64,000 nt of DNA from Clostridiales bacterium (GTDB lineage: Bacteria; Bacillota; Clostridia; Christensenellales; Aristaeellaceae). The position numbers were made by a program, and so were the translations under genes. The notes beneath the pieces are model-generated. The model did not search any database. It saw only the letters and a list, made by a program, of their open reading frames with translations, and was not told where the DNA came from. Shown piece by piece: positions 1 to 64,000 of the stretch (the stretch's first letter is position 1; every line of letters begins with the position of its first letter). The DNA lies in NCBI GenBank assembly GCA_015056145.1, contig SVGY01000001.1, positions 372,001-436,000 on the forward strand, in the 5' to 3' direction.

Positions 1-584
1 AGATCGCCGTTGTATACAACCGGCGCACGGCTTTCCTTTTCAGCATATTGAAACCATTCCAGATGCACCTGTCCGCCGTACTGCTCCTCCCTTACCCGGG
101 GATGGATGATAAGCCTCTTCAGAGGATAATGATTGTATATAGAAAGCAGCTTTTCAAACTCCGCAGGGTCGCTCATACCAAGCCTGGTTTTGACCGATAC
201 GGGCAGAGGCGATTTTGTAAACACTTCATCAAAAAAGGTGCGAAGTCTTTCCGTATCGGCAAGGAAGCCGGCTCCCCTGCCCTTGCGCACCACCGTGGAG
301 GAAGGGCAGCCAAGATTCAGATTCACCTCGTCATATCCCATATCCGCAAGCATCTGCGTCGCCCACAGGAACGGCTCCGGGTCGTTTGCCAGTATCTGGG
401 GAATGGCATGCACGCCGGGATTGTTTTCCGGGGCGATGTCGGCTCTTTCCCGGTGGGTCAGGGAATGATTTTTGGGGCAGATAAAGGGCATAAAATACTC
501 ATCCGCCGGATGGAAACAGGCAGCCTGAGCCCGCCGGAACAAATGATGTGCCACCCCTTCCATGGGCGCAAAAAACAGTTTCAC
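1..584 (-). CDS. dus: tRNA-dihydrouridine synthase, 3' end cut by window edge
   Basis: Flavoprotein that reduces uridine to dihydrouridine in the tRNA D-loop. The first 194 codons are visible. They start KLFFAPMEGVAHHLFRR, the FMN-binding start of Dus proteins, and contain NLNLGCPSSTVVRKGRGAG with the conserved catalytic Cys (NxGCP), then SVKTRLG and LIIHPR of the TIM barrel. The start is GTG at 584-582, with GGAG 9 nt upstream; no in-frame ATG precedes it. The rest of the barrel and the C-terminal helical domain lie beyond the left edge. It is transcribed divergently from the AI-2E-type transporter gene. Family assignment is firm; the exact Dus subtype cannot be told. Confidence 0.9.
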   Translation of the reverse strand, partial: MKLFFAPMEGVAHHLFRRAQAACFHPADEYFMPFICPKNHSLTHRERADIAPENNPGVHAIPQILANDPEPFLWATQMLADMGYDEVNLNLGCPSSTVVRKGRGAGFLADTERLRTFFDEVFTKSPLPVSVKTRLGMSDPAEFEKLLSIYNHYPLKRLIIHPRVREEQYGGQVHLEWFQYAEKESRAPVVYNGD

Positions 585-616
585 AAACAGTACTCCAATC
601 TTTAACAAATTGTATA

Positions 617-644
617 TTGATGATAACAGAAAAAGTGGTAAAAT
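617..644 (+). promoter_or_regulatory. Predicted sigma-A promoter of transporter-GNAT operon
   Basis: A TTGATG -35 box at 617-622, a 16-nt spacer and an extended -10 TGGTAAAAT at 636-644 stand just upstream of the AAGGAGG at 653-659. Prediction from sequence match only. Confidence 0.5.
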
Positions 645-669
645 GGAATGGTAAGGAGGCGATTTTGTC

Positions 670-1809
670 ATGGACAAAAGCAAACGCATCGATATTATTG
701 TCATTGGCGTTTTACTGATTGTAACATACATCATTTTGCAGCATTTCGGCGCGATCTGGAAGTTCTTTCTTTTACTGCTGGGAATATTGACCCCCTTCCT
801 TTGGGGCTCCGCTCTTGCATTTATTCTTAATGTTCCCATGCGTTTTTTTGAAAACAAGGTCTTCAAGAAAATCAAAAAGTTGAACCGTTTCCCCACCCTT
901 TGCCGCATTCTGGCCCTGCTTATCACCCTGGCTTTGGTCGTGCTGGTGGTTTACATCGTTGTTTCACTGCTGGTTCCTCAGATCTCCGCCACCCTGGAAA
1001 GCATTATTCTGGGGCTGCCCAAAGCGGTGGAGCGGCTCAACGCTTTCCTTACGGAAAAAGGTTTTGATCTTGGCGATTATCTGCAGACCAATCTTCTGGG
1101 CAATTCGCCCGAGCAGCTCCGCACCCGGATTGAGCAGGTGCTGGATGTTGCCCTCAAGGGCGTTATCTATTCCACCGGCGTTCTTGGAAGCGTGTATTCC
1201 GGTCTTCTGCAGTTCTGCTTCACGCTGATGTTCACTTTCTACATTCTCTTTTCCAAAGAACGGCTGGGAAAACAGTTCATCAAGGTGGGCTACGCTTACC
1301 TGCCGGAAAAAAAGGTGGACCGCTACCGCAAGGTGGCCAATCTGACCCAGCACACCTTCTCTTCCTTCATTTCCGGTCAGTGCCTTGAAGCGCTGATCCT
1401 GGGCGTGCTGTTCTTCATTGCCATGAGCATTTTCAAAATGCCCTATGTGCTTTTGATCAGCGTTTTCATTTCCGTTACTGCGCTGATTCCCGTGGTGGGC
1501 GCATGGCTTGGCTGTTTCGTGGGCGTACTGCTGATCCTGATGGTCAACCCTATGCAGGCGCTTGGCTTCGGTATTATGTTCATTGTTATCCAGCAGCTGG
1601 AAGGCAACCTGATCTACCCCCATGTAATGGGCAATGCCATCGGCCTGCCCTCCATCTGGGTGCTGCTGGCAGTGGTGCTGGGCGATGGCCTGCTGGGCGT
1701 TCTCGGTATGCTTCTGTTCATTCCGCTGACCTCTGTTGTATACAAATTGTTCCGTGAAAAAGTTAACACCCGCATCAATGAACGTGGGCTGGAAAGCAAA
1801 TTGCAATGA
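670..1809 (+). CDS. AI-2E family transporter (PerM/YtvI-like)
   Basis: 379-aa polytopic membrane protein with about eight hydrophobic segments. It shows the family pattern: two N-terminal helices (residues about 8-50), a pair near 70-100, a long soluble stretch (about 105-175), and a C-terminal bundle with FISGQCLEALILG, ALIPVVGAWLG and LEGNLIYPHVMGNAIGLPSIWVL-type motifs. Members have been linked to autoinducer-2 export or to Na+/H+ antiport; the substrate here is unknown. The start is fixed by AAGGAGG at 653-659. The stop overlaps the next start (ATGA), so the two genes should be translationally coupled. Confidence 0.88.
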   Translation: MDKSKRIDIIVIGVLLIVTYIILQHFGAIWKFFLLLLGILTPFLWGSALAFILNVPMRFFENKVFKKIKKLNRFPTLCRILALLITLALVVLVVYIVVSLLVPQISATLESIILGLPKAVERLNAFLTEKGFDLGDYLQTNLLGNSPEQLRTRIEQVLDVALKGVIYSTGVLGSVYSGLLQFCFTLMFTFYILFSKERLGKQFIKVGYAYLPEKKVDRYRKVANLTQHTFSSFISGQCLEALILGVLFFIAMSIFKMPYVLLISVFISVTALIPVVGAWLGCFVGVLLILMVNPMQALGFGIMFIVIQQLEGNLIYPHVMGNAIGLPSIWVLLAVVLGDGLLGVLGMLLFIPLTSVVYKLFREKVNTRINERGLESKLQ

Positions 1810-2300
1810 TGAAAATCCTCCTCCGGAAAATGACCCCCTGCGAGTTTGAAAACTTTTGCGCCTGTTCCGCAAAGGCTTACGCAGCCGACCTGCAAAATGA
1901 CGAGGGCATTTCTGAGCAGGAAGCCCTTGCACAGGCCCTGCAGGAATTGAAAAGCGAGCTTCCCCAAGGCGCAGATACTCCCGGCCATTGCCTGATGATG
2001 GTCGTGAACCGTCAAAGCGGCGATGTTGTTGGCTTCCTTTGGTATCTGTACGAGTTTACAGAAGGTGTGAAGCAGGTCTTCCTCAGCGATATTCTGATAT
2101 ACGAAACCGAACGGAGAAAAGGATTTGCTACTGCTGCCCTCGCCGAAATGGAGCGCCTTGCCGGGAGGGATGGATGTAAAGAGAGCATCGTCTACGTCTG
2201 GAAACACAATCCCCAGGGGATCCGCCTGTATACAAAGGCTGGTTACCGTCCGCTGCGGGAGTTGGACGGCGGTATATATCTGAAAAAAGTCCTGTACTGA
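1806..2300 (+). CDS. GNAT family N-acetyltransferase
   Basis: 164-aa acetyl-CoA-dependent acetyltransferase. The GNAT core is visible: strand 4 VVGFLWYLYEF, strand and P-loop DILIYETERRKGFATAALAEME (residues about 95-116; the R-x-x-G-x-A pyrophosphate-binding loop is RRKGFA), and strand 6 with YTKAGYRPL near the C-terminus, typical of RimI- and YesJ-like proteins. The acceptor substrate cannot be told. The start codon overlaps the transporter stop by 4 nt (ATGA). Confidence 0.88.
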   Translation: MMKILLRKMTPCEFENFCACSAKAYAADLQNDEGISEQEALAQALQELKSELPQGADTPGHCLMMVVNRQSGDVVGFLWYLYEFTEGVKQVFLSDILIYETERRKGFATAALAEMERLAGRDGCKESIVYVWKHNPQGIRLYTKAGYRPLRELDGGIYLKKVLY

Positions 2301-2316
2301 CCATAAAGCATTGAAT

Positions 2317-2354
2317 GAACAGCGCCGGAGTTTTCTGTAACTCCGGCGCTGTTC
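2317..2354. terminator. Bidirectional stem-loop between convergent genes
   Basis: Perfect 16-bp GC-rich inverted repeat (GAACAGCGCCGGAGTT at 2317-2332, its complement at 2339-2354) with a 6-nt loop, between the convergent GNAT and DUF421 genes. The T-tract is poor on both strands. Confidence 0.7.
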
Positions 2355-2364
2355 TGTCCATAAT

Positions 2365-3075
2365 TCAGTTATAGCAGTCCTTCGGCTTTTCTGCCTCCCG
2401 GGGATATACCGTCAGCCGGCCTTCGTTTACGCAGGCCAGAAGTACCTTCCGGTAGTCCGTGTAGCCCAAAGACCTCAGCTGCCTGTCCAGCCATTTTTTC
2501 TCAAAGCCAATGGCATGCAGCCTTTCGGGGAATACCACCCCGTCCATGACAACCGCAACGGAAGGCCGTTCCAGCCCAGGATTAACATGCATGTCCTGCG
2601 GTGTCAGCGGCCTCCTTTCACTCTTTGGCAAAAAGGACAGCTTGCCATTTACTTCCAGAAGAATCATTTCCAGTTCCTCCAGGTCGAAATACCCCGCCGT
2701 CCGGCATTCGGCAAGCAGTTCGTTCAGATCAATCTTTGCCTTTTTCAGGCTGGAAAGGTACAACCTGCCCCGGTCGAATATCACCAGCGGCGCCCCCAGA
2801 AACAGCTTGCGGGATTTCAGGGAATGCAGGTTGATAACATTGATCAGCACCGTGACAAGGGCATAAATGCCCATAGCTTCCAAGACATACCAGCTTTCCT
2901 GGTCCGGATGGGCGGCCATCTCCGACGCCAGCGACCCGAAGGAAATGCCGATTACATAGTCAAACATAGTCATCTGGCTCATTTGCCGCTTGCCCATCAG
3001 CTTGGTCAGCACAAAAAGCGCCACAAGGGAAAACAGGCTGAAAACAGCCACCTGTCCAAGTTTTTCCACCATCAA
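2365..3075 (-). CDS. DUF421 (YetF/YcaP) membrane protein
   Basis: 236-aa integral membrane protein. Three N-terminal helices (residues about 8-28, 40-58, 66-86) carry the family motif LTKLMGKRQMSQMTMFDYVIGISFGSLA, followed by the soluble YetF domain with LVIFDRGRLY, ELLAECRTAGYFDLEELEMILLEVNGKLSFLPK. In spore formers related proteins affect membrane or spore properties, but no biochemical function is established. The start is probably TTG at 3075, about 9 nt after a GGGGGA; ATG at 3072 is the alternative. It stands alone, convergent with the GNAT gene. Confidence 0.9.
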   Translation of the reverse strand: MMVEKLGQVAVFSLFSLVALFVLTKLMGKRQMSQMTMFDYVIGISFGSLASEMAAHPDQESWYVLEAMGIYALVTVLINVINLHSLKSRKLFLGAPLVIFDRGRLYLSSLKKAKIDLNELLAECRTAGYFDLEELEMILLEVNGKLSFLPKSERRPLTPQDMHVNPGLERPSVAVVMDGVVFPERLHAIGFEKKWLDRQLRSLGYTDYRKVLLACVNEGRLTVYPREAEKPKDCYN

Positions 3076-3181
3076 TCCAACTTTCCCCCTTTCACAGCTT
3101 TAATATGACCTGCGCAACAAAAATCATCCCCCTACGGGCAAGTTAACGTTCTTAAATAATCCGAAGCAAGGCTTACACCGA

Positions 3182-3210
3182 TTGACTTTGTTCCATGTCT
3201 GTGATACCAT
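3182..3210 (+). promoter_or_regulatory. Predicted sigma-A promoter of sugar transferase operon
   Basis: TTGACT at 3182-3187, a 17-nt spacer, then an extended -10 TGATACCAT at 3202-3210. The promoter overlaps an upstream in-frame TTG codon, which argues that translation starts downstream at ATG 3257. Confidence 0.6.
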
Positions 3211-3256
3211 AAAAATGGTGCTCTTGTGCCATACCAATGCAGAAAGAGGCAACGCA

Positions 3257-3988
3257 ATGTCTTCAATACAGCAAAAGGGGCAGACGGAAACAAGTCTGCC
3301 CAGATGGGACGGGCCTTTGAGTCATCCCTTTTACAGCAAAGTGATCAAGCGGGTTCTGGATTTTGTTTTTGCACTGATTTTGCTCCTGCCCTGCCTGGTG
3401 CTGATGCTGCCCATCGCCCTGGCGGTCAAGCTGACTTCGGAAGGCCCTGTTTTCTATTCGGCGCCCCGTGGCGGCTACCACAACAAAACCTTCCACATCC
3501 TCAAGTTCCGCACCATGGTGGTAGGAGCGGACCGCTTCAGCTCCACCACTGCCTTCAACGATCCCCGTGTTACCAAAGTAGGCCGCATCCTCCGCAAAAC
3601 CAAGCTGGACGAGCTTCCTCAGCTGTTCAACATCATCCGGGGCGAGATGTCCTTCATCGGCCCCCGGCCCGAGGTGCTGCACTACACCACCCAGTATACC
3701 CCCGAACAGGAATGCATCCTGTGGGTTCGCCCCGGCATTACCGACCCCAGTTCCATCAAGCTTATCAGCCTTGACGAGGCCGTGGGCCACGATGACCCGG
3801 AGGGCACCTACGAGCGTGAAATTCTCGGCGAAAAGAACCGCATGCGTGTGGAGTATGCCACCACGCAGTGCTTCTCCCGGGATGTGAAAATCTTCTTCAA
3901 CACCTTTGGCGCACTTTTCCGCAAGCTGTTCGTACACAAGCCCGCCCCTGTTACCGGCGAGGCGGCAGACCAAGGAGGCCAACAATGA
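3257..3988 (+). CDS. Undecaprenyl-phosphate sugar phosphotransferase (initiating transferase)
   Basis: 243-aa membrane-anchored enzyme of the bacterial sugar transferase family (PglC/WcaJ catalytic domain). It would move a sugar-1-phosphate from a nucleotide sugar to undecaprenyl phosphate and so start a surface polysaccharide or glycan. One hydrophobic segment (about residues 30-55, KRVLDFVFALILLLPCLVL) precedes the signature HILKFRTM, the KLDELPQLFNIIRGEMSFIGPRPE block and the C-terminal RPGIT. It has no multi-helix N-terminal region, so it is the short monotopic form. ATG 3257 is chosen because of GAAAGAGG just upstream and the promoter overlapping the longer frame. Its stop overlaps the transketolase start. 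Confidence 0.9.
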   Translation: MSSIQQKGQTETSLPRWDGPLSHPFYSKVIKRVLDFVFALILLLPCLVLMLPIALAVKLTSEGPVFYSAPRGGYHNKTFHILKFRTMVVGADRFSSTTAFNDPRVTKVGRILRKTKLDELPQLFNIIRGEMSFIGPRPEVLHYTTQYTPEQECILWVRPGITDPSSIKLISLDEAVGHDDPEGTYEREILGEKNRMRVEYATTQCFSRDVKIFFNTFGALFRKLFVHKPAPVTGEAADQGGQQ

Positions 3989-4815
3989 TGAACAAACTCA
4001 GCAGCAGGGAGCTGGCGTACCGTATCCGCCTCCATGCTCTTGAAATGACCAATCTGGGCGGCACCAGCCATATTGGCAGCATCTTCTCCATGGCTGATTT
4101 TCTGGCTGTGCTCTATGCAGATGTGCTCAATGTGAATCCTGAAAACCCCCGCATGCCGGAACGTGACCGGCTGATTCTCAGCAAGGGCCATGCAGGTGCA
4201 GGCGTGTATGCAGCGCTTGCAGAATGCGGTTTCTTTCCCGTGGAGCAACTTAAGACCCATTGCCAGAACGGCAGCATTCTTTCCGGCCATGTAAGCCACA
4301 AAGGAGTACCCGGCGTAGAGGCTTCCACCGGCTCGCTCGGTCAGGGTATGCCCATGGCCATGGGCATGGCTATGGCCGCCAAGCTCAACGGCCAGAAGCA
4401 CCATGTGCACTGCATTATCGGCGACGGCGAATGCGACGAGGGCGCAGTGTGGGAATCTGCCCTCATTGCCAACCAGTACAAGCTGGACAACTTTATCGTA
4501 ACCATCGATTTTAACAAGATACAGTCCCTGGCCCCCGTTGAGGAGACCATCGCCCTGGAACCCATGGATGACAAGTGGCGCAGCTTCGGCTGGCATGTTA
4601 TCCGTGTGGATGGCCACGACCACGACGCTCTGCACCGTGCCTACGAAGAAGCCAACGCTGCCCTGGGCGGCGGCAAGCCTGTAGTGGTGATTGCCGATAC
4701 CGTCAAGGGTAAAGGCGTCAGCTTCATGGAAGGGGACGTTTTGTGGCACTACCGCACCGCACGGGGCGAGGAATACGACGCAGCCCTGAAGGAACTGGAG
4801 GCGCAAAAACCATGA
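3985..4815 (+). CDS. Transketolase, N-terminal (TPP-binding) subunit
   Basis: 276-aa subunit of a split transketolase, which transfers two-carbon ketol units between sugar phosphates using thiamine diphosphate. The GTSHIGSIFSMADFLAVLYA start, LSKGHAGAGVYAALAE, SLGQGMPMAMGMA, and the TPP/Mg motif GDGECDEGAVWE...DFN are all present. AAGGAGG at 3972-3978 serves ATG 3985 (3988 is a second option). The gene overlaps the sugar transferase stop by 4 nt and its own stop overlaps the next start by 4 nt. The pairing with an initiating sugar transferase suggests a role in making a special sugar, but a housekeeping transketolase is equally possible. Confidence 0.92.
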   Translation: MMNKLSSRELAYRIRLHALEMTNLGGTSHIGSIFSMADFLAVLYADVLNVNPENPRMPERDRLILSKGHAGAGVYAALAECGFFPVEQLKTHCQNGSILSGHVSHKGVPGVEASTGSLGQGMPMAMGMAMAAKLNGQKHHVHCIIGDGECDEGAVWESALIANQYKLDNFIVTIDFNKIQSLAPVEETIALEPMDDKWRSFGWHVIRVDGHDHDALHRAYEEANAALGGGKPVVVIADTVKGKGVSFMEGDVLWHYRTARGEEYDAALKELEAQKP

Positions 4816-5747
4816 GAGATACCTTCACCCGATGCCTTGAAAACTACGCCCGGGAACATAAGGAGCTTGTGCTCATCACCGGCGACCTTGGTTTTGGCGT
4901 ACTGCGCAAGTACATCGCCGAATTTCCCGACCAGTTTATCAACGCCGGCATTTCCGAACAGGCTATGACCAGTATGGCCGCCGGTATGGCCCTGGAAGGC
5001 AAAACCGTTGTGGTGTATTCCATCGGCAACTTCCCCACCCTGCGCTGCCTTGAACAGATCCGTAACTGCTGTGCCTACCATCAGGTCAATGTGAAAATCG
5101 TGTGTGTAGGCGCTGGTTTCGTATATGGCACCCTTGGCATGACCCACCACGCCACCGAGGATATGAGCGCCCTGCGCCTGCTGCCCGGTGTGAAGGTCTA
5201 TGCGCCTGCGGATGCTGTGGAAACCGAGGCCGTTATGAACCGTTTCCTCAGCGAACCCGGCGTTGCCTACCTGCGCATCGGCCGTGGCGGCGAACCCGTC
5301 AACCACGAGGAAGGCTCCCTGAACGGCTATGCCACCGGCAAGGCCCTGGAGCAGTTTTCCGGCACCGACGCCTTCATCCTTACCGCAGGCGGCATTCTTC
5401 CCGATGCCATTCAGGCCTCCAAGATTCTTGCCCAGGCTGGCAAGAGCGTAGGTGTCGCAAGCTTCCCCACCATCAAGCCCCTTGACGAGGCCTATCTCGC
5501 CGAGCTGTGCAAAAAGGTGCCCGTCCTCTTCACTGCTGAAGAACACACCATCGTGGGTGGTTTCGGCGGCGCTGTGTGCGAATTTGTTGCAGGCCAGAAA
5601 GGAAACCGTGCACGGGTCATCCGCATCGGCCTCAACGACACCTACTGCGCCACCGTGGGCAACCAGCAGTACCTGAAAGCCCAGTTCGGCCTTGACGCAG
5701 AGGGCATTGCCCGGCGTGTGCTGAGCGTCCTGGACGGGAAAGAGTAA
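4812..5747 (+). CDS. Transketolase, C-terminal (pyrimidine-binding) subunit
   Basis: 311-aa partner of the preceding subunit. It contains the pyrimidine-binding domain with the catalytic glutamate in FINAGISEQAMTSMAAGMALEG, then MTHHATEDMSALRLLPGVKVYAPAD and YLRIGRGGEP, and a C-terminal transketolase domain (ILTAGGILPDAIQAS...VPVLFTAEEHTIVGGFG). Together the two chains equal a full-length transketolase or DXS-like enzyme. The start is ATG 4812 after GGAGG at 4798-4802; a longer in-frame extension lies inside the upstream gene and is rejected. Last gene of the three-gene operon. Confidence 0.92.
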   Translation: MRDTFTRCLENYAREHKELVLITGDLGFGVLRKYIAEFPDQFINAGISEQAMTSMAAGMALEGKTVVVYSIGNFPTLRCLEQIRNCCAYHQVNVKIVCVGAGFVYGTLGMTHHATEDMSALRLLPGVKVYAPADAVETEAVMNRFLSEPGVAYLRIGRGGEPVNHEEGSLNGYATGKALEQFSGTDAFILTAGGILPDAIQASKILAQAGKSVGVASFPTIKPLDEAYLAELCKKVPVLFTAEEHTIVGGFGGAVCEFVAGQKGNRARVIRIGLNDTYCATVGNQQYLKAQFGLDAEGIARRVLSVLDGKE

Positions 5748-5767
5748 GATACGAGTATTTGTGTGAG

Positions 5768-5806
5768 ATCCGGGAGAAGGCTTTTCTGAGAAAAGCCCCC
5801 TCCCGG
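5768..5806 (+). terminator. Stem-loop after transketolase operon
   Basis: Nested inverted repeat: CCGGGAG pairs with CTCCCGG and GGCTTTT with AAAAGCC inside it. It lies directly downstream of the transketolase C-subunit and upstream of the tandem repeats. Confidence 0.6.
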
Positions 5807-5811
5807 GCCCT

Positions 5812-6076
5812 CCCGAAAAGCGCCTTTTGATGATGAACCATCGTTTTCATCGCAAAAGGCTTTTTTGTTGCCCGTTTTTCCCTTGCCATCTCAAAATGCG
5901 CTTCTTTTGGTTCTTTTCTTCTCAGAAGAAAAGAACGTCCCCCACCCGAAAAGCGTCTTTTGATGATGAACCATCGCTTTCATCGCAAAAGGCTTTTTTG
6001 TTGCCCGTTTTTCCCTTGCCATCTCAAAATGCGCTTCTTTTGGTTCTTTTCTTCTCAGAAGAAAAGAACGTCCCCC
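5812..6076. repeat. Two tandem copies of a 133-bp intergenic repeat
   Basis: Copy 1 (5812-5943) and copy 2 (5945-6076) differ at two internal positions (C5823/T5956 and T5844/C5977). Each unit holds two hairpins. The first pairs GCCTTTTG with CAAAAGGC and ends in TTTTTT (about 5820-5868). The second is a 27-nt near-perfect palindrome with 13-bp arms (5910-5936 and 6043-6069). No start codon with a ribosome site and no convincing reading frame was seen. This 374-bp gap between the transketolase and TPM genes is filled almost wholly by these repeats and the preceding terminator; the convergent TPM gene ends at 6122. Confidence 0.9.
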
Positions 6077-6121
6077 CGGTTTTCCAGGAGGACGAAGTAA
6101 TATATTTTCGCAAAACAATGC

Positions 6122-7183
6122 TTAGAATTTGCCGCTGAAGCCGCCGTGGGAACCGCCGCCGCTGCTGGTATGCACGCCGCTGCCTCCGCTGAAGCCTCCG
6201 CCGCCAAATCCACCGCCGGAGGAACGGTTGTCCGGCCTGCGGACACGGTTCACAGAAGAGCGAATATACTGGTCGCCATGCCGGGTCATTCTGAGAGAAG
6301 AATTGTTTCTGACGGAATATTCGTAGGTATTGCGTTTCAGATTGTAGTTGCCTTTTACAGAAAATACGAAGATCAGGCATACCACAAGACCGATTCCGCC
6401 GCTTACCAGCATTTCCGTACCAGTAAGTGCCTTGTGCGGGGCAGTAAGCATCTGGCCAGTATGAACATCATACTGGAATGCTCCTTCAGGGATGCCTTCC
6501 TTCACATAACGGGTCGTTCCGGAAATCAGTTCCGTTACGCATTGTGCATAATTGTTCGTATGGCGTGCAGCACTCAGATTGTTTCGCAAAGCGTAGTCCA
6601 GCGAAGAAGCACGCTCATCGGTGATATAATCGATCATCTTGCCGGTGGTAGACACAGCGTAGTCGCCAGAGCCCGGATTGATATAGATTAGCATGCCGCT
6701 GTCCTCATCGTCATCGGCAGGTTCCACATTTCCCAGGATACCTGCTGCGCACCCCTCTTCATAGAAAACGTCTGCTTCATCCTGAGCCGTTGCTTTTTTC
6801 AAAGGGCCATTATAGGTGACCACCACAAAATCCATACCGGTTTCCTTCTGGAACTGGGTGATCTGCTGATTGATCTTCGCTTCCTCAGCCGGACTCAGAA
6901 GGTTTCCATCATCAAAAATACGTTGACCATACGGAGTCGTTCCAGTGTTTTCCGCAGGCTGAGGGGCAGGTTCTTCGGTAGCGACGGGGGCCTGCGTAAC
7001 TGCCTGAGTCTCCCGGGGCCTGTCGATGATCACCAGCGAATCGGAGCTTTTGCTATCCTCAGCAGCATTATCACCATCAAAAAAGGCATCAAAATCCGCA
7101 GTCCAAATACTGCTGGCCATCGCCGGCAAAGCCGCCAGCAACAGCGCCAGGATAATCAGCAGCGCTGATAAACGTTTCTTCAT
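6122..7183 (-). CDS. Secreted/membrane TPM-domain protein
   Basis: 353-aa protein. Signal peptide at residues 1-23 (KKRLSALLIILALLLAALPAMA), a low-complexity Pro/Thr/Glu linker, then a TPM domain (about 85-220: YGQRIFDDGNLLSPAEEAKINQQI...GMDFVVVTYN...DSGMLIYINPGSGDYAVSTTGKM). One membrane helix follows near 265-285 and the C-terminus is Gly/Ser-rich (GGGFGGGGFSGGSG...), as in many YgcG-like proteins. TPM proteins have been tied to membrane protein repair and photosystem assembly; the bacterial role is unsettled. The start has AGGAGG 8 nt upstream. The gene follows the zinc-ribbon gene by 15 nt and is likely co-transcribed with it. Confidence 0.87.
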   Translation of the reverse strand: MKKRLSALLIILALLLAALPAMASSIWTADFDAFFDGDNAAEDSKSSDSLVIIDRPRETQAVTQAPVATEEPAPQPAENTGTTPYGQRIFDDGNLLSPAEEAKINQQITQFQKETGMDFVVVTYNGPLKKATAQDEADVFYEEGCAAGILGNVEPADDDEDSGMLIYINPGSGDYAVSTTGKMIDYITDERASSLDYALRNNLSAARHTNNYAQCVTELISGTTRYVKEGIPEGAFQYDVHTGQMLTAPHKALTGTEMLVSGGIGLVVCLIFVFSVKGNYNLKRNTYEYSVRNNSSLRMTRHGDQYIRSSVNRVRRPDNRSSGGGFGGGGFSGGSGVHTSSGGGSHGGFSGKF

Positions 7184-7198
7184 CCTTGTTTCCTCCTA

Positions 7199-8293
7199 TC
7201 AGAACAGGAAATAGCTGGCAATGCAGCATACCGCAAAGACAATTGCGCCGGCGATCAATCCCGTGCGCCAAAGCTTACCCTTGTTCACAGGCAGCCGGCC
7301 GCAAATTTCACCAGTGCATCCGTTCATGACATAGTAATAGGGATCATCCTTGTTTTCCTTGTTGGGATAGGTCAAAACCCAGGTAGGAAGAAGCACATAC
7401 TCGCTCTCCATGTTATCCAGTTCAACGGAGGTTTCACCGCTGAGCGAACCGTAGCGGGTATCTTCCGTCAGCAGGGATTTGGAGTAGCCTTTTACTTCCT
7501 GCATAATCTCGCTGTTGTAATCCTTCGCCTCCATATCACGGCGTTCCGCAAGGAAGCCGGAAAGGTATGCGCCGGAGAACTTTTTTGCGTCTTCAAGGGG
7601 GAAGGGATGAATGCCTTCCGCCAACTTGCGGTTCACCTTTTTCAAAGCAGGGCGCATGATTTTGTTAAAGCGGATCTTGCCCCCGCGTTCCACAGAATAG
7701 TAATCCTTTTTGGTGATGATATAATCCGTGGTGTAGGAAGTGCTGGTATTGACGCCGGTACCGGTGAAGACAGCGCTTACATCCACCTGATTAACAAAAT
7801 GGGGATAGTATACGCCGTTCATCTTTTCCACCTGGGATTTGCTGAAAAAGGCCGTGGGCACATACTTCTTCTTCTGAACCCATCCCATGAAGGTTTCCAC
7901 GGCTTTTTCCTTGCCAATGGTGAAAGGCAGCACCTTGTCCGGGCGCATGTCCGCTGTCAGCTTGCCCTGCAATACCACCGGGCTGTGGCAGTAATAGCAG
8001 TGGGTAGCCACCGTGGTTTCATCGGTCATGATCTCACTGCCGCAATTCTGGCAGCGATAGGCAACCTGAGAAGAACCATCGGAGGAATCCGCCGTTTCCT
8101 GGGAATCAGTCTGGTTCTCAGGTTGTTCCTGCTGGGCGGTTTCTTCAGGCTGGTTTTCGTATTCGCTGTCACGATCCGTTAGCTCGTTTTCGGCAAAAGC
8201 AGAGTCGCAAAAAGGACACTTCCAACGCTGGGAATCCGGCTCAAAATTCAGATAGGCGCCGCAGCTGGGGCATTTGTAGGTTACGCCTGCCAT
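7199..8293 (-). CDS. Zinc-ribbon protein with C-terminal membrane helix
   Basis: 364-aa protein. A first zinc ribbon (CPSCGAYLNF...KCPFCDSAF, residues about 7-32), a Gln/Glu/Asp-rich linker, and a second ribbon (CQNCGSEI...CYYCHSPVVL, about 82-107) are followed by a conserved globular region (KVLPFTIGKEKAVETFMGW...YYPHFVNQVDV) and a final hydrophobic segment (about 342-362). This is the TFIIB-type zinc-ribbon family often found beside TPM, TelA and XpaC genes. Function is unknown; the tail anchor suggests a membrane-attached partner of the TPM protein. ATG 8293 is preferred over an upstream ATT-initiated extension because GAGGTG lies 7 nt before it. Confidence 0.82.
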   Translation of the reverse strand: MAGVTYKCPSCGAYLNFEPDSQRWKCPFCDSAFAENELTDRDSEYENQPEETAQQEQPENQTDSQETADSSDGSSQVAYRCQNCGSEIMTDETTVATHCYYCHSPVVLQGKLTADMRPDKVLPFTIGKEKAVETFMGWVQKKKYVPTAFFSKSQVEKMNGVYYPHFVNQVDVSAVFTGTGVNTSTSYTTDYIITKKDYYSVERGGKIRFNKIMRPALKKVNRKLAEGIHPFPLEDAKKFSGAYLSGFLAERRDMEAKDYNSEIMQEVKGYSKSLLTEDTRYGSLSGETSVELDNMESEYVLLPTWVLTYPNKENKDDPYYYVMNGCTGEICGRLPVNKGKLWRTGLIAGAIVFAVCCIASYFLF

Positions 8294-8404
8294 ATTCACA
8301 CCTCGCATTTGATGGATGGGGGTAATCACTTCCCTGTGATGACATGATTATATCATCAAGCGGCAAAAATGACAAACCTTGCGTTTGTTTTTTCTCAACA
8401 CAAA

Positions 8405-8433
8405 ATGCCGGTACCCGTGGCAGGATACCGGCA
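8405..8433 (-). terminator. Stem-loop after pgi
   Basis: ATGCCGGTA (8405-8413) pairs with TACCGGCAT (8425-8433). On the minus strand it is followed by TTTTGTG, so it is a modest terminator for pgi. Confidence 0.5.
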
Positions 8434-8447
8434 TAAAGCGTATTTGA

Positions 8448-9785
8448 TTACAGACGGGCTTCCAGCTCAGCCTTCTGAGCCTCATAGCCGGGCTTGCCCA
8501 GCAGGGCAAACATGTTCTTCTTGTAAGCTTCCACGCCGGGCTGATCAAAGGGATTCACGCCCAGGAGGTAGCCGGAGAGGCCGCAGGCCTTCTCGAAGAA
8601 GTATACCAAATAACCGAAGTGCCATGCATCGGCGCTGTCGATCTCCAGAATGATGTTGGGGGTGCCGCCGTCCATGTGAGCCATCAGGGTACCCTGGTAG
8701 GCCTTGGAGTTGACAAACTGCACGGACTTGCCGGCAAGGTAGTTCAGGCCGTCGATATCCTCAGCAGCTTCCTCGATGTAGGCTTCGGTACGGGGCTCGT
8801 TGACCCACAGCACGGTTTCAAACAGGTTGCGGGTGCCATCCTGAATGAACTGGCCAATGGAGTGCAGGTCGGTGGAGAAGTTAGCTGCAGTGGGGAACAG
8901 ACCCTTCTGATCCTTGCCTTCGCTTTCGGCGTAAAGCTGCTTGAACCACTCGCCCAGCATGGTAAGGGCAGGCTCGTAGTTTACAAGGATTTCCGTGTTC
9001 TTGCCCTTGCGGTAGAGGATGTTGCGCAGCGCAGCATACTTCATGGCAGGGTTGGAATCCAGATCGCCATCCTTGCACACTTCACGGGCATCCTGAGCGC
9101 CCTTCATCATGGCGTCGATATCAATGCCGGCAGCGGCGATGGGCAGAAGGCCTACGGCGGTCAGCACAGAGAAGCGGCCGCCCACATCATCGGGCACCAC
9201 AAAGGTCTCGTAGCCTTCCACGTTGGACAGGTTCTTCAGAGCGCCACGGGCCTTGTCGGTGGTGGCGTAGATGCGGCCCTTTGCGCCTTCCTTGCCATAC
9301 TTTTCTTCCAGCATCTTCTTGAATACACGGAAGGCGATGGCAGGCTCGGTGGTGGTGCCGGACTTGGAGATGATATTCACGGAGAAGTCACGGTCGCCAA
9401 TGATCTTGATAATATCGTTGAGATAAGAAGAGGAAATATTGTTGCCGGCGAAGTAGATCTCGGGGATGCCTTCGGGACGGACGCCATTGAACATCTGGCC
9501 GTTAACAAACTCGATGGCAGCCCGTGCGCCCAGGTAGGAACCGCCGATGCCGATAACCACCAGCACCTTGCTATCGCTCTGGATCTTGGCAGCAGCCTTC
9601 TTGATGCGATCAAACTCGTCCTTGTCATAGTTTACGGGCAGATCCAGCCAGCCCAGAAAGTCATTGCCAGCGCCCTTGCCGCTGAGCAGCATCTCGTTGA
9701 CGGTATTCATCAGGGGCTTCATGTTGTCCAGTTCGGGCTGAGCGATGAAACCCTTTACGCCGGTCAGTTTCAGATTCATTGCCAT
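8448..9785 (-). CDS. pgi: Glucose-6-phosphate isomerase
   Basis: 445-aa glycolytic enzyme that interconverts glucose 6-phosphate and fructose 6-phosphate in the cytosol. Residues 79-86 GIGGSYLG, 141-148 KSGTTTEP (phosphate binding), 202-206 GGRFS (PGI signature 1) and a C-terminal signature block [25 protein letters not shown]-like are all present. The length matches the short Firmicutes form. GAGGGAG lies 10 nt before the ATG. It is expressed from its own promoter at 9847-9875 and is separated by 175 nt from the oxidoreductase gene upstream. Confidence 0.97.
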
Positions 9786-9812
9786 TGTAAATCGTCTCCC
9801 TCTAAATCATTA

Positions 9813-9875
9813 TTGCCAACTGAGGTATTTTTTTGTTGCAACCATATATATACTACGTTTCCGGCAAGTTGGCAA
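9813..9875 (-). promoter_or_regulatory. Predicted pgi promoter with inverted repeat
   Basis: On the minus strand TTGCCA (9875-9870), a 17-nt spacer and TATATA (9852-9847) form a sigma-A-like promoter. A 9-bp inverted repeat, TTGCCAACT at 9813-9821 and AGTTGGCAA at 9867-9875, overlaps the -35 box and recurs in the 5' leader. It could be a pair of operator half-sites; no regulator is identified. Confidence 0.5.
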
Positions 9876-9960
9876 GGGGGTGAAGAGTTTTCAAATAACC
9901 GTAATTAACCTGCGTCTTGTCCGGACAGGGGGTCCGTCGTGCCTGCTTCAGGCTGCAACA

Positions 9961-10941
9961 TCAGTCAAAGGGATACACCATGCCCCACTGTGCCCGGAGC
10001 TCATCCATGGTTTTCATAATGTGCATAATCTCGCTGTGAGGCATTTCCGGGCATTCCAGCTGTCCTGCTTCCAGAGCCCGCATGCAGGCTTCCACCTGGG
10101 ATTCAAAACCGGTTATCTGCTCCGGCACATCCACATGCTTCAAGAGCTGGTCGTTATCGTCAAAAACCTCGATCACCGTGGGATTATTTACATTGTTCAC
10201 GGTGAGATAACCCTTGGCGCCGCTGACCACGCCCCGGCGGTCCATTCTTGCAGCTGCACTGGAAATCAGGTGTGCGCTGCGGCCGTCCTTATAGTACAGG
10301 CTGATGTTCTCGGTAAAATCCACGCCTGTGGGGTACATCTGCACGGCGCTTTCCATACGTTCCACATCATCGCCAAAAATCATGGAGGCAAAGTTGAGAG
10401 TATACACGCCAAGATCCAATAGTGCACCACCAGCCAGTTCCGGTTTCAGGATGCGTTCCTTGTTTTCCATGGCATAGGCAAGGTTGGCATTAAGCACTTT
10501 GGGCTCGCCGATAATCCCACTTGCCAGCAGGTCGTTGATGATCCCCCGGGAAGGCATGTAGCGGGTCCAGATGGCTTCCGTAACAAAAACGCCTTTTTCC
10601 TCTGCCATTCTGAGCACTTCCTCCGCCTGACGGGCGTTGCCGGTAAAGGGTTTTTCGCACAGGATGGGCCTGCCGTACTCAATGCACAGCTTCATATGCT
10701 CCGCATGATGGGAATGGGGAGTGGCAATGTATACCAGTTCCACCTGGTCATCCTCCAGCATTTCCCTGTAGGAACCGTAGGCCTTTACAAAGCCCTCCTC
10801 CTGAGCAAAGGCCTGTGCACGATCCAGGTCACGGGCTGCAATTGCATACAGCTCCACGTTTTGTCCTCTTGCTTTCATGCCCCGCAGCGTTTTTGCCATG
10901 TTCCGGGCAATGGTGCCAGCGCCGATAATTGCGATGTTCAT
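9961..10941 (-). CDS. Gfo/Idh/MocA family NAD(P)-dependent oxidoreductase
   Basis: 326-aa oxidoreductase acting on a sugar or cyclitol. The N-terminal Rossmann fold begins NIAIIGAGTIARNMAKTL (GxGxxx nucleotide loop), followed by VYIATPHSHHAEHMKLCIEYGRPILCEKPFT, with the EKP lysine typical of the family's active site. The C-terminal alpha/beta domain contains GGALLDLGVYTLNFASMIFG. Closest in appearance to trans-dihydrobenzenediol or glucose-fructose-oxidoreductase-like dehydrogenases, but the substrate cannot be inferred. AGGAGGG sits before the ATG. It lies 48 nt after the GH31 gene, so the two are likely one transcript acting on released sugars. Confidence 0.92.
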   Translation of the reverse strand: MNIAIIGAGTIARNMAKTLRGMKARGQNVELYAIAARDLDRAQAFAQEEGFVKAYGSYREMLEDDQVELVYIATPHSHHAEHMKLCIEYGRPILCEKPFTGNARQAEEVLRMAEEKGVFVTEAIWTRYMPSRGIINDLLASGIIGEPKVLNANLAYAMENKERILKPELAGGALLDLGVYTLNFASMIFGDDVERMESAVQMYPTGVDFTENISLYYKDGRSAHLISSAAARMDRRGVVSGAKGYLTVNNVNNPTVIEVFDDNDQLLKHVDVPEQITGFESQVEACMRALEAGQLECPEMPHSEIMHIMKTMDELRAQWGMVYPFD

Positions 10942-10989
10942 TGTTGTCCCTCCTGATATATTGATTTGTTTTGCTTTGAAATATGCCTG

Positions 10990-13062
10990 TCAGCCCAGCA
11001 GTCCGCCAGGATCCAGGGCGAGTTCTTTCCCCCGGGCGCAGAAGCCGTCTCCGTTTTTGGAAACCTCTATCCGGCGGATCCCCGCTTCCAGAGACCAGCC
11101 TTTGGTGCAGCCGTCATCGTCATAAAGGGAATAAGAGGCTTCATCATCCAGCCAGCCAATCAGCGTAAAGCTGCTGAAATCCACTGCATCCACCCATTCT
11201 GCGCCTCTGCTCAGGGGAATAAAGCAGCCACGGCGAATGAACAGCGGCATTTCATTCAGCTGCAAATCGACCCAGTGATGGCCTTTTTTAACGGGCAAAA
11301 GATCGTAATCCTCTGCGGAGCGGAACCGCACCATGAGCATATCCTCAGGCAGGTACACATAGCGGCCCCGGGCGTTCTGTTCATATACCGGTGCAATCAT
11401 GCACTGGTCGCCCAGCATGACCTGATCCTCAATGCGGCAGGCCAGATCATCCTCCGGATAATCAAAGGCCAGCGGGCGGAACATACACTCATCCCCGAGG
11501 GCTGCCTTCATAAATTCGCTGTACAGATACGGCAAAAGCCCATAGCGTACCGTGAGGATATTTTTCATATCCTCCTGGAGCCCAAAGCGGTAGATTTCCT
11601 GTTCCCTGGTGCCCTGTGCAGAATGATTGCGCATGAGCGGCGTAAAAACGCCCAGCTGAAGCCAGCGAAGCAGCAGATCCTCCGTAGTGTTGTTGCTGAA
11701 TCCGCCAATATCTGCACCAGTGAAAAGAAAACCGCACATATTGAGGGACGGCATCATTTTCAAGTTCATCAAAAGGTGGCTCCACCAGGAGGTGTTATCC
11801 CCCTGCCATATGCCGCCGTAGCGGTGTGCGCCGATGCAGCTGGAACGTGCAAACAGCAGGAAGCGCTTGTCGGAATCGTATTCCTCCATGCCCTCGGCTG
11901 CGGCACGGGTCATATAGCACCCGTAGAGATTATGCACTTTGTCGTGACGCACTTTTTTGCCGTGAAAATCATGCCAGAATCGGCGATAATCCTCCGGGCT
12001 GTTGGCAATGCCACCGAAGATATCCCGCAGCCCAAAGAAAGCATCAATACCTATGTTTTCGCCCTTGGTCATATCCATTTGACGGTAGGCTTCCTCAAGC
12101 CCCTCCTCGGAATAGAACAGGGCCGGCTCGTTCATATCATTCCAGAAGCCTTCCAGGCCTGTATCCAGCAAAGCATGATACTTGCGCCCGAACCAGCGGC
12201 GCACATCTTCCCGGAGGAAATCCGGGAACAGGCTCCTGCCGGGCCATACTGCGCCGATGAAGTTGCTGCCGTCTGCCTTTTTGCAGAAATAGCCCCTTTC
12301 CAGGCCTTCCTCATATATCTCATACCCAGGCTCTTCCTTTACACCTGCATCAATAATGGGAATCAGGCGTACATGTTCTTCCTTCATATCCCGGTTCAGG
12401 CTGACAGGATCGGAAAAGGTGCTGGAGTTCCAGGTAAAGTCCTTGTACTGCTCCATGTAATCAATATCCACACAAAGGCCATCCAGGGGAATGTGCCGGC
12501 TGCGGTGCTCATGGACGATGTGCCTCAACTCCTCCTCCGAGGCATAGCCCCAGCGGGACTGGATGTAGCCGAAAGCCCATTTGGGCGGTATGTAGCTCCT
12601 GCCGATAAGCCTGCGGAAGGAACGAACGATTTCTTTCAGTGAATCCCCAGGAATAATATACAGGCTCAGATTACCGTTTTCCGATGTGATCACCGCACGG
12701 TCGGCGCTGGTGTAGCCAAGGTCAAACTCCACCGCACCCGGGTCGTCAAAAAACACGCCGAAATTGCCCTCCGTCCTGCGGAAAACCAAAAAATTATGGC
12801 TTCCGTACAGAGACTTGGTGGTTTCCTCGTGATGGAACTCATCGCTGTTCCAGCTGCGGTAAAGGTGTCCCCTTTTGTTGATGCCCCGCACATTCTGGCC
12901 AAGACCAAAGATCATATCATCCCTGGAAAGGGCAATGGAAAAACGGATCTTCTCCCCCTCCCGGCTTACGTCAAAAAAACCGGGAACGCCCTTTTCAGCG
13001 GGAATATGCCTGATCACTGCGCCCGTATCCAAAGGTGCACCAAAATCATACCTGAAAATCAT
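10990..13062 (-). CDS. Glycoside hydrolase family 31 (alpha-glucosidase/alpha-xylosidase type)
   Basis: 690-aa cytoplasmic enzyme without signal peptide that hydrolyses alpha-linked glucose or xylose. An N-terminal beta-sandwich (about 1-150) precedes a (beta/alpha)8 barrel with PPKWAFGYIQSRWGYASEEEL, DGLCVDIDYMEQYKDFTWN and GFWNDMNEPALF (nucleophile Asp about residue 309). The downstream barrel elements RYGGIWQGDNTSWWSHL and GADIGGFSNN hold the predicted acid/base Asp. C-terminal beta domains follow. ATG 13062 with AGAGGGG upstream is chosen; a 68-residue in-frame extension to 13266 runs through the intergenic region and is rejected. It is divergent from the GH10 gene, and its co-transcribed oxidoreductase follows. 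Confidence 0.92.
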   Translation of the reverse strand: MIFRYDFGAPLDTGAVIRHIPAEKGVPGFFDVSREGEKIRFSIALSRDDMIFGLGQNVRGINKRGHLYRSWNSDEFHHEETTKSLYGSHNFLVFRRTEGNFGVFFDDPGAVEFDLGYTSADRAVITSENGNLSLYIIPGDSLKEIVRSFRRLIGRSYIPPKWAFGYIQSRWGYASEEELRHIVHEHRSRHIPLDGLCVDIDYMEQYKDFTWNSSTFSDPVSLNRDMKEEHVRLIPIIDAGVKEEPGYEIYEEGLERGYFCKKADGSNFIGAVWPGRSLFPDFLREDVRRWFGRKYHALLDTGLEGFWNDMNEPALFYSEEGLEEAYRQMDMTKGENIGIDAFFGLRDIFGGIANSPEDYRRFWHDFHGKKVRHDKVHNLYGCYMTRAAAEGMEEYDSDKRFLLFARSSCIGAHRYGGIWQGDNTSWWSHLLMNLKMMPSLNMCGFLFTGADIGGFSNNTTEDLLLRWLQLGVFTPLMRNHSAQGTREQEIYRFGLQEDMKNILTVRYGLLPYLYSEFMKAALGDECMFRPLAFDYPEDDLACRIEDQVMLGDQCMIAPVYEQNARGRYVYLPEDMLMVRFRSAEDYDLLPVKKGHHWVDLQLNEMPLFIRRGCFIPLSRGAEWVDAVDFSSFTLIGWLDDEASYSLYDDDGCTKGWSLEAGIRRIEVSKNGDGFCARGKELALDPGGLLG

Positions 13063-13190
13063 GATATTTCCCCTCTTCGGATTTTTTCCATCTGGGAACA
13101 TTGTACGTTCTCCCCGGGCGAATGTCAAGCCAGAAAAGACTTTTCCCGCAGCCCCTCCCAGAAGCAAGCCTACAACAACATAAGTTATTA

Positions 13191-13236
13191 AACCTTCTAA
13201 AAAAAGGTTGACACCGTCATCCGGGAATGATATCAT
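13191..13236 (+). promoter_or_regulatory. Strong predicted sigma-A promoter and possible operator for GH10 gene
   Basis: Perfect TTGACA at 13208-13213, a 17-nt spacer and TATCAT at 13231-13236. An inverted repeat AACCTT (13191-13196) / AAGGTT (13204-13209) overlaps the -35 box and may be a regulator site. The 224-nt space between the divergent GH31 and GH10 genes holds this promoter and presumably the GH31 promoter. Confidence 0.75.
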
Positions 13237-13286
13237 GACTTCAACCGTTACCAATATAAAAACCATACACTAACGGAGGGATTCTT

Positions 13287-14507
13287 ATGGATCGCTATGC
13301 AAGCAAAAAATCTACCGCCCGTCTGCGCTTCCTGCGCCCCGACGGCACGCCTGCAGCCAATCAGTCTATCGCTTTTTCCCAGACCAGCCATGAGTTCCTC
13401 TTCGGCTGCGGCGCTTTTGATGCCGTGGAGCTGATGAAGGATACTCTGCCGGACAACATCCGCACTTTGCTCAGCGAGCGCATGGAAAACTGGTTTGAGC
13501 TGTTCAACTTCGGAACCCTGCCCTTCTACTGGGGACGGTATCAGCCCGAAGAAAACGGCCCCACCACTACCCCTTACCTGATGAAGGCCGCCAAGTGGCT
13601 GGAAGAAAAGGGCTGCGCCGTGAAGGGCCACCCCCTGTGCTGGCACACCGCCTGCGCCAACTGGCTGATGAACTACTCCAATGAGGAAATCCTCAAGAAG
13701 CAGATCGAACGCATCCACACCGACGTGACCCATTTCAAGGGCACCATCGACATGTGGGACGTGATCAACGAAGTGGTCATCATGCCCGTGTTTGACAAGT
13801 ACGACAACGCCATCACCCGCATCTGCCGTGATATGGGCCGCATCAAGCTGGTGAAGGAAGTGTTTGCCGCCGCCAAGGAAAGCAACCCCGGCGCGACTCT
13901 GCTCATCAACGACTTCAACACTTCCATGGCCTACGAAGTGCTCATCGACGCTCTGCTCTGTGCGGATGTGCCGATCTCCGTCATCGGCATTCAGTCCCAC
14001 CAGCATCAGGGCTTCTGGGGCCTGGAAAAGCTCAACGAGGTACTGGAGCGGTTCAGCCGTTTCGGCCTGCCCATCCACTTCACCGAGAACACCTTCGTTT
14101 CCGGCGATCTGATGCCCCCTCACATCGTGGACCTGAACGACTGGCAGGTGCCCGAGTGGCCCTCCACGCCCGAAGGCGAAGAGCGTCAGGCACAGAACGT
14201 TGTGGACATGTATTCCACCCTGTTCGCCCATCCTCTGGTAGAAGCCATCACCACCTGGGATCCTGCCGATGGCGCATGGCTGGGCGCCCCCAGCGGCTTC
14301 ATGCGCAAGGACAACTCCAAGAAGCCTGCCTTCCACGCCCTGCATGACCTGATCCACAAGGATTGGAGCACCAACGTGACCCTGACCACCGATGCCGACG
14401 GTTATGTGGACCTGACCGGCTTCCGTGGCGGTTACGAAGCCAAGCTCGACGGCAGCACCGTCAGCTTCCAGCTCAAGGGCAGCGATGCACAGGAACTGAC
14501 CTTCTGA
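13287..14507 (+). CDS. Glycoside hydrolase family 10 endo-1,4-beta-xylanase, intracellular
   Basis: 406-aa xylan-degrading enzyme. The GH10 barrel shows KGHPLCWH (residues 113-120), WDVINEV with the acid/base Glu at about 162, SHQH (about 237-240) and HFTENTF with the nucleophile Glu at about 267, then TTWDPADGAWLGAPSGF. The first 30 residues carry no signal peptide, so the enzyme probably acts on imported xylo-oligosaccharides. The last 40 residues form a small beta extension (DADGYVDLTGFRGGYEAKLDGS). GGAGG precedes the ATG, and a near-consensus promoter lies at 13208-13236. It is a single-gene unit ending in the terminator that carries element copy A. Confidence 0.92.
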   Translation: MDRYASKKSTARLRFLRPDGTPAANQSIAFSQTSHEFLFGCGAFDAVELMKDTLPDNIRTLLSERMENWFELFNFGTLPFYWGRYQPEENGPTTTPYLMKAAKWLEEKGCAVKGHPLCWHTACANWLMNYSNEEILKKQIERIHTDVTHFKGTIDMWDVINEVVIMPVFDKYDNAITRICRDMGRIKLVKEVFAAAKESNPGATLLINDFNTSMAYEVLIDALLCADVPISVIGIQSHQHQGFWGLEKLNEVLERFSRFGLPIHFTENTFVSGDLMPPHIVDLNDWQVPEWPSTPEGEERQAQNVVDMYSTLFAHPLVEAITTWDPADGAWLGAPSGFMRKDNSKKPAFHALHDLIHKDWSTNVTLTTDADGYVDLTGFRGGYEAKLDGSTVSFQLKGSDAQELTF

Positions 14508-14532
14508 TCTGACTTTATCACTGCCGCATCAA

Positions 14533-14555
14533 AACCACCCGCATAGCGGGTGGTT
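14533..14555 (+). terminator. GH10 terminator hairpin, proximal duplicate
   Basis: AACCACCCGC / GCGGGTGGTT stem-loop directly after the GH10 stop. An exact second copy stands at 14720-14742. The T-rich stretch of the original terminator follows only the distal copy. Confidence 0.85.
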
Positions 14556-14719
14556 CTGGCTGTCAAAAAATTCGCAGGGTGCAGGGGGATCATCCCCCTG
14601 CCGGGTGTGGGCAGAGCCCACATTCCTTGTGCCGCAGCACTTTCAAGAAAGCACAGCGAGCACCGAAGGTGCAAGATTTGCGGCTTTGACTGACAAGAAT
14701 GAGGTTTTTCGACAAGCTG
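14556..14719 (+). mobile_element. 164-bp terminator-targeting element, copy A
   Basis: Begins CTGGCTGTCAAAAAA and ends GTTTTTCGACAAGCTG, giving imperfect terminal inverted repeats (the complement of the 3' end is CAGCTTGTCGAAAAAC). Internal hairpins: GCAGGGGGAT/ATCCCCCTGC at 14581-14601, GTGGGC/GCCCAC at 14607-14621 and GCACC/GGTGC near 14660-14672. It encodes no plausible protein. It is flanked by exact 23-bp duplicates of a terminator stem-loop. Copy B at 25863-26026 has the same length and differs at two bases. I read it as a non-autonomous transposable element; the transposase is not in this window. It fills most of the 326-bp gap between the GH10 gene and the next gene. Confidence 0.75.
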
Positions 14720-14742
14720 AACCACCCGCATAGCGGGTGGTT
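14720..14742 (+). terminator. GH10 terminator hairpin, distal duplicate with T-tract
   Basis: Exact repeat of 14533-14555, followed by TTCTGTTTCTC. It is the likely original terminator end. Confidence 0.8.
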
Positions 14743-14782
14743 TTCTGTTTCTCTTCGCTCAACTGCCTATAGCCATTAATTC

Positions 14783-14830
14783 AATACAGCCGGAAAGCAC
14801 AACACATCGTGCTTTCCGGCTGTATTTTTT
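14783..14830. terminator. Perfect 18-bp terminator stem-loop
   Basis: AATACAGCCGGAAAGCAC (14783-14800) pairs fully with 14809-14826 around an 8-nt loop; a T-tract follows on the plus strand to 14830. It lies between the convergent GH10 gene and the secreted protein gene ending at 14834 and may serve both. Confidence 0.8.
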
Positions 14831-14833
14831 CGC

Positions 14834-15451
14834 TTACTCAACGTTATAATGCCAGCAGAGAGTATCTTGTACATACCATACTCCGCCAACTTCCATGACT
14901 GCTGCTTGCTGCGTATAAACTCTGCCTTCAGGAATTACGGTAACATTGACTTCAGCAACCAGAATTTGTGTTATAGGTAAGCCACACTGCTGAAAACCAG
15001 CTACAAATTCCTCAGCATAATCTGCTCTGTCAGCCTCCACCGGCCCAAGAAAAACGAACTCTACGAGGATATCATCTTCTTGATATGCTCTCCGACCCGA
15101 ATTCCTTAACTCTTCATAGAACTGTACGAGACAATCTCTCTCGTAATAAAACTGTCTGAGATAGTCTTCCGTTGCTGAACTGCATTCTTCATCCGGCATA
15201 AAATTAGACAGTTCAGCCAACTTATCCTCATTGACCACACTTCTGAAATAATCCATATATCCATCAGACATATTGGATGCATTGATGGTCATCTCTGCAT
15301 CCAGGTACAGTTGTCCACGAAAGTATTTTTCCACAGCCGCTTCAGGCGTACGGGCACCGTATTGCAGATCCATGGCAAAAGCATTCAAGGGCAATACAAA
15401 TGTAACCAGAATCATCACCAGAATAATAAACGATCTCATTTTTGATTTCAT
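14834..15451 (-). CDS. Predicted secreted protein of unknown function
   Basis: 205-aa protein not recognised as a known family. A signal peptide is clear (KSKMRSFIILVMILVTFVLPLNAFA, cleavage after AFA). The mature part is acidic and starts with RTPEAAVEKYFRGQLYLDAEMT, reminiscent of the small NTF2-like or DUF4878-type domains in which a single helix precedes a curved sheet; this is only an impression. ATG 15451 is chosen (GAGG 8 nt upstream). It follows the lipoprotein gene by 10 nt and is the last gene of the operon divergent from the XRE regulator. Confidence 0.75.
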   Translation of the reverse strand: MKSKMRSFIILVMILVTFVLPLNAFAMDLQYGARTPEAAVEKYFRGQLYLDAEMTINASNMSDGYMDYFRSVVNEDKLAELSNFMPDEECSSATEDYLRQFYYERDCLVQFYEELRNSGRRAYQEDDILVEFVFLGPVEADRADYAEEFVAGFQQCGLPITQILVAEVNVTVIPEGRVYTQQAAVMEVGGVWYVQDTLCWHYNVE

Positions 15452-15461
15452 CGTCAATACC

Positions 15462-15905
15462 TCACTTCTTTTTATATACATACAGAGAATCTGGATCAAA
15501 GGATCCATCCGTCTTATCCACATAGCGGCATACCTTCAGCTGATTGCCGGAATGAATATAGTAAAACGTCACGGATGTTCCCCAGTCATCTTCCTTCAGC
15601 GTGATGTGGTCATATGGCCGGTAAAATTGATCGTCGCCAATGGGAAGAACGGATTGTCCCAAGGTATATCGGCCCTGTTCAGACATATTGGGCCCGGTAC
15701 GCCAGTAAGTACCATTTTCTTCCAGATGCAGCGTATAACCGTCATCCGTTTTCCAGGTGCCATAAATCGTTGAATAACTTTCGTCCGTGTATTTGGGAGT
15801 ATATCCGTTTCCCACGTTCTGTTCCATCTCAGAACAAGAACAGCATAAAAGCGCTATCATAACTACAATCAGAATAGCAGATATCCTTTTCATCATGTTT
15901 TTCAT
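15462..15905 (-). CDS. Predicted lipoprotein of unknown function
   Basis: 147-aa protein with a lipoprotein signal peptide (ISAILIVVMIALLCCSC, lipobox Cys at residue 22-24 region). The mature part reads YSTIYGTWKTDDGYTLHLEENGTYWRT...GRYTLG...ITLKEDDWGTSVTFYYI, a beta-strand-rich pattern like lipocalin-type or DUF4488/DUF5640 small domains that begin with GTW. It has no catalytic motif I can see. AAGGAGG stands upstream of the ATG. Middle gene of an operon: 41-codon ORF, this gene, then the secreted protein gene. Confidence 0.78.
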   Translation of the reverse strand: MKNMMKRISAILIVVMIALLCCSCSEMEQNVGNGYTPKYTDESYSTIYGTWKTDDGYTLHLEENGTYWRTGPNMSEQGRYTLGQSVLPIGDDQFYRPYDHITLKEDDWGTSVTFYYIHSGNQLKVCRYVDKTDGSFDPDSLYVYKKK

Positions 15906-15926
15906 TTCTCTTTCCTCCTTGTTTTT

Positions 15927-16052
15927 TCAATGAAAATCCATTTGGACATATTTTTGAAATCCCACATACCCCTTCCACAAACTTCCCAAGAATCTCCCAG
16001 ATTTCTTCCTTACTGCTGTTTTAAGATAATCAAGCAATTCTTCTCTGGTCAT
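15927..16052 (-). CDS. Small 41-aa ORF at head of XRE-controlled operon
   Basis: ATG 16052 is preceded by a full AAGGAGG at ideal distance. The product begins MTREELLDYLKTAVRKKSG and continues RFLGSLWKGYVGFQKYVQ; it is basic (predicted helical N-terminus, aromatic C-terminus) and has no signal peptide or cysteine. It ends 21 nt before the lipoprotein start, with that gene's ribosome site in between. I do not recognise a family. It is supported by the ribosome site, the operon spacing and the palindromic operator upstream; coding is likely but unproven. Confidence 0.6.
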   Translation of the reverse strand: MTREELLDYLKTAVRKKSGRFLGSLWKGYVGFQKYVQMDFH

Positions 16053-16083
16053 AATTTAGTTCCTCCTTGTATCAAAACTATCA

Positions 16084-16115
16084 CAAAATGAGATAATTGT
16101 CAACATCTCATTTTG
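16084..16115. promoter_or_regulatory. Palindromic operator between XRE regulator and small-protein operon
   Basis: CAAAATGAGAT (16084-16094) and ATCTCATTTTG (16105-16115) are perfect 11-bp inverted arms with a 10-nt spacer. The site overlaps a minus-strand TTGACA (16103-16098) and lies immediately upstream of the regulator's -10 box, so a bound XRE protein could repress both directions. Confidence 0.75.
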
Positions 16116-16119
16116 CGAT

Positions 16120-16128
16120 TGGTATAAT
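16120..16128 (+). promoter_or_regulatory. Extended -10 promoter of XRE regulator
   Basis: TGGTATAAT at 16120-16128 is a consensus extended -10 element, 18 nt before the regulator ATG; no good -35 box is visible. Confidence 0.65.
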
Positions 16129-16145
16129 CCAATGGGGGCGATAAA

Positions 16146-16361
16146 ATGCGATTGCGTAACCTGCGCGAAGACAACGATTTAACACAAAAAGCAATAGCAG
16201 ATTATCTGCATATCCGTCAAAATACATATTCCCAATACGAAACAGGGCAGCGACAAATACCCATTGATTTTTTGATTCAATTAGCCCGTTATTACAGAAC
16301 CTCAACGGACTATATCCTTGAACTGACAGACGAGTGTATGCCTTATCCAGCAAAAAAATAA
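16146..16361 (+). CDS. XRE-family helix-turn-helix regulator
   Basis: 71-aa single-domain DNA-binding protein. Residues 3-60 form a Cro/C1-type HTH: LRNLREDNDLTQKAIADYLHIRQNTYSQYETGQRQIPIDFLIQLARYYRTSTDYIL, with the recognition helix around QNTYSQYE. It has no sensor or oligomerisation domain, so it probably acts as a dimeric repressor on the palindrome just upstream. It is divergent from the 41-codon ORF operon. A GGGGGCG ribosome site precedes the ATG, and a terminator hairpin follows the stop. Confidence 0.93.
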   Translation: MRLRNLREDNDLTQKAIADYLHIRQNTYSQYETGQRQIPIDFLIQLARYYRTSTDYILELTDECMPYPAKK

Positions 16362-16389
16362 AGCGAGGGCAAAACGCCATCGCTTTTTT
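16361..16389 (+). terminator. Terminator of XRE gene
   Basis: AAGCGA...TCGCTT stem with inner GGC/GCC pairing, followed by TTTTTT. Confidence 0.8.
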
Positions 16390-16440
16390 GTTTGTCGATC
16401 TGGTTTGCTTCAAGTTTTTGCAGAATTCTGCAAATCCCGC

Positions 16441-17034
16441 TTACCCCTCCACACCTATCCCTGCGGTGATCTCATCAATGCTCCTTCCCGCTTTCTGCTC
16501 AAAATACGCTTTCAGTTCATAATTCTTGTCCCATTTATCCTGGGGATACCAGCCATAGCGCCGCTTCACATCCCCCATACGCTCCTCCAGGGTCGCTGCG
16601 CCGGTAGCCATGCCGATGGAATCGCACAGCTGAATGAGCCGGTCGTAATCGTCATACTCGCAGGCTGCAAGAGCTGATTCCAGAGTCTGCCGCTGGTCGG
16701 GAGTCACATCATGTTTGCCGATATAATCCTCCAGTTTCTGTACGGAAAAGGAATGGGTCAGACAGATTTTTGCCGCATCCGGATAGCCCAGCGAAAGCAT
16801 ATACATGTAACCCTCGTATACATGGCGCAGGTGGAACACCCCTGCCCTACGGCCTATATCATGCAGCAATCCAAGTACCCAGGCCTTTTCCCCATCCATA
16901 TTCCCGCAGGCAAGGGCGATTTTCTCTGCGCAGTTTGCAACCACAAGACAATGATCCACCCAAAGGCCCGGATTCATGGTTTCGGCCTGACGCAGAAGCC
17001 TGAGCGCCTCCGCTTTGCCGGGATATGCTTTCAT
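16441..17034 (-). CDS. HD-domain phosphohydrolase
   Basis: 197-aa protein. The metal-binding HD core is visible: WVDHCLVVANCAEKIAL (first His about residue 28), VLGLLHDIGRRAG (HD pair about 57-58) and LTHSF downstream. Similar small HD proteins act on nucleotides or phosphate esters; the substrate is unknown. ATG 17034 follows AAGGAGG by 9 nt; a TTG two codons upstream is less likely. It sits between the XRE terminator and the terminator of the Ig-like protein gene, and reads alone. Confidence 0.85.
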   Translation of the reverse strand: MKAYPGKAEALRLLRQAETMNPGLWVDHCLVVANCAEKIALACGNMDGEKAWVLGLLHDIGRRAGVFHLRHVYEGYMYMLSLGYPDAAKICLTHSFSVQKLEDYIGKHDVTPDQRQTLESALAACEYDDYDRLIQLCDSIGMATGAATLEERMGDVKRRYGWYPQDKWDKNYELKAYFEQKAGRSIDEITAGIGVEG

Positions 17035-17058
17035 AAGCAATTCCTCCTTAAATATATG

Positions 17059-17099
17059 CCGCAGGGCGCTTCTGACGAGTCATCAAAAGCGCCCTGCGG
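17059..17099. terminator. Stem-loop after Ig-like protein gene
   Basis: 13-bp perfect stem (CCGCAGGGCGCTT 17059-17071 with 17087-17099), downstream of the Ig-like gene on the minus strand; the T-tract is weak. Confidence 0.6.
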
Positions 17100-17118
17100 A
17101 TTTGGCTAAAGATTATTC

Positions 17119-18912
17119 TCACTCAGCAGGAGATACGGTAGGTTCAGGTTTTTCGGTCTTTTGGTACAGCTTGGTTTCGTAGCTGCTCCATTCCCGGCGT
17201 TCCTCGCTGATGGTGTATTCATAACAGAGTTCGCCATTATTGTTGTAATAGCCCGTATCCGTTTCCCAACCGGTAATGACCACATCCAGCCGCTGCAGGC
17301 CCTTGTAGTCGGAAGGCCGGTAGAAGCTGAAGCAACCGTGACGGGTGCTTTCGCCGGGGGCCAGAGGCAGATTGTATTCGCCAAAGAGTTCCTCGCCGGT
17401 CTTGGTGCTCATAATCACGGGTACATCGAACTCGTCGTAACCCACAAGGGTATACTCCACCTTGGTAATATTCATATTGCTGTTGTTCTTGAACCGCAGG
17501 CGGGGAACACCCTCCCGGATCTCAACGCTGGAAATGGTCACTGCATGGCGCAGGCTGCCGATATTCACATTCAAAGTGATCTCGTAGCCTCCGTCTTCCG
17601 TAATGCCGGTCACCTGGCAGCGACCCCATTCCACACCCCGAATCTTGACCTTATTGGTGGTGCCATCCACGGTGGCAATGTTCTCATCGCTGCTTGTCCA
17701 GGTCATATTGCGATTGCTGGCCTTCTTGGGTTCGAGATCCATGGTGAAAGTGGCAGTCTGCCTTTTGCCAAGGCGTACATCGCTGTGCTCGTAGCTTACG
17801 CCGGTTACGGGCACATGCACATTCACCGTGCAACGACCCCGGCGGTTAGAACCATCGGCAGTAGTGGCAGTAATGGTAACCTTGCCGGGAGCAAGCGCTG
17901 TTACCTTGCCGTTTTCATCCACAGATACAATCCTGGGGTTGGAGGATTTGTAGGTAACGCTCTTGTCGTCCGTATCTTCAGGACCAACGGCAACGGAAAG
18001 CTGCTGGCTTTCATTCAGGGTCACGGTGTATTCTTCCTCGGAAAAAGCAACTGTTTCAGCAAGGCGAACCACGGTGATGGTCATGCTGGAATATACGCTG
18101 GGGTCGGCATTGCAGGTTGCGGTGATCTCCACCTGACCGGGAGCAATGGCCTGAACCTGTCCACGATTGCTTACAGTGGCGATGGTTTCGTCGCTGCTTG
18201 TCCAGGTAACAGAAGCGTCGCTTACATTGCGGGGCTCAATGGTGGCCCTGATGGAAGCGCTCTTTCCGGCAACCAGGGTTTCGGAGCGGGTTGCCAGCGT
18301 AACGGCGGTGGGCTGCTGCATCACATCAATGGCAATGCGGGCAGAGGCTGCGCCGTCCCGGGAAGTGGCAGTGATGTATGCCCTGCCCTTTTTGAGGCCG
18401 GTAACAACGCCGTTTTCGTCCACTGTGGCAACACTGACATTGTGAGAAGCAAAAATTACTTCCTTCAAAGTGGCCTCATCAGGCAGGAAGGAAGGCGTCA
18501 CGGTGGCGGTCTGTCCCACAAAAATCGACTGGGTATCCGCTTCCAGGGTTACCTTCTGAACGGGCACCACGACCTTTACAGGCACAGTAATGCTGACGGT
18601 ATCGTCATACTTGCTGGTAATGATCATCTCGCATTCGCCCACCTGAAGGCCCTTTACCTTACCCTGCTGGTTTACGGCGGCGATGGTTTCGTCGCTGATA
18701 GCAAAGGTATAGCCACGCTGGGATGCAATGTAGGGCGTAGCCGTCACCCGAACCCCGGCGGTGCGGCCTACAGACACAACGATCTCCTCTTTGTTTGCAC
18801 TGAGCGTCACGCCAGAACCACCCTCGGCAAAAACGGTCACGGCAGCAACCAGCATAACAAGGGCGCAAAGCAAAGCACAGGCTCCTTTAATTGGTTTCTT
18901 TCCAAACAACAT
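17119..18912 (-). CDS. Secreted Ig-like (BIG2) domain surface protein
   Basis: 597-aa exported protein. A signal peptide (about residues 1-29, ending TVFA) leads into about five bacterial Ig-like type 2 repeats. Each ends in a variant of VTWTSSDETIATVSNRGQV-x-A-x-x-PG-x-V-x-ITAT (about residues 35-110, 116-195, 198-280, 283-365 and 370-450). The last about 140 residues (VTISSVEIREGVPRLRFKNNSNMNITKVEYTL...) resemble an FxLYD-like beta domain. No sortase motif or C-terminal membrane anchor is seen. A cell-surface or adhesin-like role is inferred from the repeats only. ATG 18912 has GGAGG upstream; a 14-residue longer frame is rejected. Single-gene unit. Confidence 0.88.
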   Translation of the reverse strand: MLFGKKPIKGACALLCALVMLVAAVTVFAEGGSGVTLSANKEEIVVSVGRTAGVRVTATPYIASQRGYTFAISDETIAAVNQQGKVKGLQVGECEMIITSKYDDTVSITVPVKVVVPVQKVTLEADTQSIFVGQTATVTPSFLPDEATLKEVIFASHNVSVATVDENGVVTGLKKGRAYITATSRDGAASARIAIDVMQQPTAVTLATRSETLVAGKSASIRATIEPRNVSDASVTWTSSDETIATVSNRGQVQAIAPGQVEITATCNADPSVYSSMTITVVRLAETVAFSEEEYTVTLNESQQLSVAVGPEDTDDKSVTYKSSNPRIVSVDENGKVTALAPGKVTITATTADGSNRRGRCTVNVHVPVTGVSYEHSDVRLGKRQTATFTMDLEPKKASNRNMTWTSSDENIATVDGTTNKVKIRGVEWGRCQVTGITEDGGYEITLNVNIGSLRHAVTISSVEIREGVPRLRFKNNSNMNITKVEYTLVGYDEFDVPVIMSTKTGEELFGEYNLPLAPGESTRHGCFSFYRPSDYKGLQRLDVVITGWETDTGYYNNNGELCYEYTISEERREWSSYETKLYQKTEKPEPTVSPAE

Positions 18913-19125
18913 ACATGATCCTCCTTTGCGGGCGTACCGCCCGTACCAGTACACTTATCAGACGATTTTCAATACCAATTTCTTCCATGTATAGGAAAAT
19001 ATTTCGTTTCCGTCACCGGCATTTCCTGCCGCAATACAAAAAAACGTTCAGAAGCCGGCATTTTTGCCCGCCACTTTCACAGCTTGCAATAAACACCGGC
19101 TCAATTTACAGAAAAAAACCAAAAA

Positions 19126-20664
19126 TCAGCAGGATTCCCCGGGCTGTTTCTGCTCCTCCAGGGCTTCCAGAATGCGGTTAACAGCGTTGAGATAAGCGAG
19201 GCAACTGGCTTCGATAACGTCCGTGGAGACGCCTTTGCCCAGCATGACCAGTTCCTGGTAACGCACACGAACCGTTACTTCGCCAAGGGCATCCTCGCCT
19301 TCGGTCACAGCACGCAGCTGGTAGCTTTCCAGCGAACATTTGCGCTTGGTGATCTGATCCACCGCACGGAAGCAGGCTTCAACAGGGCCATCGCCACAAT
19401 CTGCACGGGTGATGATCTCCGGCCCTTTCTGCAGGCTCACGGTAGCGGTGGAGGTCATCTTGTTGCCGGAAAAGATCTGGAAAGAGTTCATGGTATAGCT
19501 TCCTGCAACACCATGCATCTGTTCCCGGCAGATAGCCATTACATCCCGGTCGGTGACATCCTTTTTGCGGTCGCAAAGTTCTTTGAACTTATTAAAGGCA
19601 CGGTTCAGCTCGTGATCCGTCAGTTGGAAGCCAAGCTCCATGGCATGCTCCCGGAGCGCATGTCGGCCACTGAGCTTGCCCAGCACCATGCTGCCCTGGG
19701 GAATGCCCAGTTCCTCGGGCTTCATGATCTCGTATGTGGCCCGGTTATTGAGAACGCCGTGCTGATGCACGCCGCTCTGGTGCACAAAAGCATTTGCACC
19801 CACAATGGCCTTGCCCGGAGATACTTCCATACCGCTCATACCGGCGGCAAGACGGCTGATGCGGTAGATTTCCTTGATGCGGATGTTATCTTCCAGGCCG
19901 TAATAATCCTTCCGGGTACGCAGACCCATGACGATCTCTTCCAGAGCCGCATTGCCCGCACGCTCGCCAAGACCGTTGATGGTACATTCCACCTGTCTTG
20001 CACCACGGCGCAGGCCTTCCAGCGAGGTGGCCACAGCAAGGCCAAGATCGTTGTGGCAATGGGTGGACAGGATGATATCCTCACGGGTTCCCACCACTTT
20101 TTTGTGAATATCCGCCACCAGGTCGCCGTATTCCTGCACGGTGGCGTAGCCAACGGTATCGGGAATGTTGAGGATGGTTGCGCCTGCGTTGGCAGCTGCG
20201 GTATAAATCTCGTAAAGAAAATCCAGCTCGGTACGGGTGGCATCCTCTGCGCTGAACTGCACTTCACTGCAAAGGCTTTTCGCCAGCGACACACAGCGCA
20301 CCGCCGCTTCCAGCACCTGCTGCCTGTCCATATGGAGCTTCGCCTCACGATGCACAGGGCTGGTGGCGATAAACACATGGATGCGGGGCTTCTTTGCTTC
20401 CTTCAGTGCATCGGCGCAGGCACGGATGTCCGCCTCTGTGCAACGGGCCAGGGAGCATACACCTGTATTCACCGCCCGGCTGATGGCGCTGACAGCTTCA
20501 AAGTCACCCTTGCTGGAGCCGGCAAAACCCGCCTCGATCACATCCACGCCCAGTTTGTCCAGACGCTTGGCAAAATCCACCTTCTCATTCAGGTGAAAGG
20601 TTACACCGGGGGTCTGCTCGCCGTCACGCAGTGTAGTATCAAAAAAACGTACCCTGTTGGCCAT
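19126..20664 (-). CDS. leuA: 2-isopropylmalate synthase
   Basis: 512-aa enzyme for the first committed step of leucine synthesis (acetyl-CoA plus 2-oxoisovalerate). The DRE-TIM barrel shows FFDTTLRDGEQTPGV, the metal ligands HCHNDLGLAVA, and NGLGERAGNAALEE. The C-terminal regulatory LeuA allosteric domain starts after the GKLSGRHALREHAMELGF linker and ends the protein. ATG 20664 (7 nt after GGAGG) is chosen. It follows the helix-hairpin-helix gene by 12 nt. No T-box or leader peptide was found nearby. No other leu genes are in the window. Confidence 0.96.
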   Translation of the reverse strand: MANRVRFFDTTLRDGEQTPGVTFHLNEKVDFAKRLDKLGVDVIEAGFAGSSKGDFEAVSAISRAVNTGVCSLARCTEADIRACADALKEAKKPRIHVFIATSPVHREAKLHMDRQQVLEAAVRCVSLAKSLCSEVQFSAEDATRTELDFLYEIYTAAANAGATILNIPDTVGYATVQEYGDLVADIHKKVVGTREDIILSTHCHNDLGLAVATSLEGLRRGARQVECTINGLGERAGNAALEEIVMGLRTRKDYYGLEDNIRIKEIYRISRLAAGMSGMEVSPGKAIVGANAFVHQSGVHQHGVLNNRATYEIMKPEELGIPQGSMVLGKLSGRHALREHAMELGFQLTDHELNRAFNKFKELCDRKKDVTDRDVMAICREQMHGVAGSYTMNSFQIFSGNKMTSTATVSLQKGPEIITRADCGDGPVEACFRAVDQITKRKCSLESYQLRAVTEGEDALGEVTVRVRYQELVMLGKGVSTDVIEASCLAYLNAVNRILEALEEQKQPGESC

Positions 20665-20676
20665 AGTCATCCTCCG

Positions 20677-21108
20677 TCAATTCAGGCAGAACTGCCCATC
20701 CATCTTTTGCAGCGTTTTCTCGCCGATTCCTTTGACGTTCAGCAGGTCTTCCCGATAGTAGAATGGTCCGTTCAGTTCCCGTTCCAGGATAATGCTTTCC
20801 GCAAGAGAGGGCCCCACATACTTAATCTGGCACAATTCCTCCACCCCGGCGGTGTTCACGTTCACCGGCCCCACCGGCTCGGGCACGAAAGGAGAAAAGG
20901 ATCTTCTGACTGTGGGGCTTCGCCCTTGGAGAAGATACTGCCTGCTCCCGGGCTGCGGTTTTGCGTTTAACACAATCAGCACAAGCAGCACCGCCCAGAA
21001 GAGGTAAGAAAGGCACAGAAGGATGCTGCGTTCCCTTTCCGGGGTACGCTTCTTCGTTTTTCCATGCACATCCCGCCTCTGCTCCGGCGGTAAAAGCTGC
21101 TTATGCAT
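20677..21108 (-). CDS. ComEA-like helix-hairpin-helix protein, membrane-anchored
   Basis: 143-aa protein. A basic N-terminus and one membrane helix (about residues 29-48, ILLCLSYLFWAVLLVLIVLN) are followed by a short linker and a C-terminal ComEA-type HhH domain: VNVNTAGVEELCQIKYVGPSLAESIILERELNGPFYYREDLLNVKGIGEKTLQKM (about 81-140). ComEA binds double-stranded DNA outside the cell during natural transformation. This one lacks the usual SLBB domain and is short. No comEB or comEC lies next to it. AGGTGA precedes the ATG. Confidence 0.85.
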   Translation of the reverse strand: MHKQLLPPEQRRDVHGKTKKRTPERERSILLCLSYLFWAVLLVLIVLNAKPQPGSRQYLLQGRSPTVRRSFSPFVPEPVGPVNVNTAGVEELCQIKYVGPSLAESIILERELNGPFYYREDLLNVKGIGEKTLQKMDGQFCLN

Positions 21109-21182
21109 ACTTGCTTCACCTGGGAAGGATATCGCATCTGGGGCATTTCCCTTCCCGCCCCCTTTAGGTCTGAAAGGAAAAA

Positions 21183-22580
21183 TTAAACGCCTTTGCGTAC
21201 CTTCTGACCGGCAGCTGTATCCTCCAGGATGTAGCCCATAGCCTTAATCTGGTCACGGAGCTCATCGGAACGCTTCCAGTCTTTGTTTTTGCGGGCTTCG
21301 GCACGCTGATCCACCAGCGCCTGCACTTCGGGATCCAGCGCATCTTCCTTCTTCATAAGAAGGCCCAGCACATCCGCCATGCCGAGGAAAGTTTCCTTGC
21401 CAATGGTCACGGCTTCTTTGCTTACGTTGGTGGCATCCAGCCTGTGCACCTCACGCACCAGCTCAAAAATGGCGCTGATGGCATCGGCGGTGTTCAGGTC
21501 GTCATCCATAGCAGCCACGAACTTTTCTTTGGAGGCAGCGCAGGCAGCGATAAATGCCTGCTCGGCTTCGTTGGGCTGGCGGTCGGTTGCGGCGTTCAAA
21601 AGGAAGTTCAGCTGATCTCTTGCGATGTACAGCCGCTCCAGGCTGCTCTGGGCCTGGGCGATCATTTCACGGCTGAAGTTGAGGGGGCTGCGGTAATGGG
21701 CGCTCAGGGTGAACATGCGCACTGCTTCCAGATCGTACTCCTTGGCAATATCACGCACGGTGAAGAAATTGCCCTTGGACTTGGACATCTTTTCGTTATC
21801 GATATTCAGGAAGCCATTGTGCATCCAGTAATTCACATAGGGCTTGCCGGTAGCGCCGCTGGTCTGGGCGATTTCGTTTTCATGATGCGGGAAGAGCAGA
21901 TCCTTGCCGCCGCAATGAATATCGAAGGTTTCGCCGAGATAGGTGGTGCTCATGGCAGAGCACTCGATATGCCAGCCGGGGCGGCCCATGCCCCAGGGGC
22001 TTTCCCAGGCGGGCTCGCCAGGCTTCTGTGCCTTCCACAGGGCAAAGTCCAGCGGATCTTCCTTAAGCTCATCCACGCTGACCCTTGCGCCGGATTCCAG
22101 GTCCTCCAGATTCTGGCCGCAGAGGCATCCGTAGGAAGGGAAAGCCTTCACACGGTAATAAACATCGCCCCGGGATTCGTAAGCCAGTCCCTTATCCACC
22201 AGCTTCTGGATCATGGCAATGATCTGGTCCATGTGCTCGGTAGCACGGGGATGAACCGTAGCAGGACGGACGCCCAGAGCCTTTGCATCCACATAGTATT
22301 CCTTGATGTACCGCTCGGCGATATCAGCAACGGTGGTGCCCTCTTCGTTGGCCCGGCGGATCATCTTATCGTCGATATCGGTGAAGTTCTGCACGAAGGT
22401 CACTTCGTAGCCCTTGTACTCAAAGTAGCGGCGCAGCACGTCAAAAACAATGAACGGGCGGGCATTGCCGATGTGGAAATAATTGTATACGGTGGGGCCG
22501 CAGGCATAAATGCCTACTTTACCTTCATGAATGGGCTTGAATTCTTCCTTTTTTCGGGTCATGCTGTTGTAAATCTGCAT
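21183..22580 (-). CDS. cysS: Cysteinyl-tRNA synthetase
   Basis: 465-aa class I synthetase charging tRNA-Cys. Zinc ligands begin at CGPTVYNYFHIGNARPF (Cys about 27; the HIGH-type motif is HIGN at 36-39), followed by GWHIECSAM, GGKDLLFPHHENE and KMSKSKGNF (about 266). The C-terminal helical DALR domain is complete and the protein has the normal length. ATG 22580 is chosen since AAGGAG sits 8 nt before it; the GTG three codons upstream overlaps the cysE stop. Third gene of ppk1-cysE-cysS. Confidence 0.96.
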   Translation of the reverse strand: MQIYNSMTRKKEEFKPIHEGKVGIYACGPTVYNYFHIGNARPFIVFDVLRRYFEYKGYEVTFVQNFTDIDDKMIRRANEEGTTVADIAERYIKEYYVDAKALGVRPATVHPRATEHMDQIIAMIQKLVDKGLAYESRGDVYYRVKAFPSYGCLCGQNLEDLESGARVSVDELKEDPLDFALWKAQKPGEPAWESPWGMGRPGWHIECSAMSTTYLGETFDIHCGGKDLLFPHHENEIAQTSGATGKPYVNYWMHNGFLNIDNEKMSKSKGNFFTVRDIAKEYDLEAVRMFTLSAHYRSPLNFSREMIAQAQSSLERLYIARDQLNFLLNAATDRQPNEAEQAFIAACAASKEKFVAAMDDDLNTADAISAIFELVREVHRLDATNVSKEAVTIGKETFLGMADVLGLLMKKEDALDPEVQALVDQRAEARKNKDWKRSDELRDQIKAMGYILEDTAAGQKVRKGV

Positions 22581-22585
22581 GGTTT

Positions 22586-23347
22586 TCACTCCTTCTGTTC
22601 AGCCTGTGTGGTTTCGGGATGCATCACACAGCCGCAACATCGTCCTTCCTCCCGGGCGGCACAATTCTCCTTTTCGCCGCAGCCGGTGCAGCCTGCTTCC
22701 TCTGCATGCCTGCGCAGGCATTCTTCCAGCTGGGTGAGCCTGCGTACCAGGCCTTCCACCCGCTCCAGCATGGGGTCGGGCAGGTTGATCTGGTCAAGGT
22801 CAACGCCGTCGGAGGGAGCGGGGGTCTTTTTCTTCACGATGCGGCCCGGATTGCCCACAACAGTGCAGTTGTCCGGCACATCCTTGAGGACGATGGAGCC
22901 GGCGCCGATCTTGACATTATTGCCGATATTGATGGGCCCAAGCACCTTTGCGCCTGCACCGATGGTAACATTGCTGCCGATGGTGGGATGGCGTTTGCCC
23001 ACATCCTTGCCGGTACCGCCAAGGGTAACGCCCTGATAAATGGTCACGTCATCGCCGATGATGGTGGTCTCGCCGATCACTACGCCATCGCCATGATCAA
23101 TAAATACTCTCCGGCCGATTTCTGCACCGGGATGGATCTCAATACCAGTCTTGTGGCGTGCCCGCTGGCTGAGAATTCTCGCCATGAGCACATGCCCTTT
23201 TTTGTAAAGAGTATGTGCTTTACGGTGCACCTTCAGCGCTGTCAGTCCGGGATAGCAGAGCCTTACCTCCGTCAGGGATTTGGCGGCAGGGTCACGGGCA
23301 AGTACAGCCTGCTCATCCTCCCGGATCATTGCTTTCCAGTTGCTCAT
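22586..23347 (-). CDS. cysE: Serine O-acetyltransferase with cysteine-rich C-terminal tail
   Basis: 253-aa enzyme making O-acetylserine for cysteine synthesis. A short N-terminal helical part ([20 protein letters not shown]) precedes the hexapeptide left-handed helix: [44 protein letters not shown], with catalytic HG D. After the normal end (about residue 195) comes a helix and a tail with six cysteines (CTGC, C, CC, C within about 25 residues), which is not typical. The gene overlaps ppk1 by 4 nt and is followed at once by cysS, linking cysteine supply to cysteine charging. Confidence 0.94.
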
Positions 23348-25719
23348 TCTTTGCTTTCCTCCGCCTTTTTGGTTCGGGAAGCGGTCTTACTGCCGGCGGA
23401 TGAAGATTTTCTTCCGGCAGTGCTGCGGGATTTTGCCACAGGCTTTTTTCCTGCGGTGGACGCCTTTTTGGCAGTACCGCTCTTGCTGGCGGCGCTGCGG
23501 GGCTTGCTGGAAGACTTCGCCTTGGAAGTGGAGGATTTTTCTGCCTTTTCACTCTTGGCGGCCTTGCTTTGGGCTTTAGCCGCCTCCAGCGCCTTTGCTT
23601 CCTCTGCGGCTTTGTCCGCAGCAGCTTTTTCAGCAGCCATCTTTTCTTCCTCAAAAAGACGTGCCTTTTCCATTTCCGCTTTCAGAGTCTCTCCGGAGAA
23701 AACCGCTTCCACATCGCTGAGAAGCAATTCCTGTGCATTGATGCTCAAGCCTTCCTTCTCCTGAATGGTATATGCGCCGTTGGGAAGCCTTACCCTGAGT
23801 TTTTCATCATCGCTGAGCTGCAGCCTCAGCACATTTTCCACGGCAGCCTTGCACTTTGCATCCTTTACGGGGAACATCAGCTCCACACGCTTGTAAAGGT
23901 TGCGGGGCATCCAGTCTGCCGAAGACAGATACACTTCGTGATCGCCGCCGTTTTCAAATACGAATGCCCTGGCATGCTCCAGGTGGCGGCCCACGATGGA
24001 ATACACATGCACATTGTCGCTGACCCCTTCCACACCGGGAATAAGGCAGCAGATGCCACGCACGATCAGGCTTACCTGTACGCCTGCCTGGCCCGCAGCG
24101 CAAAGGGCTTCCATAACGTTTTCATCGCACATGGAGTTCATCTTGGCGATGATGGAGGCAGGCTTGCCGGCTTCGGCGTTTTCCTTTTCCCGCTCAATCA
24201 GCTGAAGCACAGTGCTCTTGAGCATATCGGGTGCTTTTTTGATCTCCTGCATGGAAGCGTTTTCGTTGCCACGAAGAATCTCGAAGAAGGCGGCGCCGTC
24301 CTCGCCCAGCTGTTCATCGGCGGTAAGCAGGCCAAAGTCGGTGTAGAGCTTGGCGGTGGAATCGTGATAATTGCCGGTGCCCAGATGAAGCGTGCGCTTG
24401 ATTTCGCCATCCACCTCACGCTCAATGAGGGTAATCTTGCTGTGGCACTTCAGATTGGGAAAGCCGTAATGCACCTCGCACCCGGCCCGGCGCAGACGCT
24501 CGCCCCAGAACAGGTTGTTTTCTTCGTCAAAACGGGCCTGGCTTTCAAACAGCACAAAAACCTTCTTGCCGTTGGCAGCGGCCTTTGCCAGCGCAGATAC
24601 AATGGGGCTGTTGCCGGAAACACGGTACAGAGTCTGCTGCACGCTCTTTACGCTGGGATCCGTTGCGGCCTTTTCCAGAAGGTGCACCACAGGTTCAAAG
24701 CTGTGGTAGGGATGATAAAGCAGATAATCCCGCTTGTCGATCTTTTCAAAAACATCCTCGCCCATAAGCTCCTCAACGAGCAGCTGGGCCTTGGGGGCAA
24801 ACTTCAGCTCCGGACGCTTGATGGCGCCGTATACCGCCATCATCAGCTTGTTCAGATCCAAGGGGCCGGTGGCACGATAGCGGCGGTATTCATCCACCTT
24901 GAAGCTCTTCATAAGCCATGCCAGCATGTCTTCGGGCATGCGCTCCTCGGCTTCCAGGCGCATTACCTGCCCGGTGATACGCTCAGCAAGCATTTCCCGG
25001 ATCATGTCCTCCATGCTGCCTTCCTCGGGCAGATCGAAATCCTGATTGCGAAGCACACGGAATGCAGCGCAGCTCTCCACCACATTTTTGGGGAAAAGCT
25101 GCTGCACATGGTGCCGCACGATATCCTCCAGGTTAATCAGGCACTGATCGGTTTCCCCTACAGAAATATCGTAAATTCGAGGAAGCGTGGTGGGCAGCGC
25201 TACCATGGCATAGGAAGCCTTTCTGCCCTTGGTCTTCTGAAGACGTACACAGAGATGCAGCTGCTTCTGGGCGATGACTGTATCCTCCGGCACCACCTTC
25301 AGGTAGGGCTTAATGGATTCCTCAAAAAGAGCCTTTTCCTTTTCCTGCTGAGCGGTGCTCAGGGGGAAGACGGGGTAAAGCCGGATTCCGTGCAGATACA
25401 GTTCGCTGCAGATGCCTTCGTAAAGGGTATACTGCATATTGTTCTGGCTGAGAATTTCCTTGTTTACCTTGCGGTAGAGGTTGCGGGCAGAAATCCCGCC
25501 CAACTGCTTTTCCTCGGCCTTTTTACCGGTGGCTTTGCGATAAACGCCGTTATAACGCACCTGAAAAAATTCGTCCAGATTGGACGTGACAATGGCCAAA
25601 AATTTGGCTCTTTCCAACAGAGGGTTTTTTGGCTGATCTGCTTCCATCTGCACCCTGCGGTTAAATTGCAGCCAGCTCAGTTCCCGGTTCTGAATTGCAT
25701 TCGATACTGCCCTGCCCAT
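23344..25719 (-). CDS. ppk1: Polyphosphate kinase 1 with Lys/Ala/Ser-rich tail
   Basis: 791-aa enzyme that polymerises ATP gamma-phosphate into polyphosphate. [13 protein letters not shown] and [10 protein letters not shown] mark the N domain; YHPYHSFEP follows in the middle. The first phospholipase-D-like domain holds [12 protein letters not shown] (autophosphorylated His) and [21 protein letters not shown]; the second holds [19 protein letters not shown]. The catalytic core ends near residue 685. The remaining about 105 residues are first an Ala/Glu/Lys coiled stretch and then a very basic Lys/Ser/Ala tail like histone H1 or AlgP. First gene of the operon with cysE (4-nt overlap). Confidence 0.95.
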
Positions 25720-25835
25720 GATTCCATCGGCCTCCCGTACTCATTTGCATACGATAGCAGTATGCATTATAACATAAACAAAAGCCCTGTGTACAGGGGG
25801 AGAGCTCCCACAAAAAGGATCAAACAAAAAAAGAA

Positions 25836-25862
25836 CGGCGGAGTTTCTTCATCCCTCCGCCA
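25836..25862 (-). terminator. Nudix-gene terminator hairpin, distal duplicate with T-tract
   Basis: GGCGGAG/CTCCGCC stem. On the minus strand it is followed by GTTCTTTTTTTG, the T-tract of the original terminator. It is an exact 27-bp repeat of 26027-26053. Confidence 0.8.
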
Positions 25863-26026
25863 CTGGCTGTCAAAAAATGCGCAGGGTGCAGGGGGATCAT
25901 CCCCCTGCCGGGTGTGGGCAGAGCCCACATTCCTTGTGCCGCAGCACTTTCAAGAAAGCACAGCGAGCACCGAAGGTGCAAGATTTGCGGCTTTGACTGA
26001 CAAGAATGAGGTTTTTCCACAAGCTG
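25863..26026 (-). mobile_element. 164-bp terminator-targeting element, copy B
   Basis: Same length as copy A (14556-14719) with two substitutions (near 25879 and 26018). Flanked by exact 27-bp duplicates of a terminator stem-loop unrelated in sequence to that of copy A. Relative to the transcription unit it terminates, it is inserted in the opposite orientation to copy A. It accounts for most of the 320-bp space between the ppk1 start and the Nudix stop. The strand is given relative to the Nudix gene; the sequence reads CTGGCTGTC... on the plus strand. Confidence 0.75.
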
Positions 26027-26053
26027 CGGCGGAGTTTCTTCATCCCTCCGCCA
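26027..26053 (-). terminator. Nudix-gene hairpin, proximal duplicate overlapping the stop codon
   Basis: The duplicated stem-loop contains the last codons and stop (26040-26042) of the Nudix gene, so the terminator stem begins inside the coding sequence. Confidence 0.75.
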
Positions 26054-26528
26054 TTTTTGTAAAAATCACTTTTTCGCCATCGGATACCCCTGCATACAAT
26101 GCATGGTCGAATCTGCCCACCTCCCGGTAATGCTCAAGGGCTGCACCGCCGGAAAACGTTTGCCTCAGGCCGGCCGTCTGTGCAAGATCAAACCATTGCA
26201 GCCTGCCCTCGTTGGATTGGAGGGGCAGTTCCGGGCCTCCGGAAAGTTCCGCAAAGAAAAAATAATTGATGCGGATCTCGCCGCCGGTATTTCTCAGGGT
26301 AATGTATCTGAGCCGGAGGCCGGAAAGCTGCGTGGGCAGAATGCCGAGTTCCTCCTTCATTTCCCGCAGGGCGCACGCTTCAGCATCGTTTATCTCCCCC
26401 GGTTCAAAGTGGCCGCCTGCGGAAGCGATCCAACGCTGGTTTGCCACCCGGGAACCCTCCCGGAACAGAAGAAGAATCCTCTCGCCCGAAACCAGAAATA
26501 CCGAAGCCATATTGCGCTGTTTTACCAC
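26040..26528 (-). CDS. Nudix hydrolase
   Basis: 162-aa protein of the 8-oxo-dGTP-diphosphatase-like Nudix group. The Nudix box is GGHFEPGEINDAEACALREMKEELGI, with two extra residues between GE and RE compared with the canonical spacing, a variant I associate with Clostridia proteins. MASVFLVSGERILLLFREGSR is the usual first strand. The substrate is unknown. GTG 26528 is chosen because GAGGGG lies about 9 nt upstream; the longer ORF reads through the terminator of the epimerase gene. The last four codons are inside the duplicated hairpin next to element copy B. Confidence 0.88.
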   Translation of the reverse strand: MVKQRNMASVFLVSGERILLLFREGSRVANQRWIASAGGHFEPGEINDAEACALREMKEELGILPTQLSGLRLRYITLRNTGGEIRINYFFFAELSGGPELPLQSNEGRLQWFDLAQTAGLRQTFSGGAALEHYREVGRFDHALYAGVSDGEKVIFTKMAEG

Positions 26529-26558
26529 GACGAAAGCCCCTCTTTCCCAAAAATTCGA

Positions 26559-26586
26559 CCCGCCCGAAAGGAAAACTCCGGGCGGG
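26559..26586 (-). terminator. Terminator of epimerase gene
   Basis: CCCGCCCG (26559-26566) pairs with CGGGCGGG (26579-26586); on the minus strand TTTTT follows shortly after. Confidence 0.75.
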
Positions 26587-26602
26587 CACAAAATACGTTT
26601 GC

Positions 26603-27622
26603 TTATCCCTCAAAAGCGGGCAGTGTTTCCATGGCTGCCTGATATTTTTCGATCACCGCATCGCTCCAGGCATCAAATTCCGGATCCAGCTCCTGCAGTG
26701 CCTTGTCGGCATAAATGGCATCAAGGCAAATCCGCACACCATCGTCAAAACGGGTGGTGCAGACAAACTCCGGGGCATCCCGTTTGATCTTGCTGTTATC
26801 AAACCATACGGTATTGGACTTGTCGCCTACCAGGCCGCCCAGCATATCAGGATACAGCTTTGCCAGCACATCGGAAGGAATGTGGACGATGTTGGGCTGA
26901 ACATCCATGGCACGGGCAGTGATGGTTACGATCTGATCCCAGGTAAGGTGCTCGTCGGAAGTGATATGGTATGCATTGGCGATGGCGTGGGGGTTGCCCA
27001 TGATTCCGCAGAAGCCCTTGGCAAAATCGCTGTTGTGGGTAACGGTCCAAAGGCTGGTGCCGTCGCCGGGTACGATAACGGGTTTGCCCTGACGGATACG
27101 CTCGATCACCTGGAAGGAACCCTTCTTGCCGTGGATGGGCATGGGAATACTGCGTTCATCATAAGTATGGCTGGGCCGGATGATGGTCACAGGGAATCCG
27201 TTTTCCCGGAATTCCTTCATGAGCCGTTCTTCGCAGGCGATCTTGTTACGGCTGTACTGCCAATAGGGATTCACCAGAGGAGTGGACTCGGCAATGACGG
27301 GGTCTACCAGGGGTTTCTGATAGGCAGAGGCAGAGGAAATGAAGATATACTGCTCCGTTCGGCCGCTGAAGAGACGGATATCTCTTTCCAGCTGGTCCAG
27401 CGTAAAGACGATAAAATCTGCCACCACATCAAAATGCATGTCGCCGATAAGCTTCTTTACGGCCTCCTCATCGTTGATATCGCACTTGAGGGAAACAGCG
27501 CCCTCGGGCAGGGGCTGGTTGCCACGGTTAAGCAGGTACAACTGCCAGCCTTTCTTCACGCAAAGCTTGGAAATCGCCATGGAAATGGTACCGGTTCCGC
27601 CAATAAACAATGCCTTTTTCAT
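26603..27622 (-). CDS. NAD-dependent epimerase/dehydratase (extended SDR)
   Basis: 339-aa atypical/extended short-chain dehydrogenase. Rossmann loop KKALFIGGTGTISMAISKL at the N-terminus, then YIFISSASAYQKP and YSRNKIACEE (the catalytic YxxxK is represented by YSRNK), and IIRPSHTYDE. The rest (ITSDEHLTWDQIV, FDNSKIKRDAPEF) matches the NAD-dependent epimerase family related to the plant CSP41-like proteins. The substrate is not predictable. ATG 27622 follows AGGAGGG. It lies upstream of the Nudix gene but is separated from it by a terminator. Confidence 0.9.
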   Translation of the reverse strand: MKKALFIGGTGTISMAISKLCVKKGWQLYLLNRGNQPLPEGAVSLKCDINDEEAVKKLIGDMHFDVVADFIVFTLDQLERDIRLFSGRTEQYIFISSASAYQKPLVDPVIAESTPLVNPYWQYSRNKIACEERLMKEFRENGFPVTIIRPSHTYDERSIPMPIHGKKGSFQVIERIRQGKPVIVPGDGTSLWTVTHNSDFAKGFCGIMGNPHAIANAYHITSDEHLTWDQIVTITARAMDVQPNIVHIPSDVLAKLYPDMLGGLVGDKSNTVWFDNSKIKRDAPEFVCTTRFDDGVRICLDAIYADKALQELDPEFDAWSDAVIEKYQAAMETLPAFEG

Positions 27623-27727
27623 ATGGATATGCCCTCCTTGAAAACTATGCATGCATGGCACGCATATGATCTGTTATTTTTTCTTGGTTTGATTATACCG
27701 TTCCTTTGCAATTTCTTCAAGAAAAAC

Positions 27728-27756
27728 TTTACTTATCTGTTCTTTTTGTGTATAAT
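27728..27756 (+). promoter_or_regulatory. Predicted promoter of ileS leader
   Basis: TTTACT (27728-27733), a 17-nt spacer and TATAAT (27751-27756), just before the T-box leader. Confidence 0.7.
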
Positions 27757-27767
27757 ATTTTTTAAGG

Positions 27768-28008
27768 CTGTGATGAGGACGAAGGCCGCAGGTCTTTTCT
27801 CAAGCGAGCCCGGGTTTGGTGCAAGCCGGGCAGAAAAGTGCGTTCTTCCATCACCTCGGAGCCGGCTGCCCGAAATCCTTTCCGGAACTGAGAGCGGCCC
27901 GGGTGCTCCCGATACAGAGCACGCAAGAGTGGACGGCTTTGCCGTCAATTCGGGTGGTACCGCGGAAATATGAAAGTATATCCGTCCCGTATTCCGGGGC
28001 GGATTTTT
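27768..28008 (+). promoter_or_regulatory. T-box riboswitch upstream of ileS
   Basis: A leader RNA that senses uncharged tRNA. Stem I begins with GTGATGAGGACGAAGG and closes at CATCAC; its distal part carries GTTTGGTGCAAGCC. The T-box bulge GGGTGGTACCGCGG is at 27952-27965. The terminator stem ATCCGTCCCG (27980-27989) / CGGGGCGGAT (27995-28004) is followed by TTTT. An ATC triplet at 27850-27852, near the foot of stem I, is a candidate isoleucine specifier, but I could not fold the RNA to confirm it. It fills most of the 450-bp gap before ileS. Confidence 0.93.
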
Positions 28009-28073
28009 CTATGGTCTTCCGTCCCTTCCCGGCAGCCGGTGGCTGCAACATCATTACAAGGAGGAACCCTGTC

Positions 28074-31000
28074 ATGTATCGCAAAGTCCCAACAGACATG
28101 AACTTCGTGGAACGTGAAAAAGCCACGCTCCAGCTGTGGAAGGACAAGGACATCATCAAGAAGAGCTTCCATCACCGTGACGGCTGCGAGCGCTTCACCT
28201 TCTTCGACGGCCCCCCCACTGCCAACGGCCGTCCCCACATCGGCCATATCGAGACCCGTGCCATCAAAGACCTGATCCCCCGTTTCCAGGTCATGAAGGG
28301 CAAGGACGTGCTCCGCAAGGCCGGCTGGGATACCCACGGCCTGCCCGTTGAGCTGGAAGTGGAAAAGATCCTCGGTCTGGACGGAAAGCCCCAGATCGAA
28401 GCCTACGGCATCGAGCCCTTTATCGCCGAGTGCAAGAAGAGCGTGTGGAAATATCAGTCCGAATGGGAAGAGATGAGCGACCGTGTTGCCTACTGGGCCG
28501 ACATGGAGCATCCCTACATCACCTACAAGGATGACTATATCGAGTCCGAATGGTGGAGCCTGAAGACCATCTATGAAAAGGGTCTGCTCTATCTGGGCCA
28601 CAAAATCGCTCCCTACTGCCCCCGCTGCGGCACCGCCCTGTCCAGCCACGAAGTGGCCCAGGGCTACAAGGAAGTAAAAGAAACTTCTGCCTTTGTGCTC
28701 TTCAAGGTGAAAGCCATGGAGAACACTTACTTCCTGGCCTGGACCACCACCCCCTGGACCCTGCCCAGCAACCTGGCCCTGTGCGTAAACCCCAAGGACA
28801 CCTATGCCCGCTTCACCATCGAGGGCAAAACCTATATCATGGCCAAGGCCCTGATGAATGCCGTATTCGGCGACAAAGCTGCCGAGGCCGAGATCCATCA
28901 GGAAATGCCCGGCTGTGAACTGGCCGGCATGGAATACGAGCCCCTGTTCGACTTTGCCGTGGGCAAGCTGGACAAGCCCGCCTGGCGTGTGGTTTGCGAC
29001 GACTACGTCACCATGACCGACGGCAGCGGCATCGTCCATATCGCTCCTGCTTTTGGTGAGGACGACAACCGGGTATGCCGTGAAAACGATATCCCCTTTG
29101 TAAACTTTGTGGATACCCAGGGTTGCATGACCGAGGAGACCAAGTGGCCCGGCGTGTTTGTGAAGGATGCAGACAAGCTGATCCTTGCTGACCTGAAGGA
29201 AATGGGCCTGCTCTTTGCCGCTGTGCCCTTCACCCACGACTATCCCTTCTGCTGGCGCTGCCATCAGCCCCTTTTGTACTACCCCCGTCCTACTTGGTAC
29301 ATCAAGATGACCGCCGTGCGTGACCAGCTGGTTGCCAACAACCGCACCATCAACTGGATGCCGGACAACATCAAGGAAGGCCGTATGGGTACCTGGCTGG
29401 AGAACGTCCACGACTGGGGCCTGAGCCGCGAGCGCTACTGGGGCACTCCCCTGCCCATCTGGCAGTGCGAGGACGGTCACATCCATGTGATCGGCTCCAA
29501 GCAGGAACTCCGAGAAATGGCCACCACCGAGCTGGGCGAGATCGAGCTGCACCGTCCCTATGTGGATGAAGTACAGATCCGCTGCCCCGAGTGCGGCAAG
29601 CCCATGACCCGTGTGAAGGATGTTATCGACTGCTGGTACGATTCCGGCTCCATGCCTTTCGCCCAGTGGCACTATCCCTTTGAAAACAAAGAGATCTTCG
29701 AGCAGCGTTTCCCTGCCGACTTTATCTCCGAAGCCATCGACCAGACCCGTGGCTGGTTCTACACTCTGGAAGCCATCAGCACCCTGCTGTTTGATCAGTC
29801 TCCCTTCAAGAACTGCATCGTCATGGGTCACGTTCAGGATGCAGAGGGCCGCAAAATGTCCAAGCATCTGGGCAACGTTGTGGATCCCTGGAGTGTGCTG
29901 AACAAGCAGGGCGCAGACGCCGTCCGCTGGTATTTCTACACCGCAGGCGCTCCCTGGCTGCCCAGCCGTTTCAGCGACGAAGCCGTAAACGAAGGCCAGC
30001 GCAAGTTCATGGCAACCCTGCAGAACACCTACGCTTTCTTCGTTCTCTACGCCAACATCGACGAGTTCGATCCCAAGGATCACCCCATGGACAAGGTCTC
30101 CCTGACTTTGATGGACAAGTGGATCCTCAGCCGGCTCAACAAGCTTATCAAGAGCGTGGATGACGATCTGACCAACTTCCGCATTCCCGAATCCGCCCGC
30201 AGCATCACCGAGTTTGTGGACGACCTGAGCAACTGGTATGTGCGCCGCTGCCGTGAACGCTTCTGGGGCAAGGGCATGGACGATACCAAGGAAGCCGCTT
30301 TTGTGACCCTGTACACCGTGCTGACCACCCTCAGCAAGGTCATCGCTCCCTATGTGCCCTTCATGGCCGAGGATATCTACCAGAACCTGGTGGTGACTGT
30401 GGATCCCTCCGCCCCCGAAAGCGTGCACCTGTGCGATTTCCCCGTGGCTGACGAAGCCCTCATCGATGAGGATCTCAACAGCCAGATGGCCGCTCTGCTG
30501 GAGGTAATCAGTCTGGGCCGTGCCTGCCGTGCCACCGCCAACCTGAAGGTACGTCAGCCCGCAGCCGCCCTGTATGTGAAGGGCACCCATTTCGATGCTG
30601 CCTTCAGCGAGCTGGCTGAAGACGAGCTGAACGTAAAGAAGGTCATCTTCACCGAGGATGCCCGTGCCTTTACCACCTACAATCTCAAGCCCCAGATGCG
30701 CACCCTTGGCCCCAAGTACGGCAAGCTGCTGGGCAAGATCGGCGCACAGCTCAAGACCATGGACGGCAACGACGTGGTGGATGCCTTCGCCCGTGGTGAA
30801 AACGTATCCTTCGATGTGGACGGCACCATGGTAGAGCTCGCCAAGGATGATGTACTCACCGAAGCTATCCAGAAGCCCGGCTTCTCTGCCCAGATGGACG
30901 GCGAGGTAACGGTAGTGCTGGATTGCAACCTGACCCCCGAGCTTATCGTGGAAGGCTATCAGCGTGAAGTGATCTCCAAGCTGCAGACCATGCGCAAGGA

Positions 31001-31193
31001 TGCAGACTTCGACGTGACCGACCGCATCAACGTAACCTATCAGGCCGATGACGAGCTGTCTGCCGCCATCGAAGCCGGCCGTGATTTCATCATGCAGAGC
31101 GTGCTGGCTCTCTCCCTCAGCCGTGCCGACAACGACGGCAAGGAATGGGATGTGAACGGCAAGAAGGCCACCCTGAGCGTAAGCAAGGCCTGA
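28074..31193 (+). CDS. ileS: Isoleucyl-tRNA synthetase, eukaryotic-like (type 2)
   Basis: 1039-aa class I synthetase. HIGH motif PHIGH at about residues 54-58, WDTHGLPVELEVEK, CP1 zinc-like CPRCGTALSSHE and editing domain WTTTPWTLPSN, and the KMSKS loop as KMSKHLGN at 594-598. The C-terminal anticodon-binding and extra domains are complete. The TANGRPHIGH and WYDSGSMPFAQWHYPFEN blocks and overall length fit the type 2 IleRS group, known in other bacteria for low sensitivity to mupirocin. AAGGAGG at 28058-28064 sets ATG 28074. Controlled by the upstream T-box. Confidence 0.95.
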   Translation: MYRKVPTDMNFVEREKATLQLWKDKDIIKKSFHHRDGCERFTFFDGPPTANGRPHIGHIETRAIKDLIPRFQVMKGKDVLRKAGWDTHGLPVELEVEKILGLDGKPQIEAYGIEPFIAECKKSVWKYQSEWEEMSDRVAYWADMEHPYITYKDDYIESEWWSLKTIYEKGLLYLGHKIAPYCPRCGTALSSHEVAQGYKEVKETSAFVLFKVKAMENTYFLAWTTTPWTLPSNLALCVNPKDTYARFTIEGKTYIMAKALMNAVFGDKAAEAEIHQEMPGCELAGMEYEPLFDFAVGKLDKPAWRVVCDDYVTMTDGSGIVHIAPAFGEDDNRVCRENDIPFVNFVDTQGCMTEETKWPGVFVKDADKLILADLKEMGLLFAAVPFTHDYPFCWRCHQPLLYYPRPTWYIKMTAVRDQLVANNRTINWMPDNIKEGRMGTWLENVHDWGLSRERYWGTPLPIWQCEDGHIHVIGSKQELREMATTELGEIELHRPYVDEVQIRCPECGKPMTRVKDVIDCWYDSGSMPFAQWHYPFENKEIFEQRFPADFISEAIDQTRGWFYTLEAISTLLFDQSPFKNCIVMGHVQDAEGRKMSKHLGNVVDPWSVLNKQGADAVRWYFYTAGAPWLPSRFSDEAVNEGQRKFMATLQNTYAFFVLYANIDEFDPKDHPMDKVSLTLMDKWILSRLNKLIKSVDDDLTNFRIPESARSITEFVDDLSNWYVRRCRERFWGKGMDDTKEAAFVTLYTVLTTLSKVIAPYVPFMAEDIYQNLVVTVDPSAPESVHLCDFPVADEALIDEDLNSQMAALLEVISLGRACRATANLKVRQPAAALYVKGTHFDAAFSELAEDELNVKKVIFTEDARAFTTYNLKPQMRTLGPKYGKLLGKIGAQLKTMDGNDVVDAFARGENVSFDVDGTMVELAKDDVLTEAIQKPGFSAQMDGEVTVVLDCNLTPELIVEGYQREVISKLQTMRKDADFDVTDRINVTYQADDELSAAIEAGRDFIMQSVLALSLSRADNDGKEWDVNGKKATLSVSKA

Positions 31194-31214
31194 TCCGCAT
31201 CAACGCACCAAAAC

Positions 31215-31241
31215 GAGACCCGGGTTCTTTTCCCGGGTCTC
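31215..31241 (+). terminator. Stem-loop after ileS
   Basis: GAGACCCGGG (31215-31224) pairs with CCCGGGTCTC (31232-31241); only a short T run follows. Confidence 0.65.
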
Positions 31242-31278
31242 CTTTCAGCATTACCCCCTTATCAGAGGAGGAAAAACC

Positions 31279-32143
31279 ATGTATCTCTGTGATCAATGGA
31301 AAGATTATGAAATTCTGGATACCGGCGACGGCGAAAAGCTGGAACGCTGGGGCGATATCCTTCTGCGCCGCCCGGATCCCCAGGTGATCTGGCCCAAGGC
31401 AAGGCCGGAACTGTGGAAAAAAGCTCAGGCCACCTACAACCGCTCCGAAACAGGCGGCGGCCACTGGGATTTCCGGGAAACCCTGCCGGAACGCTGGAGC
31501 ATTTCCCTGGGCGGGTTGCGTTTTTATGTAAAACCCACAGGCTTCAAACACACCGGCCTTTTCCCTGAACAGGCCGCCAACTGGCAGTTCATGCAGCGGC
31601 AGATCGAAAAAGTCTCCACCTGGAGCCGTCAGCCCCGCATCCTGAACCTGTTCGCCTACACCGGCGGCGCAACCCTGGCCTGCGCCTACGCAGGAGCCCA
31701 TGTGACCCATGTGGATGCAGCCAAGGGCATGGTGCTCTGGGCAAAAGAAAACCGTGACCTGACCGGCATTCCCGAGGAAAATACCCGGTTTATTATCGAA
31801 GATGCAAAGGCCTTCGTTCAGCGTGAGCTGCGCCGTGGCAACCACTACGACGGCATTCTGATGGATCCGCCCAGCTACGGCAGAGGCCCCGGCGGCGAGG
31901 TGTGGAAGCTGGAAAACGAGCTTTACGGCCTTGTGGATCTCTGTGCCCAGGCCATGAGCGATACGCCCCTGTTCTTCCTGATTAACGGCTACACCACCGG
32001 TTTCAGCTATTCCGTGCTTCAGAATATCGCAGAAAAATGCCTCTGTGGCCGTTATGGCGGCAGGGCCGAGGCGGATGAACTGTGCCTGAAAGTCACCTCC
32101 GGCGGCGTGCTGCCCTGCGGTGCAACAGCAAGGTGGACGCCCC

Positions 32144-32151
<8 letters not shown>
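31279..32151 (+). CDS. Class I SAM-dependent (rRNA) methyltransferase, RlmI/COG1092-like
   Basis: 290-aa methyltransferase. A short N-terminal part with GLRFYVKPTGFKHTGLFPEQAANW precedes the Rossmann fold: motif I RILNLFAYTGGATLACAYAGA, VTHVDAAKGMVLWAKEN, and catalytic-site NYDGILMDPPSYGRG-type motif (here HYDGILMDPPSYGRG). Relatives methylate cytosines of 23S rRNA at C5 or similar; this one lacks an N-terminal PUA domain. AGAGGAGG stands before the ATG. The 3' end overlaps the pseudouridine synthase start by 8 nt, making an RNA-modification operon with tgt. Confidence 0.88.
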
Positions 32152-34004
<1,853 letters not shown>

Positions 34005-34061
34005 TGCAATGGGAGTATCCTTGTATCATCCCGTTCCGGACCAAAGAAGGAGGCTCGTCCC

Positions 34062-34601
34062 ATGAAAAAAAGTTTCGCCCTTTTATTGGCATTGGCCCTG
34101 TTTCTGCTCTGCCCTGCCGCCCTGGCTGCCGAGTTTGTGGCGGAAGGCGTGTTCACCATCACTTATGACGAAACCGCCTATACGGTGGACAGCACTACCT
34201 ACGCCCACGAAAACACGGATGATACCTATCATTGGTACTGCCTCATCTACAACAACGACTACGCCATCGACGTAACGGTTTACGACATGGAAGACCTGGC
34301 CGGCGTTACCCTCTTTACCCTGGAGGATGAAAAACGTCAGGAATATGTGGACTTCATGCTGGAAGCCTTTGAGGATGACGATATCCGGTACATCGGAACC
34401 CTGAATGCAAGCGAGTACGACATTCCCTTCTACTTCTTTACCGCCACGGATTCCGAGGGACAGTATCTTTTTGCGCAAACTGTGGTGAAAGGCAAAGCCA
34501 TCGAATTTGCCATTTATTACAACGATGCCTCCAAGGACGTGGATCAAAACCTGCTGGATGCGCTGTGCGTGCTGGTTGAGACCTTCGTTCCGGCTGCCTG
34601 A
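34062..34601 (+). CDS. Small secreted protein of unknown function
   Basis: 179-aa protein. A clear signal peptide (residues 1-22, KKSFALLLALALFLLCPAALA) is followed by an acidic, strand-rich mature domain (GVFTITYDETAYTVDSTTYAHENTDDTYHWYCLIYNNDYAIDVTVYDMEDLAG...). No cysteine pair or catalytic motif repeats were noted and no family is recognised. AAGGAGG precedes the ATG. It lies between tgt and htrA and seems to be a single unit. Confidence 0.8.
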   Translation: MKKSFALLLALALFLLCPAALAAEFVAEGVFTITYDETAYTVDSTTYAHENTDDTYHWYCLIYNNDYAIDVTVYDMEDLAGVTLFTLEDEKRQEYVDFMLEAFEDDDIRYIGTLNASEYDIPFYFFTATDSEGQYLFAQTVVKGKAIEFAIYYNDASKDVDQNLLDALCVLVETFVPAA

Positions 34602-34657
34602 TAATGATTGGCAGTATCGCCTTTGCAGTTTCTCAAAATACTATTCATTGCCTGTTC

Positions 34658-34686
34658 ATGACTTGGTCAAAAATGATTGTTACAAT
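34658..34686 (+). promoter_or_regulatory. Predicted promoter of htrA
   Basis: ATGACT (34658-34663), a 17-nt spacer and extended -10 TGTTACAAT (34678-34686), 26 nt before the ATG. Confidence 0.6.
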
Positions 34687-34712
34687 ATGACTGTAGTAAG
34701 GAGGGATACTGC

Positions 34713-36029
34713 ATGAACAAACATCGTATTCTGAAATATTTTGTGGTCGCTTCCCTGGTTCTCCTTTTGACCATTACCGGTGCCGTTGCACTGATGCTCA
34801 ACAGCAATCCGGCCTCGGCCGAAAGCACCGCTCCCGTTACCCTGATGGAAAACTCCACCGTGGTAGCCAGTCCCTTCACCGAAGCGGTGAAGAAAGTTCA
34901 TGGCAGCGTGGTGGGCGTAAACAATTATGCCAACTACAGCGGCTATAACGGCGGACCCTATTATGGTTTCGGCGGTTTTGATTTCGGCTTCGGCGGCTTC
35001 GGCAACGATTTCAGCCCCTACGGTGGCGGCCGGGAGGATGAAGGCTCCAACCGTCAGGTGCTGCAGGGAAGTGGCAGCGGCGTTGTGGTAGCCAATGGAT
35101 TTGTGCTGACCAACTACCATGTGGTGGAGGATGCCAGTGCGCTGGAGGTCACCGCAGGGGAAGCCACCTATCCCGCCACCCTGGCCGGCTATGACGAAAG
35201 CCTTGATATCGCAGTACTGAAGGTGGATAATCTGCCCATCGAACCGGTTGTACTGGGCGACAGCGATGCCCTGAACGTAGGCGACTGGGCCATCTGCATC
35301 GGCAATCCCCTGAGCTTTACCGGCACCACCACTGTGGGTGTCATTTCCGCCCTGAACCGGGAAATTGAAAGCACCGGCACCGACCCCTACGGCCGCAAAA
35401 CCAACGAGGTCAACCTGATGATTCAGACCGATGCAGCCATCAACTCCGGCAATTCCGGCGGCGGTATGTTCAATGTTGCCGGTGAGCTGGTAGGCATTCC
35501 CAGCCTGAAATACACCGGCAGCTTCTACTCCTCCGCCTCCATCGAAGGCATCGGCATGGCTATTCCCATCAATGTTGCCAAGCCCCTGCTCCGGGAAGTG
35601 GTAGAGAAGCACAATTCTTCTCCCGAAGAAACCATCAGCCAGAACGCAGCCGCAAGCAACGGCATGGAACCTTCCGTGAAACCCCGCATGGGTGTTGTGG
35701 TGACCACCATCAACGCCAGCAACAGCAGCTGGGTAGCCAACGGCGCACTTCCTACCGGCGCATACCTCACCGAGGTGGAGGCAGGCTCTCCTGCCGAAAA
35801 AGCAGGCCTGAAGGCTGGCGATATCATCGTGGAGGTTGACGGTACCATCGTGACTACCTCCTCCGAAATGGTCAATCTGCTGCAAAACAAGCAGGCAGGC
35901 GACACCGCTCAGATCAAGTATTTCCGTCTTTCCGGCGACCCGGAAAGCTACACCAGCTACGATGACGTGGATGGCGAATACTATGACGTGACCGTTGAAC
36001 TGGTCATTCTGGATACAGCCCAGCCGTAA
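34713..36029 (+). CDS. htrA: HtrA/DegP-type membrane-anchored serine protease
   Basis: 438-aa envelope quality-control protease. One N-terminal membrane helix (about residues 8-28), an unusual Gly/Tyr/Phe-rich linker (about 70-110), then a trypsin-like domain with His 136 (LTNYHVVEDA), Asp 165 (ESLDIAVLKVDN) and Ser 248 (AINSGNSGGGMFN). The last residue of the usual GNSGGP loop is Gly rather than Pro. A single PDZ domain follows (about 345-430: GAYLTEVEAGSPAEKAGLKAGDIIVEVDGT). ATG 34713 is set by AAGGAGGG at 34698-34705. Single gene with its own promoter and terminator. Confidence 0.94.
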   Translation: MNKHRILKYFVVASLVLLLTITGAVALMLNSNPASAESTAPVTLMENSTVVASPFTEAVKKVHGSVVGVNNYANYSGYNGGPYYGFGGFDFGFGGFGNDFSPYGGGREDEGSNRQVLQGSGSGVVVANGFVLTNYHVVEDASALEVTAGEATYPATLAGYDESLDIAVLKVDNLPIEPVVLGDSDALNVGDWAICIGNPLSFTGTTTVGVISALNREIESTGTDPYGRKTNEVNLMIQTDAAINSGNSGGGMFNVAGELVGIPSLKYTGSFYSSASIEGIGMAIPINVAKPLLREVVEKHNSSPEETISQNAAASNGMEPSVKPRMGVVVTTINASNSSWVANGALPTGAYLTEVEAGSPAEKAGLKAGDIIVEVDGTIVTTSSEMVNLLQNKQAGDTAQIKYFRLSGDPESYTSYDDVDGEYYDVTVELVILDTAQP

Positions 36030-36045
36030 AAAATGTAAATGAACT

Positions 36046-36083
36046 TACCCCCTCCGCAGGCAAACTCTTCTGCGGAGGGGGTA
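36046..36083. terminator. Terminator between htrA and convergent epimerase gene
   Basis: 14-bp perfect stem (TACCCCCTCCGCAG with its complement at 36070-36083), 10-nt loop. Confidence 0.7.
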
Positions 36084-36103
36084 TTCGTATATATGCAAAA
36101 AAA

Positions 36104-36655
36104 CTATCGGCTCATTATCTGGGCTAGCGTGGGGGCGGCCCTGTCAGCATCGGAAAGAACAGGATTGGACACAGGCAGCTGCAGCCCGATATCCTCATCC
36201 AGATAATGAATACGCCGCATGCAGCCATCAACAAATTGCTCGTTCACAGCAAATAACTGAATGGTATTATCCTTCGTCGACAAAAACGCATGTCCAAAAC
36301 CGGCCGGGATGTACACTGCCTGCGGAGCGATACCGTTCAGCAGCACCGCCTTCCACTGACGGAAGGTGGCAGAATCGGGCCTGAGATCGACCACATAATC
36401 TATGCCTTCCCCCTGAATGACGGACACCAGTTTTGCCTGTGGATGGGCCGTATCCTGAAAGTGAATGCCGAAAAAAGTGCCGGCATCGGGTATGGTATAT
36501 ATACGCTGCTCTGCAATTTGAAAATCAACGGGAATTCTGCTGATTTCTGATTGTGAAAAAGTTACCCGCATGCTGCCACGATGATCATTTCTGATAGAAA
36601 GATCCAGCACGCAGACATCGTCGAAGAATCTATTCACGATTTTCAAAGCATTCAC
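36104..36655 (-). CDS. dTDP-4-dehydrorhamnose 3,5-epimerase-like (RmlC cupin)
   Basis: 183-aa cupin. RNDHRGSMRVTFSQSE, TFFGIHFQDTAHPQAKLVSVIQGEGIDYVVDLRPDSATFRQW and VYIPAGFGHAFLS follow the RmlC/RfbC order, with the catalytic His in GIHFQ and the Asp of VDLR. RmlC epimerises the keto sugar at C3 and C5 in dTDP-rhamnose synthesis. No rmlA, rmlB or rmlD is adjacent, so the actual sugar is open. The start is GTG 36655, with an AAAGAGG very close; TTG 36646 (GAGGGTG 6 nt upstream) is an alternative. Confidence 0.87.
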   Translation of the reverse strand: MNALKIVNRFFDDVCVLDLSIRNDHRGSMRVTFSQSEISRIPVDFQIAEQRIYTIPDAGTFFGIHFQDTAHPQAKLVSVIQGEGIDYVVDLRPDSATFRQWKAVLLNGIAPQAVYIPAGFGHAFLSTKDNTIQLFAVNEQFVDGCMRRIHYLDEDIGLQLPVSNPVLSDADRAAPTLAQIMSR

Positions 36656-36697
36656 CCTCTTTCCAGAATCACATTATCATGATACAAAGAAGAAAGC

Positions 36698-36731
36698 AAG
36701 GTCCTGCCGCAGAGTTATGCAGCAGGACCTT
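36698..36731 (-). terminator. Terminator after GH3 gene
   Basis: AAGGTCCTGC (36698-36707) pairs with GCAGGACCTT (36722-36731), downstream of the GH3 gene on the minus strand. Confidence 0.65.
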
Positions 36732-36748
36732 TTGGCATTGTGCTTTTA

Positions 36749-39517
36749 TCAGTCGTAGGTTTTGATGCAGCTGACATTTACCTCCCGGATCTCCAGACCG
36801 CCCACCGCAAAGAAGAACTTCACATAAACCAGGAGACGGTTGTGGTATTCCCGAGTGGTGAAGCTGAGGGTCGTCCATTCCTTGTCTGCGCCGGTGAGCA
36901 CCTGCGTACCCAGCTGGAAGTGATCCATAGCCACAGAAAGAGGCAACTGAGCTGTATCGGGCATATTCCGGGCAGCACGGCAGGTAACGTCGATGCGGTA
37001 CTGGCCCTTCCTGCCCAGTTTAAATTGGAACAGACTGGTATGGCCGGGAGTGGTATCGAAGGCTTCGCCGTCAATGGCTGTATCGCCCTTCACCTCCACC
37101 AGCGTGGCGCCAAGAATCACATCGCCTTCCTCATCCCGCATTTTTTCCAGCTGCCGGTCAAGATCGGTCACCAGGCCGATTTTCCGCTGGAAGGCCGGAG
37201 TGGTGAGCAGATACTCACAGATATTCATGGCGCACCGCTGGTATTCCGCCCGGGTCACCTTTCCCAGGCGCAGACTTTCGGCAGAATCATCGTCGCCGGA
37301 GTTGCTCTCGGAATCGTTCATAACCATAAACAGATCGTTCTGGGCACGCACCATAGAGGCTACCAACCGGGCAGAAGGCTCCGCACCTTCCTCGCTGCCA
37401 GCGGCCCACCAGTCCGTCATCACGATACCCTTGAACCCCCACTCTCCCCGGAGGATAGTGGTGTTCAGGTCATAGTGGCTGGCTGTCCAGCAACCGTTCA
37501 TGGGGCAGTAAGTGGTCATAACAGAACGGGCATCGCCATAGCGCACGGCCATTTCAAAGCCCTTGAGGTAGATTTCCCTCAGCGCACGTTCGGACACCAC
37601 TGCATCCACCAGGCGGCGGCTGTATTCCTGATTGTTGCAGGCGTAGTGCTTGATGGTGCCGGTCACACTCACGGAATGAAGGCCCCTGAGCTGCGCTACC
37701 GCCATAAGGCCCGTAACCAGCGGATCCTCGGAGAAGTATTCAAAATTGCGGCCATTGAGAGGATGGCGGTGAATGTTCATACCGGGGCCAAGCAGTGCAT
37801 CCACCTGATACATGCGCATTTCAAGACCTTCCAGCTGATAAAGTTCCGTAATGAGCGTTTCATTCCAGGAGCAGGCCTGGCTGGTGCCATTGGGCATGGA
37901 GAAGGCCTTGTTGCCGCAGTCCATGCGGATGCCGCTGGGGCCGTCGGAGCAGCAGGCAGCGGGGAGGCCAAACCGATCCGTCAGACGGCTGGACACGCCG
38001 CCGATCGCACCAGCGGTGCCGGGCGTGACCCTGGGCGAGCTCATGCCCTCGCCACGGACGATGCAGAACAGATCCTCATCCTCCATCTGAGCCACAAAAT
38101 TTTCAAGGGTACAGCGGCCTTCATGCACATCCCGGAGGGTGAATAATTCATCTGCGGCTGCGACGGACAATGCCCCAGGCAGACGTTCCAGGCGGCGCTT
38201 TGCAGGGTCAATGGTACGGGTGGGCACAGGCTCACGGGTCAGGCTGCCATCGCTGTTCCTGTGCAGCCGTTCAAAGGACTGAACCGGCGCACAGGCTTCC
38301 TCCAATTTTTGAAGCACACGGAGGCTTTCCAGGCGGAAGCTGCCGGAAACAATGTTATCCCGCACATCATGGCCGGCAAAGAAAGTAAACTTACCGGCCT
38401 CCATCACATAAGCGGAACGATTGCCCGTAACGCCGCCGTCGTCATAGGAGGCAAGGCGATCCACGGGCACCTCGATCTCTAAGGTTTCCCATGCGCCAGG
38501 GGCAAGCACACCGGTTTTGGCAAAGCCGCAGAGTCTCAGATCAGGCTGCCCCAGTAATCCCTGTGGCAGAGCAGCGTACACCTGCACTACTTCCTTGGCA
38601 GGATAAGCGCCTGTATTGGTCACTTTATGGAAAATGGTTGCTTTTTCACCATTCCAGGTAAAGCCTGCGGCCTCGTGGGCAAAAGTGGTGTAACTGAGAC
38701 CGCTGCCAAAGGGATAAAGCACCTTTTCTTTGGCGAAGCTTTCAAAGTAGCGGTAGCCCACATAAACATCCTCCGCATAGTTCACCCGATTTGCATCGCC
38801 GAAGCCCTCCGCCGAGGGGTAATCGCATATTTTCGCAGCAATGGTATCGGTAAGCCTTCCGCAGGGGGCCACCTTACCGGTAAGCACATCTGCCACGGCA
38901 TTGCCATGTTCCTGTCCGCCCTGCCATGCATAGAGCACCGCCGCCGGGCCAATACGCTCCACCCAGCTCATATCGATGATATTACCCACGTTGAGTACCA
39001 CAATGCTGCGGCTGAAATGACGGCACACCAAAGAAAGCATGTTTTCCTCATCGGCGGTAAGCAACCAGCTGCCGGGGGCATCCGCATTGTCCCGGTCCTC
39101 GCCGGCAGTGCGGCCGATGATGACCACAGCCGCATCGTTACGGGCGGCGCACTGCACCACCATTTCTTCGCTGAGGGGCATTTCCTGCTGATACCAGGGA
39201 TGGCTGCCCCATCCGTCGCCCCGGTCGAAGGGATGTTCCTCTGTCCAGGTTTCATAAGCCTTGCGCAGCGTATCATCCGTAGGCAGGCACTCATTCAGCG
39301 CCTGATAAATGCCCACCACATACCGGGCATTGACCAGGCCGCCAGAACCAAGGCCGCTCTTGAAGTCATTCATCTGGGTACGGCCAAACACCGCCACCCG
39401 GCAGTCTTTTTCAAGAGGCAGTGCACCATGTTCGTTCCGCAGCAACACGCAGCCTTCCGCAGCAGCAGCCCGGGCCGTTTGTTTAAAAAGATCCATAGAA
39501 AATTCAGACGCATTCAT
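36749..39517 (-). CDS. Circularly permuted glycoside hydrolase family 3 enzyme (beta-glucosidase type)
   Basis: 922-aa cytoplasmic enzyme without signal peptide. The domain order is inverted relative to most GH3 proteins. The (alpha/beta)6 C-domain comes first (EGCVLLRNEHGALPL...VAVFGRTQ...GSGLSYTTFA) with an FnIII-like part. Then, after about residue 440, the (beta/alpha)8 barrel follows, with FGLPAACCSDGPSGIR, LLGPGMNIHRHPLNGRNFEYFSEDP, VTGTIKHYACNNQE and the nucleophile region FKGIVMTDWWA (Asp near residue 703). The last about 150 residues are a beta-sandwich, perhaps carbohydrate-binding. The permuted layout is known in ruminal Firmicutes beta-glucosidases. Likely substrate beta-gluco- or xylo-oligosaccharides. 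Confidence 0.92.
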   Translation of the reverse strand: MNASEFSMDLFKQTARAAAAEGCVLLRNEHGALPLEKDCRVAVFGRTQMNDFKSGLGSGGLVNARYVVGIYQALNECLPTDDTLRKAYETWTEEHPFDRGDGWGSHPWYQQEMPLSEEMVVQCAARNDAAVVIIGRTAGEDRDNADAPGSWLLTADEENMLSLVCRHFSRSIVVLNVGNIIDMSWVERIGPAAVLYAWQGGQEHGNAVADVLTGKVAPCGRLTDTIAAKICDYPSAEGFGDANRVNYAEDVYVGYRYFESFAKEKVLYPFGSGLSYTTFAHEAAGFTWNGEKATIFHKVTNTGAYPAKEVVQVYAALPQGLLGQPDLRLCGFAKTGVLAPGAWETLEIEVPVDRLASYDDGGVTGNRSAYVMEAGKFTFFAGHDVRDNIVSGSFRLESLRVLQKLEEACAPVQSFERLHRNSDGSLTREPVPTRTIDPAKRRLERLPGALSVAAADELFTLRDVHEGRCTLENFVAQMEDEDLFCIVRGEGMSSPRVTPGTAGAIGGVSSRLTDRFGLPAACCSDGPSGIRMDCGNKAFSMPNGTSQACSWNETLITELYQLEGLEMRMYQVDALLGPGMNIHRHPLNGRNFEYFSEDPLVTGLMAVAQLRGLHSVSVTGTIKHYACNNQEYSRRLVDAVVSERALREIYLKGFEMAVRYGDARSVMTTYCPMNGCWTASHYDLNTTILRGEWGFKGIVMTDWWAAGSEEGAEPSARLVASMVRAQNDLFMVMNDSESNSGDDDSAESLRLGKVTRAEYQRCAMNICEYLLTTPAFQRKIGLVTDLDRQLEKMRDEEGDVILGATLVEVKGDTAIDGEAFDTTPGHTSLFQFKLGRKGQYRIDVTCRAARNMPDTAQLPLSVAMDHFQLGTQVLTGADKEWTTLSFTTREYHNRLLVYVKFFFAVGGLEIREVNVSCIKTYD

Positions 39518-39634
39518 CGGTTGATTCCCCCATCAGCGTAGTGTGTTCCTTAAACGTTTGCGTTGGCAGAGAGAGTATAGCACTTTTTGGTTTGCGTCAC
39601 AATACATCTGTGATGATTCCCGTCATTTTTTGAC

Positions 39635-39670
39635 AAAAAATGCCCCTTCGGAAAGCATTTCCGGAGGGGC
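39635..39670 (-). terminator. Terminator of two-component/secreted protein operon
   Basis: Minus strand: GCCCCTCCGGAAA pairs with TTTCCGAAGGGGC (one mismatch bulge), followed by ATTTTTTG. Confidence 0.85.
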
Positions 39671-39676
39671 GAAGCT

Positions 39677-40522
39677 TCAGGGCTTATAGCTGGGGCTGGA
39701 TACCAGTTGCAACCACTGGCCTGTATGGGCATCGATAAAGTTGTTGCCTGCACGGTAAGCCGGAATGGCCCGGGATTTCATCCCTGCAGCAGGAGTAAGG
39801 AAGTAACACCGCTCTATTCCCGCAGGCGAAATGCCCACCCTGCGGAAAACTTCACAGGCCTTTTCTTCGTCAAACAGAGCCACTGGTGCTTCGGCGGGCA
39901 CAAACTTGCTCCAATACCCCTGGAGAACGACCAGTTCCCCGTTTCTTCCGTCGATGACCACCTCTATCCTGTTGGTAAGGGGCTGCCTTTCTTCATCTTC
40001 CACAGAACCCCAGTATACCGGCAATCCGCCCAGCCGCTGCAAATATGTGATCTTATATTCAGGAATGGTTCCCTTCATGCGACCGTAAGCAGTGGTAAAA
40101 AGGTATTCCGGCTCATCAATGCCGAGCTTTTCCATTACGCCATCAGCAATCTGGCGGGCCTCTTCCGGGGACAGGCCGCAGGGGGCCACCCCCCCAGGAA
40201 TGACGTTATTAACCTCCCCATACTGATGAGCAACATCTGCATCGCGAATGATCGTGATGCGGCTCTGAAGCAGCTGCGTTGCCGGGCTGTCGGGCCCATA
40301 GCCGCAGAAAGGCACTCCCCCGGAAGCAGCCAGAGAAAAGGAACTGTATCCGTACTCTCTCTGGGTTTCTGCGATCCTCTGTGCATCCGTACCAAAGCAG
40401 AGTTCCTGAAGCGCCTTCACATCCACATCGGCCGGGGCGATGGAATGGGTCTGATCCATCTGCGCCAGGGCTGAACCAAAAAGAAACAGAACCGTCAGCA
40501 AAACGCAAATCGTCTTTTTCAT
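39677..40522 (-). CDS. Secreted protein of unknown function, two-component operon
   Basis: 281-aa exported protein, family not recognised. The signal peptide spans residues 1-20 (KKTICVLLTVLFLFGSALA). The mature part includes LSPEEARQIADGVMEKLGIDEPEYLFTTAYG, KITYLQRLGGLPVYWGSV, VVIDGRNGELVVLQGYWS and ends NFIDAHTGQWLQL. The DxxxGE and DAHTGQW pieces resemble YcdB/PepSY-type repeats, so a PepSY-like fold is possible. It overlaps the preceding secreted gene by 4 nt and has AGGAGGTG upstream. Last gene of the operon. Confidence 0.8.
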   Translation of the reverse strand: MKKTICVLLTVLFLFGSALAQMDQTHSIAPADVDVKALQELCFGTDAQRIAETQREYGYSSFSLAASGGVPFCGYGPDSPATQLLQSRITIIRDADVAHQYGEVNNVIPGGVAPCGLSPEEARQIADGVMEKLGIDEPEYLFTTAYGRMKGTIPEYKITYLQRLGGLPVYWGSVEDEERQPLTNRIEVVIDGRNGELVVLQGYWSKFVPAEAPVALFDEEKACEVFRRVGISPAGIERCYFLTPAAGMKSRAIPAYRAGNNFIDAHTGQWLQLVSSPSYKP

Positions 40523-42009
40523 TCTTCACGCCACCTCCTGATCTCCTCCATTGCATCATCGGCCCAGTATTCATCGTTCGCCCGGCTGCGCTCACTATCC
40601 ATATACACTACCAGGAAGGGACGCTCCGTGACGTAATCCATGTAAAGGGTGTAGGTGCTGCCGTCGTCCATAGTAAGGCAGACCACAGCGCCAAATTGCC
40701 GGAGACCCAGGCTTCCTTCTCCCCAGCACTCCACCTCGACTGGAGCTGCACTGTCGCTGCGGACACCCTGAACCCACTCGGCAGCCAGCTCACTCCATTT
40801 CCCGTCAAAGGGATCACAGTGAAGATCCGAATAAGCAACGGGCCCTCGAATCACGGCATTGGCGCTGATCAGCGTTTCTCCATCGCTAGAAAGCTCTGCG
40901 TTCCAAAGCTCCCAGTTACTTTCTCCTACCGGGTAAAACGAGGTACGATACGCCTGCCTGTCGCCGCCGAAAACCGTCCAGTCGCTTTCCTTGCCCACAT
41001 ATCCTCCCCGGCTTTCCACCGTCAGCGGCATGCCCAGCAAGTTGTGCAACTGTTGACGGGTCTGGTTTTCCCAGCGGCTGTAATCGTCGCCGCTGACGGA
41101 AACCTCGCCTATATCAAAGGCGATGTATTCCAGCAATTCTTCATCGCTCATGCGGCGTGCCGGGAAGAAGCGATATTCCTCCATACCGCAGAACTCTTCT
41201 TCATTCAGCAGGATCATGCCTACGCCATCATCCATGGGCTGCGGGGTAAAGGCTCCCTCCGGCGCCGCATTGCCCCAAAGGTACATATTCGTAAGTAGAT
41301 TGGCCCTCTCCAGTTCGTCGCCTGCATAGCTTCGGCTGCATTCTATGCCACCGCCCCTCATGCAGTTGCGCCAGGAAAGGCTTTCCGGCTGAAATTCCAT
41401 ACCAATGGCAGCATATGCGTCTATAATCTGCAAAAGCTCATCATCCGTCAGCGTTCTGTACGGCAAAACCAGAAAGGCCTGCTCGCCCTGGTACTGCTCC
41501 GGAGGCAGCTGGCAAAGAGAAATGCTCACATCCTCCACCCTATTGAGGATGCTTGTCTGCGGCCTCTCGCCCGCATCATAGCGTGCCTTCGCTGCCCCCA
41601 AACGTTCCTTTTCCTCACGGGTCAGGGCCGGATACTGCATGTAGGCTTCGCCTGTGGAAATGTAGATATCCGCATACTCGGAATAATACGCCTCCAGATC
41701 AATGGCGTACTGATTCTCCTGTACGGATATCTGTACCATAGGTTCAGGTTCCGGCGAGGGCAGGGCATAAACAACGTTTTCCTCCAACGTTTCCCCTGCA
41801 GACACCTGCGGCAGTTGAGGTACCTCTGTAACATTCTCCGGCGGAATGGTAACAGCGGGGAGAGCGGTTGGCAAGGGTGTTGTTTCCACCATTGCAGGAA
41901 GCGGCGTGAGGCTGTTTACAGGGGGCAGTGTTGCCTGTGCAAGGGCCGCAACTGGCAGCATCATTGTGGAAATAACGATCAGAATGCTCATCCATTTGGT
42001 TGATTTCAT
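40519..42009 (-). CDS. Secreted protein of unknown function, two-component operon
   Basis: 496-aa exported protein, not recognised as a known enzyme. The signal peptide ends near residue 25 (ILIVISTMMLPVAALA). A Pro/Thr-rich linker (about 26-95) leads to a globular region with LTREEKERLGAAKARYDAGERPQTSI, YRTLTDDELLQIIDAYAAIG and RRMSDEELLEYIAFDIG, i.e. two segments with the same LTDDELLxxI helix. The C-terminal part is strand-rich. It overlaps the kinase gene and the next secreted gene by 4 nt each, with AGGAGGTG upstream of the ATG. Likely the output or ligand partner of the kinase. Confidence 0.8.
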   Translation of the reverse strand: MKSTKWMSILIVISTMMLPVAALAQATLPPVNSLTPLPAMVETTPLPTALPAVTIPPENVTEVPQLPQVSAGETLEENVVYALPSPEPEPMVQISVQENQYAIDLEAYYSEYADIYISTGEAYMQYPALTREEKERLGAAKARYDAGERPQTSILNRVEDVSISLCQLPPEQYQGEQAFLVLPYRTLTDDELLQIIDAYAAIGMEFQPESLSWRNCMRGGGIECSRSYAGDELERANLLTNMYLWGNAAPEGAFTPQPMDDGVGMILLNEEEFCGMEEYRFFPARRMSDEELLEYIAFDIGEVSVSGDDYSRWENQTRQQLHNLLGMPLTVESRGGYVGKESDWTVFGGDRQAYRTSFYPVGESNWELWNAELSSDGETLISANAVIRGPVAYSDLHCDPFDGKWSELAAEWVQGVRSDSAAPVEVECWGEGSLGLRQFGAVVCLTMDDGSTYTLYMDYVTERPFLVVYMDSERSRANDEYWADDAMEEIRRWREE

Positions 42010-43400
42010 GAATGGCTCACCTCCTGATGACAGGGTACATCAAACTGTGTAACAGAGTCTGCAACAGGATGTAACCAAGTGGTAACGGTTGCGGTGGTGC
42101 CCCTGTTCACCTCCGATTCATAGGTCAGTTCCCCGCCATGCAGCTCCACAATTTTTTTGCACAGTGTAAGCCCAAGGCCGGCTCCGCCGTGCTTCCGGGT
42201 ACGGGCTTTGTCCGCTTTGTAAAACGGCTCAAACAAATGACCCAGCTGTTCCTCTGTCATGCCAAGGCCCTCGTCACAAACCTGAAAGCCATGGGCTGTG
42301 GCCTTCAGCACGACGGTTTGGCCGGGCGCAGAAGCTCTCAGGGCGTTGACGGTCAGGTTATCTGCCAGCAGCGCCAGTAAATCATGATCGCCCCGGATCA
42401 AAACGTTTTCGCCCTCGACACGCAACTGAATTCCCTCTGCTGTGGGCCCGAGTCGCTTTACGGTTTCCCGAAGAAGCGGCAACACCTCCACATCCTCCAT
42501 TTCAATGGGTTCGTGACTGAGCCGGGTCAGCTTCATCAGCTGCTGATCCATATCCGTCAGCCTTTTGATCTCATGGGCCATGTCCTCTGTTATCTCTGCA
42601 CGCAGCTTCTCCTCCGTGGGCATTTGCAAAAACCGCACATTGCCAAGAAGGGAGCACAGCGGGGTACGCATCTCATGGGCCAGGGCTTCCAGCATAAGCT
42701 GCCTGTTCTGGGCCTCTTCTATCAGGCTTTCTTCCCGGCTTTGCACGGCCCTCTGCATATCCGCAAAGGAACGTGCCAGCGTGCCAAGTTCGTCTCTCCG
42801 CCCAGTGGGAAGGCTTTCCCCGGCGCCGCCCCTGGCCATCGTCTGCGCCGCCGCAGTAAGCTGTGCAACTGGCTTTGTGAAGCGGCTCGCAAATATCCAG
42901 CTCATGATCACCATTACCAGCGATCCCAGAAGCCCAGCCAGCAGAAAAACACGCCTCATATGGGAGCGCATCTCATACAGATCGCTTACATCACGCAATA
43001 CCAGCAGCGTCACCCGATCTGTCAGGGGTTCCGCTATGGCAAGCCTTTCCGGCCTGGAAAGGGTGTCCAGCATAATGGAGCGGACAGCCAGCATGGCTGA
43101 ATAATTTCCATTAGGCAATTGGGCGCCGCCAATGGGGATGCCGTTATAGCAAAAGACCAGTTCGATGCCCTGGGCGCCATAGGCCTGCCGGTACTGACGG
43201 GCCGCCTGGACGATTCCGTCATAATCCAGTTTTTCAATATTTCTCTTTACCTGCGGCGCAATAAGAGCTTCGGATATCAGAGCCCGTTCCTGTTCCCGCT
43301 GCATCGCCAGGTCGAAGCTGCGCTGGCTTACAGCCCAGGATATCAGCAAAAGCGTTGGCGCAAACACCAGCACCATCCAGAACATCAACCGACGTTTCAT
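42006..43400 (-). CDS. Sensor histidine kinase
   Basis: 464-aa membrane kinase. Two membrane helices (about residues 5-23 and 150-172) flank an extracellular sensor of about 125 residues. A HAMP domain (about 170-222) is followed by HisKA with LAHEMRTPL (phospho-His about 242) and a HATPase domain: N box DNLTVNALRAS, G1 DEGLGM, F LFEPFYKADKARTRK, G2 GGAGLGLTLCKKIVE. The gene overlaps the regulator gene upstream and the secreted gene downstream by 4 nt each, so all four genes should be coupled. The signal is unknown. Confidence 0.94.
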   Translation of the reverse strand: MKRRLMFWMVLVFAPTLLLISWAVSQRSFDLAMQREQERALISEALIAPQVKRNIEKLDYDGIVQAARQYRQAYGAQGIELVFCYNGIPIGGAQLPNGNYSAMLAVRSIMLDTLSRPERLAIAEPLTDRVTLLVLRDVSDLYEMRSHMRRVFLLAGLLGSLVMVIMSWIFASRFTKPVAQLTAAAQTMARGGAGESLPTGRRDELGTLARSFADMQRAVQSREESLIEEAQNRQLMLEALAHEMRTPLCSLLGNVRFLQMPTEEKLRAEITEDMAHEIKRLTDMDQQLMKLTRLSHEPIEMEDVEVLPLLRETVKRLGPTAEGIQLRVEGENVLIRGDHDLLALLADNLTVNALRASAPGQTVVLKATAHGFQVCDEGLGMTEEQLGHLFEPFYKADKARTRKHGGAGLGLTLCKKIVELHGGELTYESEVNRGTTATVTTWLHPVADSVTQFDVPCHQEVSHS

Positions 43401-44053
43401 GCTCCATTCCTCCGTGTGTAGCGGTAGCCCCGCTTATAGACGGTTTCCACCGTATCTCCGCCCAGCTTGGCCCTCAAACGCTGTACATGCACATCCACAG
43501 TGCGGGTTTCACCGGTATACTCCCAACCCCACACCTGGCTGAGCAGCTTTTCCCGGCTCATGACTGCGCCTTCGTTTTCCAGCAATCTCGCCAAAAGATC
43601 AAACTCCATAGCGGTCAGAGATACAGCCTGGCCCCGGAGCAATACGGTACGGGCATCGAAATCCACTGTGAGCAAAGCATCGCAATACTTGTTTTTCCTG
43701 CTTCGGCGCAGGATTACATCAATTCGGGCCAGGAGTTCCGCAGGTTCAAAGGGCTTGAGAATGTAATCGTCAGCCCCGAGCCGCAAACCGTACACCCGGT
43801 CACTTACCGCCGTCCTTGCCGTCAGAAACAGTACCGGAATCGATTTTTCAACAAATGCCTGGGCCAGCGAAAACCCGTCTTCCCCGGGCATCATCACATC
43901 CAGCAGCGCCACATCTATTGCCTGGCCGGAAAGCAGCCTCCGGGCTTCTGTTCCGTCAGCAGCCATATGGCAGGTATGCCCCGCCAGCTTCAAATGCCGG
44001 GCCAGCATCTCACGGATCATCACTTCGTCATCGGCAACGAGTATATCAGCCAT
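43397..44053 (-). CDS. OmpR/PhoB-family response regulator
   Basis: 218-aa regulator. The receiver domain begins ADILVADDEVMIREML with acidic pair at 8-9, phospho-Asp about 52 (LLDVMMPGEDG), Thr in LFLTARTA and Lys in DDYILKPFEP. The C-terminal winged helix (about 122-216) ends TRTVDVHVQRLRAKLGGDTVETVYKRGYRYT. ATG 44053 has GGGAGGT upstream; a 47-codon longer frame runs through the promoter and is rejected. First gene of the operon with the kinase and two secreted proteins. Confidence 0.94.
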   Translation of the reverse strand: MADILVADDEVMIREMLARHLKLAGHTCHMAADGTEARRLLSGQAIDVALLDVMMPGEDGFSLAQAFVEKSIPVLFLTARTAVSDRVYGLRLGADDYILKPFEPAELLARIDVILRRSRKNKYCDALLTVDFDARTVLLRGQAVSLTAMEFDLLARLLENEGAVMSREKLLSQVWGWEYTGETRTVDVHVQRLRAKLGGDTVETVYKRGYRYTRRNGA

Positions 44054-44075
44054 TATCAATACCTCCCATAAAAGC

Positions 44076-44119
44076 ATTGTAGCATAATTTCTCCCTGGAG
44101 GATGTAACGGTGTTGTAAA
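44076..44119 (-). promoter_or_regulatory. Promoter and candidate response-regulator box
   Basis: On the minus strand TGCTACAAT (44084-44076) is an extended -10. Upstream on the plus strand is the direct repeat TGTAAC-N5-TGTAAA (44103-44108 and 44114-44119), an 11-bp period like that of OmpR/PhoB-family binding sites, placed where an activator would replace a poor -35 box. Autoregulation is inferred. Confidence 0.6.
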
Positions 44120-44202
44120 ACATCGCTGCTTTCCATCCGCCGTTGCAGAACTGTAATGGCTAAGCACGGCTTGCCCCGTGTGCGCTCTTTTCACAAATAA
44201 AA

Positions 44203-44233
44203 AACACCAGGCTGTCGGTGACAGTCTGGCGTT
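44203..44233 (-). terminator. Terminator of spoIIA operon
   Basis: Minus strand: AACGCCAGACTGTC pairs with GACAGCCTGGTGTT around ACC, followed by TTTTATTTG. Confidence 0.85.
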
Positions 44234-44239
44234 ATGCTC

Positions 44240-44893
44240 TCAGAGGCATTCCCGAAGCTTTTCTTTTCCGATTTTTTCCCAGCGGCTTACTTGCGCCTGG
44301 GAAACCTTGAATCTGTTTGCTATCTCGTTTTGGGTAAGCCCTGCAAAAAAACGGAGCCATAGCACCTGGGCATAGGGTTTTCCCAGGGAACGGAGTGCAT
44401 CTTTCAGCAGGATGCGGTTTTCAAAGCCCGCCTCCTCCCCGCACATTTCCTCCACTACAGCCGGGCTTAATACGCTGGCCCGCATCCGCTCCCTGCCTTC
44501 CAGCATGGAAGCCAGCTTTTCAGGCTGAACACCCGCCCTTTTGCCCAGTTCCTCCACCGATGGCTCCCGCCCCATGCTGCATCGCATTTCCTCCCGGAGG
44601 CCATCCACGGCGCACAGAATGCGCAATTCCCGCCTGGGTACATACAACGGCGTATTCCTTCTGCACAGATCCTGCAACGCCCCCAAAACAAATGGAATGG
44701 CATATGTGGCAAAGCGCACACCCCTCTCCGGGCAAAAGCGCGCAGCGGCCCACAAAAGGGCTGCCTCCGCCTCGCCGATGAGTTCCTCCATGGGAATGCC
44801 TCTGGCAGCAAAGCGTTTTGCGCAGTATACCGCCAGCCCGAAATGTGCCCTGTCCTGGCTGGGATCAGCTGATTTCATCAAGCATTCGCTCAC
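44240..44893 (-). CDS. sigF: Sporulation sigma factor, SigF-type
   Basis: 217-aa sigma-70 family protein at the sigF place of the spoIIA operon. Region 2 reads ELIGEAEAALLWAAARFCPERGVRFATYAIPFVLGALQDLCRR. Region 3 and region 4 follow, with the final helix-turn-helix LTQNEIANRFKVSQAQVSRWEKIGKEKL. In relatives it directs early forespore transcription under control of SpoIIAB. The start is GTG 44893, after GAGGTGGG; ATG 44878 is possible. The gene overlaps the end of spoIIAB by 14-29 nt. It is more divergent in region 2 than the classical protein, so the assignment rests partly on operon order. Confidence 0.87.
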   Translation of the reverse strand: MSECLMKSADPSQDRAHFGLAVYCAKRFAARGIPMEELIGEAEAALLWAAARFCPERGVRFATYAIPFVLGALQDLCRRNTPLYVPRRELRILCAVDGLREEMRCSMGREPSVEELGKRAGVQPEKLASMLEGRERMRASVLSPAVVEEMCGEEAGFENRILLKDALRSLGKPYAQVLWLRFFAGLTQNEIANRFKVSQAQVSRWEKIGKEKLRECL

Positions 44894-45329
44894 GATGCAA
44901 TCCCACCTCGCCGGTGATATATTTGCGCATGATTACCGTGGTGCCCTCCCCAGGCTGACTTTTCACATCCACGGCATCCATAAATGTCTGCATTACGCAA
45001 AACCCCATACCGCTTCTTTCTGCGCCGTCTCCGGTGGAATAAAAGGGCTGCATGGCGGTTTCCACATCTTCGATACCGCAGCCCCGATCCTCAATGGTCA
45101 CCGTCAGCATGCGCCGGTCGCAGTACTCTGCTTTCAAAGTGACCATTCCGCCTTTGTTCTGATATCCGTGCACGATGGCGTTGGTCACCGCCTCGCTGAC
45201 GGCGGTTTTGATATCCGCCATTTCCGGCAGGGTTGGATTCAGCTGCACCGCAAAAGCCGCAATTACTACCCTGGCAAAAGATTCGTTCTGAGGGCATGCC
45301 GAAAAGTTTACTTCTATCTGGTTTTGCAT
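44865..45329 (-). CDS. spoIIAB: Anti-sigma F factor / serine kinase
   Basis: 154-aa GHKL ATPase that binds and holds SigF and phosphorylates SpoIIAA. DIKTAVSEAVTNAIVHGYQ is the N box, TIEDRGCGIEDVETAMQPFYST contains the G1 motif, and ERSGMGFCVMQTFMD is the G2 motif. Full length for the family. Its start overlaps the spoIIAA stop by 1 nt, and its end overlaps sigF. Confidence 0.95.
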   Translation of the reverse strand: MQNQIEVNFSACPQNESFARVVIAAFAVQLNPTLPEMADIKTAVSEAVTNAIVHGYQNKGGMVTLKAEYCDRRMLTVTIEDRGCGIEDVETAMQPFYSTGDGAERSGMGFCVMQTFMDAVDVKSQPGEGTTVIMRKYITGEVGLHRERMLDEIS

Positions 45330-45655
45330 TATTCTGCGCCTCCCGTTTGCTGGTTGTCAATGCCGATAACACGCTGTAACCCCGTCAGGTAGAACAGTTT
45401 CGCAACCGGCTCCGACATATTTCTTACACTCAGGCTGCCGCCACGCTGCTGCAAAAGCCTCAGCCTTCCCAAAAGCACCCCGATGCCTGACGAATCCATA
45501 AACGTCAGGTCTTTTAAATCCAGGCAAAGATGAAGGACATCCCCATCCTCCAAAAGGTCGTCCAGCTGTCTGCGTACTTTAGGTGCATTACAATGATCCA
45601 GCTCTCCCGACAGCGCCACCGTCACGCTACCATAGCGTTCCTTCAGGCTTTGCAT
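45329..45655 (-). CDS. spoIIAA: Anti-sigma F factor antagonist
   Basis: 108-aa STAS-domain protein that releases SigF from SpoIIAB when not phosphorylated. VALSGELDHCNAPKVRRQLDDLL and DLKDLTFMDSSGIGVLLGR contain the conserved target serine in MDSSGIG. ATG 45655 has AAAGGAGG upstream; a much longer in-frame extension upstream runs through the promoter and is rejected. First gene of the operon. Confidence 0.95.
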   Translation of the reverse strand: MQSLKERYGSVTVALSGELDHCNAPKVRRQLDDLLEDGDVLHLCLDLKDLTFMDSSGIGVLLGRLRLLQQRGGSLSVRNMSEPVAKLFYLTGLQRVIGIDNQQTGGAE

Positions 45656-45683
45656 AAGCCCACCTCCTTTGGATATACAAACA

Positions 45684-45713
45684 GTATTCGTGTACCCGTC
45701 ACTTCTATCCTTT
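45684..45713 (-). promoter_or_regulatory. Sigma-H-like promoter of spoIIA operon
   Basis: Minus strand: AAAGGATAG (45713-45705), a 12-nt spacer, CACGAATAC (45692-45684). This fits the sigma-H consensus RNAGGAWWW / RNNGAATWW at most positions and sits about 22 nt before a short leader with the ribosome site. spoIIA is a sigma-H operon in Bacillus and Clostridia. Confidence 0.75.
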
Positions 45714-45916
45714 GCCGAAAAATGGGAGCTTATGCATAGGAATCCAGCATTCTTCCATCTTTTTTGCTTTTGCAGCGCAAGATAATTGTTGCATACGACA
45801 TGCATAAACAAAAACCTCCCCTTTTCCTTCAGGGAAGGCTGTCGAAGATAACAGAATAAAAATCTGCATTTTGGGGAAAATTTCGTTTGACCATTTTCCG
45901 AAAGGAGCGATATCTC

Positions 45917-46063
45917 ATGACCCCCAAAAACAAACTGGATCCCAGCAAAATTTGCGACATGGCGCACATGGCTGATGAATACGAAAGTACGGATGTGCTG
46001 GGCAGCTACACGGGCATGGCTAAGGATGGCGGCGATCCTGTACAGGATCAGGACGACCTGTAA
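45917..46063 (+). CDS. Small 48-aa protein, unknown function
   Basis: ATG 45917 follows AAAGGAG at 45901-45907. The product is acidic and cysteine-poor, and ends with the motif GSYTGMAKDGGDPVQDQDDL. I recall short Clostridia proteins with a similar end but cannot verify that. It has a shared terminator directly after the stop, which supports expression. It is divergent from the spoIIA operon and convergent with the zinc-ribbon gene. Confidence 0.7.
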   Translation: MTPKNKLDPSKICDMAHMADEYESTDVLGSYTGMAKDGGDPVQDQDDL

Positions 46064-46075
46064 AACCGCATAAAA

Positions 46076-46110
46076 AAACACCCTCTCTGCCACTGACAGG
46101 GAGGGTGTTT
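46076..46110. terminator. Bidirectional terminator
   Basis: AAACACCCTC (46076-46085) pairs with GAGGGTGTTT (46101-46110), with A- and T-runs on both sides; serves the 48-aa ORF and the convergent zinc-ribbon gene. Confidence 0.8.
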
Positions 46111-46119
46111 ATGGATCAA

Positions 46120-46407
46120 TTAGTACTGGTTGCGGTTAGCTTCAAAGCAAGCGCGGCAGTACACAGGACGATCGCCCTTGGGCTGGAAAGGCACCTGAGT
46201 GGGATTGCCGCAGCCATCGCAGATCACGTCAAACATCTGACGCTCGGCACGGTTGGGGTTCTCACGGTTGCGGCGGGCAACACGGCACTCGTGGCAACGG
46301 GTAGGATCGTTCTGGAATCCCTTGTCCGCAAAGAACTGCTGTTCAGAAGCGGTGAATACGAATTCCTTGCCGCAATCACGGCACGTAAGGGTCTTGTCTT
46401 CAAACAT
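46120..46407 (-). CDS. Small zinc-ribbon protein
   Basis: 95-aa protein of the CxxC-type zinc-binding family. Four Cys pairs: CRDCGKEF (about 9-12), CHECR (about 38-41), CDGCG (about 64-67) and CRACFEANR (about 84-87). FVFTASEQQFFADKGFQNDPTRC is the typical probable-zinc-ribbon motif and the second ribbon follows. Function unknown; RNA or DNA binding is a fair guess. ATG 46407 has GGAGGG upstream, and an extended -10 lies at 46529-46534 (minus). An upstream 54-codon extension is rejected. Confidence 0.85.
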   Translation of the reverse strand: MFEDKTLTCRDCGKEFVFTASEQQFFADKGFQNDPTRCHECRVARRNRENPNRAERQMFDVICDGCGNPTQVPFQPKGDRPVYCRACFEANRNQY

Positions 46408-46528
46408 GTTGGTTCCCTCCAATGATGATTGTTTTCCCATGGCTGAAGTCACTTGGTCGTGGGTTTCCATGCTTCCGCCCAATGGGGAAAGGAACCAGAA
46501 CCGCATTACATAGCTGGGCAACACGGGT

Positions 46529-46537
46529 ATTATAGCA
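46529..46537 (-). promoter_or_regulatory. Extended -10 promoter of zinc-ribbon gene
   Basis: Minus strand TGCTATAAT (46537-46529), a perfect extended -10 element; leader of about 115 nt. Confidence 0.55.
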
Positions 46538-46641
46538 TGAACAGTCCCTAAATGCAAAGATTTTTCCAAATTTCTTTACATTACAGCTGTTTCTCATACT
46601 TTTTCTACTTGGTTCTTCCTGCCACAATTCACAGCAGGCAG

Positions 46642-46670
46642 TTGTCATTTGCGGACATGTTGAGTATACT
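46642..46670 (+). promoter_or_regulatory. Predicted promoter of DUF2974 hydrolase gene
   Basis: TTGTCA (46642-46647), a 17-nt spacer and TATACT (46665-46670), 33 nt before the ATG. Confidence 0.65.
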
Positions 46671-46703
46671 GGGTGTACAGATACTCTGTTCTGGAGGGCC
46701 GCT

Positions 46704-47819
46704 ATGTTTGATTACCTGCGTTCCCGTGGCAAATATGCCTTTGCTTCAATGCCGCCCGGACCCATTGACTCGTTGATTTTTTCCATGCTGGTACACTGTC
46801 CGCTGGAAAGGCTTCCTGCCGCTTCTCTTCCTGCGCCCCTGGGATGGCTGACCGCCCAGATCTATCCCGGGCCAATGCCCCCGGAAGGGGATATGGCACG
46901 CCAGCGATGGCGATTGTGGCAAGCGGCCGCATCCGCCCTGCGCTTTTCACAGGTGGAGCTACGCTATTTTGAGTCCCGGTTTGATGCGGCCTATGAAAGG
47001 CAGTTTGCAGGCGCCATATTCCAGCTGAATCCCGTTACTGCCGTTGTGGCCTTCCGAGGTACGGATTCCACCGTTGTCGGCTGGAAGGAAGACTTCAACA
47101 TGGCCTTTGAAAGCCCTGTGCCTGCCCAGACCGATGCGCTGGCGTTCCTCATCAGGGCTTGCTACATGTATCCCCATCTATACGTTTGCGGCCATTCCAA
47201 GGGCGGAAACCTGGCGGTATATTCTGCCGCACACATCCCGGCCGACCTTCGGCCTCGCATTCGGCAGGTATATTCCTTTGACGGCCCCGGTGTGGATGAT
47301 GATACCTTCGCAAGCCCCGAATACGCCGCCATTTCAGACAGGATTCGTTCTTATGTTCCGGAAGCCTCGGTGGTTGGCATGCTGCTGAACTATCACGAGG
47401 ATTATACCGTTATTGACAGCGACGGCATCAGCATTTCCCAGCACAACCCCTTTCTGTGGCACATTGAGGACGGCCAGTTCATCACCAAGGAAAAACTGAG
47501 CGCCGCAGGCCTTTTTGCGGATCAGACCTTCCACGATTTTCTGGCAGGTTGTTCCAAGGAGGAACGACGCATTGTGGTGGATACTCTCTTTGATATTATC
47601 GAAGCAACAAAAGCCCGCACTCTTAAAGAAATAGCGGTTGGTGCGCTGATGCATTTCCCGGCGGTGCTCTCTGCCATAAAGCGGGTACCGGAAAAAAACC
47701 GTGCCATTATGCTCAAGGTGGCAAAAACCCTGATTACAGCCGGGGGAAATAATCTGAATCTGCTCTTCAGTGCTGATAACACCTACACTTCCGGCCCTGA
47801 CAGCAACCTTCCGGTATAA
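46704..47819 (+). CDS. DUF2974 (Mbeg1-like) alpha/beta hydrolase
   Basis: 371-aa cytosolic hydrolase-like protein. The nucleophile elbow is CGHSKGGNLAVYSA (Ser about residue 166), after VVAFRGTDSTVVGWKEDFNM, the lipase-like strand-turn. YSFDGPGVDD and the later YHEDYTVIDSDG...QHNPFLWHIEDGQF segment fit the family, with an Asp and a His available for the triad. A C-terminal helical region of about 100 residues follows. Substrate unknown. GGAGGG lies upstream of the ATG. Single gene. Confidence 0.87.
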   Translation: MFDYLRSRGKYAFASMPPGPIDSLIFSMLVHCPLERLPAASLPAPLGWLTAQIYPGPMPPEGDMARQRWRLWQAAASALRFSQVELRYFESRFDAAYERQFAGAIFQLNPVTAVVAFRGTDSTVVGWKEDFNMAFESPVPAQTDALAFLIRACYMYPHLYVCGHSKGGNLAVYSAAHIPADLRPRIRQVYSFDGPGVDDDTFASPEYAAISDRIRSYVPEASVVGMLLNYHEDYTVIDSDGISISQHNPFLWHIEDGQFITKEKLSAAGLFADQTFHDFLAGCSKEERRIVVDTLFDIIEATKARTLKEIAVGALMHFPAVLSAIKRVPEKNRAIMLKVAKTLITAGGNNLNLLFSADNTYTSGPDSNLPV

Positions 47820-47831
47820 AAACAGGCAATA

Positions 47832-47863
47832 TAAAAAGCAGAAGGTCTTCCTTCTGCTTTTTA
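47832..47863. terminator. Perfect bidirectional terminator
   Basis: TAAAAAGCAGAAGG (47832-47845) pairs fully with CCTTCTGCTTTTTA (47850-47863) around TCTT; terminates the DUF2974 gene and rpsT. Confidence 0.9.
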
Positions 47864-47883
47864 TAAACTGCATCTACAGCCGA

Positions 47884-48144
47884 TTACTGCGCATTAGCCA
47901 GCTTCTTGGCCAGACGAGCCTTCTTGCGGTTAGCGGCATTCTTGTGGATAACGCCCTTAACTGCGGCTTTATCGATAGCGGAGGTGGTGACACTGTACTG
48001 TGCACCGGCATTCGCGGGGTTCTGAGCGACCTCCGATTCAAACTTCTTGATGGCGGTCTTCACCTTCGTCTTAACGATGCGGTTCTGAAGGTTCTTCTTT
48101 TCGCTGACCTTCACGCGCTTCTTGGCGGACTCGATATTGGGCAA
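47884..48144 (-). CDS. rpsT: 30S ribosomal protein S20
   Basis: 86-aa basic helical ribosomal protein binding 16S rRNA. PNIESAKKRVKVSEKKNLQNRIVKTKVKT at the start and IDKAAVKGVIHKNAANRKKARLAKKLA at the end are characteristic. The start is TTG 48144, about 10 nt after AAGGAGGTG. Single gene; its terminator is shared with the convergent DUF2974 gene. Confidence 0.97.
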   Translation of the reverse strand: MPNIESAKKRVKVSEKKNLQNRIVKTKVKTAIKKFESEVAQNPANAGAQYSVTTSAIDKAAVKGVIHKNAANRKKARLAKKLANAQ

Positions 48145-48255
48145 CGTCTTTCACCTCCTTGGTATTCATTCAGTCGCATTTGATATTGTAACACGCCTTT
48201 GATCAAATTGCAATACCCGAACCAATATTTATTTGCAGGTATTGGCAACGTTTTT

Positions 48256-48564
48256 TTACAAAAACAAACCAACGGCATAAGCCACTGCGCAGGCGGAAGC
48301 AGCCACGGTGAGCAGGCTTTTTTCAAAATAGCCCAGCACCAGTGCAACAACAGTACCAGCCAGCGCAGAAAACAGGTTTCCTGTACTGGAAAATATATCC
48401 GGAAAGGTCATGGCGCCAAGCACTGCGTAGGGCACATAATAGAGAAAGGAACGCAGGAAGCGGCTTTTCACCTTGCCCCGCACGGCTGCCAAAGGAATCA
48501 TGCGGATGAGATAGGTCACGCCCGCCATCACCAGAACATATTGAAAAAAGATCATCCAGTCCAT
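48256..48564 (-). CDS. azlD: AzlD-type branched-chain amino acid transport protein
   Basis: 102-aa membrane protein with about four helices (YVLVMAGVTYLIRMIPL, FLYYVPYAVLGAMTF, LFSALAGTVVALVL, LLTVAASACAVAYAVGLFL). RMIPL and YVPYAVLGAMTFPDIF are AzlD hallmarks. It works with AzlC as an exporter of branched-chain amino acids or analogues. Its start overlaps the azlC stop by 1 nt. Confidence 0.92.
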   Translation of the reverse strand: MDWMIFFQYVLVMAGVTYLIRMIPLAAVRGKVKSRFLRSFLYYVPYAVLGAMTFPDIFSSTGNLFSALAGTVVALVLGYFEKSLLTVAASACAVAYAVGLFL

Positions 48565-49283
48565 TATTCCAGCGCCTCCTCTGCTTCGTTTTCCTCATCG
48601 GGCATGGGCATCAGCCACGCCCCGATGGCAGAGGCGGTAATGGCGCAAAGAATGATGCGGAAACCGCCGGAAATAAACTGAAACAGCGGTACAAGGCTGA
48701 TTATGCAGCTCATAGCCACGGAGATCAGCAGTACGATGCGCACTTCCTTGTTGCGGCGGAAAGGCGGCAGCACAATGGCAATAAACATGCCGTAAATGGC
48801 AATGCCCAGCGCAGCGCTCACGTTTTCCGGCAGCAGTCCGCCTGCCAGCGCTCCCAGCGCCGTACCCAGAACCCAGCCGAAAAACGGACCGTTGGTAAGG
48901 CCGTAGAGGTAGGCTCTGCCCACCTTGCCCGGCTGCTGAGACGCAACCACAAACACCTCATCCGTGTTGCAGAAGGACAGCAGCATTCTGTGAGGAAGCG
49001 TCATGGTTTTATCCAGCTTCTGGCTCAGGCTGAGGCTCATAAGCGCATAGCGCAGGTTGATGGTCAGCTGTGTCAGCGCCATCTCAATCATCCCTGCGCC
49101 GCTTATCATCAGATTAAGACCTGCCAGCTGACCTGCACTGGTCACATTCATCAGTGAGATCAGGATGGCCTGCAAGGAGGTGAGACCTGCATTTGTTGCC
49201 TGTATACCAAAGGCGAAAGACACGGAAAGGTACCCAATGGCTATGGGTACCCCGTGCCTCAATCCTTTCAGATAGAGTTTCAA
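48564..49283 (-). CDS. azlC: AzlC-type branched-chain amino acid permease
   Basis: 239-aa membrane protein, about six to seven helices. GLRHGVPIAIGYLSVSFAFGIQATNAGL and TSAGQLAGLNLMISGAGMIEMALTQLTINLRYALMSLSL match AzlC. The large component of the AzlCD exporter. The start is TTG 49283, 8 nt after AAGGGA. It lies 35 nt downstream of the LemA-TPM gene and may be read through from it. Confidence 0.93.
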   Translation of the reverse strand: MKLYLKGLRHGVPIAIGYLSVSFAFGIQATNAGLTSLQAILISLMNVTSAGQLAGLNLMISGAGMIEMALTQLTINLRYALMSLSLSQKLDKTMTLPHRMLLSFCNTDEVFVVASQQPGKVGRAYLYGLTNGPFFGWVLGTALGALAGGLLPENVSAALGIAIYGMFIAIVLPPFRRNKEVRIVLLISVAMSCIISLVPLFQFISGGFRIILCAITASAIGAWLMPMPDEENEAEEALE

Positions 49284-49318
49284 AATATTCCCTTCTTTGT
49301 GTGGAAACTTTTGTAAGA

Positions 49319-50533
49319 TCAGCGACGGCGGCGATTACGCTTTGCCTTGCGAACAGGGTCGCTGCCGTTGATGATGATCAGCAGCAAGCCAATGAGGAGA
49401 ATCCAGTGTACGGCGGTAAGACCGTTTCCTTCTTCTCCGGAATCTGCATTGCCGAAGTTGCTCAGGGTTTCCGACCAGGCTGCGGAGCCATAAGTACTCT
49501 GACCGCCAGCGGCCAGGCCGGTGACGTGTTCAAAGAGACCATCCATTTCCATATCCTCACGGTATTCCTTGTTAAGCAGGCTGATCATGCCCGCAAACAG
49601 GTTTCCCAGGGCAGCATCGTATTGCTGGGCTGCAAACAGGCTGCTGAAAGAGGTGGAGGTATACAGCAGGTTATCCACACCGGAGGCACTCAGCTTCTTT
49701 TCCACGTCCTTGCCCAGGATCATGGTAAAGTCATCCTGACCGATGACGCCCAGAATCAGCATATCCTCTTCTTCCAGATCCCACTTTTCAAACAGAGCAT
49801 CGCCGTATTTCTTCACGTCCATGCCGTCGGTAAAATGCACCATGGCAACGTGAATGTTCACATCGGTTTCATCCTCCACCATATCGGCATATTCTTCGAT
49901 ATCCTCAATGGTTCGGGCATCCAGCACATTGGCGTCGTCGGTAACAACTCCCCGCTTTTCAGGGAGGCGCACATTCATCTGTTTGCCTGCAAGGCTCTGG
50001 GTTCCGTTGCAGGGCTTCACGCCCAGCAGGGAGGCCAGCTTGCCCATCAGCGAGCTTTCCAGCTTTTGATTAAAGGCCTCTGCGGCAGCGGAATACTCGG
50101 TGTAGTAGCTGTGGCCTGAAAGCTCCGACATATCGTTTTTCAGCATGGTTACATACTGCTGATCACGCTGGCTGGCCTGATAGCTTTCCGTTCCTTCCAG
50201 AAGCAGGAGCACCGCAGAAACGCATCCGTCCAGCTTCCCGTCCAGCTCCTGCTTTTCCGCAAGGGTGCCGCCAGGCGCTGTCATGCCCGCAGAAACGCTG
50301 CGCAGCTCCTCCAGCTCCTGAGTGCCGGGAATATGCCGCTCTGCCACTGCATACAGGTTCATGCCGTCTGCGCCACGGTACATCAGCGCATCAGAAAGGC
50401 CGCTCTTGCCGTCAAGAAGGCCGATGACCTCTGCCCGTTCCTTGTTGAAACCCCGCACTGCGCCAAGGCACAAACCGGCAAGAATCAACACCACGGTGAT
50501 CAAAATGCTCATACCTGCGGAAAGTTTTTTCAT
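49319..50533 (-). CDS. LemA-like/TPM fusion membrane protein
   Basis: 404-aa protein. An N-terminal membrane helix (about 8-27) is followed by a LemA-like helical region (about 30-175, with LDGKLDGCVSAVLLLLEGTESYQAS and SYYTEYSAAAEAFNQKLES). Then comes a TPM domain (about 190-335, RGVVTDDANVLDARTIEDIEEYADMVEDETDVNIHVAMVHFTDG...DDFTMILGKDVEKKLSA). The C-terminal helix (about 378-395) ends in a very basic tail (RKAKRNRRRR). It is 47 nt downstream of telA, and the three genes probably form one operon. A joint role in envelope stress is inferred from the family. Confidence 0.82.
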   Translation of the reverse strand: MKKLSAGMSILITVVLILAGLCLGAVRGFNKERAEVIGLLDGKSGLSDALMYRGADGMNLYAVAERHIPGTQELEELRSVSAGMTAPGGTLAEKQELDGKLDGCVSAVLLLLEGTESYQASQRDQQYVTMLKNDMSELSGHSYYTEYSAAAEAFNQKLESSLMGKLASLLGVKPCNGTQSLAGKQMNVRLPEKRGVVTDDANVLDARTIEDIEEYADMVEDETDVNIHVAMVHFTDGMDVKKYGDALFEKWDLEEEDMLILGVIGQDDFTMILGKDVEKKLSASGVDNLLYTSTSFSSLFAAQQYDAALGNLFAGMISLLNKEYREDMEMDGLFEHVTGLAAGGQSTYGSAAWSETLSNFGNADSGEEGNGLTAVHWILLIGLLLIIINGSDPVRKAKRNRRRR

Positions 50534-50580
50534 CTTATACGAATCCTTTCAAAAACAAAGGGAGAATCACCAAAGAATCA

Positions 50581-51795
50581 TCAGTGCATTTCAAGCAGCT
50601 TTTTCTTCAGATCGCCTTCCATAATGGCCATTTCCCGCTCGGCTTCCAGACGCTTGGAACGGCCTTCCTGCTGTACACGCATCACTTCGGAAATGGTATC
50701 CATCAGATCCTGGTTGGTCTTCTTGAGGGTTTCCAGGTCGATGATGCCACGCTCTGCTTCCTTGGCGGTCTGGATGGTGCCCACCTTGAGAGCTTCGGCA
50801 TTCTTCTTGAGCAGCTCGTTGGTCATGTCGGTCACGGCGCTCTGGGCCTTCAAGGCTTCCTGGCTGCGGTGCATGCCCAGTGCGATAACAATCTGGCTCT
50901 TCCACAGGGGCAGGGTATTGCTGAGGGTGCTCTGGATACGCTCCACCAGCAGGCTGTCGTTGTTCTGAAGCAGGCGGATCTGAGGAGCCATCTGCAGGGC
51001 CACCTGACGGGTCAGCTTCAGATCGTGGAGCTTCTTCTCAAAACGATCGCAGTTGGCTGCCAGGTCGTTTGCCTTCTGGGCATCCATTGCATCGCCGGTT
51101 TCGGCTGCACGGCGGGACAGATCAGCCAGCTCGCCGCCACGAATCTGCTGGAGCTTCTTCTCGCCAGCGATGATGTACATGGTCAGTTCCTTGAAATACT
51201 GGGTGTTCATATCGTACAGGTGATTAAACATGCTCACGTCCTTGAGCAGCTGCACCTGGTGCTTTTCCAGCTGGGTGGCGATAACATCCACATTGGCATC
51301 CACCTTCTGGTACTTGGTCTGCATGTCGTTGACGGCCTTCTTGGCGTCCCAGAACAGGCCACGGATGCCGGAGGGCTTTTCAGCAGCAGCGCCGAAACCC
51401 TTGATTTCGTTTACAAGGCCCACCAGCATGTTGCCCACTTCGCCGGTATCCTTGGTGCGGATGGTCTGCAGAGCGCTCTCGCTGAAATCGGAGATCTTCT
51501 TCTGGGCATCAGCACCGTAAAGCAGCACATGATCGGTGTTGTTCACGTCGATCTTATCCACGAATTCCTCAACGCTGCGCTTTTCCTCTTCCGTCAGCAT
51601 GGAAGTATCGATTTCCTGCACGGCTTGGGCTGCAGCCTGAGCGGCACTGTTGGCAGCAACAGTAGTTGCAGTCTGCTCTGCGGGAGCTGCCTGCTGAGCC
51701 ATAGCGGGCTCGAGGGTCAGAGTGGGGAAGCTGGGGGTGGTAGCGGGAGCGAAAGGAACTTCGTTGGTGGCGGGGGTGTTGTTGATATCGGTCAT
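50581..51795 (-). CDS. Toxic anion resistance protein (TelA family)
   Basis: 404-aa helical protein. The N-terminal about 70 residues are Pro/Thr/Ala-rich; the rest is a TelA coiled-coil domain with SGIRGLFWDAKKAVNDMQTKYQKVDANVDVIATQLEKHQVQLLKDVSMFNHLYDMNTQYFKELTMYI and GHR-like HRSQEALKAQSAVTDMTNELLKKNAEALK. Family members are linked to tellurite, nisin and other envelope stress. AAGGAGG precedes the ATG. It lies 40 nt after xpaC. Confidence 0.92.
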   Translation of the reverse strand: MTDINNTPATNEVPFAPATTPSFPTLTLEPAMAQQAAPAEQTATTVAANSAAQAAAQAVQEIDTSMLTEEEKRSVEEFVDKIDVNNTDHVLLYGADAQKKISDFSESALQTIRTKDTGEVGNMLVGLVNEIKGFGAAAEKPSGIRGLFWDAKKAVNDMQTKYQKVDANVDVIATQLEKHQVQLLKDVSMFNHLYDMNTQYFKELTMYIIAGEKKLQQIRGGELADLSRRAAETGDAMDAQKANDLAANCDRFEKKLHDLKLTRQVALQMAPQIRLLQNNDSLLVERIQSTLSNTLPLWKSQIVIALGMHRSQEALKAQSAVTDMTNELLKKNAEALKVGTIQTAKEAERGIIDLETLKKTNQDLMDTISEVMRVQQEGRSKRLEAEREMAIMEGDLKKKLLEMH

Positions 51796-51835
51796 TGCTT
51801 GGTTCCTCCTTCATGATGTATGTGAAAAGCATTTA

Positions 51836-52852
51836 TTACTGTTGATCCTTCTGAGGGGCCTGGGCCATGGCCTGCCCGCCATAGGAGGGATAGTAGATTC
51901 CGGTAAGGGTGGGGGCGCTGGGCACATGCTGCTGGGCCTGTTGGTAGGCATTGGTCACAGCCGACTTAACGCCGCTGTCAAAGGTGGGAACAGGCTGTGC
52001 GGGAACGGCCTGCATCTGCTGAGCCTGAGCGGCTTGTGCCTGCTGAGCCATCTGCTGCTGGCGCTGGCGCATCAGTTCAGCATCCAGCTTGGCTGCCTGC
52101 TTGGCCTGCTGGGCAGCTACTTCCAGCTCGCTCTCCGTAAGTCCGTCACGCTTGAGCATCTGCTCCAGCACATCGATATCCGTGGTGATATCCAGCATAT
52201 CGTCCTTGTAGAGGTTGCGCAGCATTTTCTGACAGCCGCTGTTTACCACGCCCAGGGCTTCGTCGATGCGACGCTTGGCAGACTGGGCCTCCTCAAGGGG
52301 CACGTTGCGCTCGTCGATCATGCGGTAGCTGCGCACCATCTTGAGGGTTGTGGGCAGATAGTAATCCATAAATTTGCGGATTTGCCCGGCCTTGGAGGGG
52401 TCTGCGTATACGGCCTGGAAAATGCTGCCGCACATTTTTTCCAAGGTATCCAACTTGGCAGAAAGGGATGCGTCGGGAATCAGGTCGTTTTCACGGCGAA
52501 TCTGCTGGATTACACTGCGGCCCCTTGCCAGCAGTTCGTCCACCTCGCTGCTGCCGGTATCGCTTTTGATCTGTTCCAGAACATCGGCCTTGCGCCGTTT
52601 TTCTGCCTCGGCTGCTGCCTGCGCAGCTTCCTGAGCTTCTTTTTCCATCTGGCGCTTCTGATCCTGCGTGGTGGTATCAAGCCCCTGGGCCATAATGCGT
52701 ACAACACTGCCAACCAGTGCGCTCAGCCCAAGAAAAACCAGCAGCTTAATCAAACCGCTGAATCCGAAAATTCCAGCGAGAATGAGAAATACCGTACCAA
52801 AGGAAATCGTTCCGGCACCGTTGCCGGTTTTTTTCTTGTTCTTTCTGCTCAC
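51836..52852 (-). CDS. 5-bromo-4-chloroindolyl phosphate hydrolysis family protein (XpaC-like)
   Basis: 338-aa membrane protein. Two hydrophobic segments near residues 18-35 and 37-55 are followed by a coiled-coil (about 63-95) and the XpaC domain (about 96-235: SEVDELLARGRSVIQQIRREND, FMDYYLPTTLKMVRSYRMID, LRNLYKDDMLDITTDIDVLEQML). The C-terminal about 100 residues are Gln/Ala/Pro-rich. XpaC is usually encoded beside telA, as here. The start is GTG 52852 after AAAGGAGT; a slightly longer ATG frame lacks a ribosome site. Confidence 0.9.
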   Translation of the reverse strand: MSRKNKKKTGNGAGTISFGTVFLILAGIFGFSGLIKLLVFLGLSALVGSVVRIMAQGLDTTTQDQKRQMEKEAQEAAQAAAEAEKRRKADVLEQIKSDTGSSEVDELLARGRSVIQQIRRENDLIPDASLSAKLDTLEKMCGSIFQAVYADPSKAGQIRKFMDYYLPTTLKMVRSYRMIDERNVPLEEAQSAKRRIDEALGVVNSGCQKMLRNLYKDDMLDITTDIDVLEQMLKRDGLTESELEVAAQQAKQAAKLDAELMRQRQQQMAQQAQAAQAQQMQAVPAQPVPTFDSGVKSAVTNAYQQAQQHVPSAPTLTGIYYPSYGGQAMAQAPQKDQQ

Positions 52853-52910
52853 GTCAGTTACTCCTTTTATCATAGCCGGGTCGTTCTTTCATTTGTTTCC
52901 CAGCGAATAG

Positions 52911-52919
52911 ATTATAGCA
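52911..52919 (-). promoter_or_regulatory. Extended -10 promoter of XpaC-TelA operon
   Basis: Minus strand TGCTATAAT (52919-52911); a TTGACA stands upstream but only 12 nt away, so the extended -10 carries the prediction. Confidence 0.55.
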
Positions 52920-53003
52920 TATTTTCCCTGTCAAGAAAAGAAGAACGGTCTGAAAGCAGCTTTATGCTGTCTAAAAATTTTGTGAAAATTCAATGAGAAT
53001 TTT

Positions 53004-54503
53004 TCAGCGCTCTTCCACCCATGCCCTGGAGCGGTCCACTGCACGGTGCCAGTCGTGCACAAGCTGCTCCCGGCGACCCTCGTCCATCTGGGAAGTGAAC
53101 GTGAGATCGGGTTTTACCATGGAAGCAGCTTCCTCCTTGCTGCCAAAGAGACCGACGCCGATACCTGCCAGCAGAGCTGCGCCCAAGGCGGTGGTTTCCA
53201 GCACCACTGGTCTGACCACGTTCACGCCCATGATATCTGCCTGAAACTGCATCATGAAGCTATTTGCGCTGGCGCCACCGTCAACGTTCATCTGAACGGG
53301 TTTCTGGCCGCCACGATCCGCAACCATAGCATTGTAGAGGTCGAAGCTCTGGTAACAGATGGCTTCCAGCGCCGCCCGGACGATATGTGCCCGGCTGGCA
53401 CCCCGGGTAATGCCCACGATGATACCCCGGCTGTACATATCCCAGTAAGGTGCGCCAAGACCGGTAAAGGCCGGCACAAGGAACACGCCTGCAGTATCCG
53501 GCACGCTGGCCGCCAGCTGCTCGCTTTCCGCCGCTGTGGAAATAAGCTGCATCTCATCCCGGAGCCACTGCACCGTTGCGCCGCCCATGAATACGCTGCC
53601 TTCCAGCGCATAGGTGGGCTTGCCGTCCAGCCGCCATGCCATGGTGGTAAGCAGGCCGTTTTTGCTTTCCACAGGAGTATCGCCGGTATTCATCAGCATG
53701 AAGCAGCCGGTGCCATAGGTATTCTTGACCATACCCGGCTCAAAGCAGGCCTGGCCGAACAGGGAGGCGTGCTGGTCGCCAGCCATGGCTGCAACGGGAA
53801 TGGGACGCCCCAGAATTTCCGGGCGCAGCATGCCCACCACATGGGCGCTGTCCACAACCTCCGGCAGCACTTCCCGGGGTATGTTCAGCATCTCAAGCAG
53901 CTCATCATCCCAGTTCTGGGTGTGCAGGTTGAAAAGCATAGTGCGGCCTGCGTTGGTGGCATCCGTCACATGGGGACGGCCTTCCACCAGATTCCAGCAC
54001 AGAAAGGTATCCACAGTGCCAAAGCACAGTTCGCCCCGGGCTGCACGTTCGTGAAGGTTCAGCGTATCCAGCAGGTAGGCCAGCTTGGTACCGCTGAAAT
54101 AGGCATCCGGCACAAGGCCCGTCTTTTGGCGGATCATATCCGCTTTGCCTTCCCGGTTCAGTTTTTCCACATAAGGAGCTGTGCGGCGGCATTGCCACAC
54201 GATGGCATTGTGAACGCAGCGGCCCGTATCCTTTTCCCAAAGAAGGGTTGTTTCCCGCTGATTGGTAATGCCGATGGCAGCGATATCCTGCACATCCACG
54301 CCGCTCATTTCCACGGCCTTGCGCAGGGCAGCCACCTGGGTATTGAGGATGTCATCCGGGTCGTGCTCCACCCAGCCGGGCTGAGGGTAGTACTGCCGGA
54401 ACTCGATAGCATGGGAGGCCAGCGTTCTTCCGTGCATATCAAACACGATGGCACGGCTGGACGTGGTACCCTGATCCAGAGCTACAAGGATATTCTTTGC
54501 CAT
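53004..54503 (-). CDS. glpK: Glycerol kinase
   Basis: 499-aa enzyme that phosphorylates glycerol to glycerol 3-phosphate. ILVALDQGTTSSRAIVFD is the phosphate-1 motif, QTGLVPDAYFSGTKLAYLLD and GDQHASLFGQACFEPGMVKNTYGTGCFML follow, and VDGGASANSFMMQFQADIMGVNVVRP is the C-terminal FGGY signature. Full length. AAAGGAGG precedes the ATG. It lies 18 nt after hemZ and could share its transcript. No glpF or glpO is nearby. Confidence 0.97.
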   Translation of the reverse strand: MAKNILVALDQGTTSSRAIVFDMHGRTLASHAIEFRQYYPQPGWVEHDPDDILNTQVAALRKAVEMSGVDVQDIAAIGITNQRETTLLWEKDTGRCVHNAIVWQCRRTAPYVEKLNREGKADMIRQKTGLVPDAYFSGTKLAYLLDTLNLHERAARGELCFGTVDTFLCWNLVEGRPHVTDATNAGRTMLFNLHTQNWDDELLEMLNIPREVLPEVVDSAHVVGMLRPEILGRPIPVAAMAGDQHASLFGQACFEPGMVKNTYGTGCFMLMNTGDTPVESKNGLLTTMAWRLDGKPTYALEGSVFMGGATVQWLRDEMQLISTAAESEQLAASVPDTAGVFLVPAFTGLGAPYWDMYSRGIIVGITRGASRAHIVRAALEAICYQSFDLYNAMVADRGGQKPVQMNVDGGASANSFMMQFQADIMGVNVVRPVVLETTALGAALLAGIGVGLFGSKEEAASMVKPDLTFTSQMDEGRREQLVHDWHRAVDRSRAWVEER

Positions 54504-54521
54504 GGTTGCCCCTCCTTTGTA

Positions 54522-56000
54522 TTAAGCCTTGAAAAGTTCTTCCTTTCGACGGATCATCTCAGGAATCCGGTCGATATATACCGTCACATTGGTCACATTG
54601 GGAGCCCGCTCAATGCGCAGCTCCCGGTCGGAGTACACCCGTTTGGAGATAGCGCCGGCTCCCACTGCAATCACGGAGCCTGTTTCCTCCATCATGTCGA
54701 TATTGTAAAGGCAGGCATTGCCGGGTGTGGCATAGCCCACGTTCTGCTGCTGGCCGGCCATATACTTCTGGCGGTAGAGGTAGTAGGGTTCCATGCCCAG
54801 CAGCGATGCGGTCTCCTCCCCCATCCGAACCATTTCCGCAGTCATGGCGGCATCCGGGAGGGGGTATTTTTCAAGATTCAGCCTGCTGGAACGCTTGATG
54901 GCCAAGGTGTGCACTGTCAGGCTGTCCGGTTTCAGGCGAAGGATCTCGTCCATGGTATGGCGGAATTCCTCCAGACCCTCGCCGGGCAAGCCTGCGATCA
55001 CATCCATGTTGATGTTGGTAAAGCCCATCTCCCGGGCCAGTTCAAAGGCCTCTACCGTCTGGGCGGCAGTATGATCCCTGCCGATACGCACGAGGGTTTC
55101 GTCATTCATGGTCTGGGGGTTGATGCTGATGCGGTCAACGCCCAGGCGTTTCAGGGTTTCCAGTTTGCCCCGGGTGATGGTATCGGGCCGTCCGGCCTCC
55201 ACGGTGTATTCGCAGGCATCCGGGTACAGCGCCATAATCTTTTCCATCAGGGCTGAAAACTGCTCCTCGTTGAGGGCGCTGGGCGTTCCTCCGCCCACAT
55301 ATACCGCCCGAAGCTTCAATCCGCATCTGCCAAACATATCCCGTGCTTCTTCAATTTCCCGGTGCAGGGCTTCCAGATAGGGGCCCACCAGCTTGCCCTT
55401 GCCCACGGCCTCGCCGGGAAAGGAGCAATAGGCGCAACGGGTACGGCAGAAGGGGATGGATACATACAGGTCCGCCTCGTTGGCAGCAGGTTCCGGCAGT
55501 GTCTGCTGCACCTGAACGATGCGCCGGAGCAGATCCACCTTTTCCGCAGAAACGTCAAACTCCTGCATAACCCCCTTACAAGCTTCCTCCATGCTGCAAC
55601 CCTGGCTCAGCTTTTCGTAAATAAGCCGTGTGGGCCGGATACCGGTAAGGGAACCCCAGGGAGGCTGATGGCCGGTGATTTTTTTCAAAAGCTCGTAGAG
55701 GTTAATTTTGCTCAGCCTTTTGATGCAGCGTTTGGCCAGCAATTCCTGCCGTTCCGGTTCCACCTCAGGCAGGAAGGAAGCCTTTTCCATTACTTCTGTG
55801 CCAATCACAAAGCGGCTCAAGCATTCCTGCCCTTTCTGTTCAAACTGATGCAGGATTACAAAATCATCCTGCTGGATCTCGTCCTTTTCCGGGTTGATCA
55901 AAAAGCATTCTGCATGATAAAACAGCCTTGCCACTTCGCAAAGCTCGTTTCCGAGGCTGTCAAGGGGCGTAATGAGAACCGCCCGTCCGATATCAATCAT
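54522..56000 (-). CDS. hemZ: Oxygen-independent coproporphyrinogen III oxidase-like radical SAM protein
   Basis: 492-aa radical SAM enzyme. An N-terminal extra domain of about 160 residues with PPWGSLTGIRPTRLIYEKL is the HemZ hallmark. Then YVSIPFCRTRCAYCSF holds the CxxxCxxC cluster, followed by VYVGGGTPSALNEEQF, SINPQTMNDETLVRIGR and MDVIAGLPGEGLEEF. HemZ or its relatives work in heme synthesis or heme handling; in anaerobes the real substrate is uncertain. Downstream of the MBL hydrolase gene (17-nt gap). Confidence 0.92.
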   Translation of the reverse strand: MIDIGRAVLITPLDSLGNELCEVARLFYHAECFLINPEKDEIQQDDFVILHQFEQKGQECLSRFVIGTEVMEKASFLPEVEPERQELLAKRCIKRLSKINLYELLKKITGHQPPWGSLTGIRPTRLIYEKLSQGCSMEEACKGVMQEFDVSAEKVDLLRRIVQVQQTLPEPAANEADLYVSIPFCRTRCAYCSFPGEAVGKGKLVGPYLEALHREIEEARDMFGRCGLKLRAVYVGGGTPSALNEEQFSALMEKIMALYPDACEYTVEAGRPDTITRGKLETLKRLGVDRISINPQTMNDETLVRIGRDHTAAQTVEAFELAREMGFTNINMDVIAGLPGEGLEEFRHTMDEILRLKPDSLTVHTLAIKRSSRLNLEKYPLPDAAMTAEMVRMGEETASLLGMEPYYLYRQKYMAGQQQNVGYATPGNACLYNIDMMEETGSVIAVGAGAISKRVYSDRELRIERAPNVTNVTVYIDRIPEMIRRKEELFKA

Positions 56001-56017
56001 AGCGAAAAATCCTTCCG

Positions 56018-56614
56018 TTATCTGCCTGCGTAGGTGAAATCCCCATGGCCGGGGTAAGCGATGCGCTTTGGCTCAAGAAAGAGAAGCATGCGAAGGCTCT
56101 GCTTCAGGTCCTTGAAGCTGCCGTCCCAGAAATCCGTACGGCCGTAACCGCCGAGAAACAGCGTATCGCCGGTGAAAACACACTGCTCCTCCCCTACCAT
56201 GTAGCAGCAGCTGCCCTTGCTGTGACCGGGGGTGTGAACCACCTGCACCCGGATACCGCCCAAAAGCAGTTCCTGTTTATCCACCAGGGTTTTGGGCACA
56301 GTATGAACCACCACTTGCCTTTCCATGGTTCCGCTCTCATTTTTCACGGGATCAATCAGCTTTTCTGCATCCAGTTCGTGAATATATACAGGGATGCCAA
56401 AATGACTGCATACTTCATCCACTGCGCCGATGTGGTCAAAATGGCCGTGGGTGAGCAGCACTGCCACAGGCTTGCGCTGGCTGACTGCCTGAATAATCTT
56501 CTGGCCATCATCGCCCGGATCCACGATGAAGAGTTCCTGCGTATCGGGATTCACAGCAAAATAGCAGTTTTCGTCCATGGTTCCGGTTTTTACGATCTCA
56601 ATTTGTGCCTGCAA
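56018..56614 (-). CDS. MBL-fold hydrolase (glyoxalase II-like)
   Basis: 198-aa metallo-beta-lactamase-fold hydrolase. Metal ligands THGHFDHIGAV, HTPGHSKGSCCY, TGDTLF and PGHGDFT are complete; the usual thioesterase-like core is short. It could hydrolyse S-lactoylglutathione-like thioesters, but substrates of this subgroup are unknown. TTG 56614 sits 8 nt after GGAG; GTG 56623 overlaps that GGAG and is less likely. It follows dtd by about 20 nt in the relA-dtd-MBL-hemZ order. Confidence 0.92.
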   Translation of the reverse strand: MQAQIEIVKTGTMDENCYFAVNPDTQELFIVDPGDDGQKIIQAVSQRKPVAVLLTHGHFDHIGAVDEVCSHFGIPVYIHELDAEKLIDPVKNESGTMERQVVVHTVPKTLVDKQELLLGGIRVQVVHTPGHSKGSCCYMVGEEQCVFTGDTLFLGGYGRTDFWDGSFKDLKQSLRMLLFLEPKRIAYPGHGDFTYAGR

Positions 56615-56633
56615 AACAATCACTCCGCTATCA

Positions 56634-57083
56634 TCAAAAAATCTTCCGGGAGTCCAGAAGGATCGTCACCGGGCCGTCGTTGATAAGGCTTACTTTCATA
56701 TCCGCCCCAAACCGGCCGGTTTCCACTGTGATGCCCTCGCTGCGCCAACGTTCAACTATTTTTTCGTACATGGGTACAGCCAGCTCCGGCCTTGCAGCGG
56801 TGATAAAGCTGGGCCGCCTGCCGCCCCGTGCGTCCCCAAAAAGGGTAAACTGGCTGATGGCGAGAATTGCGCCCTGAACGTCCGCAAGACATTTGTTCAT
56901 CTTTCCGTTTTCATCCTCAAAGATGCGAAGCCCGGAGACCTTTTTTGCAATGTAGTCCAGATCGGCATCCGTGTCCTCCACTTCCACACCGATAAGGGCA
57001 ACATAACCCGGGCCAATCTGCCCGATGACCTCGCCGTCCACCCGGACGGAGGCTTCTGAAACACGCTGAATCACACAACGCAT
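56634..57083 (-). CDS. dtd: D-aminoacyl-tRNA deacylase
   Basis: 149-aa proofreading enzyme that removes D-amino acids (and glycine from tRNA-Ala). RVSEASVRVDGEVIGQIGPG, the SQFTLFGDARGG motif with SQF-T, and the cross-subunit NDGPVT near the C-terminus are all present. Full length. It follows relA by 18 nt, as in many Firmicutes. Confidence 0.96.
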   Translation of the reverse strand: MRCVIQRVSEASVRVDGEVIGQIGPGYVALIGVEVEDTDADLDYIAKKVSGLRIFEDENGKMNKCLADVQGAILAISQFTLFGDARGGRRPSFITAARPELAVPMYEKIVERWRSEGITVETGRFGADMKVSLINDGPVTILLDSRKIF

Positions 57084-57101
57084 GGTGATCCCTGCCTTTC
57101 C

Positions 57102-59300
57102 TCAGGAGGCCGAACGATAGACCTCCACAATATCGCTGCGCTTGCGGAGCTGGACAAAAAGCCGGTCCAGCATTTCCCTGCTGCGCACCTGCACCACCAT
57201 GGTAATAACGCAGGTTTTCTTTCTTTCATCCCGCTTTGCGGACACCGCCACAATAGGGATATTCATGTTGCCGATGCACATGGCCAGTTCGCCCAGGAGG
57301 CTTACATGGTCGTATGCAATGATATTGATGGAGGCGTTGAAGGCCTCGCCCGCTTCGGTGGAAGCCCAGCTGACCTCTACCATACGCTCCTGCTCAGCGG
57401 AATTGTTGGCATTGGGGCAGTCGGTTTTGTGCACCGTTACGCCCCGGCCACGGGTGATGTAACCGATGATCTCATCGCCGGGCACAGGGTTGCAGCAGCG
57501 GGCAAAACGAACCAGCATGCCACTTTCGCCCTTTACATACACGCCGTGGGAGGGTTTGCCAAGCTGCTTGTTGATATCTTCCCGGCTGACCTCCTGCACT
57601 TTGGGCGCAACCTGTGTTTCCGTTTTGCGCTGTTCTTCCAGCAAACGGCTGACCACATATGCGCTGGCGATACCGCCGTAGCCCACGGCGCCGTAGATAT
57701 CTTCCAGTTCTGCAAAGGCATACCGTTTCAGGATGCCATCGTAATACTCCGGTTTGGTAAGGGCGTATAGATCCACACCCCGGCGCTTGGCCTCCTTTTC
57801 CAGCATATCACGACCCCGGACCACGTTTTCGCCCCGAAGCTCACGCTTCAAAAACTGGCGGATTTTTGCTTTGGCCTGCTGGGTACGGGCCATTTTGAGC
57901 CAGTCCATGCTGGGGCCCTTGGAGGATGCTGAGGTGATAACCTCCACCCGGTCGCCGGTCTGTAGTTCGGAATCCAGCGTTACAATGCGACCGTTCACCT
58001 TTGCACCTATGCAGTGGTTACCCACATCCGAGTGGATGCGATAGGCAAAATCAATAGGCGTTGCGCCTCGCTGCATGGAGATAATATCTCCCTTGGGTGT
58101 GAACAGAAGCACTTCCTCGCTGAACAGATCCGTCTTCAGGCTGTCGATAAACTCCTGACTGTCACGGGTATCGCCCTGCCAGTCCAGAATCTGCCTGAGC
58201 CAATAGAGCTTGGAATCCAGCGAGCCGTCGCTGCTGCCCTCCTTGTAGCGCCAGTGTGCAGCCACGCCGAATTCGGCAATGCGGTGCATTTCCCAGGTGC
58301 GGATCTGAATTTCAAAAGGAAAGGGCATCTTTCTGCCGCCGATAACGGTGGTATGCAGGCTCTGGTACATATTGCCCTTGGGCACGCTGATATAATCCTT
58401 GAAACGGCCCGGAATCTGGTTCCACAGAACGTGTACAATGCCCAGCACCGTGTAGCAGTCCTGGACGGAATCCACCAGCACACGCACGGCGATCAAGTCA
58501 TAAATCTGGTCGAAAGTCTTGCCTTGCCCGTGCATTTTTTTGTAGATGGAATAAAGATGCTTGGGCCTGCCGTCGATCTCGTACTTGATCTTCTGCTGAT
58601 CCAGCTTGTCCGACAGCTGGGAGATAACCATGCGGATGCTTTCCTCCCGCTCTGTGCGGCGCAGGCCGACCTTTTGAGCAATCTCATGGAATGCCTGGGG
58701 ATCGATATATTTAAAGCTGAGATCCTCCAATTCACTCTTGATGGAGTTGATGCCAAGGCGATGTGCCAGCGGGGCATAAATATCCAGCGTTTCGTGAGCG
58801 ATGGCCTTCTGCCGCTCCTCGGACTGGAAGCGCAGCGTGCGCATGTTATGCAGCCGATCCGCCAGTTTGATAACCACCACCCGGATATCCTTGCTCATGG
58901 CCAGGATCATCTTGCGCAGGCTCTCGGCCTTCTGTTCCTCCCGGTTGGTAAAATCCAGCTTGTCCAGCTTGGTCACGCCGTCCACCAGCTGAGCCACCTC
59001 GTCGCCAAATTCCTGCCGGAGGGTGTCGAGGGTGATATTCGGGCAATCCTCCACCGTATCATGCAAAAAACCCGCAGCCACAGTGGGTGCGTCAATCATC
59101 AGGTCAGTAAGAATGCTGGCCACGGATACAGGATGGATAAAATAGGGCTCGCCGCTTTTGCGCACCTGTCCGCTGTGGGCCTGCTCCGCAAATTCATAGG
59201 CCTTCTTGACCAAAAGGTAGCTGTCGCCGGGATGCTGTTTCTGCATACGGGCCAACATTTTCTCCAAAGGCATGCATTCATTTGTGATGTAGGTCAGCAT
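57102..59300 (-). CDS. relA: Bifunctional (p)ppGpp synthetase/hydrolase (RelA/SpoT homologue)
   Basis: 732-aa stringent response enzyme. Hydrolase HD domain: HSGQVRKSGEPYFIHPVSVASIL, FLHDTVEDCPN and VIKLADRLHNMRTL. Synthetase domain: EIDGRPKHLYSIYKKM, YDLIAVRVLVDSVQDCYTVLG, YQSLHTTVIGG and EIQIRTWEMHRIAEFGVAAHW. Then TGS (LFTPKGDIISMQRGATPIDFAYRIHSDVG), a zinc-finger-like region (RFARCCNPVPGDEIIGYITRGRGVTVHKTDCPN) and a C-terminal ACT domain. ATG 59300 has GAGGTG upstream. First gene of the relA-dtd-MBL-hemZ run. Confidence 0.97.
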   Translation of the reverse strand: MLTYITNECMPLEKMLARMQKQHPGDSYLLVKKAYEFAEQAHSGQVRKSGEPYFIHPVSVASILTDLMIDAPTVAAGFLHDTVEDCPNITLDTLRQEFGDEVAQLVDGVTKLDKLDFTNREEQKAESLRKMILAMSKDIRVVVIKLADRLHNMRTLRFQSEERQKAIAHETLDIYAPLAHRLGINSIKSELEDLSFKYIDPQAFHEIAQKVGLRRTEREESIRMVISQLSDKLDQQKIKYEIDGRPKHLYSIYKKMHGQGKTFDQIYDLIAVRVLVDSVQDCYTVLGIVHVLWNQIPGRFKDYISVPKGNMYQSLHTTVIGGRKMPFPFEIQIRTWEMHRIAEFGVAAHWRYKEGSSDGSLDSKLYWLRQILDWQGDTRDSQEFIDSLKTDLFSEEVLLFTPKGDIISMQRGATPIDFAYRIHSDVGNHCIGAKVNGRIVTLDSELQTGDRVEVITSASSKGPSMDWLKMARTQQAKAKIRQFLKRELRGENVVRGRDMLEKEAKRRGVDLYALTKPEYYDGILKRYAFAELEDIYGAVGYGGIASAYVVSRLLEEQRKTETQVAPKVQEVSREDINKQLGKPSHGVYVKGESGMLVRFARCCNPVPGDEIIGYITRGRGVTVHKTDCPNANNSAEQERMVEVSWASTEAGEAFNASINIIAYDHVSLLGELAMCIGNMNIPIVAVSAKRDERKKTCVITMVVQVRSREMLDRLFVQLRKRSDIVEVYRSAS

Positions 59301-59448
59301 TACGGTCACCTCGTTTCAAAGGACTGGCAGTGGCTTTGCTTTCGCTCGGTACAGCAGGGTAAGCTATACTAATTTATCATTATATCATTTTCCGAAAGAA
59401 ATGAACAGTATTTACGCTCAATCCCGAAAAAGAGAACAAAATCAGAAA

Positions 59449-59491
59449 ACACCCCCGTCTCCCAGGCCTATGCCGGAGATGACGGGGGTGT
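59449..59491 (-). terminator. Terminator of lipoprotein gene
   Basis: ACACCCCCGTC (59449-59459) pairs with GACGGGGGTGT (59481-59491); TTTTCTG follows on the minus strand. Confidence 0.75.
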
Positions 59492-59504
59492 ATTTACATT
59501 TGAT

Positions 59505-60371
59505 TTAGCGGGGAGCGATGGTATCACGGATGTGATAGAACACTTCCATGTAATCATCCTTATAAGCCAGCGGATAGGATACTTCCACGCCGTAGAGCTT
59601 GCCATCCTTGCAGGCATAGTGGATACGGCCGCCTACATCCACGCCGTTGGCCAACGTGCCGGAGTAATTGCCATAGTAACCGTTTGCGCCCATCAGGTGG
59701 CGCTTATCCACAGTGCTGGGCTTCCATTCCACAAAGTTCAGCGAGCCAATGGATTTGAGCCGCTGAGACACTTCCTTCTTCAGGTCGCCCTCGTCATAAT
59801 TGGTATTGACGGGAACGGCGTAGAAGGTAAGCGTGCACTGATAGCCATCGTGCATTTCGGTTTCAGGCTCCGTCAGCACGAATACATCAGACAGGGAATC
59901 GTCCACAAGCCAGCCGCTGGGTGCCTCAAAAGTAATACCAAGGCTGCCGGAGGTATAGCTGGCATAGCTGAATGTGAGAGGACCCCGGGGCGTCGGCGAA
60001 GGCATATCCACAGGCAGCAGCGGGATGGGTGTGCTGCCCGCATAGGGGTATACCGTGCCTTCGGGCTGAGCGTAAGCAGCGTAGGGATCTTCGCCGTATC
60101 CTTCCTCTGCAAAGGGATCCACCAGGTTTTCCTCGGCAAGGGCATCCTCGGCGGTGAAGTCCACATCGTAGGGATTTTCATCAAAAACGCTGGGTTCATC
60201 CTGGGGCTCTACCACCACAGGGGCGGGGGTATCCGTTACAGTAACCGGGCCCAGGTACTGAGTAGCCTCGGCAAAAATCTGCTGGTTCTTGCCAGGTTTA
60301 TCGCTGCTGCAGCCAGTCAGCACAACAAGCATCATAAGCAGGCAAAGTGCGATCAGTAAGCGACGTTTCAT
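59505..60371 (-). CDS. Predicted lipoprotein of unknown function
   Basis: 288-aa lipoprotein: signal peptide with lipobox VLTGC (Cys about 21). A long acidic low-complexity linker (about 25-135, rich in Asp, Glu, Pro and Tyr) precedes a C-terminal domain starting TSGSLGITFEAPSGWLVDD...VFVLTEPETEMHDGYQCTLTFYAV and ending AYKDDYMEVFYHIRDTI. This resembles the PsbP/LpqN-like small domain found on other Firmicutes lipoproteins. AGGAGG precedes the ATG. Single gene. Confidence 0.82.
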   Translation of the reverse strand: MKRRLLIALCLLMMLVVLTGCSSDKPGKNQQIFAEATQYLGPVTVTDTPAPVVVEPQDEPSVFDENPYDVDFTAEDALAEENLVDPFAEEGYGEDPYAAYAQPEGTVYPYAGSTPIPLLPVDMPSPTPRGPLTFSYASYTSGSLGITFEAPSGWLVDDSLSDVFVLTEPETEMHDGYQCTLTFYAVPVNTNYDEGDLKKEVSQRLKSIGSLNFVEWKPSTVDKRHLMGANGYYGNYSGTLANGVDVGGRIHYACKDGKLYGVEVSYPLAYKDDYMEVFYHIRDTIAPR

Positions 60372-60474
60372 GCATCGTTCCTCCTATCAGAGTATCCTCT
60401 GCCATCATAAAACGAATTGCAAAGAAGATTTCTTCACATTGTCATTTTATTGTAACATTTAACAGGCTATTCCG

Positions 60475-61446
60475 TCAAGGATTCTGCTGATTTTCGCAGT
60501 CCAGCTCCTCATAGCGCACATGGTACAGCCGCCGGTCAAGGGACCAGATCTTCTCGCTGAATACGCCGGGCTTCAATTTGGCTATTGCGCCCTGCATCTC
60601 GTTCATGCGTGCATCCAAAAGATCGATCCAGTGCAGCGCTTCAGCCTCGGGGAACATGGGCTTGCGGGGGCTGCCAAAATCAGGCTCGCCATGGTGGCTG
60701 AGCATCATGTGCTGGAGCATCAGCACCACCTCGCCGGAAATTCCCAGACGGTTTGCCGCTTCCTGGATGCGGGTCACGCCCAGCACCAGATGCCCAAGCA
60801 GCAGGCCCTCGGCGCTGTAATCCTTCACAACGCCCATATCGCTGGAATCCATTTCCTCGGTCTTGCACAGGTCGTGAAGGATCACGCCTGCAAACAACAG
60901 ATCCTGATTGAGAAAATCGTACTGCTGAACGATCAGCTTGGCCAGCCGCAGCATACCCGTGGTATGGTGCAGAAGTCCGCCCCTTTCCGCATGGTGGATT
61001 TTCTGAGCAGCAGGGAAATACAAAAGCCTGCTTTCGTACTGCCGAAGCAGATCCAGCGTGAGCCTTCGGATGGACTCGGTCTGGAAATTCTGTGCGGTTT
61101 CCACCAGTTCCCGGTACATATCTTCGGGCTTTTCCGGAGCACAGGGGGCCAGCAGAGAAAGATCCACCGGGTCGCTGTCCTCGGCGGTGCGGATGCGTTC
61201 CACACGCAGCTGCAGTCTTCCGTTGTATTCCAGCGTGGTGCCCCGCACCTTGATGATGCTTCCGGGCATGGGGCAGGGTACATTGCCATCCCATACTTTG
61301 GCGTTTACCTCGCCGGTTTTGTCCACAAGGTTCAGGTCCAGATACTTGGAGCCATTGCTGCCGGTACGCTGGTCTGCGGTGCGCACCAGCAGAAACCCTT
61401 CAAACTTCTGCTCCTTTTCCAGCTGACAAATGGGTTGCTGGGCCAT
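60475..61446 (-). CDS. yhaM: 3'-5' exoribonuclease YhaM family
   Basis: 323-aa protein. An N-terminal OB-fold (EGFLLVRTADQRTGSNGSKYLDLNLVDKTGEVNAKVWD) is followed by an HD domain with HHTTGMLRLAK, FAGVILHDLCKTEEM (HD) and LMLQHMMLSHHGEPDFGSPRKPMFPEA. YhaM trims single-stranded RNA (and DNA) ends. ATG 61446 follows AAGGAG by 7 nt. It lies 23 nt downstream of dnaB. Confidence 0.93.
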   Translation of the reverse strand: MAQQPICQLEKEQKFEGFLLVRTADQRTGSNGSKYLDLNLVDKTGEVNAKVWDGNVPCPMPGSIIKVRGTTLEYNGRLQLRVERIRTAEDSDPVDLSLLAPCAPEKPEDMYRELVETAQNFQTESIRRLTLDLLRQYESRLLYFPAAQKIHHAERGGLLHHTTGMLRLAKLIVQQYDFLNQDLLFAGVILHDLCKTEEMDSSDMGVVKDYSAEGLLLGHLVLGVTRIQEAANRLGISGEVVLMLQHMMLSHHGEPDFGSPRKPMFPEAEALHWIDLLDARMNEMQGAIAKLKPGVFSEKIWSLDRRLYHVRYEELDCENQQNP

Positions 61447-61469
61447 AAGCATCTCCTTCTACTGTTGGT

Positions 61470-62852
61470 TTATTCTGCGTACATAGCCACCACGGTGCCG
61501 GGTTTGTTGGTATAGCGGGCAAACTCTGCCTGCCACTCCACCTCCACGGTGCCGATAGGGCCGTTTCTTTGTTTTGCAACGATGATCTCGCCCTGGTTAT
61601 CGTCCGGCTTGGGGCCGTCCTCCGGGCCGCCGGCGGTAGCGTAGTAACCTTCTCTGTGCAGGAACATGACCACGTCGGCATCCTGCTCGATGCTACCGGA
61701 ATCACGGAGGTCGCTGAGCAAGGGGCGTTTGTTGTCACGGTTGGAGGGCGCACGGCTCAGCTGGGCGCACGCCAGCACAGGGATTTTCAGTTCAAGGGCG
61801 ATGGATTTCAGCTGGCGGCTGATTTCACTCACTTCCAGCTGACGGTTTTCCACACGCTTGTCCGTGGTCATCAGGCCCAGATAGTCGATAATGATCAGAT
61901 CCAGACCCTGCTCCATCATCAGACGGCGGCAACGGCTTCGGAGCTGCGAGGGCGAAAGGCCGGAGGAGTCATCCACATACATGCGGCAGGAGGACAGGTC
62001 GTTGATGCTGTCGCCCAGCTTGACCCATTCCTCGTCGGAGAGCATACCATTGCGGACACGCTGCATATTCACGCCCGCCTCCGAGCACAGCAGACGCATA
62101 CCGATCTGTTCCGCAGGCATTTCCAGGCTGAAAATAGCCACGCAGCGCTTACCCTTGGTAGCGGCAAACTGTGCAACTCCCAGCGCCATAGAGGTTTTAC
62201 CCATGGCAGGGCGCGCACCCACCAGCACCAGCTCGCCTCCATGGAGGCCTGTCAGCATACGGTCCAGGTCATAAAGGCCTGTAGGCACACCGGAAAGGCG
62301 GCCTTTCAAAAGGCTCTGCTGCTCAATTCGGTCAAAGGTGGAAAGCAGCACCTTCTGCAAGGGCATCAGGGTTTCTGCGCCGCTGCGCCGCATCACGATA
62401 TCGAAGATCTGCCTTTCAGCATTCCGGAGCACATCCTGCACAGGGTCGGACTGGGCATAGCACTGTCGGGTGATCTCCTGGGAAGCTGCGATGAGCTTGC
62501 GCAGGGTGGCCTTTTCCTGAACGATTTCAATATAGGTACGGGTATTGGCAGTGGTGGGCACAAAGCGGATGGCCTCCAGCAGATAAGCCGCACCGCCGAT
62601 ACCGTCCAGAGTGCCCCGACGGCTCAGCTCGTTGGAGAGCGTCATCACGTCGATGGGGCTGCCGGAAATGTGCAATTCCCTCATGGCGCCGAAGATTTCC
62701 TTGTGCTCAGCGCTGTAAAAATCTTCTGGCATAAGGGTTTCAAAGGCAAGGGTGGCTGCGCCGGTATCCTGCAGAACTGCGCCTATAACAGACCGCTCCG
62801 CATCGATGCTGTTTGGCGGCACGGCGGTAATAAGTCCCGGCTGCTGTTCCAT
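61470..62852 (-). CDS. dnaB: Replicative DNA helicase
   Basis: 460-aa hexameric helicase of the replication fork. N-terminal domain SIDAERSVIGAVLQDT; Walker A GARPAMGKTSMALGVA in the RecA-like domain; Walker B LDLIIIDYLGLM; ERNLEISEISRQLK-type H3 (here ENRQLEVSEISRQLKSIALELKIPVLACAQLSR), and C-terminal FLHREGYY and AKQRNGPIGTVE. AAGGAGGG precedes the ATG. It follows rplI by 37 nt. Confidence 0.97.
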   Translation of the reverse strand: MEQQPGLITAVPPNSIDAERSVIGAVLQDTGAATLAFETLMPEDFYSAEHKEIFGAMRELHISGSPIDVMTLSNELSRRGTLDGIGGAAYLLEAIRFVPTTANTRTYIEIVQEKATLRKLIAASQEITRQCYAQSDPVQDVLRNAERQIFDIVMRRSGAETLMPLQKVLLSTFDRIEQQSLLKGRLSGVPTGLYDLDRMLTGLHGGELVLVGARPAMGKTSMALGVAQFAATKGKRCVAIFSLEMPAEQIGMRLLCSEAGVNMQRVRNGMLSDEEWVKLGDSINDLSSCRMYVDDSSGLSPSQLRSRCRRLMMEQGLDLIIIDYLGLMTTDKRVENRQLEVSEISRQLKSIALELKIPVLACAQLSRAPSNRDNKRPLLSDLRDSGSIEQDADVVMFLHREGYYATAGGPEDGPKPDDNQGEIIVAKQRNGPIGTVEVEWQAEFARYTNKPGTVVAMYAE

Positions 62853-62889
62853 GGCTGATCCCTCCTTATCCTCTGAATGAAAGCGTTGC

Positions 62890-63339
62890 TTACTTGGACA
62901 TGGCCTCTACTTTTACCTTCATGTTAGCCTTAATGCCATTGTATACGGATACAACGACGGGATATTCGCCAGTCTGGCGGATGGGGTCGCATTCCAGCTT
63001 ACGCTTGTCGATCTGAGCGCCGTGCTGCTCCTTAAGGGCATCCACGATTTCCTGATTGGTAATGCTGCCGTAGAGGCGGCCGGTATCGCCGCACTTCACC
63101 TTCAGCTGGATGATCTTGCCCTTGAGGCTGTCGGCCACCTTCTGGGCTTCTTCACGGCGTTCCTGCTCCAGGCGGGCTTCATTGGCACGCTTGCGTTCGA
63201 TTTCCTTCACAGCGCCGGGAGTGGCTTCCACGGCCCACTTGCGGGGGAACAGAAAATTGCGGGCATAGCCGTCGGAAATATTGAGGATATCATCCTTTTT
63301 ACCGGTTCCCTTAACATCGCAGAGCAAAATGACTTTCAT
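62890..63339 (-). CDS. rplI: 50S ribosomal protein L9
   Basis: 149-aa ribosomal protein. [40 protein letters not shown] is the N-terminal rRNA-binding domain; a long connecting helix ([23 protein letters not shown]) and the C-terminal domain follow. It overlaps yybS by 4 nt, with AAGGAGG within the yybS end. Confidence 0.97.
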
Positions 63340-64000
63340 TGTTCTTCCTCCTTGTTATTCTCTGATGAATTGCTTCCTGTTGCAAAGAAAAGGTATTCCA
63401 GAGGCAGGCAAAACACCATGACCTCGTAACACATTACCAGCATAATGCCGGCAAGCAGTCCCTTCCAGGGTGACGGACGCTTATCCTGGCCCTTGATCAT
63501 GCGCAGGAACGAAGCCGTCCCCGCAAGGGCATGGATACCCATACAGGACCAGAACACAAGTCCGCCCAGGATCTCCCATGCGCCTCCAGCCGGCAGCAGA
63601 ATCAGCGCAGAAAGAATCTCCACCGCAATTAGCCAGAACACTGTACGCCAACGGAGCGCCAGCATGGAAAAAATCACCGGCCGGGCGACCGTCACCTCTT
63701 TTTGGTTCTCGTCCCGGAGCAAAAGAAAGCTGCCATTGGCCCAGGTTACCCGAAGCAGCGTAAAAAGGGATGCAATCAGCGGTGTCCAGGTGATCACCTT
63801 TGGCAAAGCCGTCATCAACCCTTCTTCCAGCCTTGTGCCAAGAAGCAGCATCAGTTCCCTTTCCGCTTCGCTTCCGGCAAGCCCGGCGCTGGGTTCAGGC
63901 AGAAAACCGCCATAAACCAGGTACTCCATAAGGGAAGCTTTGTAAGGTAAGCTTTCCAGCCATGCACAGAAATGGGTCAGCATCCCCTGGATGATGCCTC
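63336..64000 (-). CDS. DUF2232 (YybS-like) membrane protein, 5' end cut by window edge
   Basis: At least 221 codons visible; the frame stays open to the right edge, so the start is probably outside. About four hydrophobic segments remain ([51 protein letters not shown]-type and [25 protein letters not shown]). The position before rplI and dnaB and the membrane layout match YybS. In Bacillus gdpP lies between yybS and rplI; here rplI overlaps directly, so gdpP is missing from this spot. An internal ATG at 63983 would give 215 aa but lacks a ribosome site in view. Confidence 0.8.

Follow-up and report, generated by a model that had tools for sequence, protein, structure and literature searches.

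A 164-bp MITE between duplicated terminator hairpins in a Clostridiales genome, and its likely mobilisation by an IS1182-type transposase

The window considered here is the whole 64,000-nucleotide stretch of Clostridiales contig SVGY01000001.1 presented above. Behind a gene for a GH10 glycoside hydrolase (PF00331, E 8.3e-32), a 164-bp sequence stands between two exact copies of what should be a single terminator hairpin, and a T-rich tail follows only the distal copy. How does an insertion come to lie between two complete hairpins, and what moves it? A sequence-only reading of the window had proposed a non-autonomous, MITE-like element mobilised by a transposase that targets terminator hairpins and leaves long, variable target duplications, and it named IS1182 and IS1634 relatives as families with such habits. 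The features concerned are the following.

13260-14507, plus strand: GH10 glycoside hydrolase (PF00331), upstream host gene of copy A; open frame with a putative start
14533-14555, no strand: proximal copy of the GH10 terminator hairpin, 23 bp, target duplication without T-tract; exact repeat of 14720-14742
14556-14719, plus strand: MITE copy A, 164 bp, one among 74 genome copies
14556-14570, plus strand: left terminal inverted repeat of copy A, CTGGCTGTCAAAAAA; compare the IS1182-family ends
14581-14601, no strand: internal stem-loop 1 of the element body (helix 3); 4 of 9 pairs changed on both sides across congeners
14606-14622, no strand: internal stem-loop 2 of the element body (inner part of helix 4); compensatory changes
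14705-14719, minus strand: right terminal inverted repeat of copy A, CAGCTTGTCGAAAAA on that strand
14720-14742, no strand: distal copy of the GH10 terminator hairpin, then the T-rich tail; scored as an intrinsic terminator on the plus strand
25836-25862, no strand: left hairpin copy at copy B, 27 bp; exact repeat of 26027-26053
25863-26026, plus strand: MITE copy B, 164 bp, two differences from copy A
26027-26053, no strand: right hairpin copy at copy B, 27 bp, then ATTTTTG

Re-reading the same coordinates bore out the description of the locus. The exact 23-bp hairpins with their one-sided T-tract and the GH10 identity of the upstream gene stand as described; the twin element has the same length and mismatches at element positions 17 and 156; the ends, called imperfect inverted repeats, agree at 11 of 15 bases; and no protein is encoded, the longest ORF wholly within the element being 41 aa and longer ones only running through it. 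The sequence-only reading missed that copy B is bracketed too, by a hairpin repeat unlike that of copy A in sequence. Thirteen exact direct repeats are listed in the window (at least 14 bp, within 3 kb), and two of them flank the element. Another of the listed repeats, 18178/18679, is capable of weak folding. At 5824-6077 lies a 133-bp direct tandem repeat (exact stretches of 20 and 99 bp at a distance of 133). A strong second terminator-like hairpin of 18 pairs (14783-14826), free of any element, adjoins the filled GH10 terminator.

BLAST on fetched regions found 74 distinct copies in the genome, counting matches of at least about 60 bases. A 23-base pattern with at most two mismatches also gave 74 matches, two of which read one palindrome, and a whole-element search gave 45 places, with 40 of 75 first-look candidates scored. 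Short, present in many copies, without a transposase gene and with inverted-repeat ends, the element is MITE-like, as had been proposed. In 61 of the 74 copies a flush direct repeat consisting of the whole hairpin is present on both sides (within 6 nt of both element ends, score at least 12), while none of 498 mismatched flank pairs used as a control reaches a score of 12 (maximum 8). Most copies thus carry the duplication that the transposition model expected, and the repeats, 18–39 bp long and varying in sequence from site to site, agree with the long, variable duplications of terminator hairpins suggested from the first locus. An outer T-tract is seen in one or both directions at 52 of the 61 repeats (21 plus, 17 minus, 14 both); it is weak at the other nine, eight of which sit in arrays. 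Among the 13 copies without a scored repeat, L002, L085, the first unit of L038, and L079 have, by eye, one and the same hairpin left and right, with small gaps, and the remainder are truncated, degenerate or rearranged. Outside cellular genomes, an exact 36-base element pattern had no match in viral contigs and an element search had none in a phage collection.

The geometry of the duplication was examined on 51 distinct repeats without end slack and with a score of at least 18. They measure 18–39 bp (mean 27.2), and their length tracks the span of the hairpin (r 0.91), part of this correlation being built in since the span is measured inside the repeat. When each repeat is folded alone, the number of unpaired bases is equal at the two edges in 46 of 51 cases, namely none in 26, one in 17, two in 2 and three in 1. 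Folding with 12-nt flanks lengthens the pairing outward at most sites through the A- and T-tracts. The joins hence lie at the base of the strong stem, which we call the foot, and not at the last possible pair. Across the dyad of 41 distinct host sites, Watson–Crick complementarity is 0.90–1.0 at positions 1–6 inside the edge, 0.63 at the edge, 0.61 and 0.71 (mostly A–T) at the first two outer positions, and 0.27–0.51 from the third position outward. No common sequence was seen at the host sites beyond their A-rich and T-rich feet.

The ends of the MITE are of the CAGNCTGTCNAAAAA type and match those of IS1182-family insertion sequences. The family end type CAGNCTGTCRAAAAA is present in the older MITE copies, which start with CAGGCTGTCAAAAA or CAGACTGTCAAAAAA; the young consensus has CTG instead of CAG at its left end. 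The ends of L134, an element with a 479-aa IS1182 transposase, belong to this type too: CAGCCTGTCAAAAAAGG at one and CAGCTTGTCAAAGAAGCC, read on the opposite strand, at the other. What IS1182-family elements do to their targets was seen in two overlapping sets. A whole-hairpin repeat flanks 6 of 20 IS1182 stretches from other genomes of the host family (L134, L135, L136, L140, L143 and L145), and these stretches share at least one locus with a scan of species genomes (L195 is the locus of L135). Among the best 80 of 539 confirmed IS1182-family loci in that scan, 42 have a flanking direct repeat (score at least 14), and all 42 repeats are hairpins, 18–64 bp long and scoring 18–64, against 4 of 400 controls with a maximum of 16. 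They come from hosts such as Claveliimonas bilis, Chakrabartyella piscis, Acetobacterium wieringae, Gemmiger sp. An120, Oscillibacter valericigenes and Romboutsia timonensis, and 40 of them belong to the 59 loci whose two flanks each exceed 250 bp. All five transposases examined from hairpin-duplicating elements pass the NCBIfam model NF033551 (410–477 bits, cut-off 270). The MITE thus does what its autonomous relatives do, taking a hairpin as target and duplicating all of it, and of the two families named in the sequence-only reading IS1182 is supported. Near one transposase fragment of this family (L149, genome G064), repeats GTTTTCCCCAC...GTGGGGGTGAACCG extend over about 1.5 kb in a CRISPR-array-like manner.

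Within the genus itself, a first look at eight IS1182 loci found the hairpin repeat only at L092/L100 (the locus also recorded as L155), the others having no repeat or being cut by contig ends. In this congener, G002, a frameshifted IS1182-type transposase lies in a unit bracketed by an exact 40-bp hairpin repeat, and the first piece of the transposase alone scores 222.8 bits on the IS1182 model, below the cut-off of 270. Within that one repeat, the unit (L100:2946-5548, equal to L092:446-3048) holds the transposase and a 191-aa cargo, which a second hairpin separates from the IS; the cargo protein had no Pfam or NCBIfam match.

Not every IS1182-family locus follows the rule. No repeat was found at 38 of the best 80 of 539 loci, 19 of which are cut by a contig end. 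The 19 with two flanks comprise eight with a hairpin at each end but of unlike sequence, six with a hairpin at the one end found, one mixed case (L219) and four where no end was found. Unlike hairpins abutting the two ends were noted at L155, L165, L175, L190, L201, L206, L207, L209 and L284, the last on a complete Exiguobacterium plasmid. Recombination between copies, adjacent deletion or assembly error could explain such loci, many of which are in metagenome assemblies, and these may connect copies incorrectly. Such loci are not what the simple model gives, and they count against our preferred explanation. Nine phage and plasmid IS1182 stretches gave six hairpin repeats (two of these being one insertion in sister records), one pair of unlike hairpins, that at L284, and two cases with neither.

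A filled and an empty site are available for one autonomous IS1182-family element. At the lysin end, the phages Javan87 and Javan90 have identical sequence. In Javan87 one 26-bp hairpin occurs twice, on either side of a 1538-bp element of the family; in Javan90 it occurs once and the element is absent. The Javan90 stretch is contained exactly in the joined Javan87 flanks when one hairpin copy is kept. The two records differ in length by 1564 bp, which is 1538 + 26. An empty site with a single hairpin, as the sequence-only reading expected, therefore exists for a relative of the MITE. For the MITE sites themselves, reading the terminators behind congeneric orthologues of three flanking genes gives a weak comparison: in G016, the closest congener, the orthologues of the GH10 gene (89% identity) and the FMN-dehydrogenase gene (88%) each precede a hairpin that differs in sequence, with no element core behind either. 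In G001, the hairpin behind the GH10 orthologue is followed by sequence like the middle of the element and adjoins an element match (L240), possibly a separate insertion at the same GH10 terminator.

We read these observations, that is the copies, their repeats and the symmetry of these, the ends, the arrays described below, the like outcome in IS1182-family elements and the filled and empty pair, as very probably the product of a MITE with IS1182-family ends that is moved in trans by a hairpin-targeting DDE transposase of IS1182 type, with the length of the duplication set by the hairpin. Such a transposase would recognise its target by the shape of a stem-loop and not by sequence, most often at an intrinsic terminator. 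It would join both element ends symmetrically at the base of the stem, one per strand at the 5' foot, presumably of an extruded cruciform or hairpin. Gap repair would then copy the entire hairpin and leave the element between two complete copies, so that the duplication (18–39 bp here) would follow the hairpin and not a fixed stagger. The outer hairpin copy would keep the T-tract, and so the terminator should remain and termination be preserved after insertion. The locations of the MITE fit the earlier idea of a safe-site strategy, with its hypothetical benefit to the host. Every insertion would also turn one hairpin into two and permit arrays in which hairpins and elements alternate.

No IS1182 transposase was found in the host genome with Pfam PF05598, PF13751 or a 308-aa transposase piece as queries, nor at 40 of the 62 contig ends of the assembly, which is 94% complete. 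Within the reach of these searches a hidden autonomous copy was set aside. The lack of one counts against our preferred explanation, and we therefore infer the mobiliser of the MITE, an element absent from the genome or missed. Two sequences recur at contig ends (L322, L332, L334 and L336; L324, L338 and L355); they are probably other insertion sequences that broke the assembly, and neither matched the IS1182 queries.

The same searches, made with IS1182 queries only, leave some room for a transposase of another kind (another DDE family, a tyrosine or an HUH enzyme) whose MITE would resemble IS1182 elements at its ends by convergence. We consider this improbable, since the MITE and the IS1182-family elements have in common not only the type of end but also the unusual duplication of a whole hairpin; HUH transposons, moreover, are not known to make terminal inverted repeats or a target duplication. 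Still less credible, to the point where we give it hardly any weight, is the notion that recombination or segmental duplication spread hairpin and element as a single repeat unit, in which case the hairpins would be part of the element and no target duplications at all. The tandem arrays of hairpin and element at eight sites could be taken that way, as could the one hairpin that two arrays on the same contig have in common, but the copies kept carry 51 distinct repeats, and hairpins that differ from site to site largely refute a fixed unit. The like arrangement at an IS1182-family element, moreover, has an exact empty site with one hairpin.

How the arrays grew is a closer matter. Eight sites hold two to four elements each, 22 copies in total, with single hairpins between them. 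Growth mainly by recombination between the duplicated hairpins or elements, instead of repeated insertion into regenerated targets, is a real possibility, if one we would bet against. In its favour, the units within L070 and within L075 have older subfamily variants in common per array. Against it, neighbours differ at element position 156 in three of the eight arrays (L007, L025 and L080), as expected if each element came separately into a renewed hairpin; this position, column 158 of the alignment, has the minor base in 21 of 71 aligned copies. The mean distance within arrays, 7.0, is also close to the 7.7 between sites, and the other five arrays do not decide. Two arrays on contig C8, L038 and L073, lie about 22 kb apart and share the hairpin AGGCCTTCCGTTTTTCGGGAAGGCCT, although the outer hairpins of L073 differ; this common hairpin suggests recombination between copies.

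Element matches occur in 16 of 60 genomes searched, the host genome included, and in 12 of the 16 other genomes of the genus. A first look flagged 11 of 27 loci, 8 of which remained once L049, L063 and L066 had been recognised as other repeats; the final set holds 11 full-length relatives of 160–165 bp from six congeners, all bounded by hairpin repeats (11 of 18 rows, leaving out three L052 rows, which are other repeats, and four from the host genome). Their alignment with copy A shows changes on both sides, with pairing kept, at 12 of 48 predicted pairs, against an average of 7.0 in shuffles, none of 500 reaching 12, and at most 4 in slid structures, though relatedness can inflate such counts; the number of extra pair types does not exceed that in shuffles (193 of 500). 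Folding is better than in shuffled sequences for both strands (z –3.2 and –4.5).

The element could be primarily a functional structured RNA, a 3'-UTR or small RNA, that is mobile by chance and whose spread into terminators was selected for expression. The compensatory changes and the folding speak for this, as does a weak likeness to the Rfam family RF02937 (Clostridiales-2 RNA), which matches window positions 14567-14673 with 24.4 bits, below the gathering threshold of 58.6. Weak matches to the same family occur in 11 of 17 genus genomes, with a best score of 32.5 bits, but none of the 17 reaches the threshold, so that this known RNA family was rejected as an identification and kept as a lead; RF02937 might itself be part of a related mobile element. 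Between co-directional genes 21 copies lie in sense and 14 in antisense, a bias too weak to argue convincingly for an RNA function, and the structure could equally be under selection at the DNA level. We regard a primarily RNA role as unlikely, and with both strands folding well and so little orientation bias, no choice was made between a role of the structure in DNA and in RNA. A broader proposal joins these threads to the preferred IS1182 explanation: a clade of DDE transposases would gauge its target by structure, with the two element ends joined to both feet of a cruciform or DNA stem-loop, so that the exact hairpin is duplicated and the target renewed. The 160–165-bp body of the MITE, maintained through compensatory changes in congeners, would itself be under selection as folded nucleic acid, whether to signal transposition or to act as 3'-UTR RNA transcribed from occupied terminators. 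We put it forward tentatively, at somewhat less than an even chance.

The target duplications of DDE transposases are generally taken to have a fixed length. In the present case it is the target's shape that the length follows, at 18–39 bp for the MITE and 18–64 bp for IS1182-family loci (among the best 80 of 539). A doubled terminator in a genome can thus be the scar of an insertion, and terminator hairpins would suit genome engineering as natural, mostly harmless landing sites. ISfinder records variable direct repeats of about 0–60 bp for the IS1182 family, and its curators may already know the duplicating mode. In the open-licence literature, seen mostly as titles and the starts of abstracts, we found no report of whole-hairpin duplication at scale, of a MITE from the IS1182 family, or of a rule that equates duplication and hairpin. 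What appears to be new is hairpin duplication on a large scale, together with the MITE, its arrays (up to four elements) and its covarying body.

In CRISPR adaptation an insert enters between the ends of a repeat, the repeat is duplicated, and arrays of repeat, insert and repeat result. The likeness to our arrays is in this one respect, and no membership is claimed: unlike in CRISPR adaptation, no Cas1 is implicated here, the repeats differ at every site and the insert is always one element. With bacterial MITEs as described in the available part of a review (PMC10969869), the element shares short length, lack of coding capacity, high copy number, terminal inverted repeats, stable secondary structure and intergenic position, but its target duplication is a whole hairpin of variable length; that part of the review names neither IS1182 nor hairpin targets for MITEs. 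The closest known systems are IS1272 and TnSha1 of Staphylococcus, which belong to the IS1182 family and, according to the accessible text of two papers (PMC4923244, PMC5678879), target hairpins, terminators included, without sequence specificity; three of seven TnSha1 sites are terminators by the figure legend. The same portions of text cite Siguier et al. 2015 for some IS1182 members that target palindromes, given there without detailed data. Transposase family, hairpin target and inverted-repeat ends are common to these elements and ours, and the TnSha1 cargo gene between the IS and a second end resembles the arrangement at L092/L100. Hairpin targeting by the IS1182 family is therefore already published, for IS1272, with deletion of the stem-loop and no target duplication; in the text seen of PMC5678879, duplication of the whole stem-loop is drawn only as a hypothetical possible pathway b. 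The MITE and its relatives depart from IS1272 and TnSha1 in duplicating the stem-loop, and instead of an IS1272-type replacement we find a stem-loop on both sides of 61 of 74 copies. Taken with IS1272, the IS1182 family shows two opposite outcomes at the same hairpin feet, deletion in IS1272 and duplication here, which makes the cruciform model directly testable.
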